Below are positions 1 through 38,793 of a DNA stretch of 38,793 nt, in pieces (positions within the stretch are counted from its first letter, which is position 1; every line of letters starts with the position of its first letter). The DNA comes from Oscillospiraceae bacterium (GTDB lineage: Bacteria; Bacillota; Clostridia; Oscillospirales; Acutalibacteraceae). The position numbers were made by a program, and so were the translations under genes. The stretch covers positions 1-38,793 of the forward strand of contig SVOK01000019.1 of NCBI GenBank assembly GCA_015066445.1. Direction: 5' to 3'. The notes under the pieces were generated by a model that saw only the letters and a list, made by a program, of their open reading frames with translations, ran no database searches and was not told the origin of the DNA.

Positions 1-690
1 TCCGATGTGGCCGTAAACACTTCCGTCGGCCACAGTTTGACCGATAGCAATCATAGCATGGGCGTGGTCGCCAACGGCGGCATATTTACCGATAGCAAGC
101 GCACCCGTTGAGAAGTAGCCAACCGAGAGTGCTCCGAAGGATATTAGTCCTACACTGATTGCTCCTGCCGCAAATAGACCGAGAGCAATCGAGCCCACTG
201 CAAGCAGTCCGGTAGAGAACACACCTGCGGAAATCAAACCCAGGGACAGAAGTCCAATAGAGATTACTCCAAGTGAGAGCAGACCAACCGAGAAAATACC
301 TCGTGAAAGCAGACCGAAGGAAAATACTCCACGCGCCTTAAGTCCTATTGCAAAAAATCCGTGGGCGTTTCTTCCAATATGATAAAGTGGCATACCGAAA
401 ATCATCTTTTCGCTCTTGCGTTCGTGAAGCTGTTTTTTGAACTTATCCCAAATGCTTTCTTTTTCTGCTGGTTGTAACCCTTGCTTTTCGGTAATATCCT
501 CATTGAGAAGATAATCCATCGAACATTCAAACAGCTTTCCCATTTTTATCAGTTTATCGGTTTCGGGATATGCGATATCCGACTCCCATTTGCTGATCGA
601 TTGACGTGAAACGCCGAGTATGTCGGCAAGCTGCTCTTGAGTGTAGTTATATTCTTTTCTTAGTTTTGATAGCTTTTCGCCAAGTGTCAT
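1..690 (-). CDS. XRE-family regulator with long pentapeptide-like repeat tail (3' end outside window)
   Basis: The reading frame opens at 690 (start MTLGEKLSKL) after a good AGGAG site and stays open to the window edge, giving 230 visible residues. Residues 4-60 are a Cro/C1-type helix-turn-helix (EEQLADILGVSRQSISKWES-like core, here beginning TQEQLADILGVSRQSISKWE). A charged linker (about 70-98) follows. From about residue 112 to 201 there are 18 consecutive five-residue units with the consensus [FILV]-S-x-G-[LVIA] (for example LLSLG, VISIG, VFSTG). This regular hydrophobic/Ser/Gly pattern suggests a compact solenoid or membrane-associated structure; it is not the usual A(D/N)Lxx pentapeptide. 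A TATAAT-like -10 lies at 737-732 on the minus strand. It lies downstream of the PH-domain genes in the same orientation but 150 bp away, probably its own unit. DNA binding is secure; the function of the tail is unknown. Confidence 0.85.
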   Translation of the reverse strand, partial: MTLGEKLSKLRKEYNYTQEQLADILGVSRQSISKWESDIAYPETDKLIKMGKLFECSMDYLLNEDITEKQGLQPAEKESIWDKFKKQLHERKSEKMIFGMPLYHIGRNAHGFFAIGLKARGVFSFGLLSRGIFSVGLLSLGVISIGLLSLGLISAGVFSTGLLAVGSIALGLFAAGAISVGLISFGALSVGYFSTGALAIGKYAAVGDHAHAMIAIGQTVADGSVYGHIG

Positions 691-840
691 AATCATTTCT
701 CCTTATATTTTTCTAACGCTGCGTTGCTTAAATTATAGAACACTCGGCATAATCATACTACCAATTCGGTGTTTCTAAATGTAAACTTCAGGTTGCAAGT
801 GGACTTATTACGCCTTTTTAATCCACAAAGCTGATAGAAA

Positions 841-2370
841 TTATAATATCAACAATTTTTCAATATCATCTGAAAGGGTATCTTTTTGAATATGTACCTT
901 TACTTCGTTGGACAATGCATTGGTTTTCAGGTGCATAACAAGGCTTGTAACTCCTGCTTTTTGGCGAAGCGGTGTCGTTACGTTCTCTGCCGCAATCAGA
1001 TTCTTAGACATAAATACAGTAACATTTTTAATAAATCCACCATAGTAGGCCGTGATCTTACCGTTGTTTACTGCCAACCCGTTGGTTTGATAACTAAGCG
1101 CTGCGCTCAGTGCCTTAACAATGAAAACAACACTTCCTGCCACTATAACTGCAAGAGCAACAGTAAGAATTACAGAAGTTGACACGTTAAACAGCATCAT
1201 GGTCGCTATCAACTGCACCAACACTAAGCCTGTTACAACGCCAAGCACCAACAAAAACCACGATACAAACGGGAAATAAGATACTGCTTTTGTCTGCTTC
1301 TCATCCGGCATATAATCAGGCAAAACTTTACCCAAGATTTCGCCGATCTCATTATACTTACAAAACGGCACAAGCACACCCAGCCCGGCATTCTTATCAT
1401 CGTCACCGCTATTGACAGTATAACCAATCACCTCAAGACGGACTTGTGCAAAGCCAAGTATCCTTTGCACAAGTCCCTGGGTGATCTTAACGGCTTTAAT
1501 TCTGTCGTAGCTAAAGGTATTGATATGCTTTTCCAATAGTCCGTAGGAAATCTGAATGTCATTTCCGCGCTTGGTGATTTTGAACTTGTAGTATCCCACA
1601 AAGGAATGGATCAAGCATCCAATAAGGGAAAACATCGAAAACAGCAGCATAGCACCTACTGTAATCAAAAAGGCATACAGGAAATACTGCCCCCAAGTAC
1701 CAAGGAAACTCTGCCTGATCATCAGTTTGCAAATGCCGAGAACAATAATGGTAAGCGCGACAAACAATGCCGTAAAAAATGCGGTAGAAGCGATGTTGAT
1801 GAGTGTGTACAGCATCTTCTTACCAGAAGTAAAGCTGTAGAGACTATCTTCGTCCGAAAGGAGAAGTTCGTCCTTCAGCTGTGTGTTCTCTGCATTTCTT
1901 GTGCCGCCCTCTTTCAGCAAATTCAGTTCATTCAGCAGGGCATCAGCAACCTTATCTTTTTCAATAATCGTTATTTCAGCCTGATGGGAGGTGTTTGTTG
2001 AACCGCTATCAATCGTCAAAATGGCAATCCCGAAGATCCTATGGAACAGGTTTTGCTTTTTATTGATGGCGTGTACCTTCTGATAGTCCAAGACAGAACG
2101 TTTTCTAAAAAGCACGCCTCTGTTGCATTTGATCTCATTTTCTGTCAGTTCATAGCCGGAGGTCTTGTAATACAGAATTCGGTAAACAATAAAGCACAGA
2201 TAAACTACGGAAAATCCGATTACAAAAAACGGAATTGCGGCCTTGATATCTTCCGGGTTTGACTCGTCGTTGAGGAAGAAATCTTTAAGAAAGATAAAGA
2301 CTATTACAAGGCTACCGAACAAATCCGACAACAAACTGGAAAAAATATAGCCTTTGTCAAATTTCTTCAT
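841..2370 (-). CDS. PH-domain (bPH_2/DUF304) membrane protein, YdbT-like
   Basis: 509-residue integral membrane protein with three copies of a bacterial PH (bPH_2) unit at about residues 68-150, 260-345 and 425-495, each preceded by a pair of hydrophobic helices (about 12-30 and 47-66; 190-215 and 230-255; 365-390 and 395-420). This layout matches Bacillus YdbT. In Bacillus the ydbS-ydbT pair is known for protection against some bacteriocins; that role here is inferred from family and context. The start codon lies inside the end of the upstream PH-domain gene (14-nt overlap) with a GAGG site nine bases before it, so the two are translationally coupled. Last gene of the six-gene operon starting at 6768. 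Confidence 0.85.
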   Translation of the reverse strand: MKKFDKGYIFSSLLSDLFGSLVIVFIFLKDFFLNDESNPEDIKAAIPFFVIGFSVVYLCFIVYRILYYKTSGYELTENEIKCNRGVLFRKRSVLDYQKVHAINKKQNLFHRIFGIAILTIDSGSTNTSHQAEITIIEKDKVADALLNELNLLKEGGTRNAENTQLKDELLLSDEDSLYSFTSGKKMLYTLINIASTAFFTALFVALTIIVLGICKLMIRQSFLGTWGQYFLYAFLITVGAMLLFSMFSLIGCLIHSFVGYYKFKITKRGNDIQISYGLLEKHINTFSYDRIKAVKITQGLVQRILGFAQVRLEVIGYTVNSGDDDKNAGLGVLVPFCKYNEIGEILGKVLPDYMPDEKQTKAVSYFPFVSWFLLVLGVVTGLVLVQLIATMMLFNVSTSVILTVALAVIVAGSVVFIVKALSAALSYQTNGLAVNNGKITAYYGGFIKNVTVFMSKNLIAAENVTTPLRQKAGVTSLVMHLKTNALSNEVKVHIQKDTLSDDIEKLLIL

Positions 2371-2851
2371 TTCTCAATTCCTCAATTCTCGCTTCAAGAT
2401 TACGTTCCAGCTCATCGATTATGCGGTCAGCTTCTGCGGTCGTGAGTGTAGAAATATCAAAATTCGAACCTGCTGTTGAGATGGTGACGCCACTCAGCTT
2501 CAGCATCATCATAATCGGACCCTGGGTTCGATGAAGATCCTGGATCTGGCAAACAGGGATCACTACTCTTTGTCTGAAAATCACGCCTTGCTTTACAATG
2601 ATCCTTTTATCGTCATATCCCCAAGCATACATTTTATAGCGCAGTACCGGCATAATTAAAGTAATGGCAAGAAGTAAAGCGACAGGTATACCGACACCTG
2701 TCAAAACAGCGAGCGTTACGTCGCTGGACGCACCCGTTGCGTTCAGAATTACAGACGTACTTGTAAAGACACCCACCAGTGCCAGCGATCCAATAGCCGC
2801 ACGAATGTACCATAATTTTAGTACACTTTTGTCCAGTTTTTTTAGTTTCAT
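2357..2851 (-). CDS. PH-domain (bPH_2) membrane protein, YdbS-like
   Basis: 164 residues: two hydrophobic segments (about 15-35 and 48-70) followed by a single bPH_2 domain (about 72-150), including an IIVKQGVIFRQRVVIPVCQI stretch typical of the family. This is the usual length and form of YdbS, the partner of YdbT. The start at 2851 has an AGGAG site eight bases upstream. It follows the ABC permease gene by 27 bp and overlaps the downstream YdbT-like gene by 14 nt. Biochemical activity of these proteins is not known; association with an ABC exporter and an M50-like protease suggests a membrane-stress or peptide-immunity function (inference). Confidence 0.85.
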   Translation of the reverse strand: MKLKKLDKSVLKLWYIRAAIGSLALVGVFTSTSVILNATGASSDVTLAVLTGVGIPVALLLAITLIMPVLRYKMYAWGYDDKRIIVKQGVIFRQRVVIPVCQIQDLHRTQGPIMMMLKLSGVTISTAGSNFDISTLTTAEADRIIDELERNLEARIEELRNEEI

Positions 2852-2878
2852 TTTTATTTCTCCTACAATATATTCTTT

Positions 2879-4120
2879 TTATGCCTTCCAAACAGCCTTG
2901 ATGATATTACCGATTTTGGGTGAGGTTCCGTACATAAGAACACCGACACGGTAGATCTTAGCAGAAAGAATTCCGATTCCAAAGGTTGATGCGACTAAAA
3001 TACCAATAGAAATCGCAATCTCATACCAAGGCACAGTGCTCATAGCAACTCTGGTGAACATTGCCATCGGGGAGGTGAAGGGAATGTAAGAGCAAATCTG
3101 CATCAGTATATTGTCCACACTTCCGCTGCTCATTGAAAACATAACCACCATAAAACCAATAACAAACAGGAAGGTTACCGGCTGAACGGCTGTGTTGATA
3201 TCCTCCAGCTTGGAAACCGTGGAGGAAATCGCACCGTAGAGGAACGCATAAATCAAGAAGCCAAGCAAGAAGAACACAAGCATATACACAAACAGTTCAG
3301 GCGGGATATTGAAGATGGAGTCGATAATTCCATTATCTCCCCAATAGGACTTATTCACATTGTAGAATACAAGGGCCGATCCGAAGATGGCAACAAGCTG
3401 AATAAGGCCTGCAATACAAGCCGCCAAAACCTTACCGAACATCATATTGATGGGCTTGGCGCTGGTGATTAGCAACTCCATAGCACGAGAGCTTTTTTCG
3501 GTTGCAACGCTCATTGCTACCATCTGACCGTAAAGCAGAATAACCATATACAGAGCAAAAATCATAATGTAGGTATAGAAGAAGTTCTGCATCTGATCCT
3601 TGCCAAGGCTTTCTACCTCAGCATCAATCTGAATACTCATAACACCTGCAGCATCTTCTGCTGACATACCGCCATTAATCATAGCATTCATTTGATAGAT
3701 CTGCTGTAATACACCGGTTGCAATATCTGGGTTCATATCGTACATGGAAAGGTTATCGACGTAATATGTAAATGAGGTTGCTCCGGTCATTACAAAAGCG
3801 CATTCCACATCGCCGGAAGTGATTTTATCCTTGATTACGCTGATTTCTGCGTCAGTGATTTGTACGTCATAGTCAGTAAAGGATGCGGCAAATGTTTCTT
3901 TCACCATATCCGCCTGCGTAGGATCATCTGCTTTTACAAGCATAACGGAAAGGTCTGCAGTGGTATTAGAAGTATCGTCTGATTCAAACAATGCTGTAAT
4001 TCGAGGGAAGAACATAACGATAGAGATAACCACCATCAAAAAGATCGTTACACCTACGAACGCCTTGTTTTTTGCGTAGTTTTTAAGTTCAAATTTAAGT
4101 ATTTTTCCAAACTGTTTCAT
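2879..4120 (-). CDS. ABC-2 type transporter permease (NatB-like)
   Basis: 413-residue permease with the ABC-2 layout: one helix near the N-terminus (about 21-41), a large extracytoplasmic loop (about 45-170, rich in Asp/Thr), then about five helices between 180 and 400. The sequence around AMELLITSAKPINMMFGKVL (about residue 212-231) is the cytoplasmic coupling segment seen in NatB/DUF3533-like exporters. The start codon follows the ATPase stop by three bases and its AGGAGG site lies within the ATPase 3' end, so ATPase and permease are coupled. Exports an unknown substrate (Na+ in NatAB; peptides or lipids in relatives). Confidence 0.88.
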   Translation of the reverse strand: MKQFGKILKFELKNYAKNKAFVGVTIFLMVVISIVMFFPRITALFESDDTSNTTADLSVMLVKADDPTQADMVKETFAASFTDYDVQITDAEISVIKDKITSGDVECAFVMTGATSFTYYVDNLSMYDMNPDIATGVLQQIYQMNAMINGGMSAEDAAGVMSIQIDAEVESLGKDQMQNFFYTYIMIFALYMVILLYGQMVAMSVATEKSSRAMELLITSAKPINMMFGKVLAACIAGLIQLVAIFGSALVFYNVNKSYWGDNGIIDSIFNIPPELFVYMLVFFLLGFLIYAFLYGAISSTVSKLEDINTAVQPVTFLFVIGFMVVMFSMSSGSVDNILMQICSYIPFTSPMAMFTRVAMSTVPWYEIAISIGILVASTFGIGILSAKIYRVGVLMYGTSPKIGNIIKAVWKA

Positions 4121-4123
4121 TGC

Positions 4124-5029
4124 TTAGTCCTCCTGTGCGGCATCGCCTGCGTATTCTACGAAAATATCGTTAAGTGAAGGTTCATAAACCTTTACCTCGT
4201 CAATATCATAGTTTTCTACAAGGCGAGTCATAGTAGTTTTCTTTTCGGAGGGTGAGCCTAAGCGAATCATCAAATCACCGTTATCCATAACGGTACAGGA
4301 AGAGCCAAAATCAGCAATGATTGCATCGGGTGTTTCTGTTTTTACAACCAAGCGGTCACGAGGATAGTCACGCTTGATATCATGCAAATCACCGTGAAGA
4401 GCAACAACACCGTTATTGAGGATAGCAATGCTGTCGCAGAATTCTTCTATGTAACTCATTTGATGGCTGGAGAACAGAACGATCTTGCCCTTCGCAATCT
4501 GTTCCTTAACCACATCCTTTAATAGCATTGCATTTACAGGGTCAAGACCCGAAAAAGGCTCGTCAAGAATAATGATATCGGGATTGTGAGCAAGAGCAGT
4601 AATAAGCTGAATTTTTTGTTGGTTGCCCTTTGAAAGAGTTTCGAGCTTCTTGTTGCGATACTCGGTCATACCAAGTCTTTTGAGCCAATAGTCGATGGAT
4701 TGCACAGCTGCCTTACGGCTCATTCCTTTCAGCTCTGCAAAATAGGTAAGCTGATCAATGATAATCTTTTTCGGGTACAGACCTCTTTCTTCGGGAAGAT
4801 AGCCTATACCGATTTTGTTATAATCGATGGGCTGACCGTCAATCAGCACTTCACCGCTGTTTGCGGGAAATACATCCATCAAGATTCGAATAGATGTAGT
4901 TTTGCCGGCACCATTTCTGCCGAGCAGGCCGAAGGCTTTGCCACCCTCAGCTTTGAATGAAACTCCGGTGAGGACTTTCTTCTCACCAAAGGATTTTTCT
5001 ATGTTTTTCAGTTCTAAAATCATTTTCAT
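4124..5029 (-). CDS. ABC transporter ATP-binding protein (NatA-like, DUF4162 tail)
   Basis: 301 residues. Walker A GRNGAGKT at 37-44, signature LSKGNQQK at 132-139, Walker B IIILDEP at 152-158 with catalytic Glu, H-loop His at 189. The ~75 residues after the nucleotide-binding domain match the DUF4162 C-terminal extension seen in NatA-type exporters. It drives the permease encoded immediately downstream. Two in-frame ATGs (5029 and 5023) are possible; the GGAG site at four or ten bases does not decide. One base separates the stop of the upstream protease gene from this start, so it is in the same operon. Confidence 0.9.
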   Translation of the reverse strand: MKMILELKNIEKSFGEKKVLTGVSFKAEGGKAFGLLGRNGAGKTTSIRILMDVFPANSGEVLIDGQPIDYNKIGIGYLPEERGLYPKKIIIDQLTYFAELKGMSRKAAVQSIDYWLKRLGMTEYRNKKLETLSKGNQQKIQLITALAHNPDIIILDEPFSGLDPVNAMLLKDVVKEQIAKGKIVLFSSHQMSYIEEFCDSIAILNNGVVALHGDLHDIKRDYPRDRLVVKTETPDAIIADFGSSCTVMDNGDLMIRLGSPSEKKTTMTRLVENYDIDEVKVYEPSLNDIFVEYAGDAAQED

Positions 5030-5030
5030 A

Positions 5031-6179
5031 TTACTCCCGTATGGTTATTTTGCGTTTTGCAATATCTATCAAATCTCTTTCGGATTCGATATCTTGCGAA
5101 TAAGGATAGGTCTTAGCAACCTTTTCAAATTCACTCCTAATCTTTTCTGCCTTCTCGGTGTCATTCTCGAAAAGCAACGCAAGTGCATACTCAGTTCGAA
5201 GTACGGATGGGAATCGTTTCATTGCTTTCATAAATTTCTTCTGTTTCTTAGTCAGCATATCTTGGATAACTTCCCGGCGATTTTCTCCGATCAGCTCCAC
5301 ATAAATTCTATCACACGTCAGAAGGTCGTGATGAAGTCCAACAATGCCGCTTTCTATTTCAAGCAGATGTGCCATAAGTGCATCCGCTTCTTCAAACTTT
5401 TCTTCATCCATAAGTCGGTTGCAAGTGAACACACATCGGGTAGCAACCATACTGTTTTTCATAGCTTCATCTGTTGGCGTTGCAAACCATTCAGATGGCA
5501 TATCTTTAAGCCGAATACCTTTTGAACTTTGCTCGCTAACTTTGAGCTGAACCCAAAAGGCTTCTACTGCTTCTTTATTTTTTGATAAAGCAAAGGCATT
5601 GTATCCATCATTGTCAACCGTTCCCATACGCATCGGTATGCCATTCATCATAGCAGTCATAAATCCAACTACTGCAAACATAAGAAGAAGCGGTGAAAGG
5701 AATGGGACATCGGAGAAAAGCAGATATCCTGCTAAGAACAAAGCACCAAGAATGATATTGATAAATGAGCCACCAAGGTTATATAACACAAGTGGTATTT
5801 TACCGTCCTTCATATCGGGAGGAATCATAAGACATTGACCGCCCGTTCCGGCTAAACTAAGTCGTTTTAATTTAAGCTTCCCATTTTCCTTCAGCCACAT
5901 AAAAGAGGCAATGCGGAAAGAACTAAACTTATATCCCGTCATTAAGCCGAACAGAAGGTGTCCTGCTTCATGCACGATCATATGGAAGAACAAAGCAACA
6001 TACATACCAAGGAAAAGACCTGCAAAGGAGAGAAGTTCTTGGTATAACGGCGTGTCTTCCGGGGATTTGTCAAGGTACGAAACCATCACAACACCGCAAA
6101 TTGCTCCAATCAGCATCATAAATGCCATTCCTATGTACTGTTGCCAAACTATTTTTTTCTTTTTCTGATTTTTACCCAT
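5031..6179 (-). CDS. M50-like membrane metalloprotease (site-2 protease family)
   Basis: 382 residues, two N-terminal hydrophobic helices (about 14-35 and 52-68), then the zinc motif HEAGH at 70-74, further helices at about 136-153 and 160-176, and NGIP at 178-181 followed by DNDG at 188-191, which corresponds to the second metal-binding NxxP...DG element of S2P proteases. So both halves of the active site are present. The C-terminal ~190 residues are soluble, helical and charged (TPR-like, not a PDZ domain). Its ATG lies in the last codons of the upstream XRE gene (8-nt overlap). Likely acts on a membrane protein or peptide in connection with the ABC exporter; the substrate is unknown. Confidence 0.8.
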   Translation of the reverse strand: MGKNQKKKKIVWQQYIGMAFMMLIGAICGVVMVSYLDKSPEDTPLYQELLSFAGLFLGMYVALFFHMIVHEAGHLLFGLMTGYKFSSFRIASFMWLKENGKLKLKRLSLAGTGGQCLMIPPDMKDGKIPLVLYNLGGSFINIILGALFLAGYLLFSDVPFLSPLLLMFAVVGFMTAMMNGIPMRMGTVDNDGYNAFALSKNKEAVEAFWVQLKVSEQSSKGIRLKDMPSEWFATPTDEAMKNSMVATRCVFTCNRLMDEEKFEEADALMAHLLEIESGIVGLHHDLLTCDRIYVELIGENRREVIQDMLTKKQKKFMKAMKRFPSVLRTEYALALLFENDTEKAEKIRSEFEKVAKTYPYSQDIESERDLIDIAKRKITIRE

Positions 6180-6768
6180 TTTCTACCTCATAAGCGCATT
6201 TTGTAAATTTCCAATTTCCTATTTCAAACTTTTCTGCTGTAATACGTTTTGCAAGCTGACGGGTTTCTACAAATTCGTCGGTTATGGTTACAAGGAATTG
6301 TTTTCCGTCCTTTTCAACAAGATAGAACTCCTTATCCATATTCTTAAAGTTGTTAATAAGCTCAGGTGTGCCAAACGGTGCATCGGTAAAGAATCCAAGA
6401 AGATTATCAATGACTTTTTCACTCTTGGTCAGTTTGAGTTTGCCAAGTAAAGTATGTATCTCAGCATCGGGAAACTTTTCGCGGATTACACGGTCTTTTT
6501 TCTTTTTCTTAATACCTTTACCATAATCGGAAAGGTTGTAAGGCTCACGCATTGCAACTTCGTCGATCACTTCTCCATCATCCAACAGATAGTCAACGCT
6601 CACATTTAGGAGCTGTGCCAATGCTTTCAAATTCTCTACATCGGGAAGTCCGTTATTTGCTTCCCATTTTGCAACGGCAGATCGAGATACTGTCATCTTC
6701 TCAGCAAGCTGCTCTTGGGAGAGACCACATTGCTTTCTTGCTTCTTTGATTTTTTCGCCTAAAGTCAT
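6172..6768 (-). CDS. XRE-family transcriptional regulator, first gene of the ABC/PH operon
   Basis: 198 residues from the start at 6768 (MTLGEKIKEA). An ATG six bases earlier (6774) is only about two bases from the GGAGGT at 6782-6777, too close; the 6768 ATG is about eight bases away and also matches the start of the XRE protein at 690. Residues 3-58 form the helix-turn-helix (SQEQLAEKMTVSRSAVAKWE region). The C-terminal part (about 100-198) is an unassigned alpha/beta domain that may sense a ligand or a protein partner. It probably autoregulates the operon protease-ATPase-permease-YdbS-YdbT that follows with overlapping or nearly overlapping genes. Confidence 0.87.
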   Translation of the reverse strand: MTLGEKIKEARKQCGLSQEQLAEKMTVSRSAVAKWEANNGLPDVENLKALAQLLNVSVDYLLDDGEVIDEVAMREPYNLSDYGKGIKKKKKDRVIREKFPDAEIHTLLGKLKLTKSEKVIDNLLGFFTDAPFGTPELINNFKNMDKEFYLVEKDGKQFLVTITDEFVETRQLAKRITAEKFEIGNWKFTKCAYEVENG

Positions 6769-6853
6769 TTTCATTACCTCCGGTATAGTTTATTTTGCAT
6801 TCATTTTACGCCGGAGGGCGTAAGTAAACAATAAACTACCTGTGACACCGCTG

Positions 6854-7497
6854 TTACTCTCCGTAACAGCCACGCTTTATGGGGTGCCTAACCACCGTCT
6901 TGAGCTTCGCAGGTTCACACTTCCTCGGATCGGACAGGTAGATTTCGTGATGATATCGAGCATCTGTAATATCCAACTCGTAGCCGTTCTGCTCGGCATA
7001 TTCGTGCATTGCTGCGACAGTAGCAGGCTCATCATCATAGGAGCCAACGTGCATACATTGAACACACAAACCCTCGTTGTATGTAAAAAATTCAACCTTT
7101 GAAAAATCAGTTTTCTTCTTTTTTGTTGCTTCGGCAATAGCCCATTCAAAATCCTTTTGGGTTACAAAGTCGGGCAAGCGTATAAGGGAGATCCACTCAA
7201 AGTTTTCCTTATGAGCGTAGTCAATACTGTCAACGCCGTTTTGCCACCAAAACCCTTCAAGTGGCGGCACAACATATTCAAAGTAACCGTCAATCTTGTG
7301 TTCGCCCTTATAGCTCATTTTGATGGTAAAGGCTATACCGTAAAGCAGACCGATAGACTCTTTATATTCGCCATTTTCATCGTTAGGATTTCCTTTACCA
7401 CGAACTGCAATATAGTTCATTGGCGGTACTTCTACGGTACTCGGCTTCTTTGGGGCATATAAAATTCTTTGTATTCCTTTTTGTAATCGAATGGCAT
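6854..7497 (-). pseudogene. GyrI-like small-molecule-binding protein, frameshifted near its 5' end
   Basis: From 7420 the frame encodes 188 residues of a GyrI-like (Lin2189-type) effector-binding protein, beginning MNYIAVRGKGNPN. Family members usually have about 25 residues before this. Those residues are visible: an ATG at 7497 with a proper AGGAG site starts MPFDYKKEYKEFYMP, but the frame then runs to a stop within eight codons, while the shifted frame reads PKKPSTVEVPPMNY straight into the main body. The break falls at the four-C run (G on plus, 7452-7455); one more C, or two fewer bases, would restore it. It is therefore either a real frameshift mutation, a homopolymer sequencing error, or a gene now started at 7420. 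Fifth gene of the group starting at 9227. Confidence 0.75.
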
Positions 7498-7507
7498 ATT
7501 TCTTCTC

Positions 7508-7936
7508 CTAAATCAGCGTAAACAAATATCCAACCGCAGGGCCTGCGAATATCGCAAGATATATGAGCGTGATCCACGGTTGGTAGTCAACGTAGAACTC
7601 CTCAAAAGACAAGCTCCACGGGTGTTTAATAAGCACCCAACCGAACACGTCAAAGACGATACAAATGCCTGCCCATATTGCTCCCGTTATCAGAGCTTCG
7701 GTCATTGTCGGCTCGGCAAGACCGTTCATATAGAGCCAACCGAACAGAGAAAACAGAATAATGTTATACAATGGATGCCAAGGCTTAGTTTTCTCATAAC
7801 CTTCACCCATACCGTTCTCGTCCATCGGTTTCATTTTAAGTACGTAAATATTGAATATGGTGTGGAGTATGCCGACGCACGTAACAATGGCATAGCATAC
7901 CCAAAACCATAACATTGACATTCCAAAGTTTTGCAT
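7508..7936 (-). CDS. small multi-pass membrane protein
   Basis: 142 residues with four hydrophobic helices (about 5-27, 50-70, 78-100, 118-140) and short polar loops; the N-terminal loop has KMKPMDENGMGEGYEKTKPW. I do not recognise a characterised family. It starts six bases after the LURP-one-like gene and ends 10 bases before the RBS-linked start of the GyrI-like gene, so it is part of that transcription unit. A transport or sensing role cannot be assigned. Confidence 0.7.
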   Translation of the reverse strand: MQNFGMSMLWFWVCYAIVTCVGILHTIFNIYVLKMKPMDENGMGEGYEKTKPWHPLYNIILFSLFGWLYMNGLAEPTMTEALITGAIWAGICIVFDVFGWVLIKHPWSLSFEEFYVDYQPWITLIYLAIFAGPAVGYLFTLI

Positions 7937-7942
7937 CTGCCA

Positions 7943-8416
7943 TCAATCCCTTCGTGAACACTTTTCTGCATCAATAGCCAGGACAAGCATCAACGCATAT
8001 ACAGCATCCTGCGGATTGCTCACGTCGATCACATAGGTATCCGTCCAGTTCCAGAGTTCTTTCGAGACGGAGGCAACATTCTGACCTGCGGAGTTGATGA
8101 TCGAATAATCCCACTCCAACCAATCGCCCTCCACGTGCCAACCGTTATAGTCGATGTTGTACTTTGGCGTGAAGAAGGTTAGTTCCTTACTAATGCAACC
8201 TGCATAACGGTCTCCAATATACATCTCGAACTTGGGGAGCCAAGTCAGAATCTTTTCTTTTATACATCCAATCTCATTGCCGTTGGCATCATAGATGCGA
8301 AGGAGATGTCCCCAGGCAAGCTCGCCCTTGACAACAAACAGTGTATTTCCCGCTTCATCGTAAATATCGTAGCTATCAAACCACGAGAAAAATCTTTGTT
8401 TAAATAATAGCTTCAT
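7943..8416 (-). CDS. LURP-one-related (tubby C-terminal-like) protein
   Basis: 157 residues forming repeated beta strands of the LURP-one/scramblase-like fold: alternating Tyr/Trp-rich strands with turns such as DEAGNTLFVVKGE, DANGNEIGCIKEK and NSAGQNVASVSKE spaced about 20-40 residues apart. In bacteria these are small intracellular proteins of unknown biochemical role, often annotated YxjI-like. The start at 8416 has GGGGATG upstream and lies 12 bases after the stop of the small XRE gene. Function inferred only by fold resemblance. Confidence 0.75.
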   Translation of the reverse strand: MKLLFKQRFFSWFDSYDIYDEAGNTLFVVKGELAWGHLLRIYDANGNEIGCIKEKILTWLPKFEMYIGDRYAGCISKELTFFTPKYNIDYNGWHVEGDWLEWDYSIINSAGQNVASVSKELWNWTDTYVIDVSNPQDAVYALMLVLAIDAEKCSRRD

Positions 8417-8428
8417 TATTTCATCCCC

Positions 8429-8647
8429 TTATGTTTCCTGCCTCTCCGGCAAAACAATTTCAGCAATATCTCCGATATCGCAATTCAGAGCCAAACAAAT
8501 GCGAACAAGAACCTCTGTGTTAACGTTTTCGTTCTTGCCCATTTTGGTTACGGATGACTGACTTACACCTGAAATCGCCATAAGATCTTTCTTTTTCATA
8601 TCACGGTCAATGAGAAGTTTCCAAAGTTTCTTATAACTGATAGCCAT
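8429..8647 (-). CDS. minimal XRE helix-turn-helix protein (72 aa)
   Basis: 72 residues, essentially only a helix-turn-helix: KKKDLMAISGVSQSSVTKMG is the binding helix pair, followed by the conserved NCDIGDI element of the YozG/small-XRE subfamily. A longer frame from 8719 exists, but the GGAGGT site nine bases ahead of the ATG at 8647 and the family length both place the start at 8647. Lies in the middle of the minus-strand group 9227-6854 and probably regulates it. Confidence 0.85.
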   Translation of the reverse strand: MAISYKKLWKLLIDRDMKKKDLMAISGVSQSSVTKMGKNENVNTEVLVRICLALNCDIGDIAEIVLPERQET

Positions 8648-8738
8648 TGTGTTTACCTCCGGTATTTCAGCATTTTGAAGTGATTTCATCTCATTATACC
8701 ACAAAATCATTGCGTTCACAATGGTTCTGTCGTGATTG

Positions 8739-9227
8739 TTATAATAAGTTTATAGTTTCATTCTCGTTCGCAAGGTTGATTACAGTCTTGCCTTGTTTTA
8801 TTGCATATTCTACCGTCTGCCACGCACCGCCTTTTTCGTGCTCAATGTAGCAGATAATCAAATCGGCTCTATCAACCATTTCCCGGTTACGAATTTGGAT
8901 AGCAGATTTAGGGTGTGCCATTGATGCCGCATGGGAGATCTCTATGTCGCTGTAATAGTCATGAAAGTAATTTTCGTTATTAAGATACTCAGCCGTGGGA
9001 TACGGCAGCACCAACACCAGGGCACTGTTATCGTCCCTATGATTTTTTCGTACGCGAAGCACCGAGGAAGAGACGCATTGGTCAAAGTCTCCGTTTCTCC
9101 CGACCAAAAAATCCACATACTCATTTTCGTCAATAAGTTTCCGAATCTGCTTTTCCAGAAGATTCTCTACCTTTATGATATTATCCACGTATCGGTGACC
9201 AAAAAACGCTACTGAAAAAATCTTCAT
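8739..9227 (-). CDS. SLOG-family (DprA/YspA-like Rossmann) protein
   Basis: 162 residues. Begins with strand MKIFSVAFFGHR, followed by a helix and VDFLVGRNGDFD (about 38-49), the glycine-rich nucleotide-binding turn of SLOG proteins; later DRADLIICYI and GGAWQTVEYAIKQGKTVINL complete the Rossmann-like pattern. SLOG domains bind nucleotide-derived ligands and occur in conflict-signalling systems; a housekeeping role is equally possible for the stand-alone form. AAGGAG lies upstream of the start. A terminator-like hairpin (9247-9277) sits between promoter region and this ribosome site, see separate entry. Confidence 0.75.
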   Translation of the reverse strand: MKIFSVAFFGHRYVDNIIKVENLLEKQIRKLIDENEYVDFLVGRNGDFDQCVSSSVLRVRKNHRDDNSALVLVLPYPTAEYLNNENYFHDYYSDIEISHAASMAHPKSAIQIRNREMVDRADLIICYIEHEKGGAWQTVEYAIKQGKTVINLANENETINLL

Positions 9228-9242
9228 ACACCGCTCCTTACT

Positions 9243-9278
9243 AAAAAGCCCACCGAACCGTTTTCGTCCGGTGGGCTA
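9243..9278 (-). terminator. terminator-like hairpin in the leader of the SLOG gene
   Basis: AGCCCACCG (9247-9255) pairs with CGGTGGGCT (9269-9277). Read on the minus strand it is followed by TTTTTAG, so it has the form of an intrinsic terminator, yet it lies only about 15 bases upstream of the SLOG start codon. It either attenuates the downstream genes or ends a short minus-strand transcript from the 9280-9480 region. Confidence 0.65.
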
Positions 9279-9378
9279 TTCCAATGACTCAGCTATCTCA
9301 TTATGCGTGTGTATAGCGGTCATTTAGAACTGCAATTTGCTTATCCAAAGACTATAAGCACAGTTTTTCTTATATTAG

Positions 9379-9459
9379 ATATTTATAGTATAGCGTATTT
9401 AAGAAACAATATCAATAGTCTGTGGAATAATTATTTCAATATTTATAGACTATTTATAG
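9379..9459. promoter_or_regulatory. repeated TATTTATAG boxes upstream of the plus-strand XRE gene
   Basis: The gap 9228-9483 between divergent genes has no ORF. It contains three copies of TATTTATAG (9380-9388, 9440-9448, 9451-9459), the second and third centred on ATAGACTAT, an imperfect dyad; related half sites occur nearby (AATAGTCT near 9415, AGACTATAA near 9350). Such spaced dyads in front of an XRE gene are typical autoregulatory operators. Binding by the 9484 product is inference. Confidence 0.45.
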
Positions 9460-9483
9460 TGTGAAAAAGGATGGGCTAAAACT

Positions 9484-9822
9484 ATGAGCGATATTGCAAA
9501 GGCTGTTGGGCAGCGTATTAGAAACTACAGAACACAAAAGGGGCTGAGTCAGGAGAAGTTGGCTGAGCTTTCCGGCTGTCATCCGACCTATATTGGTCAA
9601 CTTGAGCGTGGCGAAAAGAACGCAACGCTTGAGAGTATTGAACGGATCACCGTTGCCCTTGGCATTACTCTTTCAAAGCTGTTTGAAAAGTTGGGTGGAC
9701 AAGAGGATGACACAAAGGATATTCCGCTTGCCTGCTACGAGTTCCTCTCTGCCAAATCCAAGGAGGAGCAGGAACAACTTTATAAGATTTTGCTTGAAAT
9801 GGATAAGTACAAAACCAACTGA
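9484..9822 (+). CDS. XRE-family transcriptional regulator
   Basis: 112 residues. Helix-turn-helix at about 10-65 (KGLSQEKLAELSGCHPTYIG followed by QLERGEKNATLESI), very like SinR/C1-type proteins that bind tandem dyads. The C-terminal ~40 residues are acidic and probably helical (oligomerisation). The ribosome site is weak (GGATG). Lies divergently from the SLOG group and may regulate both directions through the TATTTATAG boxes upstream. Confidence 0.85.
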   Translation: MSDIAKAVGQRIRNYRTQKGLSQEKLAELSGCHPTYIGQLERGEKNATLESIERITVALGITLSKLFEKLGGQEDDTKDIPLACYEFLSAKSKEEQEQLYKILLEMDKYKTN

Positions 9823-9842
9823 TGGGTTTTCTCAAAACTGCA

Positions 9843-9871
9843 TTGCAAAAAAGCAAAGTATATGTTATAAT
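9843..9871 (+). promoter_or_regulatory. sigma-A type promoter of the GNAT gene leader
   Basis: TTGCAA at 9843-9848 and TATAAT at 9866-9871 with a 17-base spacer, which predicts a transcript start near 9878 and a leader of about 140 nt before the GNAT start codon. Confidence 0.7.
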
Positions 9872-9877
9872 GTAGAA

Positions 9878-10018
9878 AATGAATTGGTCATCGGAGGACA
9901 GTACACCGTAGTGTAGGGGATCGTAAGCGTCAGCTTGCAGGCCGCCTGTCAGATAAGATGTCGAGTGAGCTCGGTTATTACTTTTGTAATGACCGAGTTT
10001 TATTTTATGGAGGTGCTT
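9878..10018 (+). promoter_or_regulatory. structured 5' leader with intrinsic terminator (attenuator or riboswitch candidate)
   Basis: The ~140-nt leader ends in a strong hairpin CTCGGTTATTAC (9970-9981) / GTAATGACCGAG (9986-9997) with TTTTATTTTA after it, placed just before the GGAGG of the GNAT gene. An overlapping alternative hairpin, CGAG (9962-9965) with CTCG (9970-9973), uses the first arm of the terminator and could act as an antiterminator. A further small stem CAGG/CCTG lies near 9937-9948. I do not recognise a known riboswitch class. Confidence 0.55.
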
Positions 10019-10570
10019 ATGAAAAACACAAAAGTCATTCTTGTTCCCCTAACTGCGGACGACCGCGAACATTTTATTCTTGACAATCAACGGGCATTCA
10101 AGTACGGTGCAATTGAAGAGTTTGGTATGCGCGATGATCATCTTGATTTCGACGGAGAAATTATCTCTCGCAGAACCATAGAGCGTTGTATTGACGCGCC
10201 TGACAGCGAAACTTATCGTATTGTCGTTGACGGCAGAAAGGTTGGCGGTGTTATTTTAAAAATCAACAAGGAAACAAACCATAACGAATTGGAGATCCTT
10301 TTCGTTTCTCCCGAGGAACATACCAAAGGTATCGGTTTCGGTGCTTGGCAAGCAGTTGAGGCTTTGCATCCCGAAACAGAGGTTTGGGAGACCTGTACAC
10401 CATACTTTGAAAAACGAAATATCCACTTCTATGTCAATAAATGCGGTTTCAGAATTGATGAGTTTTGGTGTGAGCATTTCGTTCCGGATCACGAAATGCC
10501 GGATGGGAACGAACACGACCCTGACGAGGGACCCGATGAGATGTTCCACTTTATCAAGAAGATGAAATAA
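10019..10570 (+). CDS. GNAT-family N-acetyltransferase
   Basis: 183 residues from the ATG at 10019, which has GGAGG six bases upstream; the longer open frame from 9935 runs through the leader terminator and is not used. The acetyl-CoA binding element is visible as EEHTKGIGFGAWQAVE (about residues 100-115), after beta strands containing RIVVDGRKVGGVIL (about 67-80). Towards the end is FYVNKCGFRIDEF, the usual GNAT strand 6/7 region. The C-terminal stretch DHEMPDGNEHDPDEGPDE is unusually acidic. Substrate unknown; an attenuated leader is common for antibiotic-modifying GNATs, so a resistance role is conceivable but unproven. Confidence 0.85.
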   Translation: MKNTKVILVPLTADDREHFILDNQRAFKYGAIEEFGMRDDHLDFDGEIISRRTIERCIDAPDSETYRIVVDGRKVGGVILKINKETNHNELEILFVSPEEHTKGIGFGAWQAVEALHPETEVWETCTPYFEKRNIHFYVNKCGFRIDEFWCEHFVPDHEMPDGNEHDPDEGPDEMFHFIKKMK

Positions 10571-10575
10571 GAATT

Positions 10576-10610
10576 GAGGGCTGACGAAAGTTCATCAGCC
10601 CTCAGTTTAA
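10576..10610. terminator. bidirectional terminator between convergent genes
   Basis: GAGGGCTGA (10576-10584) pairs with TCAGCCCTC (10595-10603), with an inner GAA/TTC, between the convergent GNAT gene and the transglutaminase gene. Confidence 0.8.
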
Positions 10611-11522
10611 TCAATAGATATTCGTTATGTAATAATCCTTGTCAGAAGCATAGGCACTTGTTAGCTCACGGAAACCGTAAAGACTTTTTCCGTTGGCTGT
10701 GCTTGAGATGTCATTTGTTACGTCCAGATCCCACCATAAACCGTCATAATAAACACGGTTCCAGGTATGGTCTTCCGTTGCACGATTATAGGGTGTCCCG
10801 TCTACAACATAACAGGGAATGTTTTGACTACGGCAGAGCGCGGCAAACAGATTGGCAAAATCATAGCAAACGCCCTTGCGGGTACGCAATGTTCGGCGAA
10901 CATCAAAGTACTGGAGTAGGGTTTGGTAGTCGTGGTCATATTCCAAGTTCGCTATCATCCAGCTGTAGATCGCCTGCACCTTTTCTGCATCGGTATCACT
11001 GTCTGCACAAATTTCGTCAGCAAGTTCTTCCGTTTGTGTGTCCCACAGTGTATCTCTGCCATTGGACAGATACGGAGCCTCTGGTTTGTAGACGAAATTA
11101 TATGAGAAGAACAGGAGTACAGCAATAAATGCCGTTAGCACCAAAACACAAATTTTCGTCAGCAGTTTATCCTTGCCGGAACTGTTATCGACAATACCAA
11201 AGTACATCATTTCGATAGCCGTTACCACAAACGTTAGCATCGGCAGTAGTCGGCGGCAGGAAAGGCTGCTAACAATACTTATTACCATGACGAAAAACAG
11301 AACAATGAGTACGATTGCACGCATGGGTGTTGACCGTATTTTCAGGACAAAAAACAAGGTCGGCAATGCTGAGAGTAAATAAAACGTTAACAGCACAGGC
11401 GAAAGTACAAGAAAGTCTTTCAGATACACGCCCAACAGAAGATTATATGCTACCAGGACGAAAAAGAAAACAAGGCCGGATTTCGACTGCAATGTGATTG
11501 CAAATAATTTGGATCTTTTCAC
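10611..11522 (-). CDS. membrane protein with C-terminal transglutaminase-like domain
   Basis: 303 residues. Residues 15-140 hold about five hydrophobic helices; the C-terminal half is a transglutaminase-like papain-fold domain with the full catalytic triad: Cys219 in KGVCYDFANLF, His252 in EDHTWN, and Asp265 in GLWWDLDVT. Family members act as proteases or cross-linking enzymes; the domain probably faces outside. It stands alone, with a terminator downstream and a long gene-free upstream region. Substrate unknown. Confidence 0.85.
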   Translation of the reverse strand: MKRSKLFAITLQSKSGLVFFFVLVAYNLLLGVYLKDFLVLSPVLLTFYLLSALPTLFFVLKIRSTPMRAIVLIVLFFVMVISIVSSLSCRRLLPMLTFVVTAIEMMYFGIVDNSSGKDKLLTKICVLVLTAFIAVLLFFSYNFVYKPEAPYLSNGRDTLWDTQTEELADEICADSDTDAEKVQAIYSWMIANLEYDHDYQTLLQYFDVRRTLRTRKGVCYDFANLFAALCRSQNIPCYVVDGTPYNRATEDHTWNRVYYDGLWWDLDVTNDISSTANGKSLYGFRELTSAYASDKDYYITNIY

Positions 11523-11886
11523 GATAAGTCCTCAATTCATTTGTAAATTCACATTGCAACAGTTCGTTTCCCAAATCTAAAACATAAGATTTTGATGATT
11601 TTTGCCCTTGATTTTGCCCTTATAATCTTTCGGGACAAGGGTAAAACGGTATAACACCGTATAGTGGGATGAAATGAGTTGTTTGCGGAAAACCCTTTGT
11701 TTTCAACGGTTTTAGAGCGTTTTACCTTGTTTTGAGAACAGCCAACAATATCTTAAAAAATTGTGCTATTCAAATTCTTATTTGTCGAATAGCTGAGAAT
11801 CGGTTGTAAAGGGTTTTGGGTTCTCCTAAAGTTCGGAAAATGTGCCGTACATTTCCCCTGCTTGTTACAGTATAATTCAAAATTAA
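11523..11886. other. gene-free stretch with short direct and inverted repeats
   Basis: No ORF or RNA gene is recognised. Visible elements are two direct copies of TTTTGCCCTT within 25 bases near 11609-11631, CCCTT...AAGGG inverted around 11627-11651, and ACGGTATAACACCGT near 11656. It separates the XRE-rich left part from ordinary housekeeping genes and could be an old integration boundary or a promoter region for the transglutaminase gene; neither is proven. Confidence 0.35.
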
Positions 11887-11914
11887 AAGAAGCACGAATT
11901 TTTCGTGCTTCTTA
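11887..11914 (-). terminator. terminator overlapping the stop codon of the Rieske/FAD gene
   Basis: On the minus strand AAGAAGCACGAA pairs with TTCGTGCTTCTT across a three-base loop and is followed by TTAATTTT. The first bases of the stem are part of the stop codon. Confidence 0.85.
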
Positions 11915-13252
11915 TTTTCTATCCTTTAGAATAAAGCCACTATTGTCTTTTTTATTTTTCAAATCTCCGTTTGCGGGGTTTTCGAGCAGCCTGCCGCTTT
12001 TAGTAAAGCGTGAGCCATGGCAAGGGCAGTCCCAGCTGTGCTCGGCAGGATTCCACTTTAAAGCACAACCCAAATGCGGACAGCGTTTTTTGGTTGGCGT
12101 TAGCAAATTGGCAGTAGCTTCAAAGCCGTTTACTAAAAGCTGTGGCTTTAAAATACTTCTTGATGGGTTAAAAACCTCACTGAGCGGGTTGTTATTGCCG
12201 ATTAACATATCAGTTATAACCATTGCCGCTGTCATAGCGCCGGTCATACCCCATTTATTAAAACCGCTCATAACATACAAATTCGGTGTGCTTTTGGAAT
12301 AATTCCCGATATAAGGAATATCATCAAGACTCATACAGTCCTGCGCCGCCCACCTGTATTCTTCCGAAGCCTTAGGAAAATTAACCCTTGCAAAAGCACT
12401 CAGCTCTTTCCAATTGCCTCCCTGCTTGCCTGTTCGGTGACCGCCACCACCCAAAAGCAATAAATCACCGTAATTTCTAAAAGAAAGCCCTGTTTTCTCA
12501 TCATCTACATACATTCCGTTAAAACTGGGAGCGTTTTCAAGCGCCAAAACATAAGAACGGTGCTGATAAAGCTTTAAAAAATAACTTCCGTGCTTATTAA
12601 GAAACGGGAAATGAGTTGCAACAATTATTTCTTTAGCGGTAATTCTTCCATTCTTAGTAAGCGCAAAATTCTCCCCCAATTCGGTAACAAATGTGTTTTC
12701 ATAAATATTAAGCCCGTTTGAAATCTGAGACACAAATTTAATCGGATTAAACTGTGCCTGCCCTTTAACTCTTACCGCACCCGCAATTTTTAAAGGTAAT
12801 TCTACAGCTTCCAAAAATTCAGCCTTGCAGCCCAATTTTTCTAAGGCCACCGCCTCTTTTTCAGCTTTCTGGCGGTTATCAAGAGAATAAACATAATTAT
12901 CCTTAATTTCATAATCACAGGATAATTCTTTAGCCAATTCCCGATATTTAAGCGTTGCATTACGGTTTGCTTCTAAATACATTTTTGCTCTTTCTGTTCC
13001 AAGTGCGCTTATCAGCTTATCATAAATAAAGCCGTGCTGAAAAGTGATTTTGCCTGTGGTGTTTTTAGTAGTGCCGCCACAGATTTTCTCCTTTTCCACA
13101 AGAATATAATCTATTCCTGCCTCTTTCAGGAAAAATGCAGTTAAAATTCCCGCCAGACCGCCGCCGATTATAAGGACATCAGTTTTAATATCTCCTTTAA
13201 GCTCTGAAAACTGCGGTAAATTGGCATTTTTCTGCCAAACAGATTCATTCAT
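11912..13252 (-). CDS. FAD-dependent oxidoreductase with C-terminal Rieske [2Fe-2S] domain
   Basis: 446 residues. The N-terminal Rossmann motif TDVLIIGGGLAGILTAFFL (GGGLAG at 30-35) and later FNKWGMTGAMTAA (about 320-335) define a DadA/glycine-oxidase-like FAD enzyme. The last ~60 residues are a Rieske domain with ligands Cys391, His393, Cys409 and His412 (CPHLGC ... CPCHG). This fusion (as in Bacillus YhfW) suggests electron transfer from the flavin to a 2Fe-2S centre. Substrate unknown. Single-gene unit with its own terminator. Confidence 0.9.
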   Translation of the reverse strand: MNESVWQKNANLPQFSELKGDIKTDVLIIGGGLAGILTAFFLKEAGIDYILVEKEKICGGTTKNTTGKITFQHGFIYDKLISALGTERAKMYLEANRNATLKYRELAKELSCDYEIKDNYVYSLDNRQKAEKEAVALEKLGCKAEFLEAVELPLKIAGAVRVKGQAQFNPIKFVSQISNGLNIYENTFVTELGENFALTKNGRITAKEIIVATHFPFLNKHGSYFLKLYQHRSYVLALENAPSFNGMYVDDEKTGLSFRNYGDLLLLGGGGHRTGKQGGNWKELSAFARVNFPKASEEYRWAAQDCMSLDDIPYIGNYSKSTPNLYVMSGFNKWGMTGAMTAAMVITDMLIGNNNPLSEVFNPSRSILKPQLLVNGFEATANLLTPTKKRCPHLGCALKWNPAEHSWDCPCHGSRFTKSGRLLENPANGDLKNKKDNSGFILKDRK

Positions 13253-13297
13253 ATTATCACCTATGTTTATTTTTGTTAAAAAAGCATTTTTTATCCC

Positions 13298-13334
13298 TTG
13301 ACTTTAAAAATTGATTTGCTATTATAGGTATAAT
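13298..13334 (+). promoter_or_regulatory. promoter of the ACT/PFL operon
   Basis: TTGACT at 13298-13303 and TATTAT at 13320-13325 with a 16-base spacer; a second -10-like TATAAT lies at 13329-13334. Confidence 0.6.
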
Positions 13335-13375
13335 ATGTTAAAATGCAGTTAGAAAAATTTAAAAGAGGTAGTTTT

Positions 13376-13645
13376 ATGAAAACAGTAGTATCAGTAATAG
13401 GTAAGGACGCCGTTGGAATAATTTCCGAAGTGAGCGCTGTTTGTTCAGAATGTAATGCCAATATTCTGGATATTACACAGTCTGTTTTGCAAGATATGTT
13501 CGTAATGGTAATGCTTACCGAAATCAAAGACCTTAATTGCTCTTTTGCCGATTATTCGAATAAAATGAAAAAGCTTGGTGAGAAAAAAGGCCTTGATATC
13601 CGTGTAATGCACGAGGATATTTTCAATTCAATGCACAGAATTTAA
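13376..13645 (+). CDS. ACT-domain protein, UPF0237 family
   Basis: 89 residues from the ATG at 13376 (GAGGT site upstream); the earlier frame start at 13343 lacks a ribosome site. The sequence MKTVVSVIGKDAVGIISEVS followed by NANILDITQSVL is a stand-alone ACT domain of the UPF0237 type, predicted to bind an amino acid or similar effector. It is nearly always paired with the UPF0210 (PFL family) gene, which follows after 12 bases; a regulatory subunit role is inferred from this fixed pairing. Confidence 0.92.
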   Translation: MKTVVSVIGKDAVGIISEVSAVCSECNANILDITQSVLQDMFVMVMLTEIKDLNCSFADYSNKMKKLGEKKGLDIRVMHEDIFNSMHRI

Positions 13646-13657
13646 AGGAGCACCCGT

Positions 13658-15016
13658 ATGATTAATCTTAACGATATAATGGAAACCATAAATATGATTT
13701 CCGAAGAAAATCTTGATATAAGAACAGTAACAATGGGTATTTCCTTACTTGACTGTGCTGACAGCGATATTGATAAATCCTGCGAAAAGATTTATAACAA
13801 AATCACCCGCCTTGCCGGAAATCTTGTTAAAGTGGGCGAGGATATTGAAAAGGAATACGGTATTCCGATTATAAATAAGCGTATTTCGGTAACACCTATT
13901 TCTATGCTTGTTGCAGCATCAGGCGGAGATCCTGTTAAATATGCAAAGGCACTTCAAAAAGCCGCTGATGCTACAGGAGTTAACTTCATTGGCGGATATT
14001 CCGCTCTTGTTCACAAGGGCTTTGCCGCAGGAGATGAAGCACTTATCCGCTCTATCCCCGAAGCGCTTTCGGTTACAAACAACATCTGCTCGTCGGTTAA
14101 TATCGGCTCAACCAAAGCAGGTATTAATATGGACGCTGTAAAGCTTATGGGTCAAATAGTACGTGAGGCAGCAGAAATCACCGCCGACCGTGACTGTATT
14201 GGCTGTGCTAAATTGGTTGTTTTCTGCAACGCTGTTGAGGATAACCCCTTTATGGCAGGTGCTTTCCACGGTGTGGGCGAGCCTGACTGTGTAATTCATG
14301 TTGGTGTTTCGGGCCCCGGTGTTGTTCAGGCGGCACTTAAAAAATGCCCCGATGGCGACCTTGGCGCACTTGCTGAAATTATTAAACGTACTGCATTTAA
14401 AATCACCCGTATGGGTCAGCTTGTCGGAACTGAGGCCTCCCGCCGTTTGGGTGTGCCATTTGGCATTGTTGACCTCTCATTAGCTCCCACACCTGCTGTT
14501 GGTGACTCTGTAGCCCATATCTTAGAGGAAATGGGACTCGAGACCTGCGGTACACACGGCACAACCGCCGCACTTGCAATGCTTAACGATGCAGTTAAAA
14601 AGGGTGGCGTTATGGCATCATCCTCTGTGGGTGGACTTTCGGGCGCATTTATCCCTGTATCTGAGGATGCCGGTATGATAGCCGCCGCCCGTTCAGGCGA
14701 CTTGGAGCTTTCTAAATTAGAGGCTATGACCGCCGTTTGCTCGGTTGGTCTTGATATGATAGCGATTCCGGGTGAAACCCCTGCCGAAGTGATTTCGGGT
14801 ATTATTGCAGATGAAGCCGCAATAGGTATGGTAAACTCTAAAACCACAGCGGTAAGAGTTATTCCTGCAATAGGCAAAAAGGCAGGCGAAAGCCTCGAAT
14901 TTGGCGGACTTTTAGGTTCAGGACCTATAATGAAGGTAAATCTCACAAAAAGCCCTAAAAAGTTTATAGACCGAGCAGGCAGAATTCCCGCTCCGCTCCA
15001 AAGCCTTAAAAACTGA
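13658..15016 (+). CDS. PFL-family protein, UPF0210 (DUF711)
   Basis: 452 residues, the usual length. Family features include the N-terminal [20 protein letters not shown], Gly/Ala-rich segments, [20 protein letters not shown] and [12 protein letters not shown] near the C-terminus. It is structurally related to glycyl-radical (pyruvate-formate-lyase-like) barrels but the activity is unknown. An AAAGGAG site precedes it. It is operonic with the ACT gene upstream and, after one intervening base, the shikimate-kinase-like gene downstream. Confidence 0.92.
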
Positions 15017-15017
15017 T

Positions 15018-15515
15018 ATGAAAAATATTGTTTTAATCGGTATGCCAGGCTCGGGCAAAAGCACTGTTGGCGTTTTGCTTGCAAAGGCTTTAGGTCTTCA
15101 ATTTTGTGATACCGACCTGCTTATCCAACAAAAAACAGGCGAAAAGCTGCAAGAAACTATAGATACCAAAGGTCTCAGCTACTTTTTAACAATAGAGGAA
15201 AAGATATTATCTAATCTTGACTGCAACGGTTTTGTAATCGCTACAGGCGGCAGCGCAGTTTTATCCTCAAAGGCAATGGAGCATTTAAAGCGAAGCTCGA
15301 AGGTGGTTTTTCTTGATGTGCCTTTGGAAGAAATCAAACAGCGTATCAATAACATCACCACCCGCGGCATAGCAATGGAAAAAGATGATAATATTGATAC
15401 TCTTTTTAAAAAGCGCTTACCTCTTTACCGAAAGTATGCCGATATTACCCTCCGCACAGAAAAGCTCACGCTTGAAGACACTGTTGAGGAGATAATCAAA
15501 GTTATTTATATATAA
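15018..15515 (+). CDS. shikimate-kinase-like P-loop kinase with altered substrate pocket
   Basis: 165 residues, typical shikimate kinase length. Walker A GMPGSGKS at 8-15, DTD at 31-33 and RLPLY at 133-137 (adenine/shikimate region) are conserved. However the shikimate-binding FRxxE motif reads FLTIE at 56-60 (Arg replaced by Leu) and the GGG loop reads GGS at 77-79. The lid has TTRGIAMEKD instead of the usual RPLL form. Canonical shikimate phosphorylation is thus doubtful; it may phosphorylate another small polyol or acid. No other aromatic-pathway genes are nearby. Last gene of the ACT/PFL operon. Confidence 0.75.
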   Translation: MKNIVLIGMPGSGKSTVGVLLAKALGLQFCDTDLLIQQKTGEKLQETIDTKGLSYFLTIEEKILSNLDCNGFVIATGGSAVLSSKAMEHLKRSSKVVFLDVPLEEIKQRINNITTRGIAMEKDDNIDTLFKKRLPLYRKYADITLRTEKLTLEDTVEEIIKVIYI

Positions 15516-15518
15516 GGA

Positions 15519-15555
15519 AAAGCCTTAATGTGAGAGTTCACATTAAGGCTTTAAA
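15519..15555. terminator. bidirectional intrinsic terminator
   Basis: A perfect 15-bp stem, AAAGCCTTAATGTGA (15519-15533) with TCACATTAAGGCTTT (15538-15552), T-rich on both sides. It serves the kinase operon (plus) and the rubrerythrin gene (minus). Confidence 0.92.
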
Positions 15556-15562
15556 TTTTAAT

Positions 15563-16096
15563 TTAATAATTTTCAGCTCTTACTTCAAAGTAGCTCTGGG
15601 GATGCTTGCAAACGGGGCACATCTGAGGAGCTTTTTTGCCGATTACAAGATGACCGCAGTTGCGGCATTCCCACATAGTTTCCTCTGCCTTTTCAAATAC
15701 CTGCTGCATTTCAACATTATTAAGCAGCTTTAAATATCTTTCCTCGTGGGTTTTCTCTATTGCGGCAACCATTCTGAACTTAGCGGCAAGCTCGGTAAAG
15801 CCCTCTTCCTCTGCTTCTTTTGCAAAGGTTGCGTACATATCGGTCCACTCGTAATTCTCACCTGCTGCAGCAGACTTAAGGTTTTCAGCTGTATTGCCAA
15901 TTCCCTTTAATTCCTTAAACCACATCTTAGCGTGCTCTTTTTCGTTGTTTGCAGTATCAAGGAAAAGTTCAGAAATCTGCTCATAGCCTTCCTTTTTAGC
16001 TACTGATGCGAAATAAGTATACTTATTTCTTGCTTCACTCTCACCTGAAAAAGCAGCCATCAAATTTTTTTCTGTTTTACTACCCTTTAATTCCAT
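15563..16096 (-). CDS. rbr: rubrerythrin
   Basis: 177 residues. The N-terminal four-helix domain carries the diiron ligands (Glu at 19, ENxxxH-type NEKEH at 51-55, Glu95/97 region, EKTH at 114-117); the C-terminal rubredoxin-like domain has Cys144, Cys147, Cys160 and Cys163 (WECRNCG ... MCPVCKHP). It reduces hydrogen peroxide in anaerobes using NAD(P)H-derived electrons. A GAGGTGA site sits before the start. Lies 48 bases downstream of the SUF-type genes on the same strand, consistent with a joint oxidative-stress/Fe-S unit. Confidence 0.96.
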
Positions 16097-16119
16097 TTAA
16101 ATCACCTCATAATTTAATT

Positions 16120-16144
16120 GTGTGGCAGTCGGGTCCTGTCACAC
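16120..16144. repeat. palindrome at the end of the SufBD gene
   Basis: GTGTGgCAG (16120-16128) faces CTGtCACAC (16136-16144), overlapping the last base of the SufBD stop codon. It lacks a T run, so it is more like a REP-type palindrome or an mRNA-stability hairpin than a terminator. Confidence 0.5.
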
Positions 16145-17061
16145 TATTTCAAAAAGCCGTTAACAATTTGTTCTTCGGCTTCTTTTTCACTAAGTCCCAA
16201 GGTCATAAGCTTAATAAGCTGCTCGCCTGCAATTTTGCCTATTGCCGCCTCGTGAATTAGAGAAGCGTCAATATGATTTGCTGAAATCTGCGGTATTGCA
16301 GAAACAGTGGCATTATCCATTATAATAGCATCACACTCAGTATGACCGTTACATATATTATTACCATTTATTTTGGATAAAAACAGCTGATACGAATTTT
16401 CTTTAGCAACCGAACGTGAAACCACATGTGCGCCCGAATTTTCACCGTTAAGGTCAACAGTAAAATCGGTTTCGGCTCTTTGAGAGCCGTGGGTCATAAG
16501 CTTTTCGTGAACAACAAGGGTGCCATTATCGGCAATTTTGGCTGTGGTTATACGCTTGGTGTTATCAATACCCTCTATCTGAGTAGTATCCATTTCCATA
16601 TAACCGCCCTCGGCAATATTTATAACGGTGGTGGGATTCATATTTTTGCCGCCCTCACCGTCACCGCTGCCGAAATGCTTTTCAACATATTTGACCTTTG
16701 CATTTTTGCCCACAAAAAAGCTGTGAATACCGTCGTGACGGGATTCCTCACTTCCGCAGTTGTGTATTCCGCAGCCTGCAACTATCTCTACATCGGCATC
16801 ATCGCCTATATAAAAATCGTTGTAAACAAGCTCCGAAAGGCCTGTTTCACTTATAATTACGGGGATATGGATTTTTTCACCCTTTGTGCCTGCCTTAATA
16901 ATTATATCTATACCCGATTTATCGGTTTTAGTGCGGATATCAACATTTTCGGTAACATGTCTTTCAGCAAGACCGCCGTTTGCTCTTATGTTAAAAGCAC
17001 CGTCAGGTGTGCCGTCCATATCAGCTATGATTTTTAATAATTCAAGCTCTGTATTATTCAT
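16144..17061 (-). CDS. SufB/SufD-family Fe-S scaffold protein (minimal, SmsB-like)
   Basis: 305 residues, shorter than SufB (~470) and SufD (~420), with the parallel beta-helix core of the SufBD family: repeated strands in the middle and the characteristic C-terminal block HTECDAIIMDNATVSAIPQI, then HEAAIGKIAGEQLIKLMTLG. The Glu/His region ISANHIDASLIHEAAIG contains the Asp/His ligand area of SufB/D. Together with the SufC-like ATPase encoded just upstream it forms a two-component scaffold, as in the reduced SUF-like systems of archaea and anaerobes. No SufS, SufE or SufU gene is nearby. Start three bases after the SufC stop and weak ribosome site suggest translational coupling. Confidence 0.88.
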   Translation of the reverse strand: MNNTELELLKIIADMDGTPDGAFNIRANGGLAERHVTENVDIRTKTDKSGIDIIIKAGTKGEKIHIPVIISETGLSELVYNDFYIGDDADVEIVAGCGIHNCGSEESRHDGIHSFFVGKNAKVKYVEKHFGSGDGEGGKNMNPTTVINIAEGGYMEMDTTQIEGIDNTKRITTAKIADNGTLVVHEKLMTHGSQRAETDFTVDLNGENSGAHVVSRSVAKENSYQLFLSKINGNNICNGHTECDAIIMDNATVSAIPQISANHIDASLIHEAAIGKIAGEQLIKLMTLGLSEKEAEEQIVNGFLK

Positions 17062-17063
17062 AA

Positions 17064-17795
17064 CTACACACCAACCTTCTTTGTAAGCACATCGCAGGCT
17101 CTTGCGGAAGCACCCAGAAGCGACGGAAGAATTTCCTCTTTGCCACCGATTTTTTCTATTTCGCCGCCTGATACCACAATTATCCTGTCAGCAATATTGA
17201 GTATTCTTTCCTGATGGGATATAATAATAATAGAGCCGCCGAGCGTTTCGTGCATTTTTTCAAAAACCTTTATAAGACTGTTAAAGCTCCAGAGGTCGAT
17301 ACCGGCCTCAGGCTCATCAAAAAGAGAAATCTTGGTCGAACGAGCCAGAACAGAAGCAATTTCAATTCTTTTAAGCTCACCGCCCGAAAGTGAGGCATTA
17401 ACCTCACGGTTTATATAATCCCTTGCGCAAAGACCAACCTCGGAAAGATAGTTGCAGGCTTCGCTTATAGAAAGCGGCTTGCCTGCCGCAAGGCTTATAA
17501 GGTCGTGCACAGTAATGCCCTTAAAACGAACAGGCTGTTGGAAAGCAAAGCTGATTCCTTTCTTAGCCCGTTCGGTTATTGAAAGACCGGTAATATCCTC
17601 ACCGTCAAGCAAAATCTGACCTGATGTAGGGGTAATGATACCTGCAATGATTTTAGCAAGAGTTGATTTACCGCTTCCGTTGTGACCTGTTATTACCGAA
17701 AAACCGTCATCTATCTTTAAATTTATGTTTTTAAGTATTTCTTTGGTGCCGTTTTCACCCTCGGCATCAAAGCATATATTTTTAAGTTCCAGCAT
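17064..17795 (-). CDS. SufC-like Fe-S assembly ATPase (SmsC-like)
   Basis: 243 residues. Walker A GHNGSGKS at 37-44, signature LSGGE at 136-140, Walker B ISLFDEPEAGID at 156-167 (the SufC-specific EP(E/T)xGID form), H-loop in IIIISHQER. It hydrolyses ATP to drive cluster assembly on the SufBD partner encoded downstream. Good GGGAG ribosome site seven bases ahead of the start. Confidence 0.93.
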   Translation of the reverse strand: MLELKNICFDAEGENGTKEILKNINLKIDDGFSVITGHNGSGKSTLAKIIAGIITPTSGQILLDGEDITGLSITERAKKGISFAFQQPVRFKGITVHDLISLAAGKPLSISEACNYLSEVGLCARDYINREVNASLSGGELKRIEIASVLARSTKISLFDEPEAGIDLWSFNSLIKVFEKMHETLGGSIIIISHQERILNIADRIIVVSGGEIEKIGGKEEILPSLLGASARACDVLTKKVGV

Positions 17796-17818
17796 TTTTA
17801 GTCTCCCTTTAAATTAAG

Positions 17819-17840
17819 GCTTGGCAACCTATCGCCAAGC
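17819..17840 (-). promoter_or_regulatory. hairpin in the SUF leader
   Basis: GCTTGGC (17819-17825) pairs with GCCAAGC (17834-17840), 24 bases before the SufC start codon on the minus strand, directly upstream of the ribosome site. No T run follows, so a regulatory or stabilising role is more likely than termination. Confidence 0.45.
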
Positions 17841-17914
17841 GAAAATTCACTTTATATTATAATAACCAAATTGTTACAAAAAATCAACAATTTATTAAAT
17901 ATTAAAATAATATA

Positions 17915-17969
17915 TGGAAATTTATTTAAAAATATAGTACAATATAAAAATAATGCGGTAGCTTACCGC
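17915..17969 (+). promoter_or_regulatory. promoter and leader hairpin of the LemA operon
   Basis: TGGAAA at 17915-17920 and TACAAT at 17938-17943 with 17-base spacing, followed by a short leader hairpin GCGGTA/TACCGC (17955-17969) just ahead of the AAAGGAG ribosome site. Confidence 0.5.
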
Positions 17970-17987
17970 AAAAAGGAGTGTTTTACT

Positions 17988-18575
17988 GTGAAGAAAAAAG
18001 GTTTAATAATTACACTTGCAATAATTGGTACTATAATATTTATGGTTATAATTTCAACCATAGCCTCTGCTATTAGCAGCTACAATAGTATGGTTTCCAA
18101 GCAGCAGACGGTTGATAAAGCTTGGTCGGATATTTCTATTCAACTGCAAAGACGAGCTGAACTTATACCAAACTTCGTTTCTACAGTTAAGGGTTATTCT
18201 GATTACGAACAGGAAACCTTAACTGCAGTTACCGAGGCCCGTACCAAATTTTTGAACGCTGATTCGGTTAACGAGGGTGTTGCAGCTGGTGAGGAGATGT
18301 CAAGCGCTTTATCAGTTTGGGTAAATGCTGTAACAGAGGCTTATCCTGAGCTTAAAGCCAACACACAATTCACTGCTCTTACAGATGAGCTTTCAGGCAC
18401 AGAAAACCGAATCGCTGTTGCCCGCAGAGATTATAATGAAAAAGCTCTGGATTATAATACTTCAATTAAAAAGTTCCCGAGAAATATTTTTGCAGGTATT
18501 TTCGGTTTTGAAGCTTACGATTATTTTGAGGCAAGCGAATCCGCACAGAATGTTCCTGAGGTAAGCTTCGACTAA
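17988..18575 (+). CDS. LemA family membrane protein
   Basis: 195 residues from a GTG start at 17988, nine bases after AAAGGAG; the frame extending back to 17871 covers the promoter and is not coding. One N-terminal helix (about 5-27), then the coiled-coil LemA domain with the signature VDKAWSDISIQLQRRAELIP (about 43-62) and YNEKALDYNTSIKKFPRNIF (about 151-170). LemA proteins are envelope-anchored; here the gene is followed by a TPM-domain lipoprotein, the classic pair. Confidence 0.93.
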   Translation: MKKKGLIITLAIIGTIIFMVIISTIASAISSYNSMVSKQQTVDKAWSDISIQLQRRAELIPNFVSTVKGYSDYEQETLTAVTEARTKFLNADSVNEGVAAGEEMSSALSVWVNAVTEAYPELKANTQFTALTDELSGTENRIAVARRDYNEKALDYNTSIKKFPRNIFAGIFGFEAYDYFEASESAQNVPEVSFD

Positions 18576-18580
18576 GGCTT

Positions 18581-19375
18581 ATGAAGAGGATATTAAAAAT
18601 TGCGGTAATTTTACTGGCTTTGTTGCTCTGCCTTTGCGGTTGTGAGGAGGAGGGCTTTCCCTCACCAACAGAGTATTTCTATGTGAATGATTTCGCAGAG
18701 GTTATTTCTGACAGCGATGAAGCAAATATGGTATCAAAAGCAGCGGCATTGGCAGAAGCCACCACCGCTCAGGTTGTGGTTATAACAGTTGACGACCTTG
18801 ACGGTAAAGAGGCTTGGGAATATGCCTATGAAATCGGCCGTGAATGGGGCGTTGGAGATAAGGAAAAGGATAACGGCGTGGTTATTCTGCTCTCAGTTGG
18901 CGACCGAGAAATCGAAATTGCTGTGGGCTACGGTCTTGAGGGCGCTATTCCTGACAGTAAGGCGGGCAGAATTATTGATGTTTACGGTCTCGAATACTTC
19001 AAGCAGGATAAATTTGCCGACGGTCTTATCGCAGTAACCGACGCTGTTATTAATGAAGTGTATATCGAATACGGCTTAGAGCCTGCCGCAGGCTATGTTA
19101 ATATTGACAATGTAACTACCGAGGACAGTCTTTCAGGCTCGGGCGGTAAGGTAGCCATTTCATGGCTGATTTTAATTATTTTAATAATTGCGCTTTCCTT
19201 CTTTGGAAGAAGAGGCGGAGGCGGCGGATTTTTCCCGCTAATCTTTATGAGCAGAGGCGGCGGTTTCAGAGGCGGTCACGGCGGCTTTGGTGGCGGCTTC
19301 GGCTCGGGAGGCTTTGGCGGATTCAGCGGCGGCGGTGGCTCCTTTGGAGGCGGCGGCGCGGGCAGAAAATTTTAA
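18581..19375 (+). CDS. TPM-domain lipoprotein with Gly-rich tail (YgcG-like)
   Basis: 264 residues. Signal peptide with lipobox LCGC, lipidated Cys at 21; TPM (YgcG) domain about 33-160 (VNDFAEVISDSDEANMV start, VILLSVGDREIEIAVGYGLE core); one helix at about 192-212; then a glycine/phenylalanine-rich tail (about 214-264) with RGGG and GGFGG repeats. The start follows the LemA stop by five bases. Envelope protein whose TPM domain may act as a phosphatase or chaperone in other organisms; role here not known. Confidence 0.92.
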   Translation: MKRILKIAVILLALLLCLCGCEEEGFPSPTEYFYVNDFAEVISDSDEANMVSKAAALAEATTAQVVVITVDDLDGKEAWEYAYEIGREWGVGDKEKDNGVVILLSVGDREIEIAVGYGLEGAIPDSKAGRIIDVYGLEYFKQDKFADGLIAVTDAVINEVYIEYGLEPAAGYVNIDNVTTEDSLSGSGGKVAISWLILIILIIALSFFGRRGGGGGFFPLIFMSRGGGFRGGHGGFGGGFGSGGFGGFSGGGGSFGGGGAGRKF

Positions 19376-19387
19376 AGGAGTTTTTTA

Positions 19388-20503
19388 ATGTCAGAAAATT
19401 TCGGCAATAAGGGCTATGAAGATTATTTTAAAGCCTTGGAACAACAAATAAATAAGCCTTCGGTCACATCTGCCGAAAATATTTCTGTTAAAAATAAAAC
19501 AGAAGCTGCACCACGCCGCAAAGGCGTTTACAAGGTGGTAAGGCTTAGAAAATCGGTTGTAGCGATATTTTTGTGCATAGTTCTGATTATCACAGGTGCA
19601 TTTGTAATCGGCGGCCTCGGCAAGGATAAAGCCGTTAGCGAAACCGAAACCCAACAAACCGATAAAACCAAAACAGACGTTGTGGAAAAGAAAAAACCCA
19701 AATATATTTTCACTGACGCTACGGCGGAAATTCCTGCCGAAAACGATGCTAAAAGCATCATAATTGTTGATAAATCAACAGACAAGGTTGTGGCGGCAAG
19801 AAATCCTCACGAAAGGGAATATCCTGCATCTACCACAAAAATTATGACCTTGCTTGTGGCGGTTGAAAACATTACGGATTTTGACGATACTTTTACAATG
19901 ACCTTGGATATTACCGACCCGCTTTATGTTGAGGAAGCTTCGGTTGCAGGCTTTTTAAACGGTGAGCAAATAACCATGACCGACCTGCTTTACGGTACTA
20001 TTTTACCGTCGGGCGCAGATGCGGCGATGGGACTTGCAATAACCGTTTCAGGAAGCGAAGCCGAGTTTGTTAAGCTTATGAATAAAAAGGTTAAGGAATT
20101 GGGGCTCAAAAACACCAATTTCACAAACGTTACAGGTCTGCACAACAAGAATAATTATTCCTCAGCCTATGATATGGCGATAATCCTTGATGCGGCTTTG
20201 CAAAATGATTTGTGCCGAAAGGTTCTTTCAACCTATCAGCACACCACTAATGTTACACCCCAGCACCCCAAGGGTATTTTGCTTTCGAGCACACTTTTCA
20301 GCTATATGTATGGCAACGAGCCCGAAACCGCAACTATTTTGGGCGGTAAAACAGGTTTTGTTAATGAATCGGGCTATTGTATAGCTTCTTACGGAAAAGT
20401 AAACGATACTCAAAAGGAATATATTGTTGTAACAATGGGCAACTCTGCCCGCTGGCCCGCTTTTTACGGTCAGATAGATTTATATAAACAATATGTAAAA
20501 TAA
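19388..20503 (+). CDS. D-alanyl-D-alanine carboxypeptidase family protein (penicillin-binding, S11)
   Basis: 371 residues with a cytoplasmic N-terminal tail of ~50 residues, one membrane helix (about 55-76), a polar linker, then the S11 peptidase domain. Catalytic motifs: SxxK as S148-TT-K151 (PASTTKIM), SGA at 208-210 (in place of the usual SGN), and KTG at 321-323. It trims the terminal D-Ala of peptidoglycan stem peptides. The SxN to SGA change is seen in some clostridial S11 proteins but may lower activity. RBS AAAGGAG; the gene starts 12 bases after the TPM gene, so it belongs to the LemA operon. Confidence 0.9.
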   Translation: MSENFGNKGYEDYFKALEQQINKPSVTSAENISVKNKTEAAPRRKGVYKVVRLRKSVVAIFLCIVLIITGAFVIGGLGKDKAVSETETQQTDKTKTDVVEKKKPKYIFTDATAEIPAENDAKSIIIVDKSTDKVVAARNPHEREYPASTTKIMTLLVAVENITDFDDTFTMTLDITDPLYVEEASVAGFLNGEQITMTDLLYGTILPSGADAAMGLAITVSGSEAEFVKLMNKKVKELGLKNTNFTNVTGLHNKNNYSSAYDMAIILDAALQNDLCRKVLSTYQHTTNVTPQHPKGILLSSTLFSYMYGNEPETATILGGKTGFVNESGYCIASYGKVNDTQKEYIVVTMGNSARWPAFYGQIDLYKQYVK

Positions 20504-20545
20504 AAAGTATTTATTTGGTATTCTTGAAAACTTATTATAAAGCAT

Positions 20546-20580
20546 GAAAAACCGTCGGTTAAATAAACCGACGGTTTTTA
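20546..20580. terminator. intrinsic terminator
   Basis: AAAAACCGTCGGTT pairs with AACCGACGGTTTTT around a short loop; T-rich at both ends, so it can end the carboxypeptidase operon (plus) and the glycosidase-like gene (minus). Confidence 0.92.
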
Positions 20581-20595
20581 TGTTGTTTTAATTTT

Positions 20596-23388
20596 TTAAA
20601 TTCTGCTTAATTTATCAATAGTGCTGCCGACCAAATCTCTCCACTCGTCAACCTCTTCCTGACAAGCGTTTTTAATAATTTCGGGAAGCTTTACAGTTAT
20701 TAAATCGAGGTACTGCTTATATTCTGCCTTATCGATTTTTCCTTCAAGGCGCTCTAACTGCTTTTTGAGCTGGAACATATAAGCAACATCTTCAAGACCC
20801 TTTGAAACTGCCTCAAAGCGCTTGGTGGGAATAGGTCCGCGGTTACTATCTATAACAGTTGCACCGTCGTCATATCCGTCACGGTGGTCAAGTCCATCCT
20901 CACCGCGTGAAGAAAGATTTGTCCAGATAGCAACACCGTCAAGCCCTTTCTGATATCCAAACCACGGGAAGAAACGGTAATAACCGAGAACAGGAAGGGT
21001 GTGCATGGTTGTTGAACATTCATAAGCCCAAACTGTGCATCCATGACTCTTGAAATAATCAAGATACTCTTTTGTTTGCTCATCACTTCTATTTAAAAGA
21101 CCCGAAATGAGTGTCCAGTTTTTATGAGTTTCAGTAAGCTTTGCTTCATCAATATCGGCTAAAGTAGCACCCGAAGGTGGTGGGCTTGAAAGCCAAACGG
21201 CTTGGAGAAGCCAATCGGGTTTCTCTTCACGGATTTTCTCTCGGATTTCCACGTCACCCTTGTCGCCATAGATATGAGCCTTTTTAAACTCATCACGTAT
21301 ATGAGCTTTATAAATAAAGTCTTCATTTGTGAAGCCCATCTTTTTAAGGCGAGCTTCCATACGGTAATGCCATTCCATACTATGACAGGTTCCCCATCCG
21401 AAAATAAAGCGCATACCGAGTTCTTTTGCGGTTTTAAAGAACTCCTCGTTAGCGTTATCAACAAGGTCGGGATTATAAAGCTGACCCTCGGGAAGCGGAT
21501 GAATATCTCTCATTCCCTTTAAGCCGTGGGTATAACGTATGCCTTCAGTCCAGCCCCAGTTAATATGGCGGGAGTGCATAAGGCGGAGCATTGCAGCTTC
21601 ATCGTTATCAAGGCGGTTAGGACCCCAGAAGAAGCAATCCATAGGCCAGTCTCTGGTTTCTGGAAGGGTGAAATTCCAGACCTTCATATTAACGGGAATA
21701 TCACGGTTGGGAATTTTATAGTCGTACAACGGCTTAATTACGATTTTGGTATTATAATCGCCGGGCTTAACATCGCGCGAATTAAACACAATATGAACTC
21801 TTACTGCCGAGCCGGGAGTTACTGTTATAATATCGCCGGGAACCCTGATAAGGGGTTGAGTATTTAAATGTCCATTATGGTCAACAAAGGGTTCCATATA
21901 GATTTCAAAGCGATCGTGAGGAACGTAAACCTCGCTGTTATCGATAGCGTAAGCCACAAGTCTTAAATCAAGGCGGCGGTCAAGAAGCAAACCTGAGAAG
22001 TTAAGGGCAACTCTTTCACGTTCATTTGAAGCTTGTTTAAAGGAAAGCTCAAATTCGGGAGAATAATTTGCTGGCGGAAGCGCATCGGGAGAGCCTGTTT
22101 CCCACGGAGAAGTTTGCCAAACGAGGTAGCTATATCGGTTTCTGAATTCCTTGAAACCATTTTGAAGCGCTGCAAACTCTTCGGTTATCGATTTTTCAAT
22201 TATTTTGTCCGCTTCAATTGCATTCTTTATTTTTGCAGTATAATCAGCGATAGCTGCTCTCATTCTTTTAAGTGCTTTTGCAGCTCCTCTATGAACGGGA
22301 TGGCAAATGCCGAGAATATCATCACAACCGAATTCTATATGCCTTAATTCGGTATCAAGCTGTGCAAATCCGGGGGCAACAAATGGAAATGCGCGGTCAA
22401 GCACAAAGCTATTGATAGATTCCCCGCTCTCACTTAAAAGACTGAAAACTGCGCGAAGGGCGGTATCGGTTTCGATAGGAAGTTTAAAATCGAATTTAAG
22501 CGGTGCCGTTACCTTTTGAGAAATTTCATTTATAATATCGTTATCTGCATTGTAAACACGGGCGCGAACCACAAAGTTAGTAGACTCACTTGCTTTAATT
22601 TCAACAGGGACGCTATTCATACCCATATCAAAGGCAGAAACGGGGCAGCTTATCTCAATATCACCTTCGGAAACGGGGTCAAAAACGAGTTTGCCGAGAA
22701 ACTGTCTTGCAGAAAGGGAAGACATAGGCTGAATCATGGGGATAGAAACGCAGTCCTGATTATGATGCCGTTCACGGGCAAAACGGATTGCCCAGAATTC
22801 GCCCGGTTCGGGAGCGGTGGCATTATCAAAAGCGGCATAAGGAAGTTTTAATTCAACAATCCACTTATCCTCATGGCGTGAGCTTTTTGCAAGGAATCCT
22901 TCGCCGTTCCAGTTTTTATTTCCGTCTTTTGCATCATAAATTGAGCAAAGGGCATTAACTACTATATGATAATAAAGTCCGGGGCGGCCTGTAAGGTCAA
23001 TTATAAGCTCTAAACAGTCATCGCTATAAATGCCTAAATCGTGTTGGTCAAACTGAGCAACAAGATGCTCCATATCGGGCTCATGCATTACAGCCCCGAT
23101 ATAAAGAGCGGTTGGCGAATACAGAACGCGTACGTCGGTCTTAGGTCCGAGAGGTGCTTTAGTTGTTCTATTGAGCATTTCGGGAATTAAAACGGCATTT
23201 TGCCAAGCGCTGTCGCCAAGGTTTCCGTCCATTTCAACCTCTCGCTTTAATCCTGTGGCGTGAAATTCAACAGGCTCTAAGGTTGATTCAAGTCCTGCAG
23301 GCTCGCATTGAGCCGGTATAGGCTCAAAACTGATATCCAAAGACTCATCGTGAAGCGCAGAACACCCATTTGCTAATTTTTTTCCCAT
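20596..23388 (-). CDS. CBM9-like + DUF4091-type glycoside hydrolase-like protein
   Basis: 930 residues without a signal peptide. Residues about 40-240 resemble the carbohydrate-binding CBM9-like/DOMON module (MDGNLGDSAWQNA start, PTALYIGAVMHEPDME, SDDCLELIIDLTGRPGLYYH). A mixed beta region follows (250-340), a helical segment (about 370-450), and the C-terminal ~480 residues resemble GH-type barrel proteins with DUF4091, including YECSTTMHTLPVLGYYRFFPW (split as YECSTTMHTLPVLGYYRF here) and GVAIWTNLSSRGEDGLDHRDG. Relatives act on glycans (GH123-related). Absence of a secretion signal suggests an intracellular substrate or an unusual export route. The assignment to a specific sugar is not possible. 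Confidence 0.75.
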   Translation of the reverse strand: MGKKLANGCSALHDESLDISFEPIPAQCEPAGLESTLEPVEFHATGLKREVEMDGNLGDSAWQNAVLIPEMLNRTTKAPLGPKTDVRVLYSPTALYIGAVMHEPDMEHLVAQFDQHDLGIYSDDCLELIIDLTGRPGLYYHIVVNALCSIYDAKDGNKNWNGEGFLAKSSRHEDKWIVELKLPYAAFDNATAPEPGEFWAIRFARERHHNQDCVSIPMIQPMSSLSARQFLGKLVFDPVSEGDIEISCPVSAFDMGMNSVPVEIKASESTNFVVRARVYNADNDIINEISQKVTAPLKFDFKLPIETDTALRAVFSLLSESGESINSFVLDRAFPFVAPGFAQLDTELRHIEFGCDDILGICHPVHRGAAKALKRMRAAIADYTAKIKNAIEADKIIEKSITEEFAALQNGFKEFRNRYSYLVWQTSPWETGSPDALPPANYSPEFELSFKQASNERERVALNFSGLLLDRRLDLRLVAYAIDNSEVYVPHDRFEIYMEPFVDHNGHLNTQPLIRVPGDIITVTPGSAVRVHIVFNSRDVKPGDYNTKIVIKPLYDYKIPNRDIPVNMKVWNFTLPETRDWPMDCFFWGPNRLDNDEAAMLRLMHSRHINWGWTEGIRYTHGLKGMRDIHPLPEGQLYNPDLVDNANEEFFKTAKELGMRFIFGWGTCHSMEWHYRMEARLKKMGFTNEDFIYKAHIRDEFKKAHIYGDKGDVEIREKIREEKPDWLLQAVWLSSPPPSGATLADIDEAKLTETHKNWTLISGLLNRSDEQTKEYLDYFKSHGCTVWAYECSTTMHTLPVLGYYRFFPWFGYQKGLDGVAIWTNLSSRGEDGLDHRDGYDDGATVIDSNRGPIPTKRFEAVSKGLEDVAYMFQLKKQLERLEGKIDKAEYKQYLDLITVKLPEIIKNACQEEVDEWRDLVGSTIDKLSRI

Positions 23389-23419
23389 AGTTTACACATC
23401 CTTTTAAATAGATAGTTTT

Positions 23420-24100
23420 TTAAACCAAAACATAAAATAGAATTGCGAAGAACTGCAATACTGAGCCAAAAACCACGAAAATATGGAATACCGAATGCAT
23501 ATATCTTACAGTCTTTTTACCTGCAATTCCGTAAAGCACAGCACCTATAGTATAAGCAATACCGCCTGCCAGCAGCCATAAAAAGCCTTTCGTTCCGATA
23601 GCATTTATAGCGGTTTTTCCTGTTAGCACAATACACCAGCCCTGAACTAAGTAGCAGATTATTGAAAATATATTATATTTTTTCAAATCTATTGCATTAA
23701 GGGTTATTCCCAGCGCCGATACTCCCCAGACCACACCGAATACTATCCAACCGAGAGCGGTACTGTATTCCCTTAACGAGGTGAGGGCTATAGGAGTATA
23801 TGTTCCTGAAATCAGTATAAACACAGCGCAATGGTCTATAACCTGCATCACCTTTTTAGCCATTTCAGATTTAAGACCGTGGTAAACGCTTGATATAGTA
23901 TAAAGAATTATCATTGAAAAGCCGTAAATAAATGCGCCGACTATCTGATAAGCATCACTGTTTAAAAACGCTTTTACAACACAAAGCGCACAAATTGCGA
24001 CTCCTGCTCCGCCACCAACAATATGGGAAACCATATTGAAAATTTCCTCCCCTCTGGTATAGTCGGGAAGACGGCGGTCAATTAATTTTGTACGTTTCAT
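23420..24100 (-). CDS. trhA: hemolysin III / TrhA family membrane protein
   Basis: 226 residues, seven membrane helices of the PAQR/HlyIII family. Metal-binding signature residues are present: SHIVGG near 24-29, SSVYHGL near 69-75, DHCAVFILISGTYTP near 88-102, and HSVFHIF near 201-207. In bacteria this family is linked to membrane-fluidity homeostasis. It starts after a GAGG site and follows the DnaA-box region. Confidence 0.92.
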   Translation of the reverse strand: MKRTKLIDRRLPDYTRGEEIFNMVSHIVGGGAGVAICALCVVKAFLNSDAYQIVGAFIYGFSMIILYTISSVYHGLKSEMAKKVMQVIDHCAVFILISGTYTPIALTSLREYSTALGWIVFGVVWGVSALGITLNAIDLKKYNIFSIICYLVQGWCIVLTGKTAINAIGTKGFLWLLAGGIAYTIGAVLYGIAGKKTVRYMHSVFHIFVVFGSVLQFFAILFYVLV

Positions 24101-24240
24101 TTTTTGCCTCTTTTCAAATTCTGCGAAAGGTAGATTTTTTGCAATAAAAACTCCAAAAATTCATTAGATTATACAAAAAAATTTTATGTCGAAAAATGTA
24201 AAATCAATTTACATAAATTTATTATCTAATGGTTTACAAA
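24101..24240. other. AT-rich stretch next to the DnaA-box cluster
   Basis: Almost entirely A+T (for example the run of A and T around 24160-24235), no ORF. Together with the flanking DnaA boxes it has the look of a DNA-unwinding element; it also contains the leader of trhA. Confidence 0.4.
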
Positions 24241-24247
24241 TCGGGAG

Positions 24248-24355
24248 TTATCCAACTTATCCACAGGGTTTTCCACTGAAAAACAGCCTCAAAATCTAAA
24301 TTTTAAGAGGACAACCCCTCAAAATGGTGGATAACTTAGTGGATAATGTGGATAA
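24248..24355. other. cluster of DnaA boxes (origin-like element)
   Basis: Left group: TTATCCAAC (24248-24256) directly abutting the consensus box TTATCCACA (24257-24265), with a weak TTTTCCACT at 24269. Right group in opposite orientation: GGTGGATAA (24326-24334), AGTGGATAA (24338-24346) and TGTGGATAA (24347-24355, exact consensus complement), the last two contiguous. Two perfect and three one- or two-mismatch boxes within 108 bp in a gene-free interval beside an AT-rich stretch is typical of an oriC, or of a DnaA-titrating/reactivating locus. dnaA and dnaN are not in the window. Confidence 0.7.
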
Positions 24356-24420
24356 CTTTTATGGTTCCGTTAGTTTACATAACTACATTTTTTGGAGTAT
24401 TTTTTCACTACTTTTATGGA

Positions 24421-25635
24421 TTATTTATTTAAAAGTCGGTTCATAATATCAGGACCGTGCTCCACAAAAATTCCGCTTGACTCGGCAGCCTGCTCAGTAA
24501 AGCTTTCTACACCCGATTTAGGGGCACTGCTATCAAAAATAAGATAAGGTACCGGGGCAGAAGAATGGGTCTTTGTTTCGAGCGGTGTCGGGTGGTCAGG
24601 CATAATAAGTATGCGATAGCTTTCGCCGCAGTTTTCTAAGTATTCAAGCATAAGCTTTAGCGAGCGGCTATCAATCAGCTCTATTGCCTTGACCTTGTTT
24701 TCCGCCTCGCCTCTGTGACCGCACTCATCGGGAGCTTCAAAATGAAGATATACCAATTCCGTACCGTTCTTAAAGCACTCTATACCCGCCTTGGTCTTTG
24801 CTTCGAAATCGGTATCAATATAACCTGTAGCCCCCTCAACATCGGGAGTTTTAGTTCCTGCGCAGATTCCTATTCCTTTGAGAAGGTCAACAGCGCTGAT
24901 AATTGCGGCGTTGACACCATTTTTCTCTTTAAAATTCTGTAGCTCCGGCTTTCTGCCCTCACCCCAGAGCCAGATAGAGTTGGCTTCGTTTTTGCCCTCA
25001 GCTCTGCGCTTCAGGTTAACGGGATGATTCTTTAAAATATCATAGCTCTTTTTCATAAGCTCAATTAAAGGCGCAGCATTTTCATTTTTGCTTAAATATT
25101 CACCTATAACTCTGCCGCTTATATCGTGAGGAGGAGTCATCTCACCTAAATCAGTAGTACCGTTGCTCACAACAAGACAATGGCGGTAGCTTACGCCGCC
25201 GTAGAATTTATAAATCTCATTTCCAAGCTTTTCTTCTACAGTTTTTATTATTTCGTGAGCCTCGGCAGTTGAAATATCGCCCGAGCAATAATCTACCATT
25301 GTTTTTTCATTATAATTTTCTTCGTCTGAGAGTGTAACTATATTACAACGAAGCGCAACATCGGTATCCTTAAGGTCAACACCTATAGATGCCGCCTCTA
25401 AAGGAGAGCGTCCTGTATAACAAACAAAGGGGTCATATCCTAAAACCGAAAGGTTTGCAACATCGCTGCCGGGCTTTAGTCCGTCAGCCACAGTACGGCA
25501 CATACCAACCTCAGCGGTTTTCGCCAAAGAATCCATATAAGGCTTATGCGCCTGCTCCATTGGGGTTTTGCCGTTTAAAAATTTTGCGTTATGGGTATCG
25601 GCCATACCATCACAAAGTAAAACTAAATATTTCAT
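24421..25635 (-). CDS. apgM: 2,3-bisphosphoglycerate-independent phosphoglycerate mutase (ApgM type)
   Basis: 404 residues. Alkaline-phosphatase-superfamily metal site: DGMAD at 9-13, the nucleophile segment GSDVANLSVLGYDP at 56-69, and the C-terminal DHPTPLETKTHSSAPVPYL (about 344-362) with the metal-binding Asp and two His. Interconverts 3- and 2-phosphoglycerate in glycolysis using Mn2+ or similar metals. Also annotated as homoserine-kinase-like in some databases. Single gene with AGGAG upstream of the start. Confidence 0.95.
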   Translation of the reverse strand: MKYLVLLCDGMADTHNAKFLNGKTPMEQAHKPYMDSLAKTAEVGMCRTVADGLKPGSDVANLSVLGYDPFVCYTGRSPLEAASIGVDLKDTDVALRCNIVTLSDEENYNEKTMVDYCSGDISTAEAHEIIKTVEEKLGNEIYKFYGGVSYRHCLVVSNGTTDLGEMTPPHDISGRVIGEYLSKNENAAPLIELMKKSYDILKNHPVNLKRRAEGKNEANSIWLWGEGRKPELQNFKEKNGVNAAIISAVDLLKGIGICAGTKTPDVEGATGYIDTDFEAKTKAGIECFKNGTELVYLHFEAPDECGHRGEAENKVKAIELIDSRSLKLMLEYLENCGESYRILIMPDHPTPLETKTHSSAPVPYLIFDSSAPKSGVESFTEQAAESSGIFVEHGPDIMNRLLNK

Positions 25636-25750
25636 ATTTATTACCTCGCTCCTTTAATTTTATGCATTTTAATATTCTATTATCATTGTAATTATACCAA
25701 CTTGTTATTCTAAAGTAAAGTAATTAAACTTAAATTTATCTCTACTTAAC

Positions 25751-25789
25751 TTGAAAATAATTCTACAGTTTGGTATTATGTAGTAGAAT
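25751..25789 (+). promoter_or_regulatory. promoter of the U32 gene with overlapping inverted repeat
   Basis: TTGAAA at 25751-25756 and TATTAT at 25774-25779, spacer 17. The inverted repeat ATTCTAC (25760-25766) / GTAGAAT (25783-25789) brackets the -10 box, the expected place for a repressor operator; the regulator is unknown. Confidence 0.6.
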
Positions 25790-25828
25790 CAGTTTGAAAA
25801 ATAAAGAGAAATAACAAGGATTAAATAT

Positions 25829-27886
25829 ATGAAAGACATAAATTTGGGTGAGATTTTATCCCCCGTTGGAAACAAAGAAATGCTTGAAGCCGCCGTAAGA
25901 AGCGGAGCGGATGCGGTATATTTGGGCGCAAAGGATTTTTCTGCCCGCCGAAACGCAGAAAATTTTAGCTTTGAAGAGCTTAAGGATGCTATAAAATACT
26001 GCCATATCAGAGGTGTTAGGGTATACCTTACACTTAATATCGTTATAAAAAATTCCGAGCTTTCAGACGCCTTCAACCTCGCAAAAATTGCATACAATTC
26101 AGGTATTGACGGTATAATTGTGCAGGATTTGGGACTTGCACGGATTCTGCACGAAAATATTCCTGAGCTAAAGCTTCACGCTTCTACCCAAATGTCAGTA
26201 CATTCACCCTCCGCTCTGCCAATACTTAAAAGCTTAGGCTTTACTCAGGTAGTGGCGGCGAGAGAAATGTCCCGACAAGAGCTTGAAGCACTCTGCAAAA
26301 AAGCCAAAGAGCTTGATATTACGGTAGAGGTTTTTGTTCACGGTGCGCTTTGTATGTGTGTGTCAGGTCAATGCTTAATGTCAGCCTTTTTAGGCTCACG
26401 CAGCGGAAACCGAGGTCTTTGCGCAGGCCCCTGCCGACTTCCCTTTAAGGTAACAGGCGGTACAGGCCACGATTTAAGCCTTAAAGACCTCTCTCTTTTA
26501 GAATTTATACCCGAGCTTTATAAAATGGGTGTGCGTTCCTTTAAAATTGAGGGCAGAATGAAGCGCCCCGAATATGTTGCTGCCGCCACCGCCGCTTGCA
26601 GGCAGGCGCTTGATAACGGCAGAGTGGAAACCGAGCTTGATGAAACACTTAAAAATGTTTTCTCCCGTTCAGGCTTTACCGACGGTTACTACCAAAACCG
26701 CTTAGGAAAAGATATGTTCGGTATAAGAACTAAAGAGGACGTGCTTTCAGCCGATAAGGCTTTTCCCACACTTCACGAACTATACCGAGGGGAAAGAAAA
26801 TGTGTGGAGCTAAGAGTTAAAGCTGAAATTTTAAGAGATAAACCGATATCCTTGACTCTCGCCGACGGCGAAAACACCGTTACCGTTTACGGTAATATTC
26901 CGCAAGAGGCAAAAACAAAAGATTTAAGCTATGACGATGCTTTAAAAAGCATAACCAAATTCGGAGCGACTCCTTATTATTTAAAGGACGGCAATATATC
27001 ACTCGAAAGCGGACTTTTTGTTTCAGCGGGAGAGCTTAACGCCTTAAGACGTGACGCCTGCGAAAAATTGGATAAAAAAAGAGCCGAGGTGAAAATCACA
27101 CCTACGGACAGCTGCTATTCTCAAAATATTATTAACACTGTACCCTCTAAAAGCTTTAAGACAGTAGCCCGATTTGAAAATGCCGAGCAAATACCCGAAA
27201 ATTTAAACGGCATTGATGCGGTTTTATTTCCTTTAGAGGCTGAGCCCGACTTCAGCTGCAATCTGCCGCTTATTGCGGATATACCAAGAGGAATAATAAA
27301 CGAGGAATTAATAGAAAACCGACTAAAACTTTTCAAAGAAAAAGGCTTTAAAGCCGCCCTTTGCGGAAATTTGGCAGCAGTGGAAATCGCCAAAAAATCA
27401 GGCTTTTATATTATTGCGGGTGAAGGACTCAATTTAACAAACAGCGAGAGTCTTGAAACCGCAAAACAGCTTGGCGCTTTGGCGGCGGTCATTTCACCCG
27501 AGGAGCTGATCAAAGAAAGCCGTGATATTTACTCACCCATACCAAAAGGCATAATAGCATACGGTAATATACCGCTTATGCTTTTTAAAAACTGCCCCTT
27601 AAAAAACGGAATTTCCTGCAAAGAATGTGATAAAAAGGGAGTTATAACCGACCGTTTGGGGGTTGAATTCCCCGTACGTTGCCGTATGGGCTACAGCGAG
27701 CTTTTAAACAGCGTACCTATTTGGCTTGCCGACCGAAAAGCTGAGCTTAAAGGCTTTGATTTTTCAGTTCTTTATTTCACCCGTGAAAGTAAAGAACAGG
27801 TATCAGAGGTGATATCAGCTTACACTAACGGTTCTAAGCCCGACACCAAGCACACACGCGGTCTTTATTACAGAGGAACTCTTTAG
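25829..27886 (+). CDS. U32 family protein with DUF3656-like C-terminal region (RlhA/YrrO type)
   Basis: 685 residues. The N-terminal U32 barrel begins GEILSPVGNKEMLEAAVRSG and continues to the conserved EVFVHGALCMCVSGQCLMSA (about 171-190), then GNRGLCAGPCRLPFKV with the four-Cys cluster region. The C-terminal part (about 320-640) fits the DUF3656 insertion found in the RlhA subgroup. RlhA hydroxylates C2501 of 23S rRNA in E. coli; other U32 proteins modify tRNA (TrhP) or quinone precursors, so RNA modification is more likely than proteolysis. The C-terminal KGISCKECDKKGVIT-type Cys block is here as NGISCKECDKKGVITDR. Confidence 0.88.
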   Translation: MKDINLGEILSPVGNKEMLEAAVRSGADAVYLGAKDFSARRNAENFSFEELKDAIKYCHIRGVRVYLTLNIVIKNSELSDAFNLAKIAYNSGIDGIIVQDLGLARILHENIPELKLHASTQMSVHSPSALPILKSLGFTQVVAAREMSRQELEALCKKAKELDITVEVFVHGALCMCVSGQCLMSAFLGSRSGNRGLCAGPCRLPFKVTGGTGHDLSLKDLSLLEFIPELYKMGVRSFKIEGRMKRPEYVAAATAACRQALDNGRVETELDETLKNVFSRSGFTDGYYQNRLGKDMFGIRTKEDVLSADKAFPTLHELYRGERKCVELRVKAEILRDKPISLTLADGENTVTVYGNIPQEAKTKDLSYDDALKSITKFGATPYYLKDGNISLESGLFVSAGELNALRRDACEKLDKKRAEVKITPTDSCYSQNIINTVPSKSFKTVARFENAEQIPENLNGIDAVLFPLEAEPDFSCNLPLIADIPRGIINEELIENRLKLFKEKGFKAALCGNLAAVEIAKKSGFYIIAGEGLNLTNSESLETAKQLGALAAVISPEELIKESRDIYSPIPKGIIAYGNIPLMLFKNCPLKNGISCKECDKKGVITDRLGVEFPVRCRMGYSELLNSVPIWLADRKAELKGFDFSVLYFTRESKEQVSEVISAYTNGSKPDTKHTRGLYYRGTL

Positions 27887-27892
27887 ATTATA

Positions 27893-27930
27893 AAAAACGC
27901 ACCCATAACAAAAGTTATGAGTGCGTTTTA
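27893..27930 (+). terminator. intrinsic terminator after the U32 gene
   Basis: AAAACGCAC-CC-ATAAC pairs with GTTAT-GA-GTGCGTTTT around an AAAA loop, directly after the U32 stop and ahead of the tRNA fragment. Confidence 0.85.
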
Positions 27931-27933
27931 AAT

Positions 27934-27995
<62 letters not shown>

Positions 27996-28202
27996 ACAAG
28001 CATAAACGCACCCCATACTAATTGTGATAATCGGCATTCCCGTTGGGATATAAAGAGAAATATTAGTAAATTTAAATCTGTAAAAGGTATGTTGATTAAT
28101 GTGGATATCTTGTTAACAACACAGGCCGTCGGTAATGCTACCTTGTTATAAATATTCTACAGGGATTATATTTAATATAAAAACTTAGAATATTAAAACG
28201 GT
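27996..28202. other. gene-free stretch after the tRNA fragment
   Basis: No ORF or RNA recognised. The ten bases AAACGCACCC occur here (28004-28013) and again in the terminator left of the tRNA fragment (27895-27904), so the fragment is bracketed by a short direct repeat. Confidence 0.4.
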
Positions 28203-28427
28203 TTACAACAATATGTCTTCTATGACATATTGCAGATGAATTAATTCCAATTTTTCCTGATTACATAGTTCAACAAATTCTTCTGCTTTTTGTTTATCAA
28301 AAAATATATCTTCCACAGTCATTAATACATTTTCATAGGTGTCAAGTGCGGTGATACCATATACTTTATACTCACAGTTGTCTTCATCTAAAACAATATC
28401 AGCTCTTAATTTATAAACTACTTGCAA
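28203..28427 (-). CDS. DUF6514-like small protein
   Basis: 74 residues. The pattern YKVYGITALDTYENVLMTVE, DIFFDKQKAEEFVELCN, and HLQYVIEDIL at the C-terminus fits the small clostridial DUF6514 family (beta hairpin plus helix, ending in an H-x-x-x-V-I-E-D motif). Function unknown. It lies six bases downstream of the XRE/zinc-ribbon gene on the same strand, so the two are co-transcribed. Confidence 0.7.
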   Translation of the reverse strand: MQVVYKLRADIVLDEDNCEYKVYGITALDTYENVLMTVEDIFFDKQKAEEFVELCNQEKLELIHLQYVIEDILL

Positions 28428-28433
28428 AGCTTT

Positions 28434-28862
28434 TCAGTCCTTAAAATTTTTCTGAGGTTTCTTCATAATTACATTTGAATTTATTAAATGTTTCCAACTT
28501 AATTTTTGACCACAATTATCACAGTAACTTTGCCAATGGTTTTGTAATAAAGAATTACAATAGGGACATATCGGTGTATATGTATAAATATTTTCTCGTT
28601 TATTACAGTAAACAGTATTAACATACATTGCTACTGAGCGATCTTTATCTTTTGATTTGCAATTAATTAAAAGGTCATTTGGTTCGAGTTCTAAAGCAGA
28701 ACATAGTTTTTCTAAACTGTTTATGGTAGGAACCTGTTTTCCGCTTATTATATTATTTATAAATCTTCTCGAAAGACCGGACTTTTCGGATAACGATTCC
28801 AGAGTCATATTATTTTCGTCAATAACCTTTAAAATATTAGATGCTAATTCCTTTACGAACAT
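28434..28862 (-). CDS. XRE-type regulator with C-terminal zinc ribbon
   Basis: 142 residues. Helix-turn-helix at about 5-65 (TLESLSEKSGLSRRFINNII core). After a short linker a zinc-ribbon-like segment with CPYC (about 99-102) and CDNCG (about 114-118) would bind one metal ion; the tail is basic. The combination may add protein or DNA contacts. It is divergent from the sigma-factor gene and may control it. Confidence 0.8.
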   Translation of the reverse strand: MFVKELASNILKVIDENNMTLESLSEKSGLSRRFINNIISGKQVPTINSLEKLCSALELEPNDLLINCKSKDKDRSVAMYVNTVYCNKRENIYTYTPICPYCNSLLQNHWQSYCDNCGQKLSWKHLINSNVIMKKPQKNFKD

Positions 28863-29085
28863 TGTAGAAACCTCACACTTCTTGTAGAAGGTTGAGTTTT
28901 ACATTAGAGTATTTTGGAAAATTTTAGTAGGAACTATAGTTCACAAAATTAATTTTTTATGATATTTTTTTGCAAATTTTAAAATTTATATAAACCCTAT
29001 ACCTATATATACGATTTAAAAATACTATTTGTGACAAAATCTATTTTATCGCTACAAAATACTGGAAATTTAATAATACAAATGG

Positions 29086-29091
29086 TATAAT
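29086..29091 (+). promoter_or_regulatory. -10 box of the sigma-factor gene
   Basis: TATAAT, with a weak TGGAAA 17 bases upstream; the transcript start would be just before the GGAGGG ribosome site. The gap 28863-29118 is otherwise very AT-rich and gene-free. Confidence 0.5.
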
Positions 29092-29118
29092 TCAAAAAAG
29101 AATTTGGAGGGATTTTTT

Positions 29119-29517
29119 ATGCTACAGTTTTATTTAAGTTTAATTGAAACCGAAGAAGAAAAATCGAAGTTTGAACGACTTTACAATCAATATAAGAAAT
29201 TACTGAAATATATTGCCGTTGATATGCTTCAAGATGAGTTTTTAGCAGAAGATGCCGTTCATGAAGCATTTATTAAATTGACACGCCATATCAAAGGTGT
29301 TGACGAAAACGACCGTCACAAAACCAAAGCATTTGTCGTTATAATTATTAAAAGTGTTTGCATAGATATGCTTAGAAAGGACAGTAATAAAGCTACCATA
29401 GTCAGTTTAGAAGAAATGGATAATATGGGTTATACCAGTAATGATTCGTTTGAAAATATAGAATTGCAGGAAGTTTATTCTGGTGGAGTGAAGCAGAAAC
29501 TTGGACAACAACTGTAA
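29119..29517 (+). pseudogene. sigma-70-family factor lacking region 4, fused at its 3' end to foreign sequence
   Basis: 132 residues from the ATG at 29119, seven bases after GGAGGG (the frame back to 29104 is not needed). Region 2 is clear: FERLYNQYKKLLKYIAVDML, EFLAEDAVHEAFIKLTRHI and TKAFVVIIIKSVCIDMLRKD match the DNA-melting and -10 recognition helices of small ECF-like sigma factors. After SFENIELQEVY, where region 4 should follow, the sequence changes and stops after ~12 residues. The following DNA is the 3' end of a different gene in another frame (next entry). A deletion or recombination thus removed region 4; without it -35 recognition is lost, so the gene is probably inactive or acts as a decoy. 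Confidence 0.8.
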
Positions 29518-29651
29518 ACGATTATTATCTTTCGTTCTATAAAACAGTTTCTGTAAACAGCGGTAAATACCGTGTAAAAGCAGATATTGTTGTATATAGC
29601 GGCAGTGCAAGCGAAAGTATCACCCATTACAGTTCAGAAAAAGAGTTTTAA
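29481..29651 (+). pseudogene. 3' remnant of a secreted hypothetical protein
   Basis: In the frame starting at 29481 there is an uninterrupted reading WWSEAETWTTTVNDYYLSFY and onward to SSEKEF and a stop at 29649-29651. The Thr/Val/Tyr-rich strands resemble the C-terminal beta domain of small secreted clostridial proteins. It has no start and is joined to the sigma gene at about 29480 (29518-29648 has no other use). Confidence 0.7.
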
Positions 29652-29698
29652 GTTTGTATTTTTTAACTAACACTCACTATTGACTGAACGAAAGTTCT

Positions 29699-29744
29699 AA
29701 AAATAGCGGGAATGAATATTTTAATTCGTTCCCGCTATTTTTTT
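29699..29744 (+). terminator. strong terminator upstream of the Rhs gene
   Basis: A 19-bp stem starts AAAAATAGCGGGAATGAAT (one G-T wobble with the other arm) and is followed by seven T. It lies only 46 bases before the Rhs start codon, with no evident promoter in between; either it ends the upstream remnant or it attenuates the toxin gene. Confidence 0.85.
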
Positions 29745-29789
29745 ATCAAACAAAACAAATTATTTTACAAAAAGAAAGGAATGGGATTT

Positions 29790-32700
29790 ATGTCAAAAAC
29801 ATTGAGAAGTATATTGTCGGTGTTTATAGCTGTTGCATTAGTTTTAACTGCAATACCTTTTACGGCGATAGCAGAGGCAATCGATATATCTGATGTTAAA
29901 GCAGAGGTTGAAACAGTTGATAATAGTGCGGACAGTAATGTTAAGGAACAATCAAAAACAGCGCCTTCAATTTTAGGTGAGTTGGTTGACAAAAGAGAAT
30001 CAAATGTAAAGCATTTTAAAATGAGTGACGGCACCATTACTGCTGCTGTTTACCCTTACGATGTGCATTTTGAAAATGCTGACGGCAAATTTTTGGACAT
30101 TGATAACAGCCTTTCTTCTGAAAATGACGGTACTGACGACGTTTTTTCAAACAAAAATAACGAAACCTTTGTTAAATTTATGAAGAAAAGCAATCCAAAT
30201 AAGCTTTATACAATTAACAAGGGTGACCATAAAATAAAAGTATCTATTGATGGTGTTTCTAAGGTTGAAGCTGTTTTACAAGAAAATAATAAGAACACCG
30301 TAACTGACGAAAAATATACTTTAAAAAATATAGGCAGCAAAATTAGTTATGCCGACATTTTGAATAATACAGATATAGAATATACTTTAATCTCAACCGA
30401 GATTAAAGAAAATATCATTTTAAAAGAAAAGGTTGATTTTAACAGCCTTATTTATACATATCATTTAAGTGAAAGCATAAATGCTGTTCAAAAAGATAGT
30501 AAAAATATCACCCTGTATGACAAGGACGGAAATTTTGTTTTTAATATTTCTGCGCCTGTTATGTGGGACTCTAACGATAATTATTCCGAAGCTTTAAGCC
30601 TTGAAATATTAGAAAACAAAAACAGCAAAATAAAGGTTAAGCTTAGTTGGGAAATTCCTGAAGATTTCAAATATCCTATAACTATTGACCCTGTGGCAGA
30701 ACCAGTAATTGACCGAAATCAAATACAGGACACGCATATTATCGCAAGTAATCCAACCCAGAATTATGACGTAAACAATCATATAAGAGTGCGGAACGAC
30801 GGCTATGCAATGCTCAGATTCCCTACTCCAAATTTAGAAAAAGGCGATAAAATAGTTCATGCTCAGTTAGCTTTAGCACCCTACGGCGCTTATGACACCT
30901 CTAATGCGAATTATTCGAATGTAAATAGCTTTAATCCCCCACTTTATATAACTACACATAAAATTCTGCGAACATGGGAAGAAACTACTGCAACATATAA
31001 TAACATAAACCCCGAAAACGGATTTTATGACGGTATAACACAGTCATACGCAGTTGTAGATAACAACAGTCATTATTACTATTGGGATATAACCCGTCTT
31101 CTTAATGAATGGGTTGAAGGCTATAGCACTAACTACGGCGTGTTATTTAAGTATGCAGCGCCACCATCGGACGGAAGCGTTTTTGACTCGTTTTTCTGTT
31201 CTACCAATGGTCTTTATCTTCCTGTAGAAGCAAGACCGCAATTAATTTACCAATACATAAATGAAACAGGAGTTGAGAATTACTTTTCATATCACACACA
31301 GGATTTGGGCTATGCTGGAACAGCCTATACCAACGATATTACTGGTAATCTAACTATAGTAAACCCTGTAGTACACTCAGGCGGCTCAGTTAATGCTATA
31401 GATGTGGCTTTAGTATACAATGCTGATACAGTATATAAAACCGATGCACCGTATGGCAGAGGTTGGAAGCTTAATTATTCTCAAACCATTGAGCTTGATA
31501 TAGATGCTCAAACTGTAATAGGTACAGATCCCGAATACGCATATTATATCGACGGTGACGGCACAAAGCATTACTTTAAAAAGGATTCGGAAACAAGAAC
31601 TTGGGTAGATGAGATAAACCCCGAGCGTAAAATCATTTGTGACAGTATAAAGCAAAATTTAATTATTAAAGATAATAACGGTAATTCTTTGTATTTTTAC
31701 AGAAGTGATGTTACTGGCTTATGGCATTTGTATGCAAGTGATGATTCATATTATAACGGTATCCATATAACGCTAGATTCCGCAAATCCATATAAAATAA
31801 CAAAAATTACTTCTTCCCCAACACGAACGGTAGATTTTAGTTATAGTCAGTATGGTTTTTTGGATAGAATAACTTACTATGACGGTGATACTGCTAAATC
31901 TGTTTATATAGGCTATAATAATTACGTTACTACACATAACAACGGTATAAGTGATATAACATTCGCTGACGGCAAAGTAGTTCAATATCATTATCATAAC
32001 GATAATACAACCACCGAAAACAAAGAAAATTATTTTATATCAAAAATATATGATATCGACGGTACCCATACAGCATACGACTATCATTGGAACTTTAAAA
32101 ACAAAGTAGCAAGTGTTACAAGCTATGACAACAGCTCTACCCCTGTTCAGGGTGATAGAATGAGTATTAGCTACAGTACCACAAGCAGTACCTTTACCGA
32201 TGAAGTCAATAACCGCAAATATTTGTATACTTTTTCAAAGCAAGGTACCTTGGAAAGTACTGTTGACGTGACTGATAATGACGGTAACGGCTACGGTCAG
32301 TATTATAAATACGGTCAATATGACAGCAACCAGAATTTCCAAATATCTAATCTTGACAATGTTTCTTTTTTGAGTAAATCTCAAAAAAGCACCGTAAATT
32401 TACTAAAAAATCATAGCTTTGAATATGATGGAGAGCATAGCTTTACTGCTTGGAACGAAACCACAAGCACTGCAAGCGGCGGCTATACCACCGAAAAAAG
32501 CCATATAGGCGCAAGGTCATATAAAATAACCCGTCCTGCATCAAGTGACTGCTCAAGAGCAATAGGGTTTTATTATATGTACATTGAGGGCGGAAAAACC
32601 TATACTCTTTCTGCTTATGTCAATACAAGCGCTATGACCTCTGCTGGCAAAGGCGCAAGCCTTATGTTTATAGACACCGAAAAGGTTTATGAAAGCGAAT

Positions 32701-35700
32701 ATATTACCGAAGCTATAGACAAATGGCAAAGACTTTCATTAACATTCACTGCCAAGAGGTCAGAATATGTAAGTATTTGCATGAATCTTTGCGGAGCTAC
32801 AGGCAGCGTTTATTTTGATAATATTCAGCTTGAAGTAGGCGACCTTTCGGACTATAATCTTCTTGAAAACGCAGGATTTGAAGATGATAACTCCTCTTCG
32901 CCGAGAGGCTGGAGTCCCTCAACAAACAAAGGAAGTATAAGCGAAACAACTAAAATATCAGGTAATAGAGCAATTTCTATTCAAGGTAGTGCCAGTATAC
33001 ACAAGCATTATCTGCAAACATTAGCTGTTCCAAACGGTAAAAACGGTGACACCTATGTTGCCTCTGCCTTTGCTAAAGCCAATTCTGTTCCTGCAATTGG
33101 TTGGCGATTTACTGTTTTGATACGTTTTCTTAAAAACGGTAGTATGGTTAATGAAGAAAATATTTTATTTAATTCATATACTACAGAATGGCAAAAAATT
33201 GCCGGTGTTGCTAAGGCAACAGGCGACTATGATACGGTTACGTTTTGGTTGCTTTATTATAACAACTGCAATACGGTTTATTTCGACAATGCCCAGCTTA
33301 TTAAGGATACCTTTGGAAACACATATAAGTATGACGAAGAAGGTAACCTTGTAAGCAGTATAGATTTACAGGATAAAGAAGAATACACCTTTAAATACAA
33401 TATAAGTAATAAGCTTATAAAGGAAAACTCGATTACAGGCAGCAAAATTCTTTACAGCTATACTTCACCCTATAACAATGAGCTGAGAACCGTTACCGCA
33501 GGCGGGGTTTCTTCTCTTTATACTTATGACGATAACGGAAATCCTACCTCCTCGGTCACAATGGGAAGCGATTTGGTTGACGGTAAGGTTTATTATTTAC
33601 AAAATGTGTATTATTCAAAATTCCTCGGCGTCACAGAGGAATATCTTGATATTTACGGACATGCCGCTATGGGCTTAAAGGTCACATTAGACGATTACAC
33701 CGACAGCTACCCTTACCAACGCTGGATATTACGCAAAAATAATGAAACCTCATATTTTCTATCCCCAGAAAATTATCCCTCAATGTATTTAGGTGTTTGC
33801 TATACTGCAGACGGTGTAGGACTTGCCACATACGCCTTTGGCGAGGTGCAATATCATACACTCCAGTTAAATAAAACATACGGAAATATATACTGTATGG
33901 AATTTTATAGAAATACCGGCTATAACATTGATACAGACGGTAGTAATGTTTATGCTTATTCAAAGCACGGCGGAGAAATTCAGCAATTCGCATTTATCCC
34001 CGTTGAAGAAAATATGAGCGTCACTACCCCAGCAATAACCTCTACCGCCACATATACCGAAAGCGGTGAATACACAAGCTCTGTAACCGACAGCAGAGGC
34101 AATACCACACACTATGAATATAATGAGGATAGAGGCTACTTAAAATCCGAAACAAATGCAAAGGGTGTTAAAACAAGCTATACCTACAACTCGGGCGAGC
34201 TGCTTGAAAAGGTAAATGTCGGCAGTTCTAATGTTACCTACGGTTATGATAACGCAAAACGGTTATCCTCTATAACCTCCCCCTCGGGTACTGTCTACGG
34301 CTTTACCTATGACAGCTTCGGCAGAAGCGATACTGTTAAGGTGGGCTCAAGAACTTTAAGCGACTATCTCTACGACTCTAAGGGCAGAGCGGATACCTTT
34401 ACCTACGGTAACGGCACTACCGTTAAATACGGCTATGACCACCTTAACCGCCAGACCTCGACTACAATTAACAATGTGCTGAGGTATAATAAGCTTTATG
34501 ACGGTCATTCAAGACTTTTGCAGATTGAGGATATTTTACTCGGCAAAAAAGTTAGGTATGAATACGATATTCTTGACCGTGCTGTCGGTGAACGGCTTAT
34601 TAACACAGCTACAAATAAAGTGTATGCTGATTTAAAAATCCGTTATGACGATACCAAAAACCGAGTGGCTGGCTATGACGTTAATATTGAGGGTATTTCT
34701 AAAGCTACAGATTTTGTCTACGGCGGAAACGGTCTTGACCCCGATATTATCTCCTCAGTAAAGCATAACAACACAACAAAATTAAGCTATGCTTATGATA
34801 GCTTAAACCGCTTAAAAACAAGAACAATAAGCACCTCTACCCCATTTGTTACCGAATACGGATTTTTAAACGGTAATGGCACAATGCGCACAACCACTCT
34901 TGTAAAGACGGTTAAGAATGGCAATGATACTCTGCTGTATTCTTATGATAAATTAGGTAATATTACAAGCATAACTAAAAATAATAATTTAGTAGAAAGC
35001 TATACATACGATAACCTTAACCAGCTTAAAACCGTTACTGTTGAGAAAGGTGAGGTTGACGATGTATACACCTATACCTATGATAACGGCGGTAATATTT
35101 TAAGTGTAACATTAAATGGCGAGGTTATTAAAAGCTATACCTACGGTGACAGTGAGTGGAAAGACCTGTTAACTAATTACAACGGTGAGCGAGATTCTGA
35201 GGGACAGATAAAGGTATATCAATATGACGCTATAGGTAATCCCCTCTCCTACCGTAACGGTATGAGCTTTACTTGGGCAGACGGCAGAAAGCTTGCAACT
35301 GTTACTAAAGGAACAGACAGCATAAGCTATACCTACAATTCTGACGGATTAAGAACAAGCAAAACCGTAAACGGAACTGCAACCGAATATTACTGGCTTA
35401 ACGGTATGCTTCAAGGTCAGAAAACAGGCAGTGAGTATATAATTTTCTTACACGACGAAAACGGCACAGCCTACGGTTTCTTGCTTAAAAACGGTACTAC
35501 CGAGGAATACTATTATTACATATTCAATGCTCAGGGCGATGTTATAGGCATACTTGACAGCACAGGCACAAAAGTGGTAGAATATACTTATAATGTATGG
35601 GGTGAGCTTTTAGGCATAACAGGTACACTCAAAGACACTATAGGACAAAAGAATCCGCTTAGGTATCGTGGGTATTACTTTGATAGTGAGACGGGGTTCT

Positions 35701-36374
35701 ATCTAACAGGTACAAGATACTACGATTCGGAAATTGGAAGATTTATCAACGCCGACGGATATGTTTCTACTGGGCAGGGCATATTGGGAACTAATATGTT
35801 TGCTTACTGTGGTAACAATCCGGTTAATCGTGTTGATCCCACGGGACAGTTTTGGAGTGAAATTTGGGAATTCGCCAAAACGGCTGTTGCTGAAATTGGA
35901 AAAGCTATGGGAGTTATGTCTCCCGCTTATGCTGGGTGCGGTGGAGCAGCTTTAGGCGATGGACCATTGCCTTTTGGTGATATTATTGGATTTGCTGGAG
36001 CAGCTTTGCTAACAGTAGGTACAATAGGATACGGAATTTATCAAGCAACACAGGCGCCAGCTATTTCTGTTCCAAAGGTTGAAGAAAAATCAAAGGATAT
36101 AGTTATTCCAAAGGAACCTGATAATCCTGTGATTTTTCCAGTTGATCCAAATACTTTTAATCCAGTTGGATTAGTTAAAGTTCCTAGAGCTGGGACAAAG
36201 AACGGAGCATTTATTAGTTGGATGGATCCACTCACAAATACCGAAGTGTTTCGATGGGATGAAAATCCTAATTATTCAAATGGTCCACATTACCATATAC
36301 ACGGAACAGGTCATTATTATCCAGGAATGATTGTACCTGAACCATACGCAACAATGTATTTTCCAGTCGGATAG
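29790..36374 (+). CDS. secreted Rhs/YD-repeat polymorphic toxin, 2194 aa
   Basis: Starts at 29790 (MSKTLRSILSVFIAVA), nine bases after AAAGGA; the frame extending back to 29712 crosses the terminator. Order: signal peptide 1-30; a beta-rich region; a DNRLRE-type domain about 303-490 (DTHIIASNPT start, LNEWVEGYSTNYGVLFK end); Rhs-type beta strands; two CBM4/9-like jelly-roll modules about 869-1020 and 1021-1172 (each begins LL(K/E)N...F, ends YFDNxQL); YD repeats interrupted by a ricin/beta-trefoil-like insert about 1264-1407 (VYYLQNVYYSKFLGV ... YPYQRW); further YD repeats to 1955; the Rhs core signature RYRGYYFDSETGFYLTGTRY and GRFINADGY ... NPVNRVDPTG near 2020. After DPTG the sequence changes to a variable tip: one hydrophobic helix (2062-2090), then a ~70-residue domain with GPHYHIHGTGHYYPG (three His, HxHxxxxH), a nuclease-like toxin candidate. 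The next gene is the likely immunity gene. Confidence 0.9.
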   Translation: MSKTLRSILSVFIAVALVLTAIPFTAIAEAIDISDVKAEVETVDNSADSNVKEQSKTAPSILGELVDKRESNVKHFKMSDGTITAAVYPYDVHFENADGKFLDIDNSLSSENDGTDDVFSNKNNETFVKFMKKSNPNKLYTINKGDHKIKVSIDGVSKVEAVLQENNKNTVTDEKYTLKNIGSKISYADILNNTDIEYTLISTEIKENIILKEKVDFNSLIYTYHLSESINAVQKDSKNITLYDKDGNFVFNISAPVMWDSNDNYSEALSLEILENKNSKIKVKLSWEIPEDFKYPITIDPVAEPVIDRNQIQDTHIIASNPTQNYDVNNHIRVRNDGYAMLRFPTPNLEKGDKIVHAQLALAPYGAYDTSNANYSNVNSFNPPLYITTHKILRTWEETTATYNNINPENGFYDGITQSYAVVDNNSHYYYWDITRLLNEWVEGYSTNYGVLFKYAAPPSDGSVFDSFFCSTNGLYLPVEARPQLIYQYINETGVENYFSYHTQDLGYAGTAYTNDITGNLTIVNPVVHSGGSVNAIDVALVYNADTVYKTDAPYGRGWKLNYSQTIELDIDAQTVIGTDPEYAYYIDGDGTKHYFKKDSETRTWVDEINPERKIICDSIKQNLIIKDNNGNSLYFYRSDVTGLWHLYASDDSYYNGIHITLDSANPYKITKITSSPTRTVDFSYSQYGFLDRITYYDGDTAKSVYIGYNNYVTTHNNGISDITFADGKVVQYHYHNDNTTTENKENYFISKIYDIDGTHTAYDYHWNFKNKVASVTSYDNSSTPVQGDRMSISYSTTSSTFTDEVNNRKYLYTFSKQGTLESTVDVTDNDGNGYGQYYKYGQYDSNQNFQISNLDNVSFLSKSQKSTVNLLKNHSFEYDGEHSFTAWNETTSTASGGYTTEKSHIGARSYKITRPASSDCSRAIGFYYMYIEGGKTYTLSAYVNTSAMTSAGKGASLMFIDTEKVYESEYITEAIDKWQRLSLTFTAKRSEYVSICMNLCGATGSVYFDNIQLEVGDLSDYNLLENAGFEDDNSSSPRGWSPSTNKGSISETTKISGNRAISIQGSASIHKHYLQTLAVPNGKNGDTYVASAFAKANSVPAIGWRFTVLIRFLKNGSMVNEENILFNSYTTEWQKIAGVAKATGDYDTVTFWLLYYNNCNTVYFDNAQLIKDTFGNTYKYDEEGNLVSSIDLQDKEEYTFKYNISNKLIKENSITGSKILYSYTSPYNNELRTVTAGGVSSLYTYDDNGNPTSSVTMGSDLVDGKVYYLQNVYYSKFLGVTEEYLDIYGHAAMGLKVTLDDYTDSYPYQRWILRKNNETSYFLSPENYPSMYLGVCYTADGVGLATYAFGEVQYHTLQLNKTYGNIYCMEFYRNTGYNIDTDGSNVYAYSKHGGEIQQFAFIPVEENMSVTTPAITSTATYTESGEYTSSVTDSRGNTTHYEYNEDRGYLKSETNAKGVKTSYTYNSGELLEKVNVGSSNVTYGYDNAKRLSSITSPSGTVYGFTYDSFGRSDTVKVGSRTLSDYLYDSKGRADTFTYGNGTTVKYGYDHLNRQTSTTINNVLRYNKLYDGHSRLLQIEDILLGKKVRYEYDILDRAVGERLINTATNKVYADLKIRYDDTKNRVAGYDVNIEGISKATDFVYGGNGLDPDIISSVKHNNTTKLSYAYDSLNRLKTRTISTSTPFVTEYGFLNGNGTMRTTTLVKTVKNGNDTLLYSYDKLGNITSITKNNNLVESYTYDNLNQLKTVTVEKGEVDDVYTYTYDNGGNILSVTLNGEVIKSYTYGDSEWKDLLTNYNGERDSEGQIKVYQYDAIGNPLSYRNGMSFTWADGRKLATVTKGTDSISYTYNSDGLRTSKTVNGTATEYYWLNGMLQGQKTGSEYIIFLHDENGTAYGFLLKNGTTEEYYYYIFNAQGDVIGILDSTGTKVVEYTYNVWGELLGITGTLKDTIGQKNPLRYRGYYFDSETGFYLTGTRYYDSEIGRFINADGYVSTGQGILGTNMFAYCGNNPVNRVDPTGQFWSEIWEFAKTAVAEIGKAMGVMSPAYAGCGGAALGDGPLPFGDIIGFAGAALLTVGTIGYGIYQATQAPAISVPKVEEKSKDIVIPKEPDNPVIFPVDPNTFNPVGLVKVPRAGTKNGAFISWMDPLTNTEVFRWDENPNYSNGPHYHIHGTGHYYPGMIVPEPYATMYFPVG

Positions 36375-36387
36375 TTGGGAGGACGCA

Positions 36388-36771
36388 ATGCCTAGATACA
36401 ACAAAAGCAACACCCAAGAATTAAAAGATTTTTTATACAACAGTTATGTTCATGATGCAAAATTAGAAAATATCAAATATGACTGTAGAGAAGATAATAT
36501 CAAAATTGAATTATTTAATCCAATTTTTAATGTAAAGATTGCCTTAACCTTCCTCGATATAAGAATCACGTTTACAATTAAAGGCGAATGGTCTGAAAAT
36601 CGTGAAACAGTGGTTTCACTTACTGCAGAAGAAGATTTTTCATACTTGCAGAATTATCTCTTAAAGCACAACAAATGTATGGAAGATTCTCTTTACCTAC
36701 TGTTTCAAATGTTCTCTGGAGATGAATTGCATATCGTATCCAAAGAAGTAATTATTGAGCTTGTTAAGTGA
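36388..36771 (+). CDS. candidate immunity protein of the Rhs toxin
   Basis: 127 residues from the ATG at 36388, with GGGAGG seven bases upstream; the start lies 13 bases after the toxin stop, so translation is coupled. No signal peptide or membrane helix, consistent with neutralising a cytosolic toxin tip. The sequence has an N-terminal helix, a beta sheet (YVHDAKLENIKYDC, NIKIELFN, NVKIALTFLDIRITFTIKGE) and C-terminal helices. I recognise no named immunity family; assignment rests on position and size. Confidence 0.7.
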   Translation: MPRYNKSNTQELKDFLYNSYVHDAKLENIKYDCREDNIKIELFNPIFNVKIALTFLDIRITFTIKGEWSENRETVVSLTAEEDFSYLQNYLLKHNKCMEDSLYLLFQMFSGDELHIVSKEVIIELVK

Positions 36772-36793
36772 CATTGACTTGTTCAATGGACAG

Positions 36794-36837
36794 GTCAATC
36801 AGGGGAAGGTCAATCAGGGGACGGTTCTGTGATTGAC
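36794..36837. repeat. palindromic repeat, GTCAATCA type, with partial copy
   Basis: Full unit 36809-36837: arms GTCAATCA / TGATTGAC around GGGGACGGTTCTG. A left-half copy, GTCAATCAGGGGA, precedes it at 36794-36806. Confidence 0.85.
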
Positions 36838-36847
36838 ACAGCTTTAT

Positions 36848-36897
36848 AACACAGGGGACTAACACAGGGACTAACACAGGGGACGGTTCTCTGTGTT
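36848..36897. repeat. palindromic repeat, AACACA type, with two partial copies
   Basis: Full unit 36873-36897: AACACAG / CTGTGTT around GGGACGGTTCT. Two tandem left halves precede it (36848-36860 and 36861-36872). Confidence 0.88.
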
Positions 36898-36907
36898 GTG
36901 CTTATAT

Positions 36908-36932
36908 AACACAGGGGACGGTTCTCTGTGTT
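36908..36932. repeat. palindromic repeat, AACACA type
   Basis: A 25-bp unit identical to 36873-36897; the Rhs fragment begins just after it at about 36938. Confidence 0.88.
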
Positions 36933-36937
36933 GTGCT

Positions 36938-38026
36938 TACGACAGCTTCGGCAGAAGCGATACTGTTAAGGTGGGCTCAAGAACTTTAAGCGACTATCTC
37001 TATGATTCTAAAGGAAGAGTGGATACCTTTACCTATGGTAACGGCACTACCGTTAAATACGGCTATGACCACCTTAACCGTCAAACCTCGACCACAATTA
37101 ACAATGTGCTGAGGTATAATAAGCTTTATGACGGTCTTTCAAGACTTTTAGCGGTTGAGGATATTCTGCTCGGCAGAAAGGTTAGGTATGAATACGATAT
37201 TCTTGACCGTGCTGTCGGTGAACTGCTTATTAACACAGCTACAAATAAAGTGTATGCTGATTTAAAAATCCGTTATGACGATACCAAAAACCGAGTGGCT
37301 GGCTATGACGTTAATATTGAGGGTATTTCTAAAGCTACAGATTTTGTCTATGGCGGAAACGGTCTTGACCCAGATATTATCTCCTCAGTTAAGCATAACA
37401 ACACAACAAAATTAAGCTATGCTTATGATAGCTTAAACCGCTTAAAAACAAGAACAATAAGCACCTCTACCCCATTTGTTACCGAATACGGATTTTTAAA
37501 CGGTAATGGCACAATGCGCACAACCACTCTTGTAAAGACGGTTAAGAATGGCAATGATACTCTGCAATATGCTTATGATAAATTAGGTAATATTACAAGC
37601 ATAACTAAAAATAATAATTTAGTAGAAAGCTACACCTATGATAACCTTAACCAGCTTAAAACAGTTACAAACGGTACAGATACTTGGGAATACACATACG
37701 ACAACGGCGGTAATATTTTAAGCGTTAAAAAGAACGGTGTAGTCGAAAAATCTTATACCTACGGTGATACCGAATGGAAAGACTTACTTACCAATTACAA
37801 CGGTACAAATATTACTTATGATGCAATTGGTAATCCCCTCTCCTACCGTGGCGGTATGAGCTTTACTTGGGCTGACGGCAGAAAGCTTGCAACTGTTACT
37901 AAGGGTACAGACAGCATAAGCTATACCTACAATTCTGACGGATTGCGAAATTCGAAAACCGTTAACGGCGTTACTACCGAATATTACTGGCTTAACGGTA
38001 TGCTACAGGGACAAAAAACAGGCAGG
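36938..38026 (+). pseudogene. Rhs/YD-repeat fragment bounded by palindromes
   Basis: About 1.09 kb nearly copying the YD-repeat part of the large Rhs gene (34309-35430), 363 codons from AYDSFGRSDTVKVGSRTL to YYWLNGMLQGQKTG. It has no ribosome site, no signal peptide, no Rhs core end and no toxin tip. The open frame (36893-38089) enters and leaves through the flanking palindromes (read in frame as NTGDGSLCC). Part is almost identical to the parent (37251-37560 against 34621-34930, only a few differences) while the ends differ more, for example the linker around TNGTDTWEYTYDNG is changed. This looks like a displaced Rhs segment with local gene conversion rather than a functional gene. Confidence 0.85.
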
Positions 38027-38051
38027 AACACAGGGGACGGTTCTCTGTGTT
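38027..38051. repeat. palindromic repeat, AACACA type
   Basis: Same 25-bp unit; joins the end of the YD fragment to a CBM fragment. Confidence 0.88.
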
Positions 38052-38108
38052 GTATACCACCGAATGGCAAAAAATTGCAGGTGCAGTAAAAGCCAAAGGA
38101 GATTACAT
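38052..38108 (+). pseudogene. short CBM fragment of an Rhs gene
   Basis: Encodes TTEWQKIAGAVKAKGDYI, matching TTEWQKIAGVAKATGDYD of the second CBM-like module in the large Rhs gene (about 33178-33230). In the parent gene this part lies before the YD segment; here it follows it, so the order is shuffled. It ends at the next palindrome. Confidence 0.8.
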
Positions 38109-38133
38109 AACACATGGGACGGTTCTCTGTGTT
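38109..38133. repeat. palindromic repeat, AACACA type, one changed base pair
   Basis: AACACATGGGACGG... CTCTGTGTT, a variant unit with T in place of G. Confidence 0.8.
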
Positions 38134-38155
38134 GACAAGTTTGTTGTTATAGGAT

Positions 38156-38183
38156 AACACAGGGGACGGTTCTGTGATTGACG
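38156..38183. repeat. hybrid palindromic repeat
   Basis: The left half is AACACAGGGGACGG (type of 36873) and the right half TTCTGTGATTGAC (type of 36809). The two half types have recombined, and the end TTGACG serves as a -35 box (see next entry). Confidence 0.75.
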
Positions 38184-38206
38184 GGTTGGGTTTTAAATGA
38201 TATAAT
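38178..38206 (+). promoter_or_regulatory. promoter of the transposase, -35 inside the palindrome
   Basis: TTGACG at 38178-38183 and TATAAT at 38201-38206, spacer 17, a near-consensus promoter. The -35 hexamer is the terminal arm of the hybrid repeat. Confidence 0.75.
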
Positions 38207-38224
38207 TCCCTTGGGTGATGGATT

Positions 38225-38793
38225 ATGCCAAGACAGGCTAGAAAAAAGAGTGAAACAGGAATATATCATATAATGCTGAGAGGAATTAATCAACAGCAAA
38301 TTTTTGAAGATAGCGAAGATTTTAGTAAATTTTTGCAAGTATTAAAAGACTGTAAGGCAATAAGCGAATTTGAAATTTATGCTTATTGCCTTATGGGTAA
38401 TCATATTCATTTGTTGATACAAGAGATTAAAGAACCTATTGAACAAATAATGAAAAGAATTGCTACACGATTTGTTTATTGGTATAATATTAAATACCAG
38501 CGTGTAGGTCATTTATTTCAAGACAGATTTAAAAGCGAGCCAGTAGAGGACGATGCTTATTTTTTAACGGTTTTGCGATACATACATCAAAATCCGATTA
38601 AAGCAGGCATTTGTAAAAAGCCACAAGATTACCAACACAGCAGTTACAATGAGTTTTCAGACATTTCCTATCTTATTAATCGTGATTTTGTTTTTGATAT
38701 GATAGACAAAGAACAATTTATTGTTTTCAACAATGAAAAGACTTTTGATAAATGTTTAGATATTGAGGACAATCCTTTAATTAAAGTAACTGA
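38225..38793 (+). CDS. REP-associated tyrosine transposase (RAYT, Y1 family), 3' end outside window
   Basis: 189 visible residues from the ATG at 38225, frame open to the window end. Begins MPRQARKKSETGIYHIMLRG, the RAYT N-terminus that recognises the palindrome. The HUH-type metal site is GNHIHLLIQE (about residues 58-67, motif H-x-H), and the region FQDRFKSEPVEDDAYFLTVL followed by RYIHQNPIKAGICKKP carries the catalytic-domain helix typical of Y1_Tnp (the nucleophile Tyr lies in this RYIHQNP helix). Such single-copy proteins process repeated palindromes nearby; the GGGGACGGTTCT repeats left of the gene are the expected partners. Confidence 0.92.
   Translation, partial: MPRQARKKSETGIYHIMLRGINQQQIFEDSEDFSKFLQVLKDCKAISEFEIYAYCLMGNHIHLLIQEIKEPIEQIMKRIATRFVYWYNIKYQRVGHLFQDRFKSEPVEDDAYFLTVLRYIHQNPIKAGICKKPQDYQHSSYNEFSDISYLINRDFVFDMIDKEQFIVFNNEKTFDKCLDIEDNPLIKVT

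Follow-up and report, generated by a model that had tools for sequence, protein, structure and literature searches.

REP-like palindromes beside a RAYT transposase coincide with the edges of copied Rhs gene pieces in Clostridia

Introduction

The closest described systems to the locus reported here are the REP/BIME/REPIN palindromes and their RAYT genes ('REPtrons'), in which a RAYT-family HUH single-strand transposase is flanked by its palindromes. Excerpts of the work on the E. coli enzyme report that TnpA_REP cuts and rejoins single-stranded REP, and that it recognises REP and not iREP (PMC8266576). REPtrons are said, in an excerpt of a second source, not to transpose as a unit (PMC6006769). 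The rAID systems of Bacteroidales are defined, in the accessible part of their description, by short genes in rows, with a conserved intergenic motif, and by a tyrosine enzyme that rearranges DNA (PMC12247911). In CDI loci, displaced toxin tips with a small gene (orphan CdiA-CT/CdiI) are found 3´ of the full-length gene, and the accessible text calls the mechanisms of toxin/immunity module exchange unknown (PMC3150448).

Displaced toxin/immunity modules have no agreed mechanism of movement, and the 25-bp palindrome described here, which we call PAL, offers a breakpoint that is defined by its sequence and for which there is a candidate enzyme. We analysed a window of 38,793 nucleotides, the whole stretch of DNA under study, which is the entire contig C31 of an assembly of 1.745 Mb in 42 contigs. 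A sequence-only reading of this window had suggested that a palindrome/transposase pair moves or reshuffles pieces of an Rhs gene. Because PAL and RAYT also occur in a cultured, completely sequenced strain, the question becomes testable. Among the matches listed in the open-access literature, we found neither an earlier printed description of the PAL system (the listed matches look like unrelated primers) nor a paper that treats RAYT together with Rhs.

Results

The intact Rhs gene of the window, with its core, its variable tip, and the small ORF behind it, has the layout of an Rhs polymorphic toxin locus with putative toxin and immunity roles (Table 1). The small ORF matched no Pfam or NCBIfam family. 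Downstream lie the palindromes, two further Rhs pieces, and the RAYT gene.

Table 1. Features of the window from the Rhs gene to the contig end
Feature	Position	Strand	Basis
Intact Rhs gene, 2220 aa	29712..36374	+	TIGR03696 70.7 bits, cut-off 32.5; RHS_repeat
Small ORF directly 3´ of Rhs, putative immunity gene by position	36388..36771	+	ORF list
Extra PAL left half, TCAATCA arm + GGGGA	36793..36806	+	Read from sequence
PAL 1, arms of TCAATCA/TGATTGA type, core at 36818	36811..36835	+	Core match, arm typing
Two extra left halves of PAL, AACACAGGGGACT + AACACAGGGACT	36847..36871	+	Read from sequence
PAL 2, AACACAG/CTGTGTT	36873..36897	+	Core match, arm typing
PAL 3, AACACAG/CTGTGTT; repeats PAL 2 together with flank (33 bp, 100%)	36908..36932	+	
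Rhs YD-repeat piece, 87.9% to 34308-35431	36938..38025	+	Alignment
PAL 4	38027..38051	+	Core match
Small Rhs piece, homologous to 33177-33230, frame differs from YD piece	38052..38108	+	
PAL 5, left arm with one mismatch (AACACAT)	38109..38133	+	Core match
PAL 6, hybrid arms AACACAG/TGATTGA, core at 38163, at RAYT promoter	38156..38180	+	
Promoter-like TTGACG, 17 nt, TATAAT; overlaps right arm of PAL 6	38178..38206	+	By eye
RAYT (REP-associated tyrosine transposase), cut by contig end	38225..38793	+	NCBIfam NF047646 84.4 bits, cut-off 80; Y1_Tnp 57.6 bits

PAL consists of a fixed asymmetric core, GGGACGGTTCT, between variable self-complementary arms. With at most one mismatch, the core GGGGACGGTTCT matches the window six times against a mean expectation of 0.08, and none of 100 shuffles reaches six. 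In loci of the genus, PAL reads as 7 nt, GGGACGGTTC, T (in 188 of 206 sequences), and 7 nt, and no position outside the arms exceeds 0.25 bit in these 206 sequences, which were chosen by the exact 10-base core. Among 150 distinct 25-mers, the arms form 3.76 Watson-Crick pairs of 7, compared with 2.84 when shuffled and a maximum of 3.15 in 1000 shuffles. The arms vary yet stay complementary, and PAL is a palindrome with conserved pairing. Where both arms could be typed, 36 of 118 PALs are hybrids, most clearly those at 38163 in the window and at 1423 in L140; many hybrids are one base off a matching pair and need no recombination.

The exact 11-mer core is present, often in clusters, in 65 of the 99 genomes searched (the window's own genome included). 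Copy number ranges from 0 to 14 exact cores in the genus genomes listed to 374 in G095, a genome of the same order. The window's own genome contains 11 exact 11-mers, compared with one for a reversed control; with one mismatch allowed, the counts are 33 and 17, so that isolated one-mismatch cores mean little. The 23-nt PAL pattern was also seen in three IMG/VR viral contigs (L212, L213, and L214), in one of them twice.

The sequence-only reading had placed three palindromes at the edges of two Rhs pieces. All three (PAL 3 to PAL 5) are there, but as part of a set of six (36811-38180). The YD-repeat piece aligns with the intact gene over 1124 columns, and its ends lie 6 bp and 2 bp from PAL 25-mers, in keeping with the claim that the pieces stop within a few bases of the palindromes. 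For the 57-bp piece, which had been called a CBM piece, the Rhs origin is supported by a DNA match over only 31 bp (90%, E 6e-6, 38.2 bits, against a maximum of 30.2 bits among 200 shuffled queries) and a peptide match of 18 residues (YTTEWQKIAGAVKAKGDY and YTTEWQKIAGVAKATGDY), but the gene holds no exact copy and the piece is out of frame. Its source lies 5´ of the YD region in the Rhs gene, at about 33177-33230, so the order of the two pieces is swapped, as had been proposed. Both pieces end 6 bp or less from PALs, with the RAYT gene next to them. The palindromes do pass the open frame (as NTGDGSLCC), as the earlier reading held, but the frames of the small piece and the YD piece differ: within the long frame, 36893-38089, the small piece is translated as IPPNGKKLQVQ and a stop follows. 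Another contig of this genome, C19, has a third Rhs piece (127 bp, 99.2% identity to 34277-34403) at a distance of 29 bp from a PAL (L003). Since their identity is 88% or less, the window pieces are not fresh copies of the upstream gene; the window is a worn example, in which two pieces of other Rhs alleles stand between PALs and adjoin a RAYT gene.

The protein encoded beside the palindromes is, from its profile matches, a member of the RAYT family, the assignment made by the earlier reading. The contig ends after 189 aa, and the relatives shown reach about 250 aa. Residues H60, H62, Y112, and Y119, which include the HUH motif and a candidate catalytic tyrosine, are invariant in 13 of 13 aligned sequences. 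The sole match of a RAYT profile in the PDB was 4er8, TnpArep (E 4e-4), and a PDB search with the single sequence gave no match. Within the genus, NF047646 is over its cut-off in 9 of 62 genomes and at E of 0.001 or less in 42 of 62. Plasmids held no close relatives: all 27 records were below 60% identity, with 34% the best listed.

A RAYT scan gave 70 named loci, mostly in Clostridia. Where enough flank was present, a sense PAL stands just upstream of the gene in 44 of 65 loci and an inverted PAL downstream in 43 of 60; PALs in inverted orientation flank the gene in 35 of the 56 loci testable on both sides. The same order, sense upstream and inverted downstream, is found in 12 of 13 RAYT-bearing PAL intervals of the genus. 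Among the 21 named loci that have no upstream PAL, eight have a changed core at that place, either GACGGGGTT (L051, L061, L069, L071, and L073) or a near variant of it (L074, L084, and L086). It is as if, in these RAYT relatives, the enzyme and the core that normally reads GGGACGGTTCT change together. Alignments between RAYT loci start and stop at PALs (L014 and L025, for example, are 90% identical over 856 columns) and, across different contexts, the unit appears to behave as expected of a mobile one. We also noticed RAYT copies shortened by a PAL (L044 3148-4381 and L075 8001-8414), the former standing in tandem ahead of another copy (98%).

Rhs genes of the genus have PALs beside them far more often than random placement would give. 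TIGR03696 has 25 matches in 16 of 62 genomes, 23 of them over the cut-off in 14 genomes. A co-oriented (sense) PAL lies 2 kb or less downstream of eight of these 23 (the two matches below the cut-off left out), in G000, G005, G012, G027 (twice), G038, G055, and G059, against 0.06 expected with random placement and rounded genome sizes (P about 4e-16); 15 of the 23 have none within that distance. From the other side, nine of the 70 named loci with RAYT contain Rhs-like sequence, and two of these nine overlap on one chromosome. The association of PAL, RAYT, and Rhs noted in the window recurs in other species, with RAYT as the candidate for the cutting enzyme.

Rhs C-terminal modules stand between PALs in several species, the cultured Geosporobacter among them. 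G027 (L103) has an Rhs gene, an ORF, a PAL, an Rhs C-terminal part, an ORF, and a PAL. In RGIG9001 (L050), Rhs, an ORF, PALs, RAYT, and an inverted PAL are followed by two further modules, both with an ORF and both beginning at an inverted PAL; one carries a tip and the other an Rhs core/tip. The PAL-bordered tip/ORF pairs of L018 and L050 are weak evidence for exchange, since the homologues are remote (tips 32% over 100 aa). In a second locus of the window's kind, L036, an Rhs YD piece is flush with a PAL ahead of RAYT, its opposite end 51 bp from a PAL. Geosporobacter ferrireducens (L056 and L057) has a PAL, two successive units of an Rhs C-terminus with ORFs and a PAL, then RAYT and an inverted PAL. 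Three ORFs interrupt one Rhs module there (L056 594-2614, L057 11747-13767) and resemble an insertion sequence of the IS21 type.

The Geosporobacter locus bears on whether metagenome assembly could have joined unrelated Rhs pieces at a repeat. Nearly all genus loci do come from incomplete, many-contig assemblies, and several contigs end at PALs or at RAYT. The same architecture is nevertheless present in the complete chromosome of the cultured strain IRF9, where the PAL arms are weaker, and in many separate assemblies, and we consider such an artefact very improbable.

The strongest evidence on the junctions comes from DNA of which one copy is bordered by a PAL and another, at that edge, is not. 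Five recently copied segments (96-100% identity) are joined to a PAL with 0-4 bp between them. In the first, an ORF lies between PALs in G052 (L017), and the same 966 columns, 99.7% identical, occur in another species, G012 (L104); the L104 copy includes the ORF behind Rhs and starts in the last 56 bp of the Rhs frame, with no PAL at that point, and both copies have a PAL on the opposite side. L044 has a 121-bp stretch (100%) whose two ends are both flush with PALs; its other copy in the locus is not flush, although a PAL lies 24 bp from one end. In L049, 167 bp (99.4%) end 4 bp from a PAL, and in L105 a gene end and its PAL stand in a tandem copy (96%). In G055, finally, one contig passes from the PAL edge into Rhs and a second carries the same 141 bp with another Rhs sequence upstream; the join is exact and shows no microhomology. 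The two contigs are C27 (L030) and C54 (L210), and L030 both starts and ends with the same 141 bp, from the exact PAL edge; it represents either a tandem arrangement of an Rhs-C-terminus/ORF/PAL unit, about 4.3 kb long, or a circle. In L050, likewise, two different sequences, one of them an Rhs core, adjoin identical copies of a 101-bp stretch that has a PAL at its end.

Taken together, the non-RAYT alignments that were tested have 13 ends flush with a PAL (-3 to +6 bp of its edge, the partner having no PAL within 70 bp), compared with a mean of 2.1 and a maximum of 7 in 200 random shifts; the window itself contributes two of these ends, and for another (L119) the partner carries a half-PAL. 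Alignments mostly within RAYT units were excluded from this set. Seven of the 70 named loci were excluded as repeat contigs from the counts of flush ends, half-PAL polarity, and array ORFs, and were kept for the RAYT flanks and for Rhs in RAYT loci; six of them match a contig already counted and one, L037, does not and was wrongly excluded. The excess of flush ends and the L017/L104 ORF give support to the suggestion that Rhs pieces are moved by the palindrome/transposase pair.

These junctions also weigh on the idea that PAL and RAYT are ordinary selfish elements of the REP-like type, best able to persist where DNA is dispensable and duplicated, as in toxin arrays, the pieces themselves being made by ordinary homologous or illegitimate recombination and decay, with PALs inserted beside or into them. 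The genus does contain Rhs module arrays that are PAL-free even at two core mismatches (three modules in G032; also G057 and G053), and PALs also border ordinary genes unrelated to Rhs, as in L017, which holds a GDSL lipase and an LRR-dockerin gene. The sequence-only reading had itself named palindromes spread evenly over intergenic regions, together with Rhs fragments that lack them in related strains, as signs of coincidence, and these observations go part of the way towards that. Homologous recombination between immunity paralogues is, moreover, documented in Firmicutes in the accessible part of PMC9484751. With recent breakpoints 0-4 bp from PAL in all five cases, however, PAL would have to insert exactly at an existing junction each time, and we therefore think this explanation unlikely. 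A search of paired loci found no empty insertion sites for PAL, only RAYT-unit alignments and one alignment between PAL repeats.

Partial palindromes have a strong polarity. Counting as a left half an arm plus GG without the full core within 60 nt upstream, and right halves downstream, 41 of 209 distinct PALs in genus loci have a left half only and one has a right half only (three of 209 by an alternative right-half rule); in named loci the figures are 18 and five of 188. This matters for the possibility that the PAL hairpin stalls replication and that template switching, with no part for RAYT, makes duplications and fragments ending at PALs. Slippage of this kind would leave tandem copies in which one of the breaks falls at a PAL, as in L105 and G055, and several genomes carry PALs without a RAYT match (among them G042, with 10 exact cores, and G002, G014, G017, G023, G026, G031, G036, and G041), although assemblies are incomplete. 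The hairpin is nearly symmetric, however, and an enzyme that reads one strand has a direction, so the left-half bias speaks against plain slippage, although the G-run on the left side of the core might produce the bias without an enzyme. Slippage also leaves aside the fixed core common to the RAYT lineage and the changed core that stands at the same place beside sister RAYTs, and we rate it as distinctly improbable.

Between PALs lie short rows of genes. Of 53 PAL-PAL intervals of 250-3000 bp in genus loci, 13 contain RAYT, 27 a single ORF, and 13 several ORFs, and in 21 of the 27 single-ORF intervals a sense PAL is on the 3´ side. Homologues among 96 ORFs behind Rhs genes were found for 10 of 76 array ORFs and 13 of 527 controls (Fisher P 2e-4), a comparison that favours the array set because the control ORFs are probably largely housekeeping genes. 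A Pfam scan of 20 array or Rhs-neighbour ORFs returned only RDD protein, GDSL lipase, LRR-dockerin, ankyrin repeat, and Rhs repeat families, with one further match under its cut-off. A strict array of one-gene cassettes is weakened by the 13 multi-ORF intervals and by the ordinary genes of L017. A CRISPR-like array was considered and set aside, as were PALs acting as terminators only: T-runs follow some PALs, but the fixed asymmetric core and the link with RAYT would stay unexplained.

Discussion

On balance, we lean towards a REP/RAYT-like system of Clostridia whose palindrome edges are active breakpoints that have repeatedly reshaped Rhs loci. PAL-to-PAL units recur in different places, and copies of Rhs pieces, of an ORF behind Rhs, and of other gene ends adjoin, within a few bases, the outer side of a PAL arm, with homologous copies of the joined segments that have no PAL at that edge. 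That RAYT makes these junctions is our inference. In this proposal, RAYT would recognise one folded strand of PAL and cut at the hairpin base; the end released there would join another site, probably during replication. Joining would duplicate or insert a neighbouring stretch and leave it marked by a PAL. Next to an Rhs gene, one would expect Rhs pieces separated by PALs, modules of tip and immunity gene, and orphan genes standing singly. Against the proposal stand the 15 Rhs matches with no co-oriented PAL nearby, the PAL-free Rhs arrays, the PAL-bearing genomes that gave no RAYT match, the failure to find an empty insertion site, the ordinary genes of L017, and the age of the window's own pieces. 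PAL and RAYT may be a way for gut Clostridia to shuffle Rhs toxins and the small genes behind them; adaptive diversification of Rhs repertoires, the purpose suggested by the sequence-only reading, is unproven. If the proposal is correct, RAYT transposases gain a visible effect on host gene content.

A more far-reaching version, possible but held only tentatively, is that RAYT and its PALs form a single-strand-DNA gene-capture system of Clostridia, in which PAL, as a portable edge, tags, duplicates, and moves its neighbours and, at polymorphic-toxin loci, would build and exchange rows of toxin tips and orphan immunity genes. This would be the counterpart, with a REP-type transposase, of rAID and integrons.

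The REP systems are the nearest relatives. Besides a RAYT flanked by its palindromes, they share with PAL the close inverted pairs known as REPINs (30-60 bp apart in several PAL loci). Copy number is high in one relative, G095, and low in the genus of the window. PAL differs in edges that coincide with copied host genes, and the RAYT unit may move as a unit, judging from its PAL-bounded alignments between contexts, whereas REPtrons are said not to. No conserved GT[AG]G mark stands beside the hairpin in the 206 sequences, and we therefore describe PAL as REP-like and do not file it as a canonical REP. IS200/IS605 elements share the Y1 HUH transposase, hairpins near both ends, and a unit found in different contexts, but PAL hairpins have no conserved target motif beside them, the ends are themselves inverted palindromes, and the protein is of the RAYT type.

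Other systems resemble the arrays more than the enzyme. Short-gene rows, a conserved intergenic motif, and a DNA-rearranging tyrosine enzyme recall rAID, but here the enzyme is an HUH transposase and not a tyrosine recombinase, the hosts are Clostridia, the arrays are shorter and more mixed, and the immunity function is putative. In integrons, which have an IntI integrase, attC sites have conserved ends. PAL loci share with integron cassettes the order of one gene and then a folded palindrome, repeated several times, but PAL has 25 bp, variable arms, and no fixed ends; the integron was set aside, as PAL arm ends vary. Orphan CdiA-CT/CdiI modules and Rhs tips share the displaced tip and small gene downstream of a full-length gene; in the CDI loci, a conserved coding motif, VENN, marks off the modules (PMC3150448), whereas PALs border many of them here.

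A further observation concerns the gene on the other side of Rhs. Immediately 5´ of the Rhs gene, the window encodes a sigma-70 region 2 protein (29104-29517), and similar ORFs are found near Rhs or RAYT in L203 and L208. In G038 (L022 5135-5422), a gene resembling it is cut off at a PAL, and G028 (L208) has a longer, PAL-free copy of that gene (1554 columns, 89%).
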